A stretch of 64,000 nt of DNA from Gracilariopsis chorda (Eukaryota; Rhodophyta; Florideophyceae; Gracilariales; Gracilariaceae), in assembly GCA_003194525.1 (NCBI GenBank), contig NBIV01000064.1, forward strand, positions 275,464 through 339,463, in the 5' to 3' direction. The notes beneath the pieces are model-generated. The model was not told where the DNA came from, did not search any database, and saw only the letters and a list, made by a program, of their open reading frames with translations. Of this stretch, positions 1-64,000 are shown one piece after another (position 1 is the stretch's first letter; every line of letters starts with the position of its first letter). Made by a program: the position numbers and the translations under genes.

Positions 1-1
1 T

Positions 2-1450
2 GCCCCACTGGCGCGCATTTATACCCGCCAGGCGGGGAATGTTATCCCTTATCCCGCCGCTCCGTCTAAGGAGGCGGAGGAGAACACTCGTTTTCGAGGA
101 ACGATATCACCGTCGCAACGGGAAACACACCGTAACATACGGAATACTGACCGTGGAGCACGGAGTATGTCACGCGACACTAATCCCCCGTTCCCGGGCA
201 GTGCTGTGCAACAGGAACCAGACGTGCAGGCCCCGCAAAAGCGGCAAATACACCGTTTGTCACGGGAAAACGAGAAGCCTCACTCCAATACCGCAGCAGC
301 GGAAAGGCAATCGCCCGATGCCTCGAAGCCGCCGTTGGCGGAAGTCCCCGCGGAAGCGGTTCAATCAGGTCAATCAGACCCGCGCCCTGCGGAGAAGGGG
401 CACCCAGATACGCCGGCCTTACAGGGGAATACCCACACCCCTCTTGGGGAAAAAGGCGGTCAAGCTGCAGTCGAAGCTTTAAGCCCTGGCTTGCAAGCAC
501 CGGAAACGCCTCCCGTCGTTGACGGAATCAAAGCCCCCGCTACGGGGAATAATTTTCGCCAACCCCCGCATCGCTGCGGCGAAGAACCGAGAAACTCGGG
601 AATAACGCGCGCCATCGCACGCTCGAAACCGGTCCTACCGGACGCTGCTCCTCCTCATGGAGATGGTCCACTGCGCTCAGCGGCAATTCCCCTGAAAAGG
701 GTGTCATCGGCACCTGCCCAGAACCCCCCAAAGGGGAATTTTGACCAAAATACCGGTGTACCGGAGTTAGCCCCAGGCAACCTGTCAGTAGCCGGGGACA
801 CCACGGCGTCGCCGGAACGTATGGTGCAGAGCACTCGTGCGCCTGGCAGGGAGGCGGTTTGCCACCCAATCACCGTGTCGCACGGGACCCCCCAGGGGAT
901 TGTGGAAATGACGATACCGCAGGAGCGGTCATCTTCCCGCAAACTCGCGGTTCGTGAGCTCAACCGCGAAGGCGGAGCCCAAGTCCCCCGCCGACTGGCG
1001 GTTCGCCCGGCCTACCGTGAAGACGGGAACAACGACACCCCAATGGGGAATGACTTGCCGCGGAAAACCGTGACACCACACACCCTCTTGAGGGATATTT
1101 TCCCGCATGAGCAGCGGCCACTAGGACAGCGCACGGCAACGTCGGAGTTTTCGCCGAACACCCTGCTAAGGGACAATATACCGCACAGCGGGCAGCCCTC
1201 GCAAGGGAGTACAACCACCACCCGGCACGGCCGGCAGGTCTACGAACGAGAGTTCGTAGTAGACCGACTTGTCGGACACACCTGGAACCAGGATGGTATT
1301 CTACAATACCGCGTCCGCTGGTACGGGTATGACCCCAGTGGGGATACGTGGGAGCCAATCGAACACCTCCCACGGTCGCAGGTGCTGCGATACCACCGTC
1401 AAACGGGGACTGCAGCCCCAGCCACGCTGGTTAATGCCCAAGTTGGGTAA
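2..1450 (+). CDS. Ty3/gypsy-like polyprotein C-terminus with chromodomain (5' end outside window)
   Basis: The frame is open from the left window edge to a TAA at 1448-1450, so the first ATG at 167 is not a credible start; this is the C-terminal part of a longer protein. The last ~60 residues (nt ~1241-1414) form a chromodomain: a YEREFVVD start, a YRVRWYGY core and GDTWEP followed by a short helix. Chromodomains at this place are typical of chromoviral Ty3/gypsy integrases, where they bind modified histones and steer integration into heterochromatin. The preceding ~400 residues are rich in Pro, Gly, Arg and Ser with no recognised fold, and their composition is shaped by the hairpin array in the DNA. 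No RT, RNase H or integrase core is visible in the window. Alternative: a stand-alone chromodomain protein, but the polypurine tract 240 bp downstream favours a retrotransposon. Confidence 0.6.
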   Translation, partial: APLARIYTRQAGNVIPYPAAPSKEAEENTRFRGTISPSQRETHRNIRNTDRGARSMSRDTNPPFPGSAVQQEPDVQAPQKRQIHRLSRENEKPHSNTAAAERQSPDASKPPLAEVPAEAVQSGQSDPRPAEKGHPDTPALQGNTHTPLGEKGGQAAVEALSPGLQAPETPPVVDGIKAPATGNNFRQPPHRCGEEPRNSGITRAIARSKPVLPDAAPPHGDGPLRSAAIPLKRVSSAPAQNPPKGNFDQNTGVPELAPGNLSVAGDTTASPERMVQSTRAPGREAVCHPITVSHGTPQGIVEMTIPQERSSSRKLAVRELNREGGAQVPRRLAVRPAYREDGNNDTPMGNDLPRKTVTPHTLLRDIFPHEQRPLGQRTATSEFSPNTLLRDNIPHSGQPSQGSTTTTRHGRQVYEREFVVDRLVGHTWNQDGILQYRVRWYGYDPSGDTWEPIEHLPRSQVLRYHRQTGTAAPATLVNAQVG

Positions 1451-2502
1451 CGTTGCCGCGCGAGCGGAGAGCGAAAGGAAAGGATAACAAGGCAAGGTCC
1501 GTCGAAGACGGGGAACTCAAACGAGAATCACCGTTCTAAACGGGAAAGTTTATTTAAGGGAGCAGCTAGCCCCCCACAACACTATACTACAATAGCCGGC
1601 TATGCCAGGAAAGAAGAACTGGAGACGGCGTACGCGCTTTTATCACCCATTTTCGTCTGCGAACCCTCCGCGTCCGCGGTCGTTTTCCCGTCTTAGGGGG
1701 GGGATATGTAGTGCAACGCCCTCAGGGAGGGATTCTTGGTACTTGAACGCTTCCACGATATTATCGGTTGTGTAGTGTGTATATGAACTACGCCCCACTA
1801 TGGTGGATATGGACACGTGGGACACGGTTTTGGGTCAATTGGCGGTTGGCCACAGTAGTGGATGTTGCCACGGAATGTGGAGTATTTTAGTTAATTTTAT
1901 TTATTATTTTCACACCCATTTCTGGGAAGCTAGTACTTAGTGCGACGGCGCACTGCGGTCGCACCAGTAAACCTTCCCCAACAAGGGACCCCAACCTGGG
2001 GAATTGGCTCTGAGCTTTACCGCCTCCGCGTGTTCTCAACTCCTCCTTGGAGGGAAGCACCGTAGTGTACGGAAGTTCACCCCCCTTGCACATCTAAAGG
2101 AGACCCATCATTGGGAGTACTAATTGTTCCAATCATATTGGTGTTTCGCCCTGTATAGGGAGTCCTGTCCACCGGCATTGCCGTATCTGCTCGTCGCTCT
2201 CGCGACCCACTTCGTCCTTCCTCTTTCCCCTTTTTAGGGTAGCACCTCCCGCTCTCCGCGGCCCTCGTGTGCGCATCCGCTCACACACCCCCACTTACGT
2301 GGAAACATACCTCTACTGAGGATCACACCCCGCTCACGCGGATACCGATTCTTCGCCTTCACCTCCCTGCGCGAGTCGCGACAGGTGTCCCTGGTCTTAC
2401 AAACCGGCTTTGCCGTGACACCTCTGGGAGGGCTCTACCCAACTGGGTTCACCTCGTGAGAGGAAGATCCCGGACGTCTTTCGGTGTTTTTCCCCTTTGG
2501 GG
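24..2502. repeat. Dense array of short heterogeneous hairpins
   Basis: Perfect inverted repeats with 4-6 bp arms and 3-5 nt loops occur every few tens of bases. Examples: CCGT/ACGG 110-121, CCGTA/TACGG 130-142, CCGTG/CACGG 151-163, CCGC/GCGG 233-244, CCGCC/GGCGG 329-341, CCCC/GGGG 438-449, CCGTC/GACGG 513-525, CCCCG/CGGGG 535-547, CCGGT/ACCGG 629-641, CCGTG/CACGG 873-885, ACCGC/GCGGT 916-929, CCCC/GGGG 1038-1048, CCCT/AGGG 1161-1172 and 1196-1207, CCGTT/AACGG 1531-1543, CCTCC/GGAGG 2042-2053, CCGTA/TACGG 2060-2072, CCCT/AGGG 2149-2160, CGGC/GCCG 2405-2415, CCCC/GGGG 2492-2502. The left arm usually starts CC, and the right arm is usually followed by (G)A or AA. Stem sequence varies while pairing is kept. 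The array ignores the CDS end at 1450 and stops at the junction with C-1. Confidence 0.75.
1693..1706 (+). other. Candidate polypurine tract of the gypsy-like element
   Basis: A run of eight G residues (1696-1703) flanked by TTA and ATA lies 240 bp after the polyprotein stop and directly before a TG dinucleotide, the normal position of the plus-strand primer before a 3' LTR. The 1451-1692 interval before it holds no gene, only further hairpins. Confidence 0.45.
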
Positions 2503-2516
2503 CATTGCACCACACT
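1707..2516 (+). mobile_element. Probable truncated 3' LTR of the gypsy-like element
   Basis: Begins TGTAGTGC right after the polypurine tract and has no plausible coding region. No second copy is in the window, so the LTR assignment rests only on position. The right end is lost where homology to the family C LTR starts (~2517). It keeps the same hairpin style as the upstream coding part, tying both to one element. Confidence 0.35.
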
Positions 2517-2560
2517 TTGTTTCTTCCCTTTTGTTTTCATAACCCGCGTGCGTTGCAATA
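2517..2560 (+). repeat. 3' end of a family C LTR
   Basis: Matches the last ~44 bases of the complete C-4 LTR (27642-28374). The expected terminal CAACA reads CAATA here. Confidence 0.8.
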
Positions 2561-2574
2561 GGTTATGGGCCCAG
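2561..2574 (+). other. Primer binding site, initiator tRNA-Met half type (C-1)
   Basis: GGTTATGGGCCCAG directly follows the LTR end. It is the complement of CTGGGCCCATAACC, the 5' part of the initiator tRNA-Met anticodon arm, and equals the Drosophila copia primer site. Confidence 0.85.
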
Positions 2575-2827
2575 AGGGTTGACCTTTTGCAGACGTCGAG
2601 CTCTACTAATATCTCTTTGGATTCTACGAAGACTGGTTTTTTTTTCGCGCAGGTACGCGTTGCGTTGCGAGCGAGCAAATCTTGTGGAACTCGAGTGGCA
2701 GTGGTGAAAGTAGGCAAAGCGTTCAGAGACACCTTCTCTGGTAAGCCAACCTGCGCCTGTTCCGATCCCTGCTTATTTGCTTCAGCGCACAAGGGAGACC
2801 GCGCTATTTTCCGGCAAGCGACTAGAA

Positions 2828-3026
2828 GGGGTTAACTGGTGAAAGCTTATCGCGTCAGCTACTAGCCTCCCTTGGACGTCTCGTACGGATTGTAAAGCCC
2901 CTCGCTCTGAAGTGCGCAGAGCAGGATTGGTCGCAGAAAGCGCATCTCACCTGGAGAGAGTTACCAGGGACCAGAGGATTCGGACCTCTAGGGTAGCGGG
3001 GATAGTATCTCCTGCCAGTGCGCCCG
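2828..3026 (+). other. Conserved structured leader module, C-1 copy
   Basis: Part of the gene-free leader 2575-3347. Runs from GGGGTTAACTGGTGAA to the GTGCGCCCG box. Stem 1 is GCTCTG/CAGAGC at 2904-2922 with an AAGTGCG loop; the later stems match those of C-4. Confidence 0.6.
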
Positions 3027-3347
3027 TCTTAAGAAGTTTTATTTGTGTCCAGGCTCGTATCAGTACGTCCTGTGAGTATACTCCGGGCGTTGAGTACCCG
3101 AACTCTGCCTGTGATCGCGTACGAGACGCGTCTCGACAAGCGTAGTAGACTTGGTTACACAGTCTCCGCTGACGTTTTCGCTGTTGAGTGTTTGAGATTC
3201 CTTTCCGCTCCAGTTTTTCTGGTGCTTTGTGTAACAGAAGCCTTGACATCCCTCTTTCGGCTTCAATACATTGCGTGGATATCACTACATTTGGCATCTA
3301 CATAGTTGCTTTTGTTGCTTTTCTTTGGTTCTAGTCCCGTAGGAACC

Positions 3348-4408
3348 ATGTCCGACTCCGAAGTTGAAACGGAATCCACATCTGGAATGAAAATTCCTCG
3401 TTTCCATGGTAGGCGTGGTGATGATTATATGCTGTAGCGTCACCGTCTCCGTGCTGCATGCCGTATTAATGGTGTCTGGAATGTCGCGAATCCCTCTGGG
3501 GTTCAATCTACCACAGATATTTCAACTCAAGACACAACTACCGCAGGTAGTGGCACTGAAATAGCAACTCCCCGTATCATTGCGAAACGTGAAAAGGCTT
3601 GTGGTATCATCATCTGTGCTCTTTGTGATGCTCCATTACGCGTAGTCATGGACGTGGATGATGATCCTGCACGTATGTTGCAACTCTAGGATGGACGTTA
3701 TGCCTCCAATAGGACTGTATCTAGAATTGCAGGGCAGAAACGATTGTTCCGAATGTCGTACAGCGGTGAGAACATGTCCAGCTATGTGGATCAATACACG
3801 GCATTGTTCGCTCACTTAGACCGTATGGGCAAGGATGCTGCTATACCGGAGTCTCACAAGGCACCTATGCTTCTGGCCTCTATTGACCCCAACTGCTCTC
3901 TGGAGTCAACCGCAGCAGCACTTAGCACCAAGGAGATCTCCGAACTGACATGGGACTATGTGGCGACAACCCTGATTGATGAATATAATGCTCGTCAAAT
4001 GGGTTCAGGTAGTTCCGGTAGAGGTCTTAATCGCAAAAAGAACAGGAACAAGGGTGGTGGCCGTATAAGTGGACACAGCAGATCATCGATTGGTAATGAA
4101 AATGATGGTAACGCGTCAGATTCGACCACTGTTAACGACCCCACTGTTCGTGCGTATGCTGCTGGAAGCAGAAACGGGTACCACTGCACCTTCTGCGACC
4201 GTGATGGACATACTCAAGACCGATGTCACGTGAATCCGGACAATCCTGACAACCATCTCCCACAAGCAATCTTGAACCAGCTGAGGGTGAACGCAGTTGA
4301 GAAGCCAAAGCATTCTGGGAAGTCATGCAGTAGAGCGTCCAAAGTTGAAATTGCTGGTGTTGCTAGTGAGAAGTCTTCAGTGGTACCGCCAGCTATTAGT
4401 CACATCGA
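3348..4408 (+). pseudogene. Chimeric copia gag, C-type start and B-type remainder (C-1)
   Basis: Gag forms the virus-like particle and binds RNA through a CCHC knuckle. The ATG at 3348 starts the MSDSEVE N-terminus of families B and C. Two in-frame TAG codons (3435-3437, codon 30; 3687-3689, codon 114) replace TGG and TTG of C-4. From the start to ~3846 the DNA follows C-4 (29161 on); after ~3870 it follows B-1 (from ~26420) almost base for base, including the basic linker and a CCHC knuckle at ~4186-4230. The sequence ends just before the protease motif, at the inverted C-2 LTR. The apparent open frame continuing to 4676 is antisense LTR, not gag. A mosaic made by template switching between co-packaged RNAs is the simplest reading; gene conversion is possible. 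Confidence 0.8.
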
Positions 4409-5140
4409 TGTTGCAACGCACGCAGGTTATGAAAACAAAAGGGGAGAAACAACGGGAGGAAGAAGAGACCAGAAAATAAAACAAGGAAGGTTGTCGGCCT
4501 TAGTCGACCGGTTTACTAGACAGCAGGCAAGCCAATCTACATATACCCTACCGCACACACTTCACCGTCGTTGCACCAAGCGACGGCGGTGGTTGCACCA
4601 TTACACTACACGTTATTCGTGTGTGCAGGTGTACACGAAAAGCGCGCACAATCTAGAGGGTCAGAATTTCAAATAACTAAATCAATCAACGCCGCAAATC
4701 CATTGCCAGTCCCTTGATCTGGAACCAGCTCTAAAAAATCAACAATTTTCATCCTGGCACTCCAACCCCTCCGCGCAGCCCGCAAACGCACATTGTCCCA
4801 AATCACCCAATACAGCTCCCATTCGCATCTTCGGCATTGCAGCACAACCATCTACTGCGCGCACACTTGGACCAACCACATTGCTCCACTTGTGCATATC
4901 CGCAATCCAGTACCATACACTCCATAACACTTGTACGGTAGACAATGCATATAGCATTTTGCAGTAGCCAATCACATTGCCATTTCACGTTGGGTTTGAG
5001 CAGAGGCGCATATGCGCTTTTGGAGCGAGGGGCTCCAAAAGTGCCCATCGTCCCCTGAAGGTTTGGTTTTGGACCAAGCTGACAACTTCTGTGGGGGTTG
5101 GCCAGGCACTCGACCACTTGTAGAGTTCAACACTTCAACA
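4409..5140 (-). repeat. Complete family C 3' LTR (C-2)
   Basis: 732 bp with TGTTG...CAACA ends, alignable with the C-4 5' LTR. It contains the GCGCATATGCGC region (near 5012 on this strand), the promoter-proximal inverted repeat and a TATA-like element. Confidence 0.85.
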
Positions 5141-8100
5141 CTCCTCCTCGAGTTCCTGTCCAAGACCAAGCCGTTTGAGAATTGCATTAACACTCATACG
5201 TCCCAATGGCTTGGTGAGTAAATCGGCATCATTCAGCTCACTTGGGACGTATTGAACACTAATCACATTGTCTCTTATGAGATCTCGGATAAAGTGAACC
5301 TTTACATCAATGTGCTTAGCACGACTAGAAGGACACCTTTCACCACCAGCCCACTCCAATGCGCACTGGTTGTCAGAGTGTAGAAGGACCAAAGGTTTCA
5401 TGTCGAAGCCACATTCCCGTAGCACACGAGCAACCCATACCACTTCCTGTGCAGCCAAAGTCAGAGCATACTACTCCGCCTCGCCAGTTGATAGCGCAAC
5501 TGACGCTTGTTTTCGACCACCATACCAGCAGGTTGCGGACCCAAGTTTAACGATATACCCGGACATCCACTTCCGACTCGTAGTATCTACAGCGTAGTCA
5601 GAGTCCACAAAACCATGCAGATCTAGCGATCCAGGCCTGTAGCATAGCCCATGCTGTCGCGTTCCACACAGGTACCTGAGCACACGCTTCACAGCTTTGG
5701 GACACCAAGCGGTAGGAGCACTCTGAAAACGAGCCAGGATGAGAACTGGTGCAAGTATATCCAACCTAGTACGTAGTGCCAAGTACAGCAGAGACCCGAT
5801 CATCTGCTGGTACAACTGCACATCCATTGTTGATTTGTCCTCCTCCATTGCTAGAGATGTGAAGAAGCACTCCACCATAGGGCTAGGTACAGGCTTAGCG
5901 TTCTGGAGACCAAATCGTCGAAGTATACTTCCAATATACAGCGAATGTCCCAGCTTGACACCAAGGAGTTGTCCGGCTGTACCTATCTTCCATGACAGCT
6001 CCACGCCAAGGTACAGAGTGATTCGGTTCTCAATGCGGAGGTCATAGAGTGTTTTGAGCTCTTCCAAAACCGTAGTCCGTTGCTCCAGCGTTGGCGTGAA
6101 CACCAGAATGTCGTCCACGTATACGAGTATGTAGGCATACATGCCATCTCCAACCTTTCACTTCAATACGCACGGTGCGCTGGGTAGTTCCTCAAAACCC
6201 AACCTCTTCATGTCTGCTTTGAACTTGGTGTGCCATGCTAGATGAGCCTGTTTCAAACCGTACATAGCCTTGAGTAACTTATAGCACTTTGTGGTCAGAC
6301 CGGGAACACCACGCGGCGACATCACCCACACGTCTTCTTTAAGCTCACCGTTCAGAAATGCAGTCTTAACATCTACTTGAGCCACATACATCTGAAGACA
6401 AAGTGCGACGTACAGGAACATGCGGACCAGGCTAAATGGCACTACTGGCGCATATGTCTCTATGTAGTTCTGCCCGTATGTCTGGTGATTGCCACCAGCC
6501 ACAACCCTAGCCTTGAATCTATCAACCGATCCTTTGGCATCGCGCTTTACGTTTAAAATGACATGAGTAGGAAGAGACTGAGAGGCAGGTGATTCATCCT
6601 TCTCCCAAGTGTTCTTCTCCTCCAGAGATGTCATTTCTTCATCAATGGCATTCTTCCAAAGGCTCTGCTCAAGTGGTGTGGCAGACAGTGCTTCTCCCAG
6701 AGTAGGTTCATCACTGGTATTAATATGCATTTGTGACGTTGCACTACCGGCCATGTACCACCACTTAGCTGGTGCACGTCGTGTACGGCGAGGATAGCGT
6801 GGTTCTGGTTCAGATTCCGGTAAGACATCAGTGTCCGAAGTACGTTGACTAGCACTTGGGACATGCTCACCACAATTGTCTGGGTCCGAATCGTCACCGG
6901 AAGTATGCTCGCTATCATCTGGATGATCGGTACCGCTTTCAATGCTCTGTGCCGTTGGTATAGGAGTGGATTCAATATGTTCCTTATCACTCTCAATGTC
7001 GAATGGGGTGTCCTCAGAAACCATAATACCACTCTCAGTATCGATTTCAGAGTGATCTGTGCATTCATAAGTATCATCTGATGCACCTTCATCACTCATA
7101 ACATGTTCTAGAAATGGTGCCCCAGGGAACTTGGACTCGTCAAATGTCACATGCCGAGACTTTACAATGCGTGGAATCTCATCACTATCATGGACTAAAA
7201 CATCATACACACCATGCTCAAGAGTCTGCAAGCACACTCCCTCAAGTGCACCAGACTCGAACTTGGTATCCGGTTTCATCTTAAGCACGAACGCAGCACA
7301 CCCAAACACTTTGACATGCTTCAGAGATGGTTTTGAACCAGTCATCAAAAGGTAAGGGCTGCTTCCAGTTGCTGAGTGATAAACCCTATTGCGAACATGT
7401 ATGACGTGCTTTAATGCGTATGGCCACAAGCACTCTGGGAGACTTGCCTGTATGAGCAAAGCTCGAGCGGCTTCCTCCATATTACGATTGATGCGCTCGG
7501 CTATTGCATTGTGGTCCGGAGTATACGGAGGAGAGAAAGAAGTGTCTTGAAGGTTGTTGGTAGGGTTCAGCTGCAACGCAATACACTCTTCGGCATAATC
7601 CGAGTGCACTTTCGCAATGGCCAGTCCTCCAAGCTGCTGGAACTTGTGATCAACTGCATCGAATACAACAGCGATTTCACTTTTATTGGTCATGAAACCT
7701 AAGAGAGCATACCTTGAATGCTCGTCAAGAAAGGTAGAGGCATATTGAAACCTTTGTTGGAATGACGGTACAAGGGGTGCTAGTATGTCGGAGTGTACCA
7801 CCTCACCTACGGCTGATGCTCGGTCATATTTGCCAGGGAACGGAAGTTTATGCGCCTTACCAAGCATACACGGGCGGCATATCTCCTCCATTCCCGACAT
7901 CTTCGGCACCCCTTCGGCATGTTTGTAAACTGACTGGAGGTCGTGCGCATTGACGTGGGCAAGTCGCCGATGCCATAGATTAGCAATACTGGACTCCGAT
8001 GTCTTCATGCAATGATCTCCACTAGTTGGTGAAGAGGGTGGGGTTGGGTTGGTACCTTGCACTATCGGATCGGGTAAGGTGTACAACCCCGAGCGTCGAT

Positions 8101-8725
8101 CGCGATGGCCACTGCCGACTACAAACCCATTGTCCAAGGTGAGACGAACTTCACTTGAGCGAAAGAAAGATTCAATGCCCTTGTCCGCCAAGCATCCTAT
8201 GGACACCAAATTGTATTCCAGTTCTGAAACGAACAGGACATCAGTCAATCGTAGGTTTGCGTACTGAAATGGCAATACTATGTCACCCCGCTGCGTTGCA
8301 CATAGTTCAGTATTGTCGGCAAGCATGATGGTTCGAGTTTCTACGTTGTGCAAAGACTTGGGAATAAACGCAGACACCGAATGGAAAAAGTGTGATGTAG
8401 CACCACTATCGGCATAGGTGTCCATATCACAACTGTCAGGAAGTACGATGGAAGACTTTTCCAGTGCCATATTACATACCTCAATCTTTGATGAACTACC
8501 AGCCGGTTTATTGCAAAACTTGGACGCCCCAGATTTGCTCTTCGATTTGATGTTAAGCTTGTCCAGGATGCTTTTGGGTAAGTGATTATCTGGGTTATCG
8601 GGATTGACATGGCATCTGTCCTTTGTGTGACCATCACTATCACAGAATTCACAGTGATAAGTCCGGTTACTGGACACCACGTATGCTCTACCAGTTGTAC
8701 TTGGCCGATCATCAGAGTCACTTCC
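5135..8725 (-). pseudogene. Family C gag-pol, two nonsense mutations (C-2)
   Basis: The Ty1/copia polyprotein supplies nucleocapsid, protease, integrase, reverse transcriptase and RNase H. Seen here in order from 8725 leftward: CCHC knuckle (CEFCDSDGHTKDRC), protease DSGA near 8405, HHCC finger and integrase core (HSD, HSD, AERINR), RT with YVDD near 6125, RNase H with DSDYA. Two in-frame stops interrupt one otherwise continuous frame: TGA at 6155-6157 just before the YVDD block, and TAG at 5468-5470 replacing a Tyr in RNase H. The natural TGA (5135-5137) lies inside the 3' LTR. The first nine codons of the open frame beyond 8725 belong to the A-1 LTR. This is the longest family C pol in the window. 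Confidence 0.88.
5141..5155 (-). other. Polypurine tract of C-2, inside the pol coding end
   Basis: On the minus strand GAACTCGAGGAGGAG abuts the LTR and also encodes the final Glu residues of pol. Confidence 0.7.
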
Positions 8726-9504
8726 TGTCGGCCGTAGTACCTGTGCTCTCACTGAAAACCAAATGTTCCGGGGAGCATGGGCTGTTTTAGAGGGTAGCTC
8801 TGCAAAAGCGCATATGCGCGTGTGCGCGAACCCAACGTGAACCTGGCTTCTGATTGGCTACTGCAAATGTACATATGCAACGTGCTGCGTACAAGTGGTA
8901 TGGCATAACTGGATCGGTTGGACACACCCACGTGTCCAGCTACTACAGTGGTCACAGTGTACGTTGTGTGCAGGGGATACTGGTGAAGTGGTTGACAGCT
9001 GGTACAAGTGGTACAGCAGTGGTTGGTACGATGGTAAGGTGCGCATGCACTGTCAACAGGTTTACACATGCACGGGTATATTGATGAGGTGGGTGTTGTG
9101 TGCATTGCCACATGATGACACGGCACTAACACCACAGGTTACGTGCCGACTTACCGTGACGTGTTGACTTACCGTGATGTGTTGGCATGTGCTGGCGTGT
9201 GTTGGAGTCGTGAATTTGTGCCTTGTCATGGTCATGTGTATGCACGTAACTATTACGGAACGTTGGTGCGTTGGTGTGCGTTGATGTAATGAGGTTGTGC
9301 TGAGCTGGCTGTGTCATGTTAGATGATGATTAGTAGTATTGAGTGTCCCTGCTCAGTGGTTTAGGTTTTACTTGTAGTTGGTGGTCCCGCGCAATTCGAG
9401 TTTAGAGTGGTATATAAGATGTGTCTGAAGGACCTCCAAGTAAATCCAAGCTAGAGCTGGCGAACTTCCCTTCCATCCCCTCAACTTCCTTTCAACTTTC
9501 AACA
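8726..9504 (+). repeat. A-1 5' LTR
   Basis: Starts TGTCGGCCGTAG, two changes from the usual TGTTGGCAGTAG, and ends CAACA; length equals the A-2 LTR. It carries the LTR subtype with TTGACAGC near 8990. Confidence 0.88.
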
Positions 9505-9518
9505 GGTTATAGGCCCAG
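9505..9518 (+). other. Primer binding site (A-1), one mismatch
   Basis: GGTTATAGGCCCAG; the seventh base is A instead of G relative to the other copies. Confidence 0.75.
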
Positions 9519-9965
9519 CCCCGCTGACCGCTGCCGCTATCCCTTTCCGTATCGTTCGTCTGTCGCCGCTCTCCCTCAACGCCGTTCATCTGTTTCGCTG
9601 TTGTTGCCTCTTTCGTCGTTGTGTCGGGTGTCTTGATCCCATTGTTGGTCGGTGTTGGTCATTCTCCTTTGGTTTGCGTTCCTCCCTGAGGGCGTTGGGG
9701 TGGTAGTGGTTCGACGTTTACTTCCTATCGTTGTTGAGTTGGGCCTCCGTTGTTGCCCGTGTTGTCGATCGCTATCTACTATGTGTGTGACACTCCCTCT
9801 ATCTTGTGTTTTGGGACCCCCGAGTCGTTTGTCGGGTCGTATCCGTGAGGTTGAGTCGGTCTAGTTTTGAGGTCTGGGCTTCGTGATCGTGTGCTAAGCA
9901 GTTGTTTGTTTTTCGTGTTTCTTAATCATCATCTGGTGTCAACTGCGACGAGCGGTTGATCCGGG

Positions 9966-10548
9966 TTACTTTGGGTGATTCCAGGTATCCGGGGCCGTGA
10001 GCCTGGCGGCTTGAACCAAAGCCGGTGTACTGTCGAGCGGCTTCCCACCGGTCCATTTGGACAGATAACGGTGACGGTCGTTAAGACCTGGTAAGTTCAG
10101 CGGGTGCATCTGTGGACGGGGTGCGTACTGCGCTGGTGCGGGTGATTGAATTATTTGTTTTGATCCTGACTGCGTGTCGGGATTCTTGGGCTGTTGCGAA
10201 GGTATTCCATAACGAGCTTTTGATCCGTGCATCTGACCCTTGGGCGTTTGTGCGGGGAGGCGACGTGGCGTAGGCTGACCTCCTTCTTAGGATCAGGCCG
10301 CGTGTGACCTTAAGTGGTTGCGCGTTAGCAGCGTACTTTGGTTGCCATAGTAGCTTCAGTTTCGATGTCGCGCAAGTTCTTGCAAGAGGCCAGAGAGGGT
10401 TATACTTGGTGAAGGCATATCTTGGGTCATTAACCATCCTCTGGAAGCCTCGTAGAGAGCGACGCATCTTCTCCTTAGACGTAGGAGAGGGAAGACAGAA
10501 GAAGACGTCTTGTACCCGGAGCATCTCCGGGGGCCAGGGGTCCGACAC
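9966..10548 (-). CDS. Two overlapping antisense leader reading frames (A-1)
   Basis: A 155-codon frame (10548 to 10081) and an 88-codon frame (10232 to 9966) run opposite to gag. Compared with A-2, a 6-bp deletion shortens both by two codons and leaves both open. Function unknown; see the A-2 entries. Confidence 0.25.
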
Positions 10549-10588
10549 CCTAGGGTAGCGGAGGTAGTTTCTCCCGTCAGTGCGCCCG
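10397..10588 (+). other. Conserved structured leader module, A-1 copy
   Basis: Family A version, within the gene-free sense leader 9519-10717. Includes the seven-base-pair CCCGGAG/CTCCGGG hairpin and the GGAGG/TCTCC stem before GTCAGTGCGCCCG. A GTT-rich microsatellite follows at about 10595-10650. Confidence 0.55.
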
Positions 10589-10717
10589 AATTTGAAGTTT
10601 TGTTGTTGTTGTTGTCGTTGTTCTTGTTGTTATTGTTGTCGTTGTTGCCATTTTTGTACTACTTAAGTGCCGTAGGTCTTTCATCGCACCTGTGCTGTTT
10701 GTTGACATCTACCAAGC

Positions 10718-13700
10718 ATGGATTCATTCGGTGGCATCAAGATTGAAAAGTTGGGCGAGAATAACTTCCATGTATGGAAGCAAAAGGTTGAGTTGCTGTT
10801 TGCACTCAAGGACCTCGATGACCATCTTGAATCAACCAGGCCTACGGACGATGACGAGTTGTCAGCATGGAAGCAGAAAGACGCCAAGGCCAGGGCTTTT
10901 ATTGGTCTCAGCATCAGTGATGAGCATTTGGACCACGTGAGGGATACCAAGAATGCTGGGGAAATGTGGAAAGCCATTTGCGATGTGTTCCAGCGTATAA
11001 CGCTGCTCAACCGAATCAATGCAAGACGTGCCTTATACACAGCCAAGATGCGAGATGATGAGAAAATGTTACACTTCATCAATCGTGTTCCTCATCTTGC
11101 ATCGGATCTGAAGAGCATGGACGTAGTGGTTGAGGAAGAAGACATCGCTATGGCAATCCTATGTGGGCTACCAGACCGTTTCGAACACCTTATTGTCGCT
11201 ATTGGCACCACGATTGGTGATTGCAAACTAGATTTAGAGTTTGTGAAGAGTCGTTTGCTGCAAGAGGAACAGCAAATGAACGATCGTGCCAAGGAGGAGT
11301 CCGGAAGTGACACGGCTTTGGTCGGTGCGCAGTCACGAAAGAAGTCCATGGTGTGCTACTACTGTGGTAAGAAGGGGCATATCCAGAGAAACTGTTTCAA
11401 GAGAAAACGTGACGAAGCTAGCAAAGAGCAGAGTGCTGCCGCAAACCCAGCTGTGCAGACCGATCTCGGCAACGAGAAACGAGGATGTAACAGTGACTCT
11501 GACTTTTTTTGTCTCATTGCGACAGGTTCTGTGGAAGAAAGTATCAGTGACTGGATCATTGACTCTGGTGCCACCGCCCATATGACGTATGACGAGTCCA
11601 TGTTTGACAGTTATAGCAAAAGAGAGTCTGCCGGTGTGAATATCGGCAATGACTCGAAGCTGGAGTCTCTTGGTCATGGCAGTGTCCACCTCGATCTCGC
11701 TGTTGAAGGGCGTAAGAGCAAGTGCCGGTTGGGTGAAGTAGTGCACGTACCGAATCTAAGGTATCATCTGCTGTCAGTATCTGCGATGTGTGACCTGGGT
11801 GCGCGAGTGGTGTTTGACAAAACCAAAGTATGTGTATACAAAGGCAACACCATGATCGCCCAGGGCCGTCGCATCAAAGGACTGTACTACCTATGTACCG
11901 CGATTGAAGTACCAGAAGACATGGACAACGCACTTGTGACTGACCTGTAACTATGGCATGCTCGAATGGCTCATGTGAATGTGGATGGTATCAAACATAT
12001 GGCTCGTAACGGTGTTGTGTCAGGGCTGAATGTGGACTTGAATCAATCGATGGATGTGTGTGACTCTTGTGTAGTGGGAAAATCTACACGTGCTCCAACT
12101 CCCAAGCAAGGGGGGGAAGGGCTTCGCACCCATTGGACCTAGTGCATTCGGACATTTGTGGTCCAATCCAAGTAGGTTCCTTGGGAGGTTCACGCTACTT
12201 CGTCACATTCATCGATGATCACTCCCGTTTTTGCTTCTTGTACATGCTCAAGACCAAGGATGAGGTGTTCCACGTGTTCGTGAAGTGGCTCAAGATGGTT
12301 CAAAATCAGAGTGACCGACATGTAAAAACCATCACCGCACCTGAGTCTGTGCTACATGCGTTACGCACAGACAATGCTGGTGAATATGTGTCAAAGAAGT
12401 TTTCACAAGAGCTTGAACGTCACGGTATTGAACATCAGCGAACGGTGCCTTACAATCCACATCAGAATGGTCTGGCCGAACGGTTCAACCGAACACTCAT
12501 GGACTTGGTGAGATCGATGCTGCATCACAAGAAACTGCCAAAGAGCTTCTGGGCTGAAGCATTGAACGTTGCGGTGTATGTGCGCAATCGAGTCACCTGC
12601 AAGGCCCTTCCGAGTGACGTGACACCGCTCGAGATGTGGAGTGGATATGAACCTGACTTGAGCAATCTGCGTGTGTTCGGTAGCCGGTGCTGGTACAAAG
12701 TGGTGGACCACAAGCTGAAGAAGCTGGAGCAACGTGCCGTGGAGGCGATCTTTATTGGGTACACATCTGGATCGAACGGTTATAAACTGTGGGATGCGCA
12801 AAAGAAGAAGGTGGTTGTGTCGAGAGATGTGAGGTTTGACGAATGTAGTAGTTCAGATCAAGGTACTGACCACGTTGATGAAGACGACTATGCTGAGATC
12901 GACATCTCGGACAAGCCGAAATCAAACATCACCTCCACCTCTACTAAACCCACCGATGCTGCCCAAGTTGAACCAGCTGCACCAGATACTCCACCAGAAG
13001 AAGCTTCAGGCAGTGGCCACGATGAGCCCACAGCTGAGACAGAAGTTGAGCCAGACGTACCAGATCCTCCACCACTTCGGAGATCCACTCGTGAGCGTAG
13101 AGTGCCTACCTCGTGGTGGCGCGGCACTGCCCTACTCACTGCCAGTGCTGACGTCCCATCCTCATACTCCGATGCGGTGTCACGTCCTGATTCAAAAGCG
13201 TGGACCAAGGCCATGAACAGTGAGTACGAGTCTCTGATGGAGCATGACACATGGGAGTTAGTGCCAAGGCCAGCTGACAGCAACGTGATATCATCCAAGT
13301 GGGTATTTGTGCAAAAATATGAGGCTGGCGACAACGATGAACCGACAGTGAGGTACAAGGCTCGTGTGGTGGCTCAAGGGTTTCTGCAGATCGAAGGTGT
13401 AGACTTCTCCGAGATGTATGCACCAGTGGTCAAATCCACATCCATTAGAATGATTCTGTCCATTGTAGCAGTGCAGGACTATCATCTGCACCAGATGGAT
13501 GTGAAGACTGCATTCTCGAATGGCGACCTGGAAGAGACTGTGTACATGGAGCAGCCGGACGGATTCATCAAACCTGGGAACGAGGACTTGGTATGCCTTC
13601 TCAAGAAAGCCATCTATGGGCTACGACAGGCATCAAGGCAGTGGTTTGCAAAGATGTACTTGTTCCTCGTTGGTTGGATGGGTCTGAAGCCAAACGTCGC

Positions 13701-14742
13701 AGACGAGTGCGTCTACACCGGAGAGGTACTGGGAGCGCTTGTGATCATTGCTCTTTATGTGGACGACTTGCTCATTGCGAGTCCAAGTATGGAGACAATG
13801 AATCGCGTAAAGCGTGAACTGTCAAAACGTTTTCAGATGAAGGATCTCAGTGAAGCGCGCATGGTATTTGGGTTCGAGATCCATCGTGATCGATCCAAAA
13901 GACAGCTGTACCTGACACAGTCTGCATACACGCGTAAGGTCTTAGAACGTTTTGGCATGTTGCAGTGCAAACCAATGGACACTCCCATGGACTCCGGTGC
14001 TGACCTCACTAAGGTAGAAGAGCCTCTGACGAACATCCCGTATCGCCAGGTGATCGGTTGTCTGATGTATCTCTCTGTTGGCACTCGACCGGACATCTCG
14101 TTTGCAGTGTCCAAGCTAGCCAAGTATGTCGAGAAACTTGGAGAGACTCATTGGAAAGCGGTCAAGCGTGTTCTGCGTTACCTCAATCGCACTCGCTCCC
14201 TCGGACTTACTTATGGCACCACGACTGATACTCAGCTGTATGGATACGTAGACTCTGACTGGGCAGGTGATACATCCAACCGCAAGTCCACCAGTGGGTA
14301 TGTGTTCATGATGTGCGGTGCTCCTGTGTCTTGGAGCTCGCGCCAACAGGAAGTAGTTGCATTGTCTAGCGCTGAGGCTGAGTATGTGAGTCTGTGCAGT
14401 GGGACGAAGGAAGCGATCTGGCTGAGACGACTGTGGAGTGGCATTGGCAACGCAAGTGGACTACACGTGGATGAGTCAGTGACGCTAATGGTTGAGCCCA
14501 CAACTGTGTACGTGGACAACCAAGGTTGCATCGACCTTGCTCGAAATGGAGTTGTGAACAAGCGTACTAAGCACATTGATATTCGCTTTCAATTCACCAG
14601 AGAGGCTCTACGCGACAAAGCCGTCCAGTTGCAGTACTGTTCCACGGAAGACATGGTTGCCGATATGCTGACGAAAGCGCTTGGTCGAGTTAAGCTGGCA
14701 AGGTTCCGCGGTGACTGTGGCTTGCTCCCCTTAGACCTTTGA
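10718..14742 (+). pseudogene. Family A gag-pol with stop and frameshift (A-1)
   Basis: Aligns along its length with the 1341-codon A-2 polyprotein. A TAA at 11948-11950 replaces a TCA just before the integrase HHCC finger. A one-base deletion about two bases after the seven-G run (12110-12116) shifts the frame before the first integrase aspartate, so the rest continues to 14742 in another frame. The nucleocapsid knuckle, protease DSGA, DD35E residues, RT YVDD and RNase H motifs remain recognisable. It shares with A-2 the unusual RT residues described there (SEMYAPVVKS and AFSNG), so A-1 and A-2 form one sublineage. Confidence 0.9.
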
Positions 14743-14749
14743 AGTCAGT

Positions 14750-14762
14750 GACAGAGGGGAGG
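14750..14762 (+). other. Polypurine tract (A-1)
   Basis: ACAGAGGGGAGG directly precedes the TGTTGG start of the 3' LTR. Confidence 0.75.
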
Positions 14763-15539
14763 TGTTGGCAGTAGTACCTGTGCTCTCACTGAAAACCAAA
14801 TGTTCCGGGGAGCATGGGCTGTTTTAGAGGGTACCTCTGCAAAAGCGCATATGCGCGTGTGCGCGAACCCAACGTGAAATTGGCTTCTGATTGGCTACTG
14901 CAAATGTACATATGCAACGTGCTGCGTACAAGTGGTATGGCATAACTGGATCGGTTGGACACACCCACGTGTCCAGCTATTACAGTGGTCCCAGTGTACG
15001 TTGTGTGCAGGGGATGCTGGTGAAGTGGATTACAGCTGGTACAAGTGGTACAGCAGTGGTTGGTACAATGGTAAGGTGCGCATGCACTGTCAACAGGTTT
15101 ACACATGCACGGGTATATTGATGACGTGGGTGTTGTGTGCATTGCCACATGATGACATGGCACTAACACCACATGTTACGTGCCGACTTACCGTGACGTG
15201 TTGACTTACCGTGATGTGTTGGCATGTGCTGGCGTGTGTTGGAGTCGTGAATTTGTGCCTTGTCATGGTCATGTATGCACGTAACTATTACGGAACGTTG
15301 GTGCGTTGGTGTGCGTTGATGTAATGAGGTTGTGCTGAGCTGGCTATGTCATGTTAGATGATGATTGGTAGTATTGAGTGTCCCTGCTTAGTGGTTTAGG
15401 TTTTACTTGTAGTTGGTGTTCCCGTGCAATTCGAGTTTAGAGTGGTATATAAGATGTGCCTGAAGGACCTCCAAGTAAATCCAAGCTAGAGCTGGCGAAC
15501 TTCCCTTCCATCCCCTCAACTTCCCCACAACTTTCAACA
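14763..15539 (+). repeat. A-1 3' LTR (different subtype from its 5' LTR)
   Basis: 777 bp, TGTTGGCAGTAG to CAACA. Carries GGATTACAGCTGG at 15027-15039, the subtype shared with the A-3 and A-4 3' LTRs, whereas the 5' LTR has the TTGACAGC form. Confidence 0.88.
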
Positions 15540-16465
15540 ATGTGCCGCCCGTGTATGCTTGGTAAGGCGCATAAACTTCCGTTCCCTGGCAAGTACGACC
15601 GAGCATCAGCCGTAGGTGAGGTGGTAGACTCCGGTATACTGGGACCCCTTGTACCGTCATTCCCACAAAGGTTTCAAGATGCCTCTACCTTCCTTAAAGA
15701 ACATTCAAGGTATGCACTCTTAGGCTTCATGACCCTTAAAAATGAAATTGCTGTTGTATTTGATGCAGTTGAGCACAAGTTCTAGCAGCTTGGATGAGTG
15801 CCCATTGCGAAAGTGCACTCGGATACTGCCGAAGGGTATATTGCGTTGCAGCTGAACCCTGCCAACAACCTTCAAGACACTTCTTTCTCTCCTCCGTATA
15901 CTGCGGAATACAATGCAATAGCCGAGCGCATCAATCGCACTATGGAGGAAGCTGCTCGAGCTTTGCTCATACAGGCAAGTCTCCCAGAGTGCTTGTGGCT
16001 ATAAGCATTAGAGCACGTCATACATGTTCGCAATAGGGTTTATCACTCAGCAACTGGAAGCAGCCCTTACCTTTTGATGACTGGTTCAAAACCATCCCTG
16101 AAGCATGTCAAAGTGTTTGGGTGTGCTGCGTTCGTGCTTAAGATGAAACCGGATACCAAGTTCGAGTCTCGTGCACTTGAGGGAGTGTATTTGCCGACTC
16201 TTGAGCATGGTGTGCATGATGTTTTAGTCAATGATAGTGATGAGATCCCATGCATTGTAAAGTCTCCGCATGTGACATTTGACGAGTCCAAGCTCCCTGG
16301 GGCACCATTTCTGGAACATGCTATGAGTGATGAAGGTGCGTCAGATGATACTTATGAATGCACAGATCACTCTGAAATCGATACTGAGAGTGTTAGTATG
16401 GTTTCTGTGGACAATCCATTCCACATTGAGAGTGATACGGAACATATTGAATCCCTTCCTATACC
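15540..16465 (+). pseudogene. Family C pol fragment, integrase region (C-3)
   Basis: Encodes the region from the integrase finger CRPCMLGKAHKLPF through the core to the acidic linker, matching C-2 on the opposite strand. Three in-frame stops are present: TAG 15783-15785, TGA 15795-15797 and TAA 16002-16004. The first integrase aspartate (HSD in C-2) reads DSG here, so a catalytic residue is lost. The second HSD and the AERINR glutamate motif are kept. Both ends are abrupt: the A-1 LTR on the left and a B LTR on the right. It is a dead fragment whose remaining parts are not in the window. Confidence 0.85.
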
Positions 16466-17277
16466 TGTTGATGTTAGCACATAGTCGAGTGCCTGGTAGT
16501 CCTGGGACATAATGGTGCAACACTTGGAAACAAAGTTTCATATAACGGAGGGCTGTTTTTGGGGCCTGCTCTACAAAAGCGCATATGCGTGTGTTCTCAA
16601 ACCCAACGTGAAACGGGCATATGATTGGCTACTACAAATACTCATATGCAACGTATTGGTTACAAGTGTTATGCATTCTATGGGTCCTGGGCACGGAACT
16701 GGCGACCTGGCATAAGGTGAATGGGCATGGTACTGAAGAATATGTGTGGCTACATGTGGTTTGCAGGTATAGGGAAGTGTGTCATGTGTGCGGTTGTGCA
16801 AGTAAGCACGTGCCATGCACGCAACACAGCTAGGGATGTACATGGATGTGGTGGCATGTGTATTTGTGCTTTGTCGTTGTCATGATGATGCGAGGAAGTG
16901 TGTATACAGTGCTGCAGCATGCTGGGCCATTGTTGGCATGTCCGGTTCACTTATTGTGCGTTGTTGGCTGCTTGGTTCACTTTGTGTGCGTGGTTGCATT
17001 GTGTTGTAATGTTGTTATGCCTGGTTGTGCTAAGCTGTAATCAGTTTGTGCAACCCTTATTGTGTTATGTTTGATTATGATTGGTAGTATTGGGTGTCCC
17101 CACTTAGAGCTGTAGGGTTTTCTTGTAGTGGAAGTGCGAAGTACATGTGCTATATAAGACGCTGAAGTCGCAGTACCAAGTAAACTAGGCCCCAAGCCTG
17201 GCAACCTTCACTCTTTATTTTCTTTCTTTCTTTCCTTTTTCATTTCCGCCGAAGCCCAACTATCGTTTAGATCATCA
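16466..17277 (+). repeat. Complete family B LTR
   Basis: 812 bp from TGTTGATGTTAGCAC to ATCATCA, the normal B length. Left flank ATACC and right neighbour TGTGC do not match. It is followed not by a primer site but by the interior of another B LTR. Confidence 0.82.
17151..17158 (+). promoter_or_regulatory. TATA box, upstream copy (B-1)
   Basis: TATATAAG about 30 bp before the CCAAGTAAACT motif, in the first LTR. Confidence 0.6.
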
Positions 17278-17507
17278 TGTGCAACCCTAATTGTGATATG
17301 TTTGATCATGATTGGTAGTATTGGGTGTCCCCACTTAGTGGTGTAGGGTTTTCTTGTAGTGGTAGTGCGCACTAGAGGTGCTATATAAGACTCTGAAGTT
17401 GCAGTACCAAGTAAACTCGCCCCCAAGCCTGGCAACCTTCACTCTTTATTTTCTTTCTTTCTTTCCTTTTCATTTCCGCCGAAGCCCAACTATCGTTTAG
17501 ATCATCA
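17278..17507 (+). repeat. Partial second B LTR (3' 230 bp) in tandem
   Basis: Repeats the last ~230 bp of the LTR with scattered differences, then joins the primer site. The differences argue against a fresh duplication and for joining of two diverged LTRs. Confidence 0.82.
17382..17389 (+). promoter_or_regulatory. TATA box, downstream copy (B-1)
   Basis: A second TATATAAG 231 bp downstream, giving this element two potential core promoters. Confidence 0.6.
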
Positions 17508-17521
17508 GGTTATGGGCCCAG
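17508..17521 (+). other. Primer binding site (B-1)
   Basis: GGTTATGGGCCCAG immediately after the LTR end. Confidence 0.85.
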
Positions 17522-17699
17522 AGCGTCGATATTTTGCAGACGTCGCGCTCTTTTGACTTTCTTTCATTCGATTCATCGTCTTGCGCAGATCATCTTTGCG
17601 AGTCTTGTGGAAGTATTTGGTGTTGGCAGTAGTACCTGTGCTGTCACTGAAAACCAAATGTTCCGGGGAGCATGGGCTGTTTTAGAGGGTACCTCTGCA

Positions 17700-17798
17700 A
17701 AAGCGCATATGCGCGTGTGCGCGAACCCAACGTGAACCTGGCTTCTGATTGGCTACTGCAAATGTACATATGCAACGTGCTGCGTACAAGTGGTATGG
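17700..17798 (+). promoter_or_regulatory. LTR upstream block shared by families A, B and C
   Basis: Contains the perfect palindrome GCGCATATGCGC (17703-17714), AACCCAACGTGAA, TGATTGGCTACTGCAAA (inverted CCAAT) and ATATGCAACGT followed by GTACAAGTG. The same order occurs in B-2 (32759-32855) and C-4 (27772-27860). Probable enhancer or promoter-proximal element. Confidence 0.6.
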
Positions 17799-18220
17799 CA
17801 TAACTGGATCGGTTGGACACACCCACGTGTCCAGCTACTACAGTGGTCACAGTGTACGTTGTGTGCAGGGGATACTGATGAAGTGGTTGAAACCTGGTAC
17901 AAGTGGTACAGCAGTGGTTGGTACAATGGTAAGGTGCGCATGCACTGTCAACAGGTTTACACATGCACGGGTATATTGATGACGTGGGTGTTGTGTGCAT
18001 TGCCACATGATGACATGGCACTAACACCACAGGTTACGTGCCGACTTACCGTGACGTGTTGACTTACCGTGATGTGTTGGCATGTGCTGGCGTGTGTTGG
18101 AGTCGTGAATTTGTGCCTTGTCATGGTCATGTGTATGCACGTAACTATTACAGAACATTGGTGCGTTGGTGTGCATTGGTGTAATGAGGTTGTGCTGAGC
18201 TGGCTATGTCATGTTAGATG

Positions 18221-18313
18221 ATGATTGGTAGTACTGAGTGTCCCTGCTTAGTGGTTTAGGTTTTACTTGTAGTTGGTGTTCCCGCGCAATTCGAGTTTAG
18301 AGTGGTATATAAG
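18221..18313 (+). promoter_or_regulatory. Core promoter of the A LTR
   Basis: ATGATTGGTAGTA, then GTGTCCC, CTTAGTGGTTTAGG and TATATAAG (18306-18313), followed downstream by CCAAGTAAA. The B LTR carries a clearly homologous core (33263-33343). Confidence 0.65.
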
Positions 18314-18399
18314 ATATGCCTGAAGGACCTCCAAGTAAATCCAAGCCAGAGCTGGCGAACTTCCCTTCCATCCCCTCAACTTCCTTTCAACTTTCAACA

Positions 18400-18413
18400 G
18401 GTTATGGGCCCAG
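18400..18413 (+). other. Primer binding site (A-2)
   Basis: GGTTATGGGCCCAG, exact copia-type match to the initiator tRNA-Met anticodon arm. Confidence 0.88.
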
Positions 18414-18860
18414 CCCCGCTGACCGCTGCCGCTATCCCTTTCCGTATCGTTCGTCTGTCGCCGCTCTCCCTCACCGCCGTTCATCCGTTTCGCTGTTGTT
18501 GCCTCTTTCGTCGTTGCGTCGGGTGTCTTGATCCCATTGTTGGTCGGTGTTGGTCATTCTCCTTTGGTTTGCGTTCCTCCCTGAGGGCGTTGGGGTGGTA
18601 GTGGTTCGACGTTTACTTGCTATCGTTGTTCAGTTGGGCCTCCGTTGTTGCCCGTGTTGTCGATCGCTATCTACTTTGTGTGTGACACTCCCTCTATCTT
18701 GTGTTTTGGGATCCCCGAGTCGTTTGTCGGGTCGTATCCGTGAGGTCGAGTCGGTCTAGTTTCGAAGTCTGGGCTCCGTGATCGTGTGCTCAGCAGTTGT
18801 TTGTTTTTCGTGTTTCTTAATCATCATCTGGTGTCCAGTGCGACGAGCGGTTGATCCGGG

Positions 18861-19133
18861 TTACTTTGGGTGATTCCAGGTATCCGGGGACGTGAGCCTG
18901 GCGGCTTGAACCAAAGCCGGTGTACTGTCGAGCGGCTTCCCACCGGTCCATTTGGACAGATAACGGTGACGGTCGTTAAGACCTGGTAAGTTCAGCGGGT
19001 GCATCCGTGGACGGGGTGCCGTGGCGTACTGCGCTGGTGCGGGTGATTGAATTATTTGTTTTGATCCTGACTGCGTGTCGGGATTCTTGGGCTGTTGCGA
19101 AGGTATTCCATAACGAGCTTTTGATCCGTGCAT
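18861..19133 (-). CDS. Antisense leader ORF 2 (A-2)
   Basis: 90 codons on the strand opposite to gag, overlapping the end of ORF 1 in another frame. Rich in Pro, Gln and Lys; ends near TPDTWNHPK-like residues (LTSPDTWNHPK). Frames of 88-90 codons are open at the equivalent place in all five A leaders. No homology recognised. It could be a separate short protein, the shifted continuation of ORF 1, or chance openness in a young family. Confidence 0.3.
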   Translation of the reverse strand: MHGSKARYGIPSQQPKNPDTQSGSKQIIQSPAPAQYATAPRPRMHPLNLPGLNDRHRYLSKWTGGKPLDSTPALVQAARLTSPDTWNHPK

Positions 19134-19449
19134 CTGACCCTTGGGCGTTTGTGCGGGGAGGCGACGTGGCGTAGGCTGACCTCCTTCTTAGGATCAGGCC
19201 GCGTGTGACCTTAAGTGGTTGCGCGTTAGCAGCGTACTTTGGTTGCCATAGTAGCTTCAGTTGCGAGGTCGCGCAAGTTCTTGCAAGAGGCCAGAGAGGG
19301 TTATACTTGGTGAAGGCATATCTTGGGTCATTAACCATCCTCTGGAAGCCTCGTAGAGAGCGACGCATCTTCTCCTTAGACGTAGGAGAGGGAAGACAGA
19401 AGAAGACGTCTTGTACCCGGAGCATCTCCGGGGGCCAGGGGTCCGACAC
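18976..19449 (-). CDS. Antisense leader ORF 1 (A-2)
   Basis: 157 codons read against gag, from within the structured leader module towards the 5' LTR. Basic, with residues such as EKMRRSLRGFQRMVNDPRYAF-like order in its first third (KMRRSLRG, NDPRYAF). Homologous frames of 149-157 codons are open in A-1, A-3, A-4 and A-5. I recognise no domain. Antisense ORFs between LTR and gag or after pol are known in some large plant retrotransposons; this may be comparable or may be a shadow. No promoter for it is evident. Confidence 0.3.
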   Translation of the reverse strand: MSDPWPPEMLRVQDVFFCLPSPTSKEKMRRSLRGFQRMVNDPRYAFTKYNPLWPLARTCATSQLKLLWQPKYAANAQPLKVTRGLILRRRSAYATSPPRTNAQGSDARIKSSLWNTFATAQESRHAVRIKTNNSITRTSAVRHGTPSTDAPAELTRS

Positions 19450-19488
19450 CCTAGGGTAGCGGAGGTAGTTTCTCCCGTCAGTGCGCCC
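19298..19488 (+). other. Conserved structured leader module, A-2 copy
   Basis: Stems: TCTCCT/AGGAGA with 7-nt loop (19371-19389), CCCGGAG/CTCCGGG (19416-19432), GGGT/ACCC (19439-19451), GGAGG/TCTCC (19461-19475), then GTCAGTGCGCCC. Stem positions correspond to stems 1-3 of families B and C although the stem bases differ. The rest of the gene-free sense leader is 18414-19618. Confidence 0.6.
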
Positions 19489-19498
19489 AAATTTGAAG

Positions 19499-19549
19499 TT
19501 TTGTTGTTGTTGTTGTCGTTGTTTTTGTTGTTATTGTTGTCGTTGTTGC
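19499..19549 (+). repeat. GTT-rich microsatellite before gag
   Basis: Imperfect (GTT)n with TC and TA interruptions. Counterparts are in A-1 (~10595-10650), A-3 (~41328-41372), A-4 (~44168-44220) and A-5 (~54308-54362). Confidence 0.8.
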
Positions 19550-19618
19550 CATTTTTGTACTACTTAAGTGCCGTAGGTCTTTCATCGCACCTGTGCTGTT
19601 TGTTGACATCTACCAAGC

Positions 19619-22600
19619 ATGGATCCATTCGGTGGCATCAAGATTGAAAAGTTGGGCGAGGATAACTTCAATGTATGGGAGCAAAAGGTTGAGTTGCTGC
19701 TTGCACTCAAGGACCTTGATGACCATCTTGAATCAACCAGGCCTACGGACGATGACGAGTTGTCAGCATGGAAGAAGAAAGACGCCAAGGCCAGGGCTGT
19801 TATTGGTCTCAGCATCGGTGATGAGCATTTGGACCATGTGAGGGATACCGAGAATGCTGCGGAAATGTGGAAAGCCATTTGCGATGTGTTCCAGCGTAAA
19901 ACGCTGCTCAACCGAATCAATGCAAGACGTGCCTTCTACACAGCCAAGATGCGAGATGATGAGAAAATGTTACACTTCATCAATCGTGTTCGTCATCTTG
20001 CATCGGATCTGAAGAGCATGGACGTAGTGGTTGAGGAGGAAGACATCGCTATGGCAATCCTATGTGGGCTACCAGACCGCTTCGAACACCTCATTGTCGC
20101 TATTGACACCACGATTGGTGATTGCAAACTAGATTTAGAGTTTGTGAAGAGTCGTTTGCTGCAAGAGGAACAGCAAATGAACGATCGTGCCAAGGAGGAG
20201 TCCGGAAGTGACACGGCTTTGGTCGGTGCGCAGTCACGAAAGAAGTCCATGGTGTGCTACTACTGTGGTAAGAAGGGGCATATCCAGAGAAACTGTTTCA
20301 AGAGAAAACGTGACGAAGCTAGCAAAGAGCAGAGTGCTGCCGCAAACCCAGCTGTGCAGACCGATCTCGGCAACGAGAAACGAGGATGTAACAGTGACTC
20401 TGACTTTTTTTGTCTCATTGCGACAGGTTCTGTGGAAGAAAGTATCAGTGACTGGATCATTGACTCTGGTGCCACCGCCCATATGACGTATGACGAGTCC
20501 ATGTTTGACAGTTATAGCAAAAGAGAGTCTGCCGGTGTGAGTATCGGCAATGACTCGAAGCTGGAGTCTCTTGGTCATGGCAGTGTCCACCTCGATCTCG
20601 CTGTTGAAGGGCGTAAGAGCAAGTGCCGGTTGGGTGAAGTAGTGCACGTACCGAATCTAAGGTATCATCTGCTGTCAGTATCTGCGATGTGTGACCTGGG
20701 TGCGCGAGTGGTGTTTGACAAAACCAAAGTATGTGTATACAAAGGCAACACCATGATCGCCCAGGGCCGTCGCATCAAAGGACTGTACTACCTATGTACC
20801 GCGATTGAAGTACCAGAAGACATGGACAACGCCTTTGTGACTGACCTGTCACTATGGCATGCTCGAATGGCTCATGTGAATGTGGATGGTATCAAACATA
20901 TGGCTCGTAACGGTGTTGTGTCAGGGCTGAATGTGGACTTGAATCAATCGATGGATGTGTGTGACTCTTGTGTAGTGGGAAAATCTACACGTGCTCCAAC
21001 TCCCAAGCAAGGGGGGGAACGGGCTTTGCACCCATTGGACCTAGTGCATTCGGACATTTGTGGTCCAATCCAAGTAGGTTCCTTGGGAGGTTCACGCTAC
21101 TTCGTCACATTCATCGATGATCACTCCCGTTTTTGCTTCTTGTACATGCTCAAGACCAAGGATGAGGTGTTCCACGTGTTCGTGAAGTGGCTCAAGATGG
21201 TTCAAAATCAGAGTGACCGACATGTGAAAACCATCACCGCACCTGAGTCTGTGCTACATGCGTTACGCACAGACAATGCTGGTGAATATGTGTCAAAGAA
21301 GTTTTCACAAGAGCTTGAACGTCACGGTATTGAACATCAGCGAACGGTGCCTTACAATCCACATCAGAATGGTCTGGCCGAACGGTTCAACCGAACACTC
21401 ATGGACTTGGTGAGATCGATGCTGCATCACAAGAAACTGCCAAAGAGCTTCTGGGCTGAAGCATTGAACGTTGCGGTGTATGTGCGCAATCGAGTCACCT
21501 GCAAGGCCCTTCCGAGTGACGTGACACCGCTCGAGATGTGGAGTGGATATGAACCTGACTTGAGCAATCTGCGTGTGTTCGGTAGCCGGTGCTGGTACAA
21601 AGTGGTGGACCACAAGCTGAAGAAGCTGGAGCAACGTGCCGTGGAGGCGATCTTTATTGGGTACACATCTGGATCGAACGGTTATAAACTGTGGGATGCG
21701 CAAAAGAAGAAGGTGGTTGTGTCGAGAGATGTGAGGTTTGACGAATGTAGTAGTTCAGATCAAGGTACTGACCACGTTGATGAAGACGACTATGCTGAGA
21801 TCGACATCTCGGACAAGCCGAAATCAAACATCACCTCCACCTCTACTAAACCCACCGATGCTGCCCAAGTTGAACCAGCTGCACCAGATACTCCACCAGA
21901 AGAAGCTTCAGGCAGTGGCCACGATGAGCCCACAGCTGAGACAGAAGTTGAGCCAGACGTACCAGATCCTCCACCACTTCGGAGATCCACTCGTGAGCGT
22001 AGAGTGCCTACCTCGTGGTGGCGCGGCACTGCCCTACTCACTGCCAGTGCTGACGTCCCATCCTCATACTCCGATGCGGTGTCACGTCCTGATTCAAAAG
22101 CGTGGACCAAGGCCATGAACAGTGAGTACGAGTCTCTGATGGAGCATGACACATGGGAGTTAGTGCCAAGGCCAGCTGACAGCAACGTGATATCATCCAA
22201 GTGGGTATTTGTGCAAAAATATGAGGCTGGCGACAACGATGAACCGACAGTGAGGTACAAGGCTCGTGTGGTGGCTCAAGGGTTTCTGCAGATCGAAGGT
22301 GTAGACTTCTCCGAGATGTATGCACCAGTGGTCAAATCCACATCCATTAGAATGATTCTGTCCATTGTAGCAGTGCAGGACTATCATCTGCACCAGATGG
22401 ATGTGAAGACTGCATTCTCGAATGGCGACCTGGAAGAGACTGTGTACATGGAGCAGCCGGACGGATTCATCAAACCTGGGAACGAGGACTTGGTATGCCT
22501 TCTCAAGAAAGCCATCTATGGGCTACGACAGGCATCAAGGCAGTGGTTTGCAAAGATGTACTTGTTCCTCGTTGGTTGGATGGGTCTGAAGCCAAACGTC

Positions 22601-23644
22601 GCAGACGAGTGCGTCTACACCGGAGAGGTACTGGGAGCGCTTGTGATCATTGCTCTTTATGTGGACGACTTGCTCATTGCGAGTCCAAGTATGGAGACAA
22701 TGAATCGCGTAAAGCGTGAACTGTCAAAACGTTTTCAGATGAAGGATCTCAGTGAAGCGCGCATGGTATTTGGGTTCGAGATCCATCGTGATCGATCCAA
22801 AAGACAGCTGTACCTGACACAGTCTGCATACACGCGTAAGGTCTTAGAACGTTTTGGCATGTTGCAGTGCAAACCAATGGACACTCCCATGGACTCCGGT
22901 GCTGACCTCACTAAGGTAGAAGAGCCTCTGACGAACATCCCGTATCGCCAGGTGATCGGTTGTCTGATGTATCTCTCTGTTGGCACTCGACCGGACATCT
23001 CGTTTGCAGTGTCCAAGCTAGCCAAGTATGTCGAGAAACTTGGAGAGACTCATTGGAAAGCGGTCAAGCGTGTTCTGCGTTACCTCAATCGCACTCGCTC
23101 CCTCGGACTTACTTATGGCACCACGACTGATACTCAGCTGTATGGATACGTAGACTCTGACTGGGCAGGTGATACATCCAACCGCAAGTCCACCAGTGGG
23201 TATGTGTTCATGATGTGCGGTGCTCCTGTGTCTTGGAGCTCGCGCCAACAGGAAGTAGTTGCATTGTCTAGCGCTGAGGCTGAGTATGTGAGTCTGTGCA
23301 GTGGGACGAAGGAAGCGATCTGGCTGAGACGACTGTGGAGTGGCATTGGCAACGCAAGTGGACTACACGTGGATGAGTCAGTGACGCTAATGGTTGAGCC
23401 CACAACTGTGTACGTGGACAACCAAGGTTGCATCGACCTTGCTCGAAATGGAGTTGTGAACAAGCGTACTAAGCACATTGATATTCGCTTTCACTTCACC
23501 AGAGAGGCTCTACGCGACAAAGCCGTCCAGTTGCAGTATTGTTCCACGGAAGACATGGTTGCCGATATGCTGACGAAAGCGCTCGGTCGAGTTAAGCTGG
23601 CAAGGTTCCGAGGTGACTGTGGCTTGCTCCCCTTAGACCTTTGA
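19619..23644 (+). CDS. Family A gag-pol polyprotein, intact 1341 codons (A-2)
   Basis: Encodes all products a copia element needs in one frame. Visible: gag from MDPFGG; CCHC knuckle C213-C216-H221-C226; protease D282-S-G; integrase finger H414, H419, C448, C451; integrase D479, D552, E588 (35 residues between the last two, DD35E); acidic Ser/Pro/Glu linker ~730-800; RT with YVDD 1014-1017; RNase H with DSDWAG from D1179. The 1341-residue length is usual for the group. The start is the first ATG after the leader and matches every A copy. Odd points: the RT segment reads SEMYAPVVKS and KTAFSNGD where A-3, A-4 and A-5 have SETYAPVVKF and KTAFLNGD, the widespread copia form. The frame is therefore intact, but enzyme activity is uncertain. 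Confidence 0.95.
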   Translation: MDPFGGIKIEKLGEDNFNVWEQKVELLLALKDLDDHLESTRPTDDDELSAWKKKDAKARAVIGLSIGDEHLDHVRDTENAAEMWKAICDVFQRKTLLNRINARRAFYTAKMRDDEKMLHFINRVRHLASDLKSMDVVVEEEDIAMAILCGLPDRFEHLIVAIDTTIGDCKLDLEFVKSRLLQEEQQMNDRAKEESGSDTALVGAQSRKKSMVCYYCGKKGHIQRNCFKRKRDEASKEQSAAANPAVQTDLGNEKRGCNSDSDFFCLIATGSVEESISDWIIDSGATAHMTYDESMFDSYSKRESAGVSIGNDSKLESLGHGSVHLDLAVEGRKSKCRLGEVVHVPNLRYHLLSVSAMCDLGARVVFDKTKVCVYKGNTMIAQGRRIKGLYYLCTAIEVPEDMDNAFVTDLSLWHARMAHVNVDGIKHMARNGVVSGLNVDLNQSMDVCDSCVVGKSTRAPTPKQGGERALHPLDLVHSDICGPIQVGSLGGSRYFVTFIDDHSRFCFLYMLKTKDEVFHVFVKWLKMVQNQSDRHVKTITAPESVLHALRTDNAGEYVSKKFSQELERHGIEHQRTVPYNPHQNGLAERFNRTLMDLVRSMLHHKKLPKSFWAEALNVAVYVRNRVTCKALPSDVTPLEMWSGYEPDLSNLRVFGSRCWYKVVDHKLKKLEQRAVEAIFIGYTSGSNGYKLWDAQKKKVVVSRDVRFDECSSSDQGTDHVDEDDYAEIDISDKPKSNITSTSTKPTDAAQVEPAAPDTPPEEASGSGHDEPTAETEVEPDVPDPPPLRRSTRERRVPTSWWRGTALLTASADVPSSYSDAVSRPDSKAWTKAMNSEYESLMEHDTWELVPRPADSNVISSKWVFVQKYEAGDNDEPTVRYKARVVAQGFLQIEGVDFSEMYAPVVKSTSIRMILSIVAVQDYHLHQMDVKTAFSNGDLEETVYMEQPDGFIKPGNEDLVCLLKKAIYGLRQASRQWFAKMYLFLVGWMGLKPNVADECVYTGEVLGALVIIALYVDDLLIASPSMETMNRVKRELSKRFQMKDLSEARMVFGFEIHRDRSKRQLYLTQSAYTRKVLERFGMLQCKPMDTPMDSGADLTKVEEPLTNIPYRQVIGCLMYLSVGTRPDISFAVSKLAKYVEKLGETHWKAVKRVLRYLNRTRSLGLTYGTTTDTQLYGYVDSDWAGDTSNRKSTSGYVFMMCGAPVSWSSRQQEVVALSSAEAEYVSLCSGTKEAIWLRRLWSGIGNASGLHVDESVTLMVEPTTVYVDNQGCIDLARNGVVNKRTKHIDIRFHFTREALRDKAVQLQYCSTEDMVADMLTKALGRVKLARFRGDCGLLPLDL

Positions 23645-23651
23645 AGTCAGT

Positions 23652-23664
23652 GACAGAAGGGGGG
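23652..23664 (+). other. Polypurine tract (A-2)
   Basis: ACAGAAGGGGGG directly before the 3' LTR. Confidence 0.8.
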
Positions 23665-25227
23665 TGTTGGCAGTAGTACCTGTGCTGTCACTGAAAACCA
23701 AATGTTCCGGGGAGCATGGGCTGTTTTAGAGGGTACCTCTGCAAAAGCGCATATGCGCGTGTGCGCGAACCCAACGTGAAATTGGCTTCTGATTGGCTAC
23801 TGCAAATGTACATATGCAACGTGGTGCGTACAAGTGGTATGGCATAACTGGATCGGTTGGACACACCCACGTGTCCAGCTACTACAGTGGTCACAGTGTA
23901 CGTTGTGTGCAGGGGATACTGATGAAGTGGTTGACACCTGGTACAAGTGGTACAGCAGTGGTTGGTACAATGGTAAGGTGCGCATGCACTGTCAACAGGT
24001 TTACACATGCACGGGTATATTGATGACGTGGGTGTTGTGTGCATTGCCACATGATGACATGGCACTAACACCACAGGTTACGTGCCGACTTACCGTGACG
24101 TGTTGACTTACCGTGACGTGTTGGCTGTTGAAAGTTGAAAGGAAGTTGAGGGGATGGAAGGGAAGTTCGCCAGCTCTAGCTTGGATTTACTTGGAGGTCC
24201 TTCAGGCACATCTTATATACCACTCTAAACTCGAATTGCGCGGGAACACCAACTACAAGTAAAACCTAAACCACTAAGCAGGGACACTCAATACTACCAA
24301 TCATCATCTAACATGACATAGCCAGCTCAGCACAACCTCATTACACCAACGCACACCAACGCACCAATGTTCTGTAATAGTTACGTGCATACACATGACC
24401 ATGACAAGGCACAAATTCACGACTCCAACACACGCCAGCACATGCCAACACATCACGGTAAGTCAACACGTCACGGTAAGTCGGCACGTAACCTGTGGTG
24501 TTAGTGCCATGTCATCATGTGGCGATGCACACAACACCCACGTCATCAATATACCCGTGCATGTGTAAACCTGTTGACAGTGCATGCGCACCTTACCATT
24601 GTACCAACCACTGCTGTACCACTTGTACCAGGTGTCAACCACTTCATCAGTATCCCCTGCACACAACGTACACTGTGACCACTGTAGTAGCTGGACACGT
24701 GGGTGTGTCCAACCGATCCAGTTATGCCATACCACTTGTACGCACCACGTTGCATATGTACATTTGCAGTAGCCAATCAGAAGCCAGTTTCACGTTGGGT
24801 TCGCGCACACGCGCATATGCGCTTTTGCAGAGGTACCCTCTAAAACAGCCCATGCTCCCCGGAACATTTGGTTTTCAGTGACAGCACAGGTACTACTGCC
24901 AACATTGGCATGTGCTGGCGTGTGTTGGGGTCGTGAATTTGTGCCTTGTCATGGTCATGTGTATGCACGTAACTATTACAGAACATTGGTGCGTTGGTGT
25001 GCGTTGATGTAATGAGCTTGTGCTGAGCTGGCTATGTCATGTTAGATGATGTTTGGTAGTATTGAGTGTCCCTGCTTAGTGGTTTAGGTTTTACTTGTAG
25101 TTGGTGTTCCCGCGCAATTCGAGTTTAGAGTGGTATATAAGATGTGCCTGAAGGACCTCCAAGTAAATCCAAGCCAGAGCTGGCGAACTTCCCTTCCATC
25201 CCCTCAACTTCCTTTCAACTTTCAACA
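23665..25227 (+). repeat. A-2 3' LTR, split by an inverted solo LTR
   Basis: Pieces 23665-24125 (461 bp) and 24910-25227 (318 bp) add up to 779 bp. Confidence 0.93.
24126..24904 (-). mobile_element. Family A solo LTR with target duplication
   Basis: 779 bp, TGTTG...CAACA, on the minus strand, flanked by TTGGC at 24121-24125 and 24905-24909. An LTR-LTR recombination within an inserted element leaves exactly this footprint. Confidence 0.95.
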
Positions 25228-25363
25228 TTTGGTGCTGTGGTGAAAGTAGGCAAAGCGTTCAGAGACACCTTCTCTGGTAAGCCGACCTGCGCCTGTTCCG
25301 AGTCCGGCTCCATTGCTTCAGCGCACAAGGAAGACCGCGCTATTTTCTTGCAAGTGTCTAGCA

Positions 25364-25563
25364 GGGGTTAACTGGTGAACGCTTATCGCGACAGCTACTA
25401 ACCTCTCTGGGACGACACGTACGGATTGTAAAGCCCCTCGTTCTGAAGTGCGCAGAACAGGGTAGGTCAAGAAGAATTTCGTACCTCACCTGGAGAGAGT
25501 TACCAGGGTCCAGGGGTTCAAGCCTTAGGGTAGCGGAGGTAGTTTCTCCCGTGAGTGCGCCCG
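25364..25563 (+). other. Conserved structured leader module, B-1 copy
   Basis: Within leader 25228-25909. Stem 1 GTTCTG/CAGAAC at 25440-25458; an ACGAA-type hairpin analogue follows. Stem 2 is degraded here (GGG against GCC); stem 3 GGAGG/TCTCC is kept. Confidence 0.6.
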
Positions 25564-25909
25564 CCTTTACGAAGTTATTTTCATTTCCGAGTTTGCTTCA
25601 GAGCTACTCGTGACTATACTCCGGGCGTAGAGGACCCGACCTCCGCCTGTGATTCACGTACCAGACGCGTCTGGACGAGCGTTGAGACTTGGTTACACGG
25701 TCTCCGCTGGCGCCCTCGCTGTTGAGTGTTGAGATACTACGCTCCAGTTCCCTCCTCATAGTGTGACATCAGCTGCAAGTCAATAGCTGTATCGCGATCA
25801 GGCATTCATATTAGCTTTTCGTCAACTTTCTAAGCTTCGAGTCCCTCACTCTGCTTCATTTTCATTTCAATTGGTTAAATTTTTTGGGGTTTGATCTCCT
25901 TCCGGAACA

Positions 25910-27641
25910 ATGTCTGACTCCGAAGTTGAGTCCGAAACCACCTCTGGTGTGAAGATCCCACGCTTCCATGGTAAGCGAGGTGAAGATTACACCCTATGGC
26001 GACACTGTCTACGTGCCGCGTGTCGAATTAAAGGTGTCTGGAATGTGGTTAGGTCCAGTTCGGAGGAGTCATCTAGTGCCACATTGACACAAGCGTCTGT
26101 TTCTAGTGCGATACAGACACCCTCCCGTATACTTGCAAAGCGCGAAAAGGCATGTGCAATCGTCATTTGTGCACTTGGTGCTGCCCCACTGCGTGTAGTC
26201 ATGGATGTGGATGATGACCCTGGTCACATGCTTCAACTACTTGATGCGAGATATGCCTCAAACAGGACTGTGTCTCGTATAGCTGTGCAGACTCAGCTGT
26301 TCAGAATGTCATACAAAGGCCAAAACATTTCTGAGTATGTGGACCAGTTTGCCTGTCTGTTCTCGCAGCTGGACCGCATGGGCAAGGATGCGGCTATACC
26401 TGAGTCTCACAAAGCACCTATGCTTCTGGCCTCTATTGACCCCAACTGCTCTTTGGAGTCAACTGCAGCAGCACTTAGGACCAAGGAGATCTCCGAACTG
26501 ACATGGGACTATGTGGCGACAACCCTGATTGATGAATATAATGCTCGTCAAATGGGTTCAGGTAGTTCCGGTAGAGGTCGTAATCGCAAAAAGAACAGGT
26601 ACAAGGGTGGTGCCCGAATAAGTGGACACAGCATATCATCGATTGGTAATGAAAATGATGGTAACGCGTCAGATTCGACCACTGTTAACGACCCCACTGT
26701 TCGTGCGTATGCTGCTGGAAGCAGAAACGGGTACCACTGCACCTTCTGCGACCGTGATGGACATACTCAAGACCAATGTCACGTGAATCCAGACAACCGT
26801 GACAACCATCTGCCACAAGCAATCTTGAACCAGCTGAGGGTGAACGCAGTTGAGAAGCCAAAGCGTTCTGGGAAGTCATCCAGTAGAGCGTCCAAAGTTG
26901 AGATTGCTGGTGTTGGTAGTGAGAAGTCTTCAGTGGTACTGCCAGCTATAAGTCACATCGAAACTTATGTGTACAGTGGTGCTACGTCTCATTTCTTCTG
27001 TTCTATATCTGCGTTCGTTCCAGACACACTGATTGACATACCAGAGAAGACAATTGAGCTAGCTGACAACACCACGGTTAATGCTGCGCAACAAGGAGAT
27101 GTCATACTACCCTTCTCGGATGTGAACCTCAGGTTGTCGAAAGTGCTGCTAGTTCCCAATCTTGGATATAACCTAGTATCTGTAGGTCGCTTAGCTGACA
27201 AGGGTATCCAGTCACAGTTCTGTGGTAAGGAGGTAACCCTACAACATGAGGACGGGTTTGACATTTGACGTGGGACTGGTTACAATCGTTCCTGTCTATA
27301 CATGCTACCCAACCCCATTGACCATTATGATACATCCAAGATGCTTTCTGCAACAGACGACAGCACAAGTACATTGTGGCATCGCAGACTGGCACATATG
27401 AATGAGCATGACCTACAAAAGGTTCATGAACATGTCGACGGAGTCCCAAAACTCAAGTGCATGGAGGAGATATGTCGATCGTGTCGGCTTGGCAAAGCAC
27501 ATAAACTACCATTTATCGGCAAGTTTAAAAGATCTGACAACGTTGGAGACATTGTGCACTCAGATATTATGGGTCCATTAGTGCCATCGTTCCCAGATCG
27601 ATTCCGGTATGCATCTGGATTTGTGGATGATCACTCGCAAT
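25910..27641 (+). pseudogene. Family B gag-protease-integrase start (B-1)
   Basis: Starts MSDSEVESETTSG. Contains the gag region, CCHC knuckle (CTFCDRDGHTQDQC) and the protease region, where the catalytic Asp codon is TAC: residue 355 is Tyr (VYSGATSH instead of ADSGATSH). A TGA at 27266-27268 replaces a Gly codon in the same frame; reading resumes to the HHCC finger (LWHRRLAHMN, CRSCRLGKAHKLPF) and the first integrase Asp (HSDIMGP). Lost at 27642 where the C-4 LTR starts inside the integrase core. RT and RNase H are absent. Inactive by at least three independent lesions. Confidence 0.9.
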
Positions 27642-28374
27642 TGTTGAAGTGTTGAACTCTACAAGTGGTCTAGTGCCTGGCCAACCCCCACAGAAGTTGT
27701 CAGCTTGGTCCAAAACCAAACCTTCAGGGGACGATGGGCACTTTTGGAGCCCCTCGCTCCAGAGCGCATATGCGCCTCTGCTCAAACCCAACGTGAAATG
27801 GCAATGTGATTGGCTACTGCAAAATGCTATATGCATTGTATACCGTACAAGTGTTATGGAGTGTATGGTACTGGGTTGCGGATATGCACAAGTGGAGCAA
27901 TGTGGTTGGTCCAAGTGTGCGTGCAGTAGACGGTTGTGCTGCAATGCCGAAGATGCGAATGGGAGCTGTCTTGGGTGATTTGGGACAATGTGCGTTTTAT
28001 GGGCTGCGCGGAGGGGTTGGAGTGCCAGGATGCAAATTGTTGATTTTTTAGAGCTGCTTCTAGATCAAGGGACTGGCAATGGCTTTACCGCGTTGATTGA
28101 TTTAGTTATTTGACATTGTGACCCTCTAGATTATGCGCGCTTTTCGTGTACACCTGACCACACGAATAACGTGTAGTGTAATGGTGCAACCACCGCCGTC
28201 GCTTGCTGCGACGACGGTGAAGTGTGTGCGGTAGGGTATATGTAGATTGACTTTGCCTGCTGTCGAGTAAACTCGTCAACTAAGGCTGACAACCTTCCTT
28301 GTTTTATTTTCTTGTTTCTTCTTCCTCCCGTTGTTTCTTCCCTTTTGTTTTCAAAACCCGCGTGCGTTGCAACA
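27642..28374 (+). repeat. Complete family C 5' LTR (C-4)
   Basis: 733 bp, TGTTGAAGTG to TTGCAACA. Contains GCGCATATGCGC at 27774-27785. Confidence 0.9.
28191..28244 (+). promoter_or_regulatory. Promoter-proximal inverted repeat and TATA region of the C LTR
   Basis: CACCGCCGTCG (28191-28201) and CGACGACGGTG (28209-28219) form an 11-bp stem with one mismatch and a 7-nt loop, about 20 bp before TATATGTA (28237-28244). The inverted repeat is also present in the C-2 LTR. This core differs from that of A and B. Confidence 0.55.
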
Positions 28375-28388
28375 GGTTACGGGCCCAG
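28375..28388 (+). other. Primer binding site (C-4), one mismatch
   Basis: GGTTACGGGCCCAG. Confidence 0.78.
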
Positions 28389-28641
28389 AGGGTCGACCTT
28401 TTGCAGACGTCGCGCTCTACTAATATCTCTTTGGATTCTACGAAGACTGGTTTTTCTTTCGCTCAGGTACGCGTAGCGTTGCCAGCGAGCGAATCTTGTG
28501 GAAGTCGAGTGGCAGTGGTGAAAGTAAGCAAAGCGTTCAGAGACACCTTCTCTTGTAAGCCGACCTGCGCCTGTTCCGATCCCTGCTTCTTTGCTTCAGC
28601 GCACAAGGAAGACCGCGCTATTTTCCGGCAAGCGACTAGAA

Positions 28642-28840
28642 GGGGTTAACTGGTGAAAGCTTATCGCGTCAGCTACTAGCCTCCCTTGGACGTCTCGTAC
28701 GGATTGTAAAGCCCCTCGCTCTGAAGTGCGCAGAGCAGGATTGGTGGCAGAAACCGCATCTCACCTGGAGAGAGTTACCAGGGACCAGAGGATTCGGACC
28801 TCTAGGGTAGCGGGGATAGTATCTCCTGCCAGTGCGCCCG
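28642..28840 (+). other. Conserved structured leader module, C-4 copy
   Basis: Within leader 28389-29160. Stem 1 GCTCTG/CAGAGC 28718-28736, stem 2 AGAGG/CCTCT 28787-28803, stem 3 GGGGA/TCTCC 28812-28826, then the GTGCGCCCG box. Confidence 0.62.
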
Positions 28841-29160
28841 TCTTAAGAAGTTATATTTGTGTCCAGGCTCGTATCAGTACGTCCTGTGAGTATACTCCGG
28901 GCGTTGAGTACCCGAACTTTGCCTGTGATCGCGTACGAGACGCGTCTCGACAAGCCTAGTAGACTTGGTTACACGGTCTCCGCTGACGTTTCGCTGTTGA
29001 GTGTTTGAGATTCCTTTCCGCTCCAGTTTCTCTGGTTCTTTGTGTAACAGAAGCCTTGACATCCCTCTTTCGGCTTCAATACATTGCGTGGATATCACTA
29101 CATTTGGCATCTACATAGTTGCTTTTGTTGCTTTTCTTTGGTTCTAGTCCCGTAGGAACC

Positions 29161-29807
29161 ATGTCGGACTCCGAAGTGGAAACGGAATCCACCTCTGGAA
29201 TGAAAATTCCTCGTTTCCATGGTAAGCGTGGTGATGATTATATGCTGTGGCGTCACCGTCTCCGTGCTGCATGCCGTATTAATGGTGTCTGGAATGTCGC
29301 GAATTCCTCTGGGGTTCAATCTACCACAGATATTTCAACTCAAGACACAACTACCGCAGGTAGTGGCACTGAAATAGCAACTCCCCGTATCATTGCGAAC
29401 CGAGAAAAGGCATGTGGTATCATCATATGTGCTCTTGGTGATGCTCCATTACGCGTAGTCATGGACGTGGATGATGATCCTGCACGTATGTTGCAACTCT
29501 TGGATGGACGTTATGCCTCCAATAGGACTGTATCTAGAATTGCAGTGCAGACACGATTGTTCCGAATGTCGTACAGCGGTGAGAACATGTCCAGCTATGT
29601 GGATCAATTCACGGCATTGTTCGCTCAGTTAGACCGTATGGGCAAGGATGCTGCTATACCGGAGTCTCACAAGGCACCTATGGTACTTCCGTCCATTGAT
29701 CCGAACACTTCGTTTGAGTCCACGGCTGCTGCACTACGTACCAAGGACATATCGGAACTCACTTGGGACTATGTGGCAACCACTTTGATCGATGATTACA
29801 ATGCTCG
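29161..29807 (+). pseudogene. Family C gag, N-terminal ~215 codons (C-4)
   Basis: The open frame could start at 29119, but the ATG at 29161 aligns with the MSDSEVE start of B-1, B-2 and C-1 and is chosen. Uninterrupted to codon ~215 (LIDDYNAR), where the A-3 LTR enters; the zinc knuckle and pol are missing. It is the intact version of the C-type gag half that carries two stops in C-1. Confidence 0.85.
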
Positions 29808-30586
29808 TGTTGAAAATTGAAAGGAAGTTGAGGGGATGGAAGGGAAGTTCGCCAGCTCTAGTTTGGATTTACTTGGAGGTCCTTCAGACACATCTTATAT
29901 ACCACTCTAAACTAGAATTGCGCGGGAACACCAACTACAAGTAAAACCTAAACCACTAAGCAGGGACACTCAATACTACCAATCATCATCTAACATGACA
30001 TAGCCAGCTCAGCACAACCTCATTACATCAACGCACACCAACCCACCAACGTTCCGTAATAGTTACGTGCATACACATGACCATGACAAGGCACAAATTC
30101 ACGACTCCAACACACGCCAGCACATGCCAACACATCACGGTAAGTCAACACGTCACGGTAAGTCGGCACGTAACCTGTGGTGTTAGTGCCATGTCATCAT
30201 GTGGCAATGCACACAACACCAACGTCATCAATATACCCGTGCATGTGTAAACCTGTTGACAGTGCATGCGCACCTTACCATTGTACCAACCACTGCTGTA
30301 CCACTTGTACCAGCTGTAATCCACTTCACCAGCATCCCCTGCACACAACGTACACTGTGACCACTGTAATAGCTGGACACGTGGGTGTGTCCAACCGATC
30401 CAGTTATGCCATACCACTTGTACGCAGCACGTTGCATATGTACATTTGCAGTAGCCAATCAGAAGCCAGTTTCACGTTGGGTTTGCGCACACGCGCATAT
30501 GTGCTTTTGCAGAGCTACCCTCTAAAACAGCCCATGCTCCCCGGAACATTTGGTTTTCAGTGACAGCACAGGTACTACTGCCAACA
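29808..30586 (-). repeat. A-3 3' LTR
   Basis: 779 bp. Carries the GGATTACAGCTGG subtype marker (30310-30322 on this strand). Confidence 0.92.
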
Positions 30587-30598
30587 CCCCCCTCTGTC
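30587..30598 (-). other. Polypurine tract (A-3)
   Basis: GACAGAGGGGGG on the minus strand, adjoining the LTR. Confidence 0.78.
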
Positions 30599-30605
30599 AC
30601 TGACT

Positions 30606-32650
30606 TCAAAGGTCTAAGGGGAGCAAGCCACAGTCACCGCGGAACCTTGCCAGCTTAACTCGAGCGAGCGCTTTCGTCAGCATATCGGCAACCATGTCTT
30701 CCGTGGAACAGTACTGCAACTGGACGGCTTTGTCGCGTCGAGCCTTTCTGGTGAAGTGAAAGCGAATATCAATGTGCTTAGTACGCTTGTTCACAACTCC
30801 ATTTCGAGCAAGGTCGATGCAACCCTGGTTGTCCACGTACACAGTTGTGGGCTCAACCATTAGCGTCACTGACTCATCCACGTGTAGTCCACTTGCGTTG
30901 CCAATGCCACTCCACAGTCGTCTCAGCCAGATCGCTTGCTTCGTCCCACTGCACAGACTCACATACTCAGCCTCAGCGCTAGACAATGCAACTACTTCCT
31001 GTTGGCGCGAGCTCCAAGACACAGGAGCACCGCAAATCATGAACACATACCCACTGGTGGACTTGCAGTTGGATGTATCACCTGCCCAGTCAGAGTCTAC
31101 GTATCCATACAGCTGAGTATCAGTCGTGGTGCCATAAGTAAGTCCGAGGGAGCGAGTGCGATTGAGGTAACGCAGAACACGCTTGACCGCTTTCCAATGA
31201 GTCTCTCCAGGTTTCTCGACATACTTGGCTAGCTTGGACACTGCAAACGAGATGTCCGGTCGAGTGCCAACAGAGAGATACATCAGACAACCGATCACCT
31301 GGCGATACGGGATGTTCGTCAGAGGCTTTTCTACCTTAGTGAGGTCAGCACCGGAGTCCATGGGAGTGTCCATTGGTTTGCACTGCAACATGCCAAAACG
31401 TTCTAAGACCTTACGCCTGTATGCAGACTGTGTCAGGTACAGCTGTCTTTTGGATCGATCACGATGGATCTCGAACCCAAGTACCATGCGCGCTTCACTG
31501 AGATCCTTCATCTGAAAACGTTTTGACAGTTCACGCTTTACGCGATTCATTGTCTCCATACTTGGACTCGCAATGAGCAAGTCGTCCACATAAAGAGCAA
31601 TGATCACAAGCGCTCCCAGTACCTCTCCGGTGTAGACGCACTCGTCTGCGACGTTTGGCTTCAGACCCATCCAACCAACGAGGAACAAGTACATCTTTGC
31701 AAACCACTGCCTTGATGCCTGTCGTAGCCCATAGATGGCCTTCTTGAGAAGGCATACCAAGTCCTCGTTCCCAGGTTTGATGAATCCGTCCGGCTGCTCC
31801 ATGTACACAGTCTCTTCCAGGTCGCCATTCAAGAATGCAGTCTTCACATCCATCTGGTGCAGATGATAGTCCTGCACTGCTACAATGGACAGAATCATTC
31901 TAATGGATGTGAATTTGACCACTGGTGCATACGTCTCGGAGAAGTCTACACCTTCGATCTGCAGAAACCCTCGAGCCACCACACGAGCCTTGTACCTCAC
32001 TGTCGGTTCATCGTTGTCGCCAGCCTCATATTTTTGCACAAATACCCACTTGGATGATATCACGTTGCTGTCAGCTGGCCTTGGCACTAACTCCCATGTG
32101 TCATGCTCCATCAGAGACTCGTACTCACTGTTCATGGCCTTGGTCCACGCTTTTGAGTCAGGACGTGACACCGCATCGGAGTATGAGGATGGGACCTCAT
32201 CACTGGCAGTGAGTAGGGCAGTTCCGCGCCACCACGAGGTAGGCACTCTACGTTCACGAGTGGATCTCCGAAGTGATTGTGGATCTGGTACGTCTGGCTC
32301 AACTTCTGTCTCAGCTGTGAGCTCATCGTGGCCACTGCCTGAAGCTTCTTCTGGTGGAGTATCTGGTGCAGCGGGTTCAACTTGGGCAGCATCGGTGGGT
32401 TTAGTAGAGGTGGAGGTGATGTTTGATTTCGGCTTGTCCGAGATGTCGATCTCAGCATAGTCGTCATCATCAACGTGGTCAGTACCTTGATCTGAACCAC
32501 TACATTCGTCAAACCTCACATCTCTCGACACAACCACCTTCTTCTTTTGCGCATCCCACAGTTTATAACCGTTCGATCCAGATGTGTACCCAATAAAGAT
32601 CGCCTCCACGGCAGGTTGCTCCAGCTTCTTCAGCTTGTGGTCCACCACTT
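30606..32650 (-). pseudogene. Family A gag-pol, 3' part: end of integrase, RT, RNase H (A-3)
   Basis: Continues the frame interrupted by B-2: integrase C-terminus (KKLEQPAVEAIFIG), acidic linker, RT with SETYAPVVKF, AFLNGDL and YVDD, and RNase H with DSDWAGDTS. There is no stop until TAA/TGA-type termination at 30606. Excluding one copy of the CACTT duplication, this part is 680 codons with stop, and with the 662 codons at 39267-41252 gives 1341 residues. Thus A-3 had an intact frame up to the B-2 insertion, with RT residues closer to the usual copia form than A-2. Confidence 0.9.
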
Positions 32651-32758
32651 TGTTGATGTTAGCACGTAGTCGAGTGCCGGGTAGTACTGGGACATCATGG
32701 TGCAACACTTGAAAACAAAGTTTCATATAACGGAGGGCTGTTTTTGGGACCTGCTTTA

Positions 32759-32855
32759 CAAAAGCGCATATGCGTGTGTTCTCAAACCCAACGTGAAACG
32801 GGCATATGATTGGCTACTGCAAACACTCATATGCAACGTATTGGTTACAAGTGTT
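32759..32855 (+). promoter_or_regulatory. Upstream block in the B LTR
   Basis: AAAGCGCATATGCG, AACCCAACGTGAAAC, ATGATTGGCTACTGCAAA and ATATGCAACGT in the same order as in A-2 and C-4. Confidence 0.6.
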
Positions 32856-33262
32856 ATGCATTCTATGGGCTCTTGGCACGGAATTGGCCACTTGGCATAA
32901 GGTGAATGGGTATGGTACTGAAGAATATGTGTGGCTACATGTGGTTTACAGGTATATGGAAGTGTGTCATGTGTGCGGTTGTGCAAGCAGGCACGTGCCA
33001 TGCACGCAACACACCTAGGGTATGTACATGGATGCGGTGGCATGTGTATTTGTGCTTTGTCATTGTCATGATGATGCGAGTAAGTGTTTATACAGTGCTG
33101 CAACATGCTGGCACATTGTTGGCGTGTCCGGTTCACTTATTGTGCGTTGCTGGCTACTTGGTTCACTTGGTCTGCATTGTTGTAATGTGTTGTTATGTTG
33201 TTATGCATGGTTGTACTTGGCTGTAATCAGTGTGTGCAACCCTTATTGTGTTATGTTTGTTT

Positions 33263-33343
33263 ATGATTGGTAGTATTGGGTGTCCCCACTTAGTGGTATA
33301 GGGTTTTCTTGTAGTTGTAGTGTGACGTAGAGGTGCTATATAA
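33263..33343 (+). promoter_or_regulatory. Core promoter of the B LTR
   Basis: ATGATTGGTAGTA, GTGTCCCC, CTTAGTGGTATAGGG and TATATAA (33337-33343); homologous to the A core. Confidence 0.65.
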
Positions 33344-33461
33344 CACGCTGAAGTTGCACTACCAAGTAAACTCGCCCCAAGACTGGCAACCTTCACTGCT
33401 TCTTTTTCTTCTTTCTTTGTTCTACAGATGCGCCGTAGCCCAACTAACATTACTATCATCA

Positions 33462-33475
33462 GGTTATGGGCCCAG
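33462..33475 (+). other. Primer binding site (B-2)
   Basis: GGTTATGGGCCCAG, exact. Confidence 0.88.
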
Positions 33476-33707
33476 AGCGTCGATTCTTTGCAGACGTCGC
33501 GCTTTACTAATTCTTTTATTTGCGTTCTACGAAGCTGTTCTTGCGAGAAGTTTTGCGTATCTTGTGGAGGTACAGTTGTTGTGGTGAAAGTAGGCAAAGC
33601 GTTCAGAGACCCCTTCTCTGGTAAGCCGACCTGCGCCTGTTCCGATCCCTGCATCTGTGCTTCAGCGCACAAGGAAGACCGCGCTATTTTCCTGCAAGTG
33701 TCTAGCA

Positions 33708-33907
33708 GGGGTTAACTGGTGAACGCTTATCGCGACAGCTACTAACCTCCCTGGGACGACACGTAGGGATTATAAAGCCCCTCGTTCTGAAGTGCGCAGA
33801 ACAGGGTAGGTCACGAAGAATTTCGTACCTCACCTGGAGAGAGTTACCAGGGTCCAGGGGTTCAACCCTTAGGGTAGCGGAGGTAGTTTCTCCCGTCAGT
33901 GCGCCCG
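33708..33907 (+). other. Conserved structured leader module, B-2 copy
   Basis: Within leader 33476-34254. Stem 1 GTTCTG/CAGAAC 33784-33802 (extended outward by CCT/AGG with one bulged C), stem 2 GGGTT/AACCC around 33858-33868, stem 3 GGAGG/TCTCC 33879-33893. A CAGAGA/TCTCTG hairpin lies further 5'. Confidence 0.62.
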
Positions 33908-34254
33908 CTTTTACGAAGTTAGTTTCCTTTCCGAGTGTGCTTCAGAGCTGCTCGTGAGTATACTCCAGGCGTCGAGAACCCGAAATCCGCCTGTGATTCG
34001 CGTACCAGACGCGTCTGGACGAGCGTTGAGACTTGGTTACACGGTCTCCGCTGGCGCCCTCGCTGTTAAGTGTTGAGTATAATCCACTCCAGCATCACCC
34101 ACATAGTGTGACATCCGCTATCAGTCCAAAGCTGTACCGCCAAAACAGCCCTCTCGTCTATTCTGATAGCGATTCTAAGCATCGAGTCCCTCACTCTGCT
34201 TCATTTTCGTACCTTGTTTGTTCTAATTTCGGTTACTGAACTCGTTCTGGAACC

Positions 34255-37200
34255 ATGTCAGACTCCGAAGTTGAGTCAGAAACCACTTCTGGTGTGAAGA
34301 TCCCGCGCTTCCACGGTAAGCGGGGAGAAGATTACACCCTATGGAGACACCGTCTACGTGCTGCATGTCGTATTAAAGGTGTCTGGAATGTCGTTATGTC
34401 AAGTTCGGAGGAGTCATCTAGTGGAATAATGACACAAGCGTCTGGTTCTAGTGCTACCCAGACACCCTCCCGTACACTCGCAAAGCGCGAAAAGGCATGT
34501 GCAATCATCATTTGTGCACTTGGTGATGCCCCGTTGCGTGTAGTTATGGATGTGGATGATGACCCCGGTCGCATGCTTCAACTACTTGATGCGCGATATG
34601 CCTCAAACAGGACAGTGTCTCGTATAGCCGTGCAGACTCAGCTGTTCAGAATGTCGTATAATGGCCAAAACATGTCCGAATTCGTGGACCAGTTTGCCTC
34701 TCTGTTCTCGCAGCTGGACCGCATGGGCAAAGATGCCGCCATACCAGAGTCTCACAAGGCACCTATGCTTCTGGCATCTATTGACCCCAACTGCTCATTG
34801 GAATCAACTGCAGCAGCACTGAGGACCAAGGAGATCTCGGAACTGACCTGGGACTATGTAGCAACAACCCTAATTGATGAATATAATGCTCGTCAAATGG
34901 GGTCAAGCAGTTCTGGTAGAGGGCGCAATCGCAAGAAGAACAAGAACAGGGGTGGTTCCCGTATAAGCGGACACAGCAAATTATCAAATGGTATTGAGAA
35001 TGATGGTAACGCATCAGATTCAACCACTGTGAACGACCCCACTGGTCGTGCATATGCTGCTGGAAACAAAAATGGGTACCACTGCACCTTTTGTGACCGC
35101 GATGGACACACCCAGGACCGTTGTCACATGAATCCGGACAATCCTGACAACCATTTACCACAAGCTATCTTGGATCACCTAAGGCTAAATGCAGTCGAAA
35201 AGCCTAAACGTTCCGCCAAGTCATCGCTGAAAGCATCCAAGGTTGAGATTGCTGGAGTCGCAGGTGAAAAGTCATCAGTGGTACCACCGGTTAATGAGTG
35301 CATTGACACATATGCAGACAGTGGCGCTACGTCTCATTTCTTTTGTTCGGTGTCGGCGTTCGTCCCAACCACAATGTTCGACATACCACATAGGACAATT
35401 GAACTAGCTGACAACACCACGGTCACTGCCACGCAACAAGGAGATGTGGTATTACCGTTTGTGGATGTCAATCTTAGGTTGTCTAATGTGCTGCTCGTTC
35501 CGAATCTTGGATATAACCTAGTTTCTGTAGGGCGGTTGGCTGACAAAGGTATCCACTCACTGTTTTGTGATAAGGAAGTACGCCTACAACACGAAGATGG
35601 GTTTGAGGTCGGGCATGGGACTCGTCATCATCGCTCCCGTTTATACACCCTGCCAAACCCAATCGACCATACGGACACATCCACGGTGCTTGCTGCTACC
35701 GACGAGCGCACTAGTTCATTGTGGCACCGCCGACTGGCACATATGAATGAACATGACCTTCAAAGAGTTCATGCTCACGTCGACGGTGTACCAAACATCA
35801 AGGGCATGGAGGAGGTATGTCGACCATGCCGCCTTGCCAAGGCGCATAAACTGCCATTTCAGGGCAAGTTTGAACGAGCCAAGCAGGTTGGGGACGTGGT
35901 GCACTCGGACATTATCGGTCCGTTGGTGCCATCATTCCCCGACCGATTCCGGTATGCATCCGGATTTGTCGATGATCACTCACGATATGCAGTCCTTGGG
36001 TTCATGGTGCACAGAACTGAGATCAGCGAAGTGTTCTTGGGAGTAAAGCAGAAGCTCAAACAGCTTGGAGGAGAGCATGTGCTTATTCGAAAACTGCACT
36101 CTGACAACGCAGAAGAGTATATAGGAGCGCATCAATCGCACTATGGGGGAAGCTGCCCGAGCTTTGCTGATTCAAGCAAGTTTACCAGACTGTTTGTGGC
36201 CATATGCACTGAAACATGTGATTTATATTCGCAATAGAGTGCCCCATTCCACCATTGGCGTGACCCCGTATGTGTTGGTCACTGACAATAGGCCTTCTTT
36301 GAAGTATATCAAAGTATTTGGATGTGCCGCATATGTATTAAAAATGAACCCGGGCACCAAGTTCGAGTCTCGTGCACTTGAGGGAGTGTACTTGCAGACT
36401 CTTGAGCATGGTGTTTACGAGGTCCTAGTATCGGGTGACGACGATATTCCTCGAATAGTAAGGTCGCGTCATGTCACCTTTGATGAATCTAGGTTCCCTG
36501 GTGTACCGTATCTAAGCAATTATATGGATGACGAGAGTGCATCAGATGCGACTTATAGTTCTGAGGATGATGTAGGCTCCACCAGCTCTGAAGAATTTTA
36601 TGTTGACGATGTTGCGGACGTCATTTCAGAATCCGAAAATGGCAGCATAGACCATTCTGGGGCACCTGTAAACGTGACTGCTAACTCTGCACCACCAGAT
36701 ATTGTTACTGATGACCACAATTCCGGCAACGAAGAGGGGTCAGAGAGTGATGCAGAGAACATTGAACAAGCAAATCTCGACTCTGAGTCACAGTCACGCT
36801 ATCCTCGTCGCACTAGGCGTGCACCACAACGCTGGTGGCATATGGCTGGCGCGGCCAAATCGGAGGTTAAGGTTACCACGAGTGATGATCCCACACTCAA
36901 GGAAGCACTCTCCGCACCCCCAACTGAAAGAGAGCAATGGCTACATGCTATCGATGAGGAGTTCACATCCTTGGAAGACAAGGCTACATGGGTTGCGGAT
37001 GACTCACCAAAGTCTGCGCCTCTACCAACGCATGTCATTCTGAAGGTGAAACGTGACGCAGACAACTCCGTTGACCGATTTCGAGCTCGAATAGTGGCTG
37101 GAGGCAACCACCAGACATATGGTCAGGACTACTTAGAGACGTACGCACCAGTCGTTTCGTTCAACTTGGTTCGCATGTTCCTGTACCTGATATTGTGCAT

Positions 37201-38461
37201 GCAGATGTTTGTTGCACAGGTGGATATTAAAACCGCATTCCTGAACGGTGACCTCAAGGAAGACGTTTGGGTGATGTCACCGCGTGGCATTCCTGGTCTC
37301 AAGTCACGATGCTATAAACTGCTAAAGGCTATATATGGGCTTAAGCAGGCTCATCTGGCATGGCATACGAAGTTCAGCACAGACATTAAAGGCATAGGTT
37401 TTGAAGAATTACCCAGTGCACCATGTGTCTTCAGGCGCAAATTAGCCGGTAACACATACGCATACATCTTGGTATACGTAGATGACCTTCTTATATTTAC
37501 GCCAACTGCTGAACAACGTTCCCACATAGTGGAGGAGCTCAAGTCTCTGTATGACCTACGTGTTGAGACTCGTATCAGAATGTATCTTGGTGTTGAATTA
37601 ACCTGGAACATGGACTCCAATGGCCAACTGTTAGGTGTAAAACTAGCACAGCCGCTGTATGTCAGTGGCATGTTACGTCGGTTTGGACTGGAATGTAGCA
37701 AGCCTGCACGAAGCCCAATGGTAGAATCTTTCTTTTCCTCGCTTGATGTGGAGGAGGACAAGTCCCCATTTGAAGTCCAGTTGTATCAGCAGATGATCGG
37801 GTCTCTGCTGTACCTGGCATTACGGACACGTTTGGACATATTGGCACCCGTACTTATCCTAGCGCGCTTTCAGAAAGCACCAACTCGGTATTGTCATCGA
37901 GCGGTGAAGCGCGTGCTAAGGTATTTACGTGGCACTACTCACCATGGACTTGTTTATCAACCTGGTAACCTGCTGCTCAATGGTTATGTAGACTCTGATT
38001 ACGCTGGTGACACCACTGATCGCAAGTCTTTGTCTGGCTTTATGATCAAACTTGGGTCATGTGCTTGTTTCTACGGTGCGCGTAAGCAGGCGTCAGTGGC
38101 ATTGTCTACAGGCGAGTCCGAGTATTACGCATTAGTGATGGCAAGTCAAGAGCTAATGTGGATATCTCGAGTACTTGAGGAATGTGGAATACCGGTTAAT
38201 GAGAGTACTCCACTACGCTCAGACAACCAGTGTGCGATTGAATGGGCCATTGGTGAGCGTTGCCCCTCCGGACGTGCCAAACACATTGACGTGAAGATAC
38301 ACTTTATCCGAGACTTGGTCAAAAGCAAGGTGATAACTGTGGAATATGTGGCAAGTGAGGACAATGATGCTGACATACTCACTAAACCACTTAGTCCTGC
38401 TATGGCACAGTTGATCATGGATAGGGTTGGTCTGACCCAGGAACTCGAGGAGGAGTGTTGA
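34255..38461 (+). pseudogene. Family B gag-pol with internal integrase deletion (B-2)
   Basis: The first frame (34255 on) gives gag, CCHC knuckle at residues 277-290, protease D355-S-G, HHCC finger, integrase D552 and D617. At ~36124 about 80 nt present in relatives such as C-3 are missing. This removes the segment before the integrase glutamate (AERINR) and shifts the frame; reading continues from about 36127 in the second frame through integrase C-terminus, linker, RT (YVDD at 37475-37486) and RNase H to QELEEEC and a TGA at 38459-38461 inside the 3' LTR. All other domains look intact, and both sections are free of stops. Active integrase and a fused polyprotein cannot come from this copy without frameshifting, and the catalytic spacing would still be wrong. 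Confidence 0.92.
38441..38455 (+). other. Polypurine tract of B-2, overlapping the pol end
   Basis: GAACTCGAGGAGGAG encodes ELEEE and abuts the LTR. Confidence 0.72.
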
Positions 38462-39266
38462 TGTTAGCACGTAGTCGAGTGCCGGGTAGTACTGGGACAT
38501 CATGGTGCAACACTTGAAAACAAAGTTTCATATAACGGAGGGCTGTTTTTGGGACCTGCTTTACAAAAGCGCATATGCGTGTGTTCTCAAACCCAACGTG
38601 AAACGGGCATATGATTGGCTACTGCAAACACTCATATGCAACGTATTGGTTACAAGTGTTATGCATTCTATGGGCTCTTGGCACGGAATTGGCCACTTGG
38701 CATAAGGTGAATGGGTATGGTACTGAAGAATATGTGTGGCTACATGTGGTTTACAGGTATATGGAAGTGTGTCATGTGTGCGGTTGTGCAAGCAGGCACG
38801 TGCCATGCACGCAACACACCTAGGGTATGTACATGGATGCGGTGGCATGTGTATTTGTGCTTTGTCATTGTCATGATGATGCGAGTAAGTGTTTATACAG
38901 TGCTGCAACATGCTGGCACATTGTTGGCGTGTCCGGTTCACTTATTGTGCGTTGCTGGCTACTTGGTTCACTTGGTCTGCATTGTTGTAATGTGTTGTTA
39001 TGTTGTTATGCATGGTTGTACTTGGCTGTAATCAGTGTGTGCAACCCTTATTGTGTTATGTTTGTTTATGATTGGTAGTATTGGGTGTCCCCACTTAGTG
39101 GTATAGGGTTTTCTTGTAGTTGTAGTGTGACGTAGAGGTGCTATATAACACGCTGAAGTTGCACTACCAAGTAAACTCGCCCCAAGACTGGCAACCTTCA
39201 CTGCTTCTTTTTCTTCTTTCTTTGTTCTACAGATGCGCCGTAGCCCAACTAACATTACTATCATCA
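38456..39266 (+). repeat. B-2 3' LTR
   Basis: 811 bp, visually identical to the 5' LTR. Its first six bases supply the last Cys codon and the TGA of pol. Confidence 0.95.
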
Positions 39267-41252
39267 CACTTTGTACCAGCACCGGCTACCGAACACACGC
39301 AGATTGCTCAAGTCAGGTTCATATCCACTCCACATCTCGAGTGGTGTCACGTCACTCGGAAGGGCCTTGCAGGTGACTCGATTGCGCACATACACTGCAA
39401 CGTTCAATGCTTCAGCCCAGAAGCTCTTTGGCAGTTTCTTGTGATGCAGCATCGATCTCACCAAGTCCATGAGTGTTCGGTTGAACCGTTCGGCCAGACC
39501 ATTCTGATGTGGATTGTAAGGCACCGTTCGCTGATGTTCAATACCGTGACGTTCAAGCTCTTGTGAAAACTTCTTTGACACATATTCACCAGCATTGTCT
39601 GTGCGTAACGCATGTAGCACAGACTCACGTGCGGTGATGGTTTTCACATGTCGGTCACTCTGATTTTGAACCATCTTGAGCCACTTCACGAACACGTGGA
39701 ACACCTCATCCTTGGTCTTGAGCATGTACAAGAAGCAAAAACGGGAGTGATCATCGATGAATGTGACGAAGTAGCGTGAACCTCCCAAGGAACCTACTTG
39801 GATTGGACCACAAATGTCCGAATGCACTAGGTCCAATGGGTGCAAAGCCCGTTCCCCCCCTTGCTTGGGAGTTGGAGCACGTGTAGATTTTCCCACTACA
39901 CAAGAGTCACACACATCCATCGATTGATTCAAGTCCACAGTCAGCCCTGACACAACACCGTTACGAGCCATATGTTTGATACCATCCACATTCACATGAG
40001 CCATTCGAGCATGCCATAGTGACAGGTCAGTCACAAGTGCGTTGTCCATGTCTTCTGGTACTTCAATCGCGGTACATAGGTAGTACAGTCCTTTGATGCG
40101 ACGGCCCTGGGCGATCATGGTGTTGCCTTTGTATACACATACTTTGGTTTTGTCAAACACCACTCGCGCACCCAGGTCACACATCGCAGATACTGACAGC
40201 AGATGATACCTTAGATTCGGTACGTGCACTACTTCACCCAACCGGCACTTGCTCTTACGCCCTTCAACAGCGAGATCGAGGTGGACACTGCCATGACCAA
40301 GAGACTCCAGCTTCGAGTCATTGCCGATACTCACACCGGCAGACTCTCTTTTGCTATAACTGTCAAACATGGACTCGTCATACGTCATATGGGCGGTGGC
40401 ACCAGAGTCAATGATCCAGTCACTGATACTTTCTTCCACAGAACCTGTCGCAATGAGACAAACAAAGTCAGAGTCACTGTCACATCCTCGTTTCTCGTTG
40501 CCGAGATTGGTCTGCACAGCTGGGTTTGCGGCAGCACTCTGCTCTTTGCTAGCTTCGTCACGTTGTCTCTTGAAACAGTTTCTCTGGATATGCCCCTTCT
40601 TACCACAGTAGTAGCACACCATGGACTTCTTTCGTGACTGCGCACCGACCAAAGCCGTGTCACTTCCGGACTCCTCCTTGGCACGATCGTTCATTCGCTG
40701 TTCCTCTTGCAGCAAACGACTCTTCACAAACTCTAAATCGAGTTTACGATCACCAATCGTGGTGTCAATAGCGACAATGAGGTGTTCGAAGCGGTCTGGT
40801 AGCCCACATAGGATTGCCATAGCGATGTCTTCCTCCTCAACCACTACGTCCATGCTCTTCAGATCCGATGCAAGATGACGAACACGATTGATGAAGTGTA
40901 ACATTTTCTCATCATCTCGCATCTTGGCTGTGTAGAAGGCACGTCTTGCATTGATTCGGTTGAGCAGCGTTTTACGCTGGAACACATCGCAAATGGCTTT
41001 CCACATTTCCGCAGCATTCTCGGTATCCCTCACATGGTCCAAATGCTCATCACTGATGCTGAGACCAATAACAGCCCTGGCCTTGGCGTCTTTCTTCTTC
41101 CATGCTGACAACTCGTCATCGTCCGTAGGCCTGATTGATTCAAGATGGTCATCGAGGTCCTTGAGTGCAAGCAGCAACTCAACCTTTTGCTTCCATACAT
41201 GGAAGTTATCCTCGCCCAACTTTTCAATCTTGATGCCACCGAATGAATCCAT
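39267..41252 (-). pseudogene. Family A gag-pol, 5' part: gag, protease, integrase (A-3)
   Basis: 662 codons from MDSFGG to the integrase C-terminal half (FGSRCWYKV), uninterrupted. The CCHC knuckle (CYYCGKKGHIQRNC), protease DSGA, HHCC finger and the D, D and E of DD35E are present; the G run before the integrase core has seven G. Truncated only by the B-2 insertion. With the other half it would be the best-preserved family A coding copy here. Confidence 0.92.
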
Positions 41253-41381
41253 GCTTGGTAGATGTCAACAAACAGCACAGGTGCGATGAAAGACCTACGG
41301 CACTTAAGTAGTACAAAAATGGCAACAACGACAACAATAACAACAAAAACAACGACAACAACAACAACAAAACTTCAAATT

Positions 41382-41573
41382 CGGGCGCACTGACGGGAGA
41401 AACTACCTCCGCTACCCTAGGGTGTCGGACCCCTGGCCCCCGGAGATGCTCCGGGTACAAGACGTCTTCTTCTGTCTTCCCTCTCCTACGTCTAAGGAGA
41501 AGATGCGTCGCTCTCTACGAGGCTTCCAGAGGATGGTTAATGACCCAAGATATGCCTTCACCAAGTATAACCC
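41382..41573 (-). other. Conserved structured leader module, A-3 copy
   Basis: Minus-strand copy of the A version, within leader 41253-42457; stems as in A-2. Confidence 0.55.
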
Positions 41574-42010
41574 TCTCTGGCCTCTTGCAAGAACTTGCGC
41601 GACCTCGCAACTGAAGCTACTATGGCAACCAAAGTACGCTGCTAACGCGCAACCACTTAAGGTCACACGCGGCCTGATCCTAAGAAGGAGGTCAGCCTAC
41701 GCCACGTCGCCTCCCCGCACAAACGCCCAAGGGTCAGATGCACGGATCAAAAGCTCGTTATGGAATACCTTCGCAACAGCCCAAGAATCCCGACACGCAG
41801 TCAGGATCAAAACAAATAATTCAATCACCCGCACCAGCGCAGTACGCCACGGCACCCCGTCCACAGATGCACCCGCTGAACTTACCAGGTCTTAACGACC
41901 GTCACCGTTATCTGTCCAAATGGACCGGTGGGAAGCCGCTCGACAGTACACCCGCTTTGGTTCAAGCCGCCAGGCTCACGTCCCCGGATACCTGGAATCA
42001 CCCAAAGTAA
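41422..42010 (+). CDS. Two overlapping antisense leader reading frames (A-3)
   Basis: 157 codons (41422-41895) and 90 codons (41738-42010), both opposite to gag of this inverted element and nearly identical in product to those of A-2. Confidence 0.25.
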
Positions 42011-42457
42011 CCCGGATCAACCGCTCGTCGCACTGGACACCAGATGATGATTAACAAACACGAAAAACAAACAACTGCTGAGCACACGATCACGGAGCCC
42101 AGACTTCGAAACTAGACCGACTCGACCTCACGGATACGACCCGACGAACGACTCGGGGATCCCAAAACACAAGATAGAGGGAGTGTCACACACAAAGTAG
42201 ATAGCGATCGACAACACGGGCAACAACGGAGGCCCAACTGAACAACGATAGCAAGTAAACGTCGAACCACTACCACCACAACGCCCTCAGGGAGGAACGC
42301 AAACCAAAGGAGAATGACCAACACCGACCAACAATGGGATCAAGACACCCGACGCAACGACGAAAGAGGCAACAACAGCGAAACGGATGAACGGCGGTGA
42401 GGGAGAGCGGCGACAGACGAACGATACGGAAAGGGATAGCGGCAGCGGTCAGCGGGG

Positions 42458-42471
42458 CTGGGCCCATAACC
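42458..42471 (-). other. Primer binding site (A-3)
   Basis: CTGGGCCCATAACC on the plus strand, directly inside the 5' LTR. Confidence 0.86.
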
Positions 42472-43250
42472 TGTTGAAAGTTGAAAGGAAGTTGAGGGGA
42501 TGGAAGGGAAGTTCGCCAGCTCTGGCTTGGATTTACTTGGAGGTCCTTCAGGCACATCTTATATACCACTCTAAACTCGAATTGCGCGGGAACACCAACT
42601 ACAAGTAAAACCTAAACCACTAAGCAGGGACACTCAATACTACCAATCATCATCTAACATGACATAGCCAGCTCAGCACAACCTCATTACACCAACGCAC
42701 ACCAACGCACCAATGTTCTGTAATAGTTACGTGCATACACATGACCATGACAAGGCACAAATTCACGACTCCAACACACGCCAGCACATGCCAACACATC
42801 ACGGTAAGTCAACACGTCACGGTAAGTCGGCACGTAACCTGTGGTGTTAGTGCCATGTCATCATGTGGCAATGCACACAACACCCACGTCATCAATTTAC
42901 CCGTGCATGTGTAAACCTGTTGACAGTGCGTGCGCACCTTACCATTGTACCAACCACTGCTGTACCACTTGTACCAGGTGTCAACCACTTCACCAGTACC
43001 CCCTGCACACAACGTACACTGTGACCACTGTAGTAGCTGGACACGTGGGTGTGTCCAACCGATCCAGTTATGCCATACCACTTGTACGCACCACGTTGCA
43101 TATGTACATTTGCAGTAGCCAATCAGAAGCCAGTTTCACGTTGGGTTCGCGCACACGCGCATATGCGCTTTTGCAGAGGTACCCTCTAAAACAGCCCATG
43201 CTCCCCGGAACATTTGGTTTTCAGTGACAGCACAGGTACTACTGCCAACA
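42472..43250 (-). repeat. A-3 5' LTR
   Basis: 779 bp with the GACACCTGG subtype (42974-42986), unlike the 3' LTR. Its outer terminus CAACA abuts the A-4 leader with no intervening base. Confidence 0.92.
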
Positions 43251-43532
43251 CCCTGAGGGCGTTGTGGTGGTAGTGGTTCGACGTTTACTTCCTATCGTTG
43301 TTGAGTTGGGCCTCCGTTGTTGCCCGTGTTGTCGATCGCTATCTACTTTGTGTGTGACACTCCCTCTATCTTGTGTTTTGGGATCCCCGAGTCGTTTGTC
43401 GGGTCGTATCCGTGAGGTCGAGTCGGTCTAGTTTCGAAGTCTGGGCTCCGTGAACGTGTGCTCAGCAGTTGTTTGTTTTTCGTGTTTCTTAATCATCATC
43501 TGGTGTCCAGTGCGACGAGCGGTTGATCCGGG

Positions 43533-44097
43533 TTACTTTGGGTGATTCCAGGTATCCGGGGACGTGAGCCTGGCGGCTTGAACCAAAGCCGGTGTACTGT
43601 CGAGCGGCTTCCCACCGGTCCATTTGGACAGATAACGGTGACGGTCGTTAAGACCTGGTAAGTTCAGCGGGTGCATCCGTGGACGGGGTGCCGTGGCGTA
43701 CTGCGCTGGTGCGGGTGATTGAATTATTTGTTTTGATCCTGACTGCGTGTCGGGATTCTTGGGCTGTTGCGAAGGTATTCCATAAAGAGCTTTTGATCCG
43801 TGCATCTGACCCCTGGGCGTTTGTGCGGGGAGGCGACGTGGCGTAGGCTGACCTCCTTCTTAGGATCAGGCCGCGTGTGACCTTAAGTGGTTGCGCGTTA
43901 GCAGCGTACTTTGGTTGCCATAGTAGCTTCAGTTGCGAGGTCGCGCAAGTTCTTGCAAGAGGCCAGAGAGGGTTATACTTGGTGAAGGCATATCTTGGGT
44001 CATTAACCATCCTCTGGAAGCCTCGTAGAGAGCGACGCATCTTCTCCTTAGACGTAGGAGAGGGAAGACAGAAGAAGACGTCTTGTACCCGGAGCAT
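43533..44097 (-). CDS. Two overlapping antisense leader reading frames (A-4)
   Basis: 149 codons (44097 to 43648; a one-base loss in a G run near 44104 removes the usual start) and 90 codons (43805 to 43533). Confidence 0.22.
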
Positions 44098-44160
44098 CTC
44101 CGGGGCCAGGGGTCCGACACCCTAGGGTAGCGGAGGTAGTTTCTCCCGTCAGTGCGCCCG
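43970..44160 (+). other. Conserved structured leader module, A-4 copy
   Basis: As A-2 but with one G fewer after the CCCGGAG/CTCCGGG hairpin. Leader 43251-44289. Confidence 0.55.
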
Positions 44161-44289
44161 AATTTGAAGTTTTGTTGTTGTTGTTGTCGTTGTTTTTGTT
44201 GTTATTGTTGTCGTTGTTGCCATTTTTGTACTACTTAAGTGCCGTAGGTCTTTCATCGCACCTGTGCTGTTTGTTGACATCTACCAAGC

Positions 44290-47200
44290 ATGGATTCATT
44301 CGGTGGCATCAAGATTGAAAAGTTGGGCGAGGATAACTTCCATGTATGGAAGCAAAAGGTTGAGTTGCTGCTTGCACTCAAGGACCTCGATGACCATCTT
44401 GAATCAACCAGGCCTACGGACGATGACGAGTTGTCAGCATGGAAGAAGAAAGACTCCAAGGCCAGGGCTGTTATTGGTCTCAGCATCAGTGATGAGCATT
44501 TGGACCATGTGAGGGATACCGAGAATGCTGCGGAAATGTGGAAAGCCATTTGCGATGTGTTCCAGCGTAAAACGCTGCTCAACCGAATCAATGCAAGACG
44601 TGCCTTCTACACAGCCAAGATGCGAGATGATGAGAAAATGTTACACTTCATCAATCGTGTTCGTCAGTTCGCATCGGATCTGAAGAGCATGGACGTAGTG
44701 GTTGAGGAGGAAGACATCGCTATGGCAATCCTATGTGGGCTACCAGACCGCTTCGAACACCTCATTGTCGCTATTGACACCACGATTGGTGATCGTAAAC
44801 TCGATTTAGAGTTTGTGAAGAGTCGTTTGCTGCAAGAGGAACAGCGAATGAACGATCGTGCCAAGGAGGAGTCCGGAAGTGACACGGCTTTGGTCGGTGC
44901 GCAGTCACGAAAGAAGTCCATGGTGTGCTACTACTGTGGTAAGAAGGGGCATATCCAGAGAAACTGTTTCAAGAGACAACGTGACGAAGCTAGCAAAGAG
45001 CAGAGTGCTGCCGCAAACCCAGCTGTGCAGACCAATCTCGGCAACGAGAAACGAGGATGTGACAGTGACTCTGACTTTGTTTGTCTCATTGCGACAGGTT
45101 CTGTGGAAGAAAGTATCAGTGACTGGATCATTGACTCTGGTGCCACCGCCCATATGACGTATGACGAGTCCATGTTTGACAGTTATAGCAAAAGAGAGTC
45201 TGCCGGTGTGAGTATCGGCAATGACTCGAAGCTGGAGTCTCTTGGTCATGGCAGTGTCCACCTCGATCTCGCTGTGGAAGGGCGTAAGATCAAGTGCCGG
45301 TTGGGTGAAGTAGTGCACGTACCGAATCTAAGGTATCATCTGCTGTCAGTATCTGCGATGTGTGACCTGGGTGCGCGAGTGGTGTTTGACAAAACCAAAG
45401 TATGTGTATACAAAGGCAACACCATGATCGCCCAGGGCCGTCGCATCAAAGGACTGTACTACCTATGTACCGCGATTGAAGTACCAGAAGACATGGACAA
45501 CGCACTTGTGACTGACCTGTCACTATGGCATGCTCGAATGGCTCATGTGAATGTGGATGGTATCAAACATATGGCTCGTAACGGTGTTGTGTCAGGGCTG
45601 AATGTGGACTTGAATCAATCGATGGATGTGTGTGACTCTTGTGTAGTGGGAAAATCTACACGTGCTCCAACTCCCAAGCAAGGGGGGAACGGGCTTTGCA
45701 CCCATTGGACCTAGTGCATTCGGACATTTGTGGTCCAATCCAAGTAGGTTCCTTGGGAGGTTCACGCTACTTCGTCACATTCATCGATGATCACTCCCGT
45801 TTTTGCTTCTTGTACATGCTCAAGACCAAGGATGAGGTGTTCCACGTGTTCGTGAAGTGGCTCAAGATGGTTCAAAATCAGAGTGACCGACATGTGAAAA
45901 CCATCACCGCACGTGAGTCTGTGCTACATGCGTTACGCACAGACAATGCTGGTGAATATGTGTCAAAGAAGTTTTCACAAGAGCTTGAACGTCACGGTAT
46001 TGAACATCAGCGAACGGTGCCTTACAATCCACATCAGAATGGTCTGGCCGAACGGTTCAACCGAACACTCATGGACTTGGTGAGATCGATGCTGCATCAC
46101 AAGAAACTGCCAAAGAGCTTCTGGGCTGAAGCATTGAACGTTGCGGTGTATGTGCGCAATCGAGTCACCTGCAAGGCCCTTCCGAGTGACGTGACACCGC
46201 TCGAGATGTGGAGTGGATATGAACCTGACTTGAGCAATCTGCGTGTGTTCGGTAGCCGGTGCTGGTACAAAGTGGTGGACCACAAGCTGAAGAAGCTGGA
46301 GCAACGTGCCGTGGAGGCGATCTTTATTGGGTACACATCTGGATCGAACGGTTATAAACTGTGGGATGCGCAAAAGAAGAAGGTGGTTGTGTCGAGAGAT
46401 GTGAGGTTTGACGAATGTAGTGGTTCAGATCAAGGTACTGACCACGTTGATGATGACGACTATGCTGAGATCGACATCTCGGACAAGCCGAAATCAAACA
46501 TCACCTCCACCTCTACTAAACCCACCGATGCTGCCCAAGTTGAACCAGCTGCACCAGATACTCCACCAGAAGAAGCTTCAGGCAGTGGCCACGATGAGCC
46601 CACAGCTGAGACAGAAGTTGAGCCAGACGTACCAGATCCTCCACCACTTCGGAGATCCACTCGTGAGCGTAGAGCGCCTACCTCGTGGTGGCGCGGCACT
46701 GCCCTACTCACTGCCAGTGATGAGGTCCCATCCTCATACTCCGATGCGGTGTCACGTCCTGACTCAAAAGCGTGGACCAAGGCCATGAACAGTGAGTACG
46801 AGTCTCTGATGGAGCATGACACATGGGAGTTAGTGCCAAGGCCAGCTGACAGCAACGTGATATCATCCAAGTGGGTATTTGTGCAAAAATATGAGGCTGG
46901 CGACAACGATGAACCGACAGTGAGGTACAAGGCTCGTGTGGTGGCTCGAGGGTTTCTGCAGATCGAAGGTGTAGACTTCTCCGAGACGTATGCACCAGTG
47001 GTCAAATTCACATCCATTAGAATGATTCTGTCCATTGTAGCAGTGCAGGACTATCATCTGCACCAGATGGATGTGAAGACTGCATTCTTGAATGGCGACC
47101 TGGAAGAGACTGTGTACATGGAGCAGCCGGACGGATTCATCAAACCTGGGAACGAGGACTTGGTATGCCTTCTCAAGAAAGCCATCTATGGGCTACGACA

Positions 47201-48314
47201 GGCATCAAGGCAGTGGTTTGCAAAGATGTACTTGTTCCTCGTGGGTTGGATGGGTCTGAAGCCAAACGTCGCAGACGAGTGCGTCTACACCGCAGAGGTA
47301 CTGGGAGCGCTTGTGATCATTGCTCTTTATGTGGACGACTTGCTCATTGCGAGTCCAAGTAGGGAGACAATGAATCGCGTAAAGCGTGAACTGTCAAAAC
47401 GTTTTCAGATGAAGGATCTCAGTGAAGCGCGCATGGTATTTGGGTTCGAGATCCATCGTGATCGATCCAAAAGACAGCTGTACCTGACACAGTCTGCATA
47501 CAGGCGTAAGGTCTTAGAACGTTTTGGCATGTTGCAGTGCAAACCAATGGACACTCCCATGGACTCCGGTGCTGACCTCACTAAGGTAGAAAAGCCTCTG
47601 ACGAACATCCCGTATCGCCAGGTGATCGGTTGTCTGATGTATCTCTCTGTTGGCACTCGACCGGACATCTCGTTTGCAGTGTCCAAGCTAGCCAAGTATG
47701 TCGAGAAACCTGGAGAGACTCATTGGAAAGCGGTCAAGCGTGTTCTGCGTTACCTCTATGGCACTCGCTCCCTCGGACTTACTTATGGCACCACGACTGA
47801 TACTCAGCTGTATGGATACGTAGACTCTGACTGGGCAGGTGATACATCCAACCGCAAGTCCACCAGTGGGTATGTGTTCATGATGTGCGGTGCTCCTGTG
47901 TCTTGGAGCTCGCGCCAACAGGAAGTAGTTGCATTGTCTAGCGCTGAGGCTGAGTATGTGAGTCTGTGCAGTGGGACGAAGGAAGCGATCTGGCTGAGAC
48001 GACTGTGGAGTGGCATTGGCAACGCAAGTGGACTACACGTGGATGAGTCAGTGACGCTAATGGTTGACCCCACAACTGTGTACGTGGACCATCAGGGTTG
48101 CATCGACCTTGCTCGAAATGGAGTTGTGAACAAGCGTACTAAGCACATTGATATTCGCTTTCACTTCACCAGAAAGGCTCGACGCGACAAAGCCGTCCAG
48201 TTGCAGTACTGTTCCACGGAAGACATGGTTGCCGATATGCTGACGAAAGCGCTCGCTCGAGTTAAGCTGGCAAGGTTCCGCGGTGACTGTGGCTTGCTCC
48301 CCTTAGACCTTTGA
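44290..48314 (+). pseudogene. Family A gag-pol with G-run frameshift (A-4)
   Basis: Gag, CCHC knuckle, protease and HHCC finger are in one frame to 45714. The G run at 45682-45687 has six G instead of the seven of A-2 and A-3, so integrase core, RT and RNase H lie in the -1 frame (from 45639, in-frame from the G run, to 48314). Otherwise no stop. RT reads SETYAPVVKF and AFLNGDL with YVDD. The break falls between the integrase finger and catalytic core. Either a simple mutation or, less likely, a site of ribosomal slippage, since the same six-G form occurs in A-5. Confidence 0.9.
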
Positions 48315-48321
48315 AGTCAGT

Positions 48322-48334
48322 TACAGAGGGGGGG
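48322..48334 (+). other. Polypurine tract (A-4)
   Basis: ACAGAGGGGGGG before the LTR. Confidence 0.78.
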
Positions 48335-49112
48335 TGTTGGCAGTAGTACCTGTGCTGTCACTGAAAACCAAATGTTCCGGGGAGCATGGGCTGTTTTAGA
48401 GGGTACCTCTGCAAAAGCGCATATGCGCGTGTGCGCGAACCCAACGTGAAACTGGCTTCTGATTGGCTACTGCAAATGTACATATGCAACGTGCTGCGTA
48501 CAAGTGGTATGGCATAACTGGATCGGTTGGACATACCCACGTGTCCAGCTATTACAGTGGTCCCAGTGTACGTTGTGTGCAGGGGATGCTGGTGAAGTGG
48601 ATTACAGCTGGTACAAGTGGTACAGCAGTGGTTGGTACAATGGTAAGGTGCGCATGCACTGTGAACAGGTTTACAGATGCACGGGTATATTGATGACGTG
48701 GGTGTTGTGTGCATTGCCACATGATGACATGGCACTAACACCACAGGTTACGTGCCGACTTACCGTGACGTGTTGACTTACCGTGATGTGTTGGCATGTG
48801 CTGGCGTGTGTTGGAGTCGTGAATTTGTGCCTTGTCATGGTCATGTGTATGCACGTACTATTACAGAACATTGGTGCGTTGGCGTGCGTTGGTGTAATGA
48901 GGTTGTGCTGAGCTGGCTATGTCATGTTAGATGATGATTGGTAGTATTGAGTGTCCCTGCTTAGTGGTTTAAGTTTTACTTGTAGTTGGTGTTCCCGCGC
49001 AATTCGAGTTTAGAGTGGTATATAAGATGTGCCTGAAGGACCTCCAAGTAAATCCAAGCCAGAGCTGGCGAACTTCCCTTCCATCCCCTCAACTTCCTTT
49101 CAACTTTCAACA
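48335..49112 (+). repeat. A-4 3' LTR
   Basis: 778 bp, GGATTACAGCTGG subtype (48599-48611). Confidence 0.92.
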
Positions 49113-49414
49113 TGGAGGTCGCGCGCATTGATGTGGGCAAGTCGCCTATGCCATAGATTAGCAATACTGGACTTTAATGTCTTCATGCAATGATCTCCAC
49201 TAGTTGGTGACGAGGATGGGGTTGGGTTGGTACCTTGCAATATCGGATCGGGTAAGGTGTACAACCCCGAGCGTCGATCGCATGGCCACTGCCGACTACA
49301 AACCCATTGTCCAAGGTGAGACGAATCTCACTTGAGCGAAAGAAGGATTCAATGCCCTTGTCCGCCAAGCATCCTATGGACACCAAATTGTATTCTGGTT
49401 GTGGACGAACAGGA
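49113..49414 (-). pseudogene. Family C pol fragment between two A LTRs (C-5)
   Basis: 302 bp matching C-2 around 7935-8235: the stretch between protease and the integrase finger, with residues such as NLVSIGCLADKGIESFF-like order (SIGCLADKGIESFF). A one-base loss near 49280 shifts the frame. Too short to say more. Confidence 0.8.
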
Positions 49415-50193
49415 TGTTGAAAGTTGAAAGGAAGTTGAGGGGATGGAAGGGAAGTTCGCCAGCTCTAGCTTGGATTTACTTGGAGGTCCTTCAGGCACAT
49501 CTTATATACCACTCTAAACTCGAATTGCGCGGGAACACCAACTACAAGTAAAACCTAAACCACTAAGCAGGGACACTCAATACTACCAATCATCATCTAA
49601 CATGACATAGCCAGCTCAGCACAACCTCATTACACCAACGCACACCAACGCACCAATGTTCTGTAATAGTTACGTGCATACACATGACCATGACAAGGCA
49701 CAAATTCACGACTCCAACACACGCCAGCACATGCCAACACATCACGGTAAGTCAACACGTCACGGTAAGTCGGCACGTAACCTGTGGTGTTAGTGCCATG
49801 TCATCATGTGGCAATGCACACAACACCCACGTCATCAATATACCCGTGCATGTGTAAACTTGTTGACAGTGCATGCGCACCTTACCATTGTACCAACCAC
49901 TGCTGTACCACTTGTACCAGGTGTCAACCACTTCATCAGTATCCCCTGCACACAACGTACACTGTGACCACTGTAGTAGCTGGACACGTGGGTGTGTCCA
50001 ACCGATCCAGTTATGCCATACCACTTGTACGCACCACGTTGCATATGTACATTTGCAGTAGCCAATCAGAAGCCAGTTTCACGTTGGGTTCGCGCACACG
50101 CGCATATGCGCTTTTGCAGAGGTACCCTCTAAAACAGCCCATGCTCCCCGGAACATTTGGTTTTCAGTGACAGCACAGGTACTACTGCCAACA
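49415..50193 (-). repeat. A-5 3' LTR
   Basis: 779 bp, GACACCTGG subtype; polypurine tract GACAGAGGGGGGG on the minus strand at 50194-50206. Confidence 0.92.
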
Positions 50194-50213
50194 CCCCCCC
50201 TCTGTCACTGACT

Positions 50214-53200
50214 TCAAAGGTCTAAGGGGAGCAAGCCACAGTCACCGCGGAACCTTGCCAGCTTAACTCGACCGAGCGCTTTCGTCAGCATATCGGCAAC
50301 CATGTCTTCCGTGGAGCAGTACTGCAACTGGACGGCTTTGTCGCGTAGAGCCTCTCTGGTGAAGTGAAAGCGAATATCAATGTGCTTAGTACGCTTGTTC
50401 ACAACTCCATTTCGAGCAAGGTCGATGCAACCTTGGTTGTCCACGTACACAGTTGTGGGCTCAACCATTAGCGTCACTGACTCATCCACGTGTAGTCCAC
50501 TTGCGTTGCCAATGCCACTCCACAGTCGTCTCAGCCAGATCGCTTCCTTCGTCCCACTGCACAGACTCACATACTCAGCCTCAGCGCTAGACAATGCAAC
50601 TACTTCCTGTTGGCGCGAGCTCCAAGACACAGGAGCACCGCACATCATGAACACATACCCACTGGTGGACTTGCGGTTGGATGTATCACCTGCCCAGTCA
50701 GAGTCTACGTATCCATACAGCTGAGTATCAGTCGTGGTGCCATAAGTAAGTCCGAAGGAGCGAGTGCCATTGAGGTAACGCAGAACACGCTTGACCGCTT
50801 TCCAATGAGTCTCTCCAGGTTTCTCGACATACTTGGCTAGCTTGGACACTGCAAACGAGATGTCCGGTCGAGTGCCAACAGAGAGATACATCAGACAACC
50901 GATCACCTGGCGATACGGGAGGTTCGTCAGAGGCTCTTCTACCTTAGTGAGGTCAGCACCGGAGTCCATGGGAGTGTCCATTGGTTTGCACTGCAACATG
51001 CCAAAACGTTCTAAGACCTTACGCGTGTATGCAGACTGTGTCAGGTACAGCTGTCTTTTGGATCGATCACGATGGATCTCGAACCCAAGTACCATGCGCG
51101 CTTCACTGAGATCCTTCATCTGAAAACGTTTTGACAGTTCACGCTTTACGCGATTCATTGTCTCCATACTTGGACTCGCAATGAGCAAGTCGTCCACATA
51201 AAGAGCAATGATCACAAGCGCTCCCAGTACCTCTCCGGTGTAGACGCACTCGTCTGCGACGTTTGGCTTCAGACCCATCCAACCAACGAGGAACAAGTAC
51301 ATCTTTGCAAACCACTGCCTTGATGCCTGTCGTAGCCCATAGATGGCTTTCTTGAGAAGGCATACCAAGTCCTCGTTCCCAGGTTTGATGAATCCGTCCG
51401 GCTGCTCCATGTACACAGTCTCTTCCAGGTCGCCATTCAAGAATGCAGTCTTCACATCCATCTGGTGCAGATGATAGTCCTGCACTGCTACAATGGACAG
51501 AATCATTCTAATGGATGTGAATTTGACCACTGGTGCATACGTCTCGGAGAAGTCTACACCTTCGATCTGCAGAAACCCTCGAGCCACCACACGAGCCTTG
51601 TACCTCACTGTCGGTTCATCGTTGTCGCCAGCCTCATATTTTTGCACAAATACCCACTTGGATGATATCACGTTGCTGTCAGCTGGCCTTGGCACTAACT
51701 CCCATGTGTCATGCTCCATCAGAGACTCGTACTCACTGTTCATGGCCTTGGTCCACGCTTTTGAATCAGGACGTGACACCGCATCGGAGTATGAGGATGG
51801 GACGTCATCACTGGCAGTGAGTAGGGCAGTGCCGCGCCACCACGAGGTAGGCGCTCTACGCTCACGAGTGGATCTCCGAAGTGGTGGTGGATCTGGTACA
51901 TCTGGCTCAACTTCTGTCTCAGCTGTGGGCTCATCGTGGCCACTGCCTGAAGCTTCTTCTGGTGGAGTATCTGGTGCAGCGGGTTCAACTTGGGCAGCAT
52001 CGGTGGGTTTAGTAGAGGTGGAGGTGATGTTTGATTTCGGCTTGTCCGAGATGTCGATCTCAGCATAGTCGTCATCATCAACGTGGTCAGTACCTTGATC
52101 TGAACCACTACATTCGTCAAACCTCACATCTCTCGACACAACCACCTTCTTCTTTTGCGCATCCCACAGTTTATAACCGTTCGATCCAGATGTGTACCCA
52201 ATAAAGATCGCCTCCACGGCACGTTGCTCCAGCTTCTTCAGCTTGTGGTCCACCACTTTGTACCAGCACCGGCTACCGAACACACGCAGATTGCTCAAGT
52301 CAGGTTCATATCCACTCCACATCTCGAGTGGTGTCACGTCACTCGGAAGGGCCTTGCAGGTGACTCGATTGCGCACATACACTGCAACGTTCAATGCTTC
52401 AGCCCAGAAGCTCTTTGGCAGTTTCTTGTGATGCAGCATCGATCTCACCAAGTCCATGAGTGTTCGGTTGAACCGTTCGGCCAGACCATTCTGATGTGGA
52501 TTGTAAGGCACCGTTCGCTGATGTTCAATACCGTGACGTTCAAGCTCTTGTGAAAACTTCTTTGACACATATTCACCAGCATTGTCTGTGCGTAACGCAT
52601 GTAGCACAGACTCACGTGCGGTGATGGTTTTCACATGTCGGTCACTCTGATTTTGAACCATCTTGAGCCACTTCACGAACACGTGGAACACCTCATCCTT
52701 GGTCTTGAGCATGTACAAGAAGCAAAAACGGGAGTGATCATCGATGAATGTGACGAAGTAGCGTGAACCTCCCAAGGAACCTACTTGGATTGGACCACAA
52801 ATGTCCGAATGCACTAGGTCCAATGGGTGCAAAGCCCGTTCCCCCCTTGCTTGGGAGTTGGAGCACGTGTAGATTTTCCCACTACACAAGAGTCACACAC
52901 ATCCATCGATTGATTCAAGTCCACATTCAGCCCTGACACAACACCGTTACGAGCCATATGTTTGATACCATCCACATTCACATGAGCCATTCGAGCATGC
53001 CATAGTGACAGGTCAGTCACAAGTGCGTTGTCCATGTCTTCTGGTACTTCAATCGCGGTACATAGGTAGTACAGTCCTTTGATGCGACGGCCCTGGGCGA
53101 TCATGGTGTTGCCTTTGTATACACATACTTTGGTTTTGTCAAACACCACTCGCGCACCCAGGTCACACATCGCAGATACTGACAGCAGATGATACCTTAA

Positions 53201-54239
53201 ATTCGGTACGTGCACTACTTCACCCAACCGGCACTTGCTCTTACGCCCTTCAACAGCGAGATCGAGGTGGACACTGCCATGACCAAGAGACTCCAGCTTC
53301 GAGTCATTGCCGATACTCACACCGGCAGACTCTCTTTTGCTATAACTGTCAAACATGGACTCGTCATACGTCATATGGGCGGTGGCACCAGAGTCAATGA
53401 TCCAGTCACTGATACTTTCTTCCACAGAACCTGTCGCAATGAGACAAACAAAGTCAGAGTCACTGTCACATCCTCGTTTCTCGTTGCCGAGATCGGTCTG
53501 CACAGCTGGGTTTGCGGCAGCACTCTGCTCTTTGCTAGCTTCGTCACGTTGTCTCTTTGAAACAGTTTCTCTGGATATGCCCCTTCTTACCACAGTAGTA
53601 GCACACCATGGACTTCTTTCGTGACTGCGCACCGACCAAAGCCGTGTCACTTCCGGACTCCTCCTTGGCACGATCGTTCATTCGCTGTTCCTCTTGCAGC
53701 AAACGACTCTTCACAAACTCTAAATCGAGTTTACGATCACCAATCGTGGTGTCAATAGCGACAATGAGGTGTTCGAAGCGGTCTGGTAGCCCACATAGGA
53801 TTGCCATAGCGATGTCTTCTTCCTCAACCACTACGTCCATGCTCTTCAGATCCGATGCAAGATGACGAACACGATTGATGAAGTGTAACATTTTCTCATC
53901 ATCTAGCATCTTGGCTGTGTAGAAGGCACGTCTTGCATTGATTCGGTTGAGCAGCGTTTTACGCTGGAACACATCGCAAATGGCTTTCCACATTTCCGCA
54001 GCATTCTCGGTATCCCTCACATGGTCCAAATGCTCATCACTGATGCTGAGACCAATAACAGCCCTGTCCTTGGCGTCTTTCTTCTTCCATGCTGACAACT
54101 CGTCATCGTCCGTAGGCCTGGTTGATTCAAGATGGTCATCGAGGTCCTTGAGTGCAAGCAGCAACTCAACCTTTTGCTTCCATACATGGAAGTTATCCTC
54201 GCCCAACTTTTCAATCTTGATGCCACCGAATGAATCCAT
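50214..54239 (-). pseudogene. Family A gag-pol with two compensating frame breaks (A-5)
   Basis: Starts MDSFGG at 54239. One extra base in the T run at 53556-53558 (A run on the coding strand), right after the CCHC knuckle, shifts the frame; protease and integrase finger are then read in the second frame until the G run at 52841-52846, which has six instead of seven and restores the first frame for integrase core, RT (YVDD, AFLNGDL) and RNase H. Thus gag and the distal pol share a frame and the middle third does not. No nonsense codon elsewhere. Confidence 0.9.
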
Positions 54240-54371
54240 GCTTGGTAGATGTCAACAAACAGCACAGGTGCGATGAAAGACCTACGGCACTTAAGTAGTA
54301 CAAAAATGGCAACAACGACAACAAAAACAACAAAAACAACGACAAAAACAACAACAACAAAACTTCAAATT

Positions 54372-54563
54372 CGGGCGCACTGACTGGAGAAACTACCTCC
54401 GCTACCCTAGGGTGTCGGACCCCTGGCCCCCGGAGATGCTCCGGGTACAAGACGTCTTCTTCTGTCTTCCTTCTCCTACGTCTAAGGAGAAGATGCGTCG
54501 CTCTCTACGAGGCTTCCAGAGGATGGTTAATGACCCAAGATATGCCTTCACCAAGTATAACCC
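54372..54563 (-). other. Conserved structured leader module, A-5 copy
   Basis: Minus-strand A version in leader 54240-55448. The GTCAG before the GTGCGCCCG box reads CCAGTCAG here. Confidence 0.55.
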
Positions 54564-55000
54564 TCTCTGGCCTCTTGCAAGAACTTGCGCGACCTCGCAA
54601 CTGAAGCTACTATGGCAACCAAAGTACACTGCTAACGCGCAACCACTTAAGGTCACACGCGGCCTGATCCTAAGAAGGAGGTCAGCCTACGCCACGTCGC
54701 CTCCCCGCACAAACGCCCAAGGGTCAGATGCACGGATCAAAAGCTCGTTATGGAATACCTTCGCAACAGCCCGAGAATCCCGACACGCAGTCAGGATCAA
54801 AACAAATAATTCAATCACCCGCACCAGCGCAGTACGCCACGGCACCCCGTCCACAGATGCACCCGCTGAACTTACCAGGTCTTAACGACCGTCACCGTTA
54901 TCTGTCCAAATGGACCGGTGGGAAGCCGCTCGACAGTACACCCGCTTTGGTTCAAGCCGCCAGGCTCACGTCCCCGGATACCTGGAATCACCCAAAGTAA
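54412..55000 (+). CDS. Two overlapping antisense leader reading frames (A-5)
   Basis: 157 codons (54412-54885) and 90 codons (54728-55000); same arrangement as in A-2 and A-3. Confidence 0.25.
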
Positions 55001-55448
55001 CCCGGATCAACCGCTCGTCGCACTGGACACCAGATGATGATTAAGAAACACGAAAAACAAACAAACTGCTGAGCACACGATCACGGAGCCCAGACTTCGA
55101 AACTAGACCGATTCGACCTCACGGATACGACCCGACAAACGACTCGCGGATCCCAAAACACAAGATAGAGGGAGTGTCACACACAAAGTAGATAGCGATC
55201 GACAACACGGGCAACAACGGAGGCCCAACTCAACAACGATAGGAAGTAAACGTCGAACCACTACCACCACAACGCCCTCAGGGAGGAACACAAACCAAAG
55301 GAGAATGATCAACACCGACCAACAATGGGATCAAGACACCCGACGCAACGACGAAAGAGGCAACAACAGCGAAACGGATGAACGGCGGTGAGGGAGAGCG
55401 GCGACAGACGAACGATACGGAAAGGGATAGTGGCAGCGGTCAGCGGGC

Positions 55449-55462
55449 CTGGGCCCATAACC
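55449..55462 (-). other. Primer binding site (A-5)
   Basis: CTGGGCCCATAACC on the plus strand, next to the LTR. Confidence 0.86.
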
Positions 55463-56240
55463 TGTTGAAAGTTGAAAGGAAGTTGAAGGGATGGAAGGGA
55501 AGTTCGCCAGCTCTGGCTTGGATTTACTTGGAGGTCTTTCAGGCACATCTTATATACCACTCTAAACTCGAATTGCGCGGGAACACCAACTACAAGTAAA
55601 ACCTAAACCACTAAGCAGGGACACTCAATACTACTAATCATCATCTAACATGACATAGCCAGCTCAGCACAACCTCATTACACCAACGCACACCAACGCA
55701 CCAATGTTCTGTAATAGTTACGTGCATACACATGACCATGACAAGGCACAAATTCACGACTCCAACACACGCCAGCACATGCCAACACATCACGGTAAGT
55801 CAACACGTCACGGTAAGTCGGCACGTAACCTGTGGTGTTGTGCCATTTCATCATGTGGCAATGCACACAACACCCACGTCATCAATATACCCGTGCATGT
55901 GTAAACCTGTTGACAGTGCATGCGCACCTTACCATTGTACCAACCACTGCTGTACCACTTGTACCAGGTGTCAACCACTTCATCAGTATCCCCTGCACAC
56001 AACGTACACTGTGACCACTGTAGTAGCTGGACACGTGGGTGTGTCCAACCGATCCAGTTATGCCATACCACTTGTACGCACCACGTTGCATATGTACATT
56101 TGCAGTAGCCAATCAGAAGCCAGTTTCACGTTGGGTTCGCGCACACGCGCATATGCGCTTTTGCAGAGGTACCCTCTAAAACAGCCCATGCTCCCCGGAA
56201 CATTTGGTTTTCAGTGACAGCACAGGTACTACTGCCAACA
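55463..56240 (-). repeat. A-5 5' LTR
   Basis: 778 bp. Differs from its 3' partner by a few changes, such as the TTGTGCCATTTC stretch near 55840. Confidence 0.92.
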
Positions 56241-56704
56241 CAAGCATGTCACAGCCCTGTATAATGACTTACTTGCGGCATCATGACCATGACCATGCAC
56301 AAGTTCACATGACACTGTATCAATATCGATAATCTAAGTCCATTGCGTGCGGTGCACGTGCTGGCACACACAACCACACGTCAGCCGCAACGTGATGTCC
56401 CTGCAAACCAGTGCAGCCACACAGAAGCTCATGTAGGTTGGCCACTCACATTATGCCAAGTGACCCATGCTGCGCCCACGACCCATACAATGTATACCAC
56501 TTGTAAACCACGTAATGCATATGGCTAAATGCAGTAGCCAATCATAAGCCCGCTTCACGTTGAGTTCAAGCACACGCACATATGCGCTGTTGCAACAGAG
56601 GTGCTCAAAAGTGCCGATCTTTCTATGCAACTTTGTTTCCAAGTAGTCTACCATGAAGTCCTAGGGCTTCCAGGCATTGATTGGACCATGTGCCAACATC
56701 AACA
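56241..56704 (-). repeat. Inverted partial B-like LTR (B-0)
   Basis: On the minus strand begins TGTTGATGTTGGCAC at 56704 and runs through the palindrome/ACGTGAA block to the A-5 edge; the 3' half is missing. Diverged from the B-2 LTR. Confidence 0.75.
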
Positions 56705-57315
56705 CTATGGGTGATGGCACGGACCAGGCCACTTCGCATATGGTGAATGGGCATGGTACTTAGTAATATGTGTGGCTACATCTGGTTTACACGTACATGC
56801 AGGTGTTGCATATGTGCAGTTGTCCAAGTAAGCACGTGCCATGCATGCAACATCTAGGGTATGTACATGGATGCGGTGGCATGTCAATTTGTGCTCTGTC
56901 ATAGTCATGATGATGCACGTAAGTGTTTACACAGTCCTGTCACATGCTGGCACATTTTTAGCATCTCTGTTTCACTTGTTGTGCATTGTTGGCTGCTTGG
57001 CTCACTTGATGTGCGTTGTTTTATTTTGTTGTCATGATGTTATGCATGGTTGTACTAAGCTGTAATCAGTGTCTGCAACCGTTAGTGTGTTATGTTTGAT
57101 TATGATTGGTAGTATTGGGTGTCCCCACTCAATGGTGTAGGGTTTTCTTGTAGTGGTAGTGGGAATTAGATGTGCTATATAGGACTCTGATGTCGCAGTA
57201 ACCAAGTAAACTCGCCCCCAAGGCCGGCAACATTCACTCTTCATTATCTTTCTTTCTTTCCTTTTCACTTCCGCCGAATCCCAACATCATCTATCAACAT
57301 CATTTCATATCAACA
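56705..57315 (+). repeat. B-4 LTR, 5' part missing
   Basis: Matches the B LTR from the middle on, with the GATTGGTAGTATTGGGTGTCC core and a variant TATA (CTATATAGGAC, ~57174). Ends TATCAACA instead of ATCATCA. Confidence 0.78.
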
Positions 57316-57329
57316 GGTTATGGGCCCAG
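57316..57329 (+). other. Primer binding site (B-4)
   Basis: GGTTATGGGCCCAG, exact. Confidence 0.85.
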
Positions 57330-57421
57330 AGCGTCGATATTTGCAGGCGTCGCTCCGTTTGAACATCTTTAATTTTGCGTGTGCGCGTAAGATCGAGCTT
57401 ATATCCCGCAAGAGACCAGCA

Positions 57422-57619
57422 GGGGTTAACTGGTGAAAGCATATAGCGCTTGTTAGTAACCTCCCTGGGACGTTTCGTACGGATTGAGCACCCTACTCGT
57501 GAAGTGCACGGAGTAGGGCAGGTCGAAGAAAATCGCACCTCGCACTTGGAGAGAGCATCCAGGGTCCAAGGGTTCAACCCTTAGGGTAGGGAAGGTAGTT
57601 TTTCCTGTCAGTGCGCCCG
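57422..57619 (+). other. Conserved structured leader module, B-4 copy
   Basis: Most diverged member. Stem 1 CTACTCGTG against CACGGAGTAG with one bulge (57493-57516), stem 2 AAGGG/CCCTT (57568-57582), stem 3 GGAAG/TTTCC (57590-57605). All stems differ from B-2 yet pair. Confidence 0.62.
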
Positions 57620-57663
57620 CTTTTACAAAGTTTCATGTTTTATTTTCTTTTCTGAGTGTGCTG

Positions 57664-58477
57664 TGATGATGTAAACGATAGTTGGGCTTCGGCGGAAATG
57701 AAAAAGGAAAGAAAGAAAGAAAATAAAGAGTGAAGGTTGCCAGGCTTGGGGCCGAGTTTACTTGGTACTGCGACTTCAGAGTCTTATATAATACCTCTAG
57801 TGCGCACTACCACTACAAGAAAACCCTACAGCACTAAGTGGGGACACCCAATACTACCAATCATAATCAAACATAACACAATAAGGGTTGCACAAACTGA
57901 TTACAGCTTAGTACAACCATGCATAACAACATAACAACACATTACAACAATGCAGACCGAGTGTACTAAGCAGCCAACAACGCATAATAAGTGAGCCGGA
58001 CATGCCAACAATGTTCCAGCATGCTGCAGCACTGTATAAACACTTCCTCGCATCATCATGACAATGACAAAGCACAAAATACACATGCCACCGCATCCAT
58101 GTACATACCCTAGCTGTGTTGCGTGCATGGCACGTGCTTGCTTGCACAACCGCACACATGACACACTTCCATATACCTGTAAACCACATGTAGCCACACA
58201 TATTCTTCAGTACCATGCCCATTCACCTTATGCCAAGTGGCCAGTTCCGTGCCCAGGACCCATAGAATGCATAACACTTGTAACCAATACGTTGCATATG
58301 AGTAATTGCAGTAGCCAATCATATGCCCGTTTCAAGTTGGGTTTGAGAACACACGCATATGCGCTTTTGTAGAGCAGGTCCCAAGAACAGCCCTCCGTTA
58401 TATCAAACTTTGGTTCCAAGTGTTGCTCTACGATGTCCCAGGACTACCAGGCACTCGACTATGTGCTAACATCAACA
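57664..58477 (-). mobile_element. Family B solo LTR with target duplication
   Basis: 814 bp inverted, flanked by TGCTG at 57659-57663 and 58478-58482, inside the B-4 leader. Confidence 0.93.
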
Positions 58478-58761
58478 TGCTGCACAGCCACTTTTGAGTA
58501 TGCTCCGGGGGTCGAAAACCCGAACTCCGCCTGTGATTCGCGTACCAGACTCGTCTGGATGAGCGTTGAGATTTGGTTACATGGTCTCCGCTGGCATCCG
58601 CGCTGTTGAGTGTGGACAAATCTTCACTCCGGTATCTCTTTCTTATTGTGACATCAGCTACATTCTCTTCAATCCCAGCTGATCGTCGATTCAAGGCATC
58701 GAGTCCCTCATTCTGCTACATTTGTATTATTTACTTTGGTATTTGAACTCCTTCTGGAACC

Positions 58762-59189
58762 ATTTCTGACTCTAAAGTTGAGTCCGAAACCAGCTCTGGT
58801 GTGAAAATCCCTCGCTTCCATGGTAAACGTGGTGAGGATTATACGTTATGGCGACAACGTCTACGGGCTGCATGTCGCATCAAAAGAGTCTGGAATGTCG
58901 TAATGTCAGGCTCCGAGGGGTCATACAGTGCTACCACGACGCAGGCGCCGGGCTCAAGCGCTCCGCAGATCACTCCCCGTGTACTTGCCAAACGAGAAAA
59001 GGCATGCGCAATCATAATATGCGCACTTGGAGATGCCGCTCTACGTGGGGTTGTAGACGTCGATGATGACCCTGGGCATATGCTCCAACTTCTTGATGCG
59101 AGGTATGCGTCTATTAAGACAGTGTCACGTATTGCTGTGGCGACCCAGCTATTCCCAATGTCGTATAATGGTGAGAATATGTCGGACTA
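58762..59189 (+). pseudogene. Family B gag N-terminus with ATT in place of ATG (B-4)
   Basis: Aligned with B-2, the start codon position (58762-58764) reads ATT, followed by SDSKVESETSSGVKIPRFHG-type residues. The frame is open for ~143 codons to NGENMSDY, where the B-5 LTR begins. The next in-frame ATG (58801) would lose 13 residues. Inactive as a full product. Confidence 0.82.
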
Positions 59190-60001
59190 TGTTGATGTTA
59201 GCACATAGTCGAGTGCCTGGTAGTCCTGGGACATCATGGTGCAACACTTGGAAACATAGTTTCATATAACGGATGGCTGTTTTTGGGACCTGCTCTACAA
59301 AAGCACATATGCGTGTGTTTCTCAAACCCAACGTGAAATGGGCATATGATTGGCTACTGCAATTACTCATATGCAACGTATTGGTTACAAGTGTTATGCA
59401 TTCTATGTGTCCTGGGCACGGAACTGGCCACTAGGCATAAGGTGAATGGGCATGGTACTGAAGAATGTGTGTGGCTACATGTGGTTTACAGGTATATGGA
59501 AGTGTGTCATGTGTGCGGTTGTGCAAGCAAGCACGTGCCATGCACGCAACACAGCTAGGTATGTACATGGATGCGGTGGCATGTGTATTTATGCTTTGTC
59601 GCTGTCATGATGATGCGAGGAAGTGTTTATACTGTTCTGCAGCATGTTGCCACATTGTTGGAATGTCCGGTTCACTTATTGTGCGTTGTTGGCTGCTTGT
59701 TTCACTTGGTCTGCATTGTTGTAATGTGTTGTTGTGTTGTTATGCATGGTTGTACATAGCTGTAATCAGTTTGTGCAACCCTTATTGTATTATGTCTGTT
59801 TATAATTGGTAGTATTGGGTGTACCCACTTAGTGGTATAGGGTTTTCTTGTAGTTGTAGTGTGACGTAGAGGTGCTTTTATAACACGCTGAAGTTCCATT
59901 ACCAAGTAAACTCGCCCCAAGCTTGGCAACGTTCACTCATTCTTTTGTTTCTTTTCTTGTTCTACAGATCCGCCGTAGCCCAACTATCGTTTACAGCATC
60001 A
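59190..60001 (+). repeat. Complete family B LTR (B-5)
   Basis: 812 bp, TGTTGATGTTAGCAC to CAGCATCA. The TATA is altered (TTTTATAA, ~59876). Left flank GACTA, right neighbour AAATC: no duplication. Confidence 0.85.
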
Positions 60002-60758
60002 AAATCATCACGGAAGGCGTCCAAGGTTGAGATTGCTGGAGTTGCAAGTGAGAAGTCATCAGTGGTACCGCCGGTTATTGATTGCATCGACACATTTGCA
60101 GACCGTGGTGCTACCTCTCATTTCTTCTGTTCTGTATCTGATTTGTTCCAAACACACTAATGTCAGATAAGACAATTGAACTAGCGGACAACACCACTGT
60201 CACTGCTACCCAACAAGGAGATGTCCTACTACCCTTCTTTGATGTGAATCTCAGGTTGTCTGAAGTACTGCCTGCTCCGAATCTGTGATATAACTTAATG
60301 TCTGTGGGTTGTTTAGCTGACAAGGGTATCCAATCACTGTTCTGTGATAGGGAAGTACACCTGCAACATGAAAATGGGTTTTGACGTTGGACATGGGTCT
60401 CGTCATCATCGCTCCGGTTTAGACACCTTGCCAAACCCAATTGCCCATACGGACATATCCAAAATGCTTTCTGCAACGGACGACCGCACAAGTTCATTGT
60501 GCATCGCCGACTGGCACATATGAATGAGCAATGACCTTCAAACAGTTGACGACCATGTCGACGGAGTCCCAAAGATCAAGTGCATGGAGGAGGTATGTCG
60601 GTCATGTCGCCTTGGCAAGGCACATAAGCTGCCATTTGTGGGCAAGTTTAAACGAGCCAAGCACGTTTGGAAAATTGTGCACTCAGACAATATGGGTCCG
60701 TTAGTGCCATCATTCCCAGACCGATTTCGCTTATGCTTCTGGATTTGTGGATGATCAC
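60002..60758 (+). pseudogene. Family B gag-pol fragment joined to the LTR end (B-5)
   Basis: Begins at the gag-protease linker (KASKVEIAGVASEKSS), then protease with DRG instead of DSG, and the integrase finger (CRSCRLGKAHKLPF) to the first core region (HSDNMGPLVPSF). Several one-base shifts and a TGA (60287-60289 area) break the frame. The primer site, leader and most of gag (~1.7 kb) that should lie between the LTR and this point are missing. Cut on the right by the B-6 LTR. Confidence 0.82.
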
Positions 60759-61568
60759 TGTTGATCTAGCACATAGTCAGGTGCCTGGTAGTCCTGGGAC
60801 ATCATGGTGCAACACTTGGAAACAAAGTTTCATATAACGGATGGCTGTTTTTGGACCTGCTCTACAAAGCACATATGCGTGTGTTCTCAAACCCAACGTG
60901 AAACGGTCATATGATTGGCTACTGCAAATACTCATATGCAACGTATTGGTTACAAGTGTTATGCATTCTATGGTCCTGGGCACGGAACCAGCCACTTGGC
61001 ATAAGGTGAATGGGCATGGTACTGAAGAATATGTCTGGCTACATGTGCTTCAGAGGTATATGGAAGTTGGTCATGTGTGCGGTTGTGCAAGCAAGCACGT
61101 GCCATGCACGCAACACAGCTAAGGATATGTACATGGATGCGGGTGGCATGTGTATTTATGCTTTGTCGTTGTCATGATCATGCAAGGAAGTTTCTATTAC
61201 AGTGCTGTAACATGCTGTCACATTGTTGGCATGTCCGGTTCACTTATTGTGCGTTGTTGGCTGCTTAGTTCACTTGGTCTGCATTGTTGTGATGTGTTGT
61301 TATGTTGTTATGCATGGTTGTACATAGCTGTAATCAGTGTGTACAACCGTTTTGTGCTATGTTTGTTTATGATTGGTAGTATTGGGTGTACCCACTTAGT
61401 GGTATAGGGTTTTCTTGTAGTTGTAGTGTGACGTAGAGTGCTTTATAAGACGCTGAAGTTCCATTACCAAGTAAACTCGCCCCAAGCTTGGCAACCTTTG
61501 CTACTTCTTTTGTTTTCTTTTCTTGTGTCTACAGATCCGCCGTGGCCCAACTATCGTTTACATTATCA
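60759..61568 (+). repeat. B-6 5' LTR
   Basis: 810 bp, TGTTGATCTAGCAC to CATTATCA. The TATA region is degraded (GTGCTTTATAAGAC, ~61438). Confidence 0.85.
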
Positions 61569-61833
61569 AATTCCGCCTGTGATTCGCATACGGGGTTCGT
61601 CCTACTGAGCTTTGAGACTTTGTTACACGGTCCCGCTGCCATCCTAGCTCTTGAGTGTTGACACAAATCTCCACCCCAGTATCTTTTTCTTAGTGTGACA
61701 TCAGCTACAATTCAGCGGCTCTACCGTGATCATTCTCTTCAGTCCCATCTGATCGTCGATCCCAGGCATCGAGTCCCTCACTCTGCTACATTTTGTTTTA
61801 TTTACTTTGGTATTTAAACTCCTTCTGGAACAA
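61569..61833 (+). other. Remnant of the B-6 leader
   Basis: Starts at the CCGCCTGTGATTCGC motif that normally lies ~510 bp after the LTR. The primer site and the structured module are gone; no coding potential seen. Confidence 0.7.
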
Positions 61834-63781
61834 TTTCTGACTCTGAAGTTGAGTCCGAAACCACCTCTCTTGTGAAAATCCCGCCCTTCCATGGTAAACG
61901 TGGTGAAGATTTATACGTTATGGAGACATCGTCTACGGCTGCATGTCGCATCAAAGGAGTCTGGAATGTCGTAATCTCAGGCTCGGAGGGGTCATCCAGT
62001 GCTACCACGACGCAGGTCTCGGTCTCAAGTGCTCCGCAGACCACTCCCCGTGTACTTGCCAAACGAGGAAAGGCATGCGCAATCATAATATGCGCACTTG
62101 GAGATGCCCCTCTGCGTGTGGTTATAGACGTCGATGATGACCCTGGCATATGCTCTAACTTCTCGATGCGAGGTATGCATCTAACAGGACAGTGTCACGT
62201 ATTGCTGTACAGACCCAGCTATTCCGAATTTCGTATAATGTCAGAGTATGTCGGACTATTGTCGACTAGTTTGCGTCCCTATTCTCTCAGCTAGACCGAA
62301 TGGGGAAGGATGCTGCCATTCCCGAATCCCACAAGGCGATAATGCTGTTAGCCTCTATTGATCCCTACTGCACACTGGAGTCAACGGCTGCGACACTTCG
62401 GACAAAGGACCTACCGGAATTGACATGGACTACGTGGCCAATACCCTCATAGACGAATACAATGCTCGCAAAATTGATTCAGCTCCTTCTGGTCATAGTG
62501 GCACACGCATGAAGAGCAGAAGTAAGGGCAGTAGCCGTTCAAGTGGACACACCACATCGTTAAATGTTTATGACATTGATACAAGTAGATCAGATCCCAA
62601 CTCATACGATGACTGCAACGGGCGCGCTTATGCTATTGCACGCAAAAAGATTATCATTGCAGCTTCTTGACAGAGATGGTCACACGCAGGACCGATTTCA
62701 CATGAATCCGGAAAATCCAGACAATCACCTGGCTAAAAGCTATCTTGGAGAAACTCAAAACTAGTTCCAGTGAGAAGCTCAAGCACTCCGGAAGGTCATC
62801 AGAAAAAGAATCTAAGATTGAGATCGCTGCAATGTATGCTTAAAAGTATGCAGTGGTGCTCCCTGCGTCTACTTTCATAGACACCTACGCAGACAGTGGT
62901 GCCACATCCCACTTCTTCACTTCTGCTTCTGCGTTCGTCCCGAACACATTGGTTGACATACAGCAAAGGACGATTAAGGTCGCTGACAACACTACAGTCT
63001 CTGCTACACAAACAGGGGATGTAATACTCCCTTTTTTGGAGGCTAACCACAGGTTGACAGATGTACTTCTAGTCCCGGATCTTGGATACAACTTGATTTC
63101 TATAGGTTGTACTGCCGGTAAAGGCATTCAGTCCTTTTTCTGTGCGAATGAGGTTTGTAGAGATTGGATATGGGCAACGTGACATGTCGTCTCGTTTGTA
63201 CACTATGCCATATCTAGTAGAGCATAATGACTTCGTTTCGCATAGCTATGGTGTTAGTGCAGTGTTCCCTGATGTTGGGCAAAATCTCCCGCAGGTTAGT
63301 AGAGCGCACGTGTTTCATCAGAGTGTTGGAGGAGCACATGTGCATGATCAGAATTTGCATGCAAATAATGCCAAAGATTACATTGTTCTCCAAGACCCAA
63401 CCAAGAATGGTCTGCAGGGAATGATATTCTCAGCTTCCTACACACCAGACCATAATGCCATTGCCGAGCGCATCAATCGCACAATGGAAGAAGCTGCTCC
63501 AGCTTTGCCGATTCAGGCACACGGGCAAGATTGCCTATGGCCGTATGCATAGAAATATGATATTTGTATATGATAGATCTCTCCACTCTACCACCGGTCT
63601 GAATCTATAGCTTTTAATGGGTGGTGGTAATCCGTCGTTGAAGTATGCTAAAGCGTTTGGATGCGCAGCATATATATTGAAAATGAACCCAGACACCAAG
63701 TTTGAGTCTCGTGCAGTTGAGGGAGTGTACTTGCAGACTCTGGAGCATGGTGCTTCCCAGGAACTCGAGAAGGAGTGTTGA
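61834..63781 (+). pseudogene. Family B gag-pol remnant lacking RT and RNase H (B-6)
   Basis: The gag start is again ATT (61833-61835 region). Several frameshifts follow. Recognisable: gag C-terminal part (ANTLIDEYNAR), a damaged zinc-knuckle region (DRDGHTQDRFHMN, with Cys lost), protease (DTYADSGATSHFF), a shortened integrase lacking the finger and first Asp, then SYTPDHNAIAERINR. After FGCAAYILKMNPDTKF the sequence jumps directly to QELEKEC and the TGA at 63779-63781, so about 2 kb for linker, RT and RNase H are deleted. Cannot be autonomous. Confidence 0.85.
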
Positions 63782-64000
63782 TGTTAGCACATGGTCGACT
63801 GCCTGGTAGTTCTGGGACATCATGGTACAGCACTTGGAAACAAATTTTTATATAAGGGAGGGCTGGTTTTTGAGAGCTGCTTTGCAAAAACGAATACGCA
63901 TATGTTCTCAAACCCAACGTGAAACGGGCATATGATTGGCTACTGAATATATTCATATGCAATGCATTGGTTACCAGTGTCGTGCATCCTATGGGTGATG
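63776..64000 (+). repeat. Start of the B-6 3' LTR (cut by window edge)
   Basis: TGTTGATGTTAGCAC start after CTCGAGAAGGAG, continuing to the palindrome region, which is mutated here (AACGAATACGCATATG). Confidence 0.88.

What the first reader, a model, noticed from the sequence alone, without database searches (positions are those of the whole stretch)
24..2502. Thousands of bases patterned by tiny, sequence-variable hairpins
More than twenty perfect stems (4-6 bp, 3-5 nt loops) were located by eye, often every 20-40 nt, with different stem bases but similar layout: CC-rich left arm, GG-rich right arm, then (G)A. They occur in protein-coding sequence, after the stop, through the polypurine tract and in the probable LTR, and stop at the junction with the next element. 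Pairing is kept while sequence changes, so selection or a generating mechanism acts on structure. Possible roles: genome packaging, RNA protection, replication pausing, or spread of a hairpin-forming micro-repeat. I know of no described retroelement with such a coat of hairpins.
Basis: seen in the sequence. Interest (0 to 1): 0.82.

Follow-up and report, generated by a model that had tools for sequence, protein, structure and literature searches.

The report
Retrotransposon coated in selected mini-hairpins
A jumping element in what looks like a red alga carries some 280 tiny, sequence-variable hairpins from end to end, kept by selection even inside its enzyme genes, an organisation I know from no other retrotransposon.

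Summary
Window 24-2502 holds 101 perfect hairpins (arm >=4, loop 3-5) against 30.8+-5.9 in dinucleotide shuffles. The stretch is the 3' end of a 9.73-kb Ty3/gypsy element that is coated throughout (380 vs 113+-11); first and last hairpins lie 12 nt inside its ends. The excess survives codon-preserving shuffles of gag, pol and RT-integrase (z 11.5-17.7). Geometry is strict: loops of 3-4 nt, Watson-Crick pairs, CC/GG stem base. Two related families, with third codon positions only 39-41% identical, are coated too, with 71-82% of hairpins at different places. Two other gypsy lineages and the window's copia elements are not. Private mutations of copies ignore the hairpins, which speaks against a mutational generator and for selection during replication. 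RNA phages MS2 and Qbeta show a weaker version of the signature. Compensatory changes between copies exist but are modest. My best mechanism, inferred and unproven, is a distributed Gag-binding array on the genomic RNA; roles in the cDNA or as a shield against duplexes remain open.

The parts
1..2502 (+). Part of the hairpin coat that lies in the window: 80 non-overlapping hairpins (arm >=4, loop 3-4) in 24-2502
1..1450 (+). 3' end of the pol ORF (starts at L009 5889), integrase C-terminal tail, coated
   Evidence: ORFs; 62 hairpins vs 22-25 in codon-preserving shuffles
1253..1378 (+). Chromodomain
   Evidence: PF00385, E 2.1e-10, residues 418-459 of the ORF from 2
1451..1694 (+). Non-coding stretch between pol stop and polypurine tract, also with hairpins
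1695..1706 (+). Polypurine tract (AGGGGGGGGATA) next to the 3' LTR
   Evidence: read; region shown
1707..2514 (+). 3' LTR, 808 nt, about 99% identical to the 5' LTR (L009 2784-3591), coated (33 hairpins vs 8.2)
   Evidence: start corrected by one base
2515..2519 (+). Target-site duplication CTTTG, matching the 5 bases before the 5' LTR; end of the coat

Best explanation
One clade of Ty3/gypsy retrotransposons in a probable red-algal genome keeps its sequence, LTR to LTR and through its protein domains, written as an array of mini-hairpins. Shown by sequence: perfect 4-5 bp Watson-Crick stems, loops of 3-4 nt, CC/GG stem bases (shifted by one pair in family C), about 29 per kb in family A with linkers of 5-9 nt preferred, kept by selection on replicating lineages, and absent from other retroelements of the same host that I tested. 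Inferred: the hairpins fold locally on the sense genomic RNA as it is made and are recognised, by shape plus the closing C-G pairs, by the element's own Gag, a CCHC knuckle protein. One hairpin plus linker (about 20 nt) would be the unit of RNA binding for packaging, as sequence-variable stem-loops contact coat protein in MS2. Because recognition is degenerate, single hairpins can be lost and gained as long as the array persists, which would explain the turnover.
For: Coat spans the element to 12 nt from both ends, evenly, 10-17 per 500 nt. Excess over the dinucleotide- and codon-preserving shuffle: gag 89 vs 34, pol 214 vs 83, RT-IN 100 vs 38. Families A, B, C coated with third positions 39-41% identical; 22 and 20 of A's 112 hairpins at the same place in B and C, offset controls about 6. 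Clade-specific: gypsy D 26 vs 28.5, E 35 vs 28.1, two copia stretches at chance, so not host-wide. Stem base differs in family C. Loop sizes in A 162/41.6 and 165/40.2, then 53/31.0, 42/29.0 and less. Linkers of 5-9 nt 70 vs 46.3+-6.1. Private mutations random with respect to hairpins; between-lineage ones destroy fewer than expected in 5 of 6 comparisons. MS2 and Qbeta show loop 3-4 excess, 66 vs 27.5 and 75 vs 33.1. PMC5007439 (passages): 59 stem-loops, 23-44 of them packaging signals, a wide variety of sequences bound. Gag A has one CCHC knuckle; PMC4974528 (passages): Ty3 packaging needs NC, including its zinc finger.
Against: No binding, probing or expression data. No common loop motif. 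Equilibrium RNA folding forms A's hairpins with mean probability 0.44 (chance hairpins 0.30), and in B and C hardly better or not better than chance hairpins; DNA parameters give 0.61 for A (chance 0.46). G-U pairs are not in excess in A (84 vs 81.7) and not clearly in C (39 vs 32.2, z 1.2); only B shows a G-U excess (47 vs 31.5, z 2.5) without an A-C excess. Linker preference evident in A only. At 4-fold sites stems are not clearly slower in L022-L012 and L022-L037. L022->L012 destroys about as many hairpins as expected (86 vs 90.8). Only one Gag was read.
Confidence: 0.42

Rival explanations
1. Shield: the hairpins keep the RNA from forming long duplexes with antisense or small RNAs, and so protect it from host silencing or decay. 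Any folded short stem will do; no protein reads them.
For: With 36% of the element inside hairpins and a longest gap of 97 nt, few long stretches are free of a stem. Turnover of positions is expected. MS2 and Qbeta, which must keep strands apart, share the signature.
Against: Copia and two gypsy lineages in the same cells lack it, though they would face the same silencing. The CC..GG polarity (62 vs 4.1, against 5 vs 4.3 for GG..CC) and the drop beyond 4-nt loops are not explained by stability alone (inference).
Confidence: 0.2
2. cDNA-level role: the hairpins act in single-stranded DNA during reverse transcription, for instance to organise or protect cDNA in the particle or to limit strand switching.
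For: Strict Watson-Crick pairs without G-U excess in A; DNA parameters fold them more often than RNA parameters (0.61 vs 0.44 in A, 0.52 vs 0.34 in B, 0.49 vs 0.35 in C).
Against: The ssDNA phage phiX174 shows no such excess (one yardstick). Family B has a G-U excess on the sense strand only. Chance hairpins also fold more often with DNA parameters (0.46 vs 0.30 in A).
Confidence: 0.17
3. Mutational generator: template switching of the element's reverse transcriptase turns imperfect stems into perfect ones, so the coat is a by-product without function.
For: Stems are perfect and loops tight, as expected of snap-back copying (inference). Some copies show clustered private changes.
Against: Of 233 private substitutions in 27 copies, 12 create and 53 destroy hairpins, against 13.9 and 61.6 expected. 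CC..GG polarity and uncoated gypsy lineages are unexplained.
Confidence: 0.07
4. Chance, base composition or codon usage.
For: The element is GC-rich in part (0.51-0.63 in 500-nt bins inside it).
Against: Dinucleotide and codon-preserving shuffles.
Confidence: 0.01

Closest known systems
Ty3/gypsy (Metaviridae) LTR retrotransposons with an integrase chromodomain
   Same: LTRs, target duplication, PPT, RT - RNase H - integrase order, chromodomain, Gag with one CCHC knuckle
   Different: The hairpin coat; two other gypsy lineages of the same genome lack it
ssRNA phages MS2 and Qbeta (Fiersviridae)
   Same: Excess of perfect short hairpins with 3-4 nt loops; MS2 stem-loops of varied sequence contact coat protein (PMC5007439, passages)
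   Different: Excess of loop 3-4 hairpins 2.4 and 2.3 times chance, against 4.0 in family A (2.6 in B, 2.9 in C); MS2 and Qbeta also exceed chance in mismatched 6-bp stems (G-U 27 vs 10.3 and 28 vs 13.8), and MS2 in loops of 5-6 nt; CC base rule not tested there; different replication
Dispersed packaging signals (PMC6281560, abstract and outline read)
   Same: Many degenerate hairpins spread over a packaged genome
   Different: [quoted passage not shown] here size and closing pairs are shared, and binding is unknown
Genome-scale ordered RNA structure of RNA viruses (definition recalled; only search listings seen)
   Same: Structure in coding and non-coding sequence alike
   Different: That is a folding-energy excess; here twelve 400-nt tiles give z -0.8 to -5.1, and the signal is one fixed hairpin type

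Membership tests
Ty3/gypsy LTR retrotransposon | Two LTRs (TG..CA), target duplication, polypurine tract | tested here: met
   LTRs about 99% identical (801 of 809 columns, one column an extra base of my cut), TSD CTTTG, PPT
Ty3/gypsy LTR retrotransposon | Order RT - RNase H - integrase in pol | tested here: met
   RVT_1 466-624, RT_RNaseH 718-819, H2C2 953-1010, rve 1027-1124
Ty3/gypsy LTR retrotransposon | tRNA primer binding site after the 5' LTR | tested here: inconclusive
   TGG.. 3 nt after the LTR has the form of a PBS; no tRNA was matched
Chromovirus | Chromodomain at the end of pol | tested here: met
   PF00385 E 2.1e-10
Chromovirus | Position in an RT tree | not tested
   no reference RTs of named clades were at hand
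Dispersed packaging signals | Many hairpins along the genome beyond chance | tested here: met
Dispersed packaging signals | Shared motif recognised by the coat protein | tested here: inconclusive
   CC/GG base shared, loops without consensus
Dispersed packaging signals | Hairpins bind the capsid protein | not testable with these tools
   needs binding or crosslinking
Genome-scale ordered RNA structure | Folding energy consistently below shuffled controls | tested here: inconclusive
   12 tiles, z -0.8 to -5.1, all negative but several weak
Palindromic dispersed repeats (REP, MITE and the like) | Copies share a sequence | tested here: not met
   stems vary beyond the base, loops have no consensus
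Rfam RNA families | Match at gathering score | tested here: not met
   0 matches in L009 2784-10000 and in window 1-2600

The most novel reading that the evidence does not exclude
A retrotransposon clade has evolved a second, genome-wide code: some 280 interchangeable 12-nt hairpins at roughly 20-nt steps, read by its own Gag as repeating nucleoprotein units, superimposed on its genes through synonymous codons, with a family-specific closing pair that could keep the particles of related families apart.
Probability: 0.3. Interest if true: 0.93.

Novelty: new variant of a known kind. Interest (0 to 1): 0.86.

Why it matters
It shows selection for one fixed nucleic-acid shape over a whole 9.7-kb genome, conserved enzyme domains included, in a cellular retrotransposon. 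In family A the count excess is larger than in MS2 and Qbeta under the same measure. It makes the debated question of dispersed packaging signals testable in retroelements, since the same host offers coated and uncoated gypsy lineages as cases and controls. It also means that synonymous sites in such elements are not neutral. My ten library searches (open-licence PMC papers, of which only the top rows were listed where many matched) showed no paper whose title or abstract start describes such a coat in a retroelement; subscription literature was not searched.

Tried and rejected
Chance and composition: rejected by dinucleotide shuffles and by two codon-preserving shuffles, one also keeping dinucleotides. 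Host-wide cause: rejected by two copia stretches, by the rest of the window (stems >=5 bp: no 1-kb bin beyond 2000 exceeds z 1.6), by gypsy D and E, and by one host-gene locus, L010, 8.2 vs 11.2 per kb. Known RNA family: none. Special tetraloops: GNRA 8 and TNCG 2 of 103. Relatives in IMG/VR: 24 pattern matches, none confirmed (genome contigs was not scanned). Naming the host: one weak Phycobilisome-domain hit whose ORF had no PDB match; seven phycobilisome-linker hits on seven contigs, one at position 547 kb, suggest nuclear linker genes and hence a red alga (that nuclear linkers mark red algae is recalled). The cryptophyte family PF02972 did not ring, but no control rang either. The species was not identified. 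Gag matched no Pfam family at E <= 0.001 and only weak, unrelated ones up to E 10. The comparison is not used; one search replaced it.

Results against my reading: no pairing-keeping double change in L012->L022 (0 of 9), no gain over slid partners in L037->L012 and little in L037->L022; L022->L012 destroys hairpins about as often as expected, 86 vs 90.8; no G-U excess in A; RNA folding of hairpins in B and C near that of chance hairpins; no linker preference evident in B and C, for which no random-placement control was run; at 4-fold sites a clear stem effect only in L022-L011 (stem 1/235, spacer 15/441). The two 500-nt bins centred about 1.0 and 0.5 kb before the 5' LTR bin are somewhat high as well (11 vs 5.1 and 9 vs 5.2), unexplained.
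Full report
What was claimed.

The count. With arms of at least 4 bp and loops of 3-5 nt there are 101 hairpins in 24-2502; 100 dinucleotide shuffles give 30.8+-5.9 with a maximum of 47. Two control stretches give 21 vs 27.9 and 29 vs 29.1. The excess lies mostly in stems that begin with CC (62 against 4.1); GG..CC stems are at chance (5 against 4.3). Stems of 6 bp or more are not in excess (4 vs 3.7).

The true extent. The window is G000:C64:275464-339463 of a 91-Mb assembly in 1081 contigs. The 10 kb upstream (L009) hold the rest of a Ty3/gypsy element: 5' LTR L009 2784-3591, gag ORF 3697-5871, and a pol ORF from 5889 that runs into the window to 1450. Pol has the DTGA protease motif, RT, RNase H, H2C2, integrase and a chromodomain. 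The 3' LTR is window 1707-2514, and the insertion is flanked by the duplication CTTTG (my script took the LTR start one base early, corrected). All 19 bins of 500 nt that lie wholly inside the element have 14-24 hairpins against 4.7-6.7 expected, z 3.9-9.8. Downstream bins are at chance; upstream, two bins are somewhat high (11 vs 5.1, z 3.1; 9 vs 5.2, z 1.7) and the bin holding the 5' LTR start has 12 vs 4.1. Whole element: 380 against 113+-11. Without overlap and with loops 3-4 there are 281, 28.9 per kb, the first and last 12 nt from the element's ends, against 8.6 and 5.7 per kb in the flanks. Eight loci were examined at their LTR end: downstream of it, L001-L003 are at or below chance (7 vs 10.5, 13 vs 13.7, 9 vs 12.9), L007 and L008 somewhat above (16 vs 12.4, 19 vs 12.1), and L004-L006 coated (39, 48, 39 vs 12-14). 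In L005 the flank begins with the bases that follow a 5' LTR; L004 and L006 were not resolved.

Not a by-product of coding. Shuffling synonymous codons, without or with keeping dinucleotides, leaves gag at 30 or 34 (observed 89), pol at 74 or 83 (214), RT to integrase at 34 or 38 (100) and the pol tail at 22 or 25 (62), z 7.5-17.7. The hairpins are thus superimposed on codons of conserved enzymes. The LTR is coated as well (33 against 8.2).

Geometry. Among CC..GG sites of 12 and 13 nt, the third pair is Watson-Crick in 110 of 169 and 87 of 171, and, given that, the fourth in 88 of 110 and 72 of 87; shuffles give about 19 and 5. G-U at the fourth pair: 2 and 2. Loops of 3 and 4 nt are about four times expectation (162/41.6, 165/40.2), 5 nt 53/31.0, 6 nt 42/29.0, falling to chance by 9; in family C loops 3 and 4 stand out likewise. 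The base 3' of 201 CC stems is A in 52%. Linkers of 5-9 nt are preferred (70 against 46.3+-6.1) and those of 4 nt or less avoided (30 against 51.6+-5.8) in family A; centre distances peak at 18-20 nt. Loops show no consensus.

Other elements of the genome. A Pfam RVT_1 search scored 150 of 3380 candidates and gave 30 loci, L041-L070; all 30 have 2.3-2.8 times the expected hairpins. The 30 loci L011-L040 of the RT-protein search (99 scored of 4946 candidates) have 3.1-3.6 times. These are the best-scoring matches, not a census. L041-L070 include two further families, B (L042, L043) and C (L062), 64-69% identical to A or each other in long pol ORFs (proteins or DNA of 9 of the 30 loci were compared). 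In the codon alignment of A, B and C, third positions are 39-41% identical, yet each exceeds the codon- and dinucleotide-preserving shuffle (214 vs 83, 103 vs 51, 99 vs 48). Of A's 112 hairpins in the shared part, 22 sit at the same place in B (75 hairpins) and 20 in C (80), against about 6 for offset controls. A minority is shared, most have turned over. In C the CC lies one pair further in, with T or A outside it. Two more distant gypsy lineages with long open pol frames, D (L074, 32% identity) and E (L075, 30%), have no coat: 26 vs 28.5 and 35 vs 28.1 (z 1.3); L076 proved to be family C (69 vs 24.4). Two copia stretches of the window have none. The trait belongs to one clade, not to the host.

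Selection or mutation. Stems change less than spacers: L011-L022 7/1192 vs 61/2596, L022-L012 83/1248 vs 237/2506, L022-L037 138/1180 vs 411/2415. Double changes that keep pairing exceed slid partners in L022->L012 and L011->L012 (11 of 18 each), L022->L037 (15 of 31) and L012->L037 (11 of 27), slightly in L037->L022 (14 of 34 vs 10-13 of 30-41), and not in L037->L012 (11 of 31) or L012->L022 (0 of 9); L011->L022 has none. The comparisons are not independent. At four-fold sites only L022-L011 shows a clear stem effect (1/235 vs 15/441). Of 233 private substitutions in 27 copies, 53 destroy and 12 create hairpins, against 61.6 and 13.9 for the same changes at random sites. Differences between lineages destroy fewer than expected in 5 of 6 comparisons (for example 107 vs 157.7 in L012->L037), but not in L022->L012 (86 vs 90.8). 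So mutation does not favour hairpins, and the filter acts while the element replicates. Multi-base template-switch events are not excluded by this test; clustered private changes exist.

RNA or DNA. Under the same count MS2 and Qbeta have loop 3-4 excesses of 66 vs 27.5 and 75 vs 33.1 (2.4 and 2.3 times; A 4.0, B 2.6, C 2.9), and phiX174 none. This favours RNA, on three yardsticks. Family B has a G-U excess (z 2.5) without an A-C excess, as sense RNA would; A and C do not. In 400-nt tiles at 20 C, hairpins form with mean probability 0.44 in A (chance hairpins 0.30), 0.34 in B (0.24) and 0.35 in C (0.42) with RNA parameters, and 0.61, 0.52 and 0.49 with DNA parameters (0.46, 0.24, 0.50); other temperatures agree in kind. 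Each hairpin is stable alone (mean -5.1 kcal/mol), so they may form first during transcription or be held by protein (inference). The question stays open.

Mechanism. The coat spans the packaged genome, is clade-specific with a stem base that differs in one family, has a fixed size, and tolerates turnover of single hairpins. A distributed binding array for the element's own Gag fits these facts best. In MS2, 59 stem-loops were observed, between 23 and 44 of them packaging signals, with a wide variety of sequences (PMC5007439, passages); the dispersed-signal model is set out in PMC6281560 (abstract and outline). In Ty3 the NC domain, basic region and zinc finger, is needed for packaging, and in 2016 the structure of Ty3 RNA was uncharacterised (PMC4974528, passages). 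Family A's Gag has one CCHC knuckle. This step is inference: 0.42 for the whole mechanism, above 0.9 for the structural part, a selected and clade-specific hairpin coat.

Novelty. Ten searches of the open PMC library, of which I saw the listed rows, showed no description of such a coat in a retroelement. The element is of a known kind; its organisation is, as far as I could search, not described.

Noticed in passing
L009 737-2104 (+) and window 5135-8752 (-): By eye, very similar copia pol sequences lie in opposite orientation on the two sides of the gypsy insertion (ORF lists).
   Followed up: no
window 12067-14742 (+), 45639-48314 (+), 50214-52889 (-): Three ORFs of exactly 891 aa; the first is copia pol, the others were not searched and may be recent copies.
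   Followed up: no
L042 (family B): Stems with one internal G-U but not A-C are in excess (47 vs 31.5 and 31 vs 32.5; in 6-bp stems 21 vs 10.0 and 9 vs 11.9), which would point to sense RNA.
   Followed up: partly
L004 and L006, around 3014-3129: The LTR end is found only with 3 mismatches about 115 nt further on, and the following sequence is coated (39 vs about 12); a variant LTR or a nested element.
   Followed up: no
L024, alignment columns 3441-3451 and 3535-3541: Tight clusters of private substitutions in one copy, possibly recombination or template switching.
   Followed up: no
L009 about 1501-2500, just upstream of the 5' LTR: Two 500-nt bins outside the element are somewhat rich in hairpins (11 vs 5.1 and 9 vs 5.2) without CC stems (0 and 1).
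   Followed up: no
L010 1495-2373 (-): ORF with a weak Phycobilisome-domain match (E 9.8e-5) and no PDB relative.
   Followed up: partly
L009 3697-5871: Open 724-aa Gag with a Lys/Arg- and Ser-rich stretch and a CCHC knuckle matches no Pfam family at E <= 0.001.
   Followed up: partly
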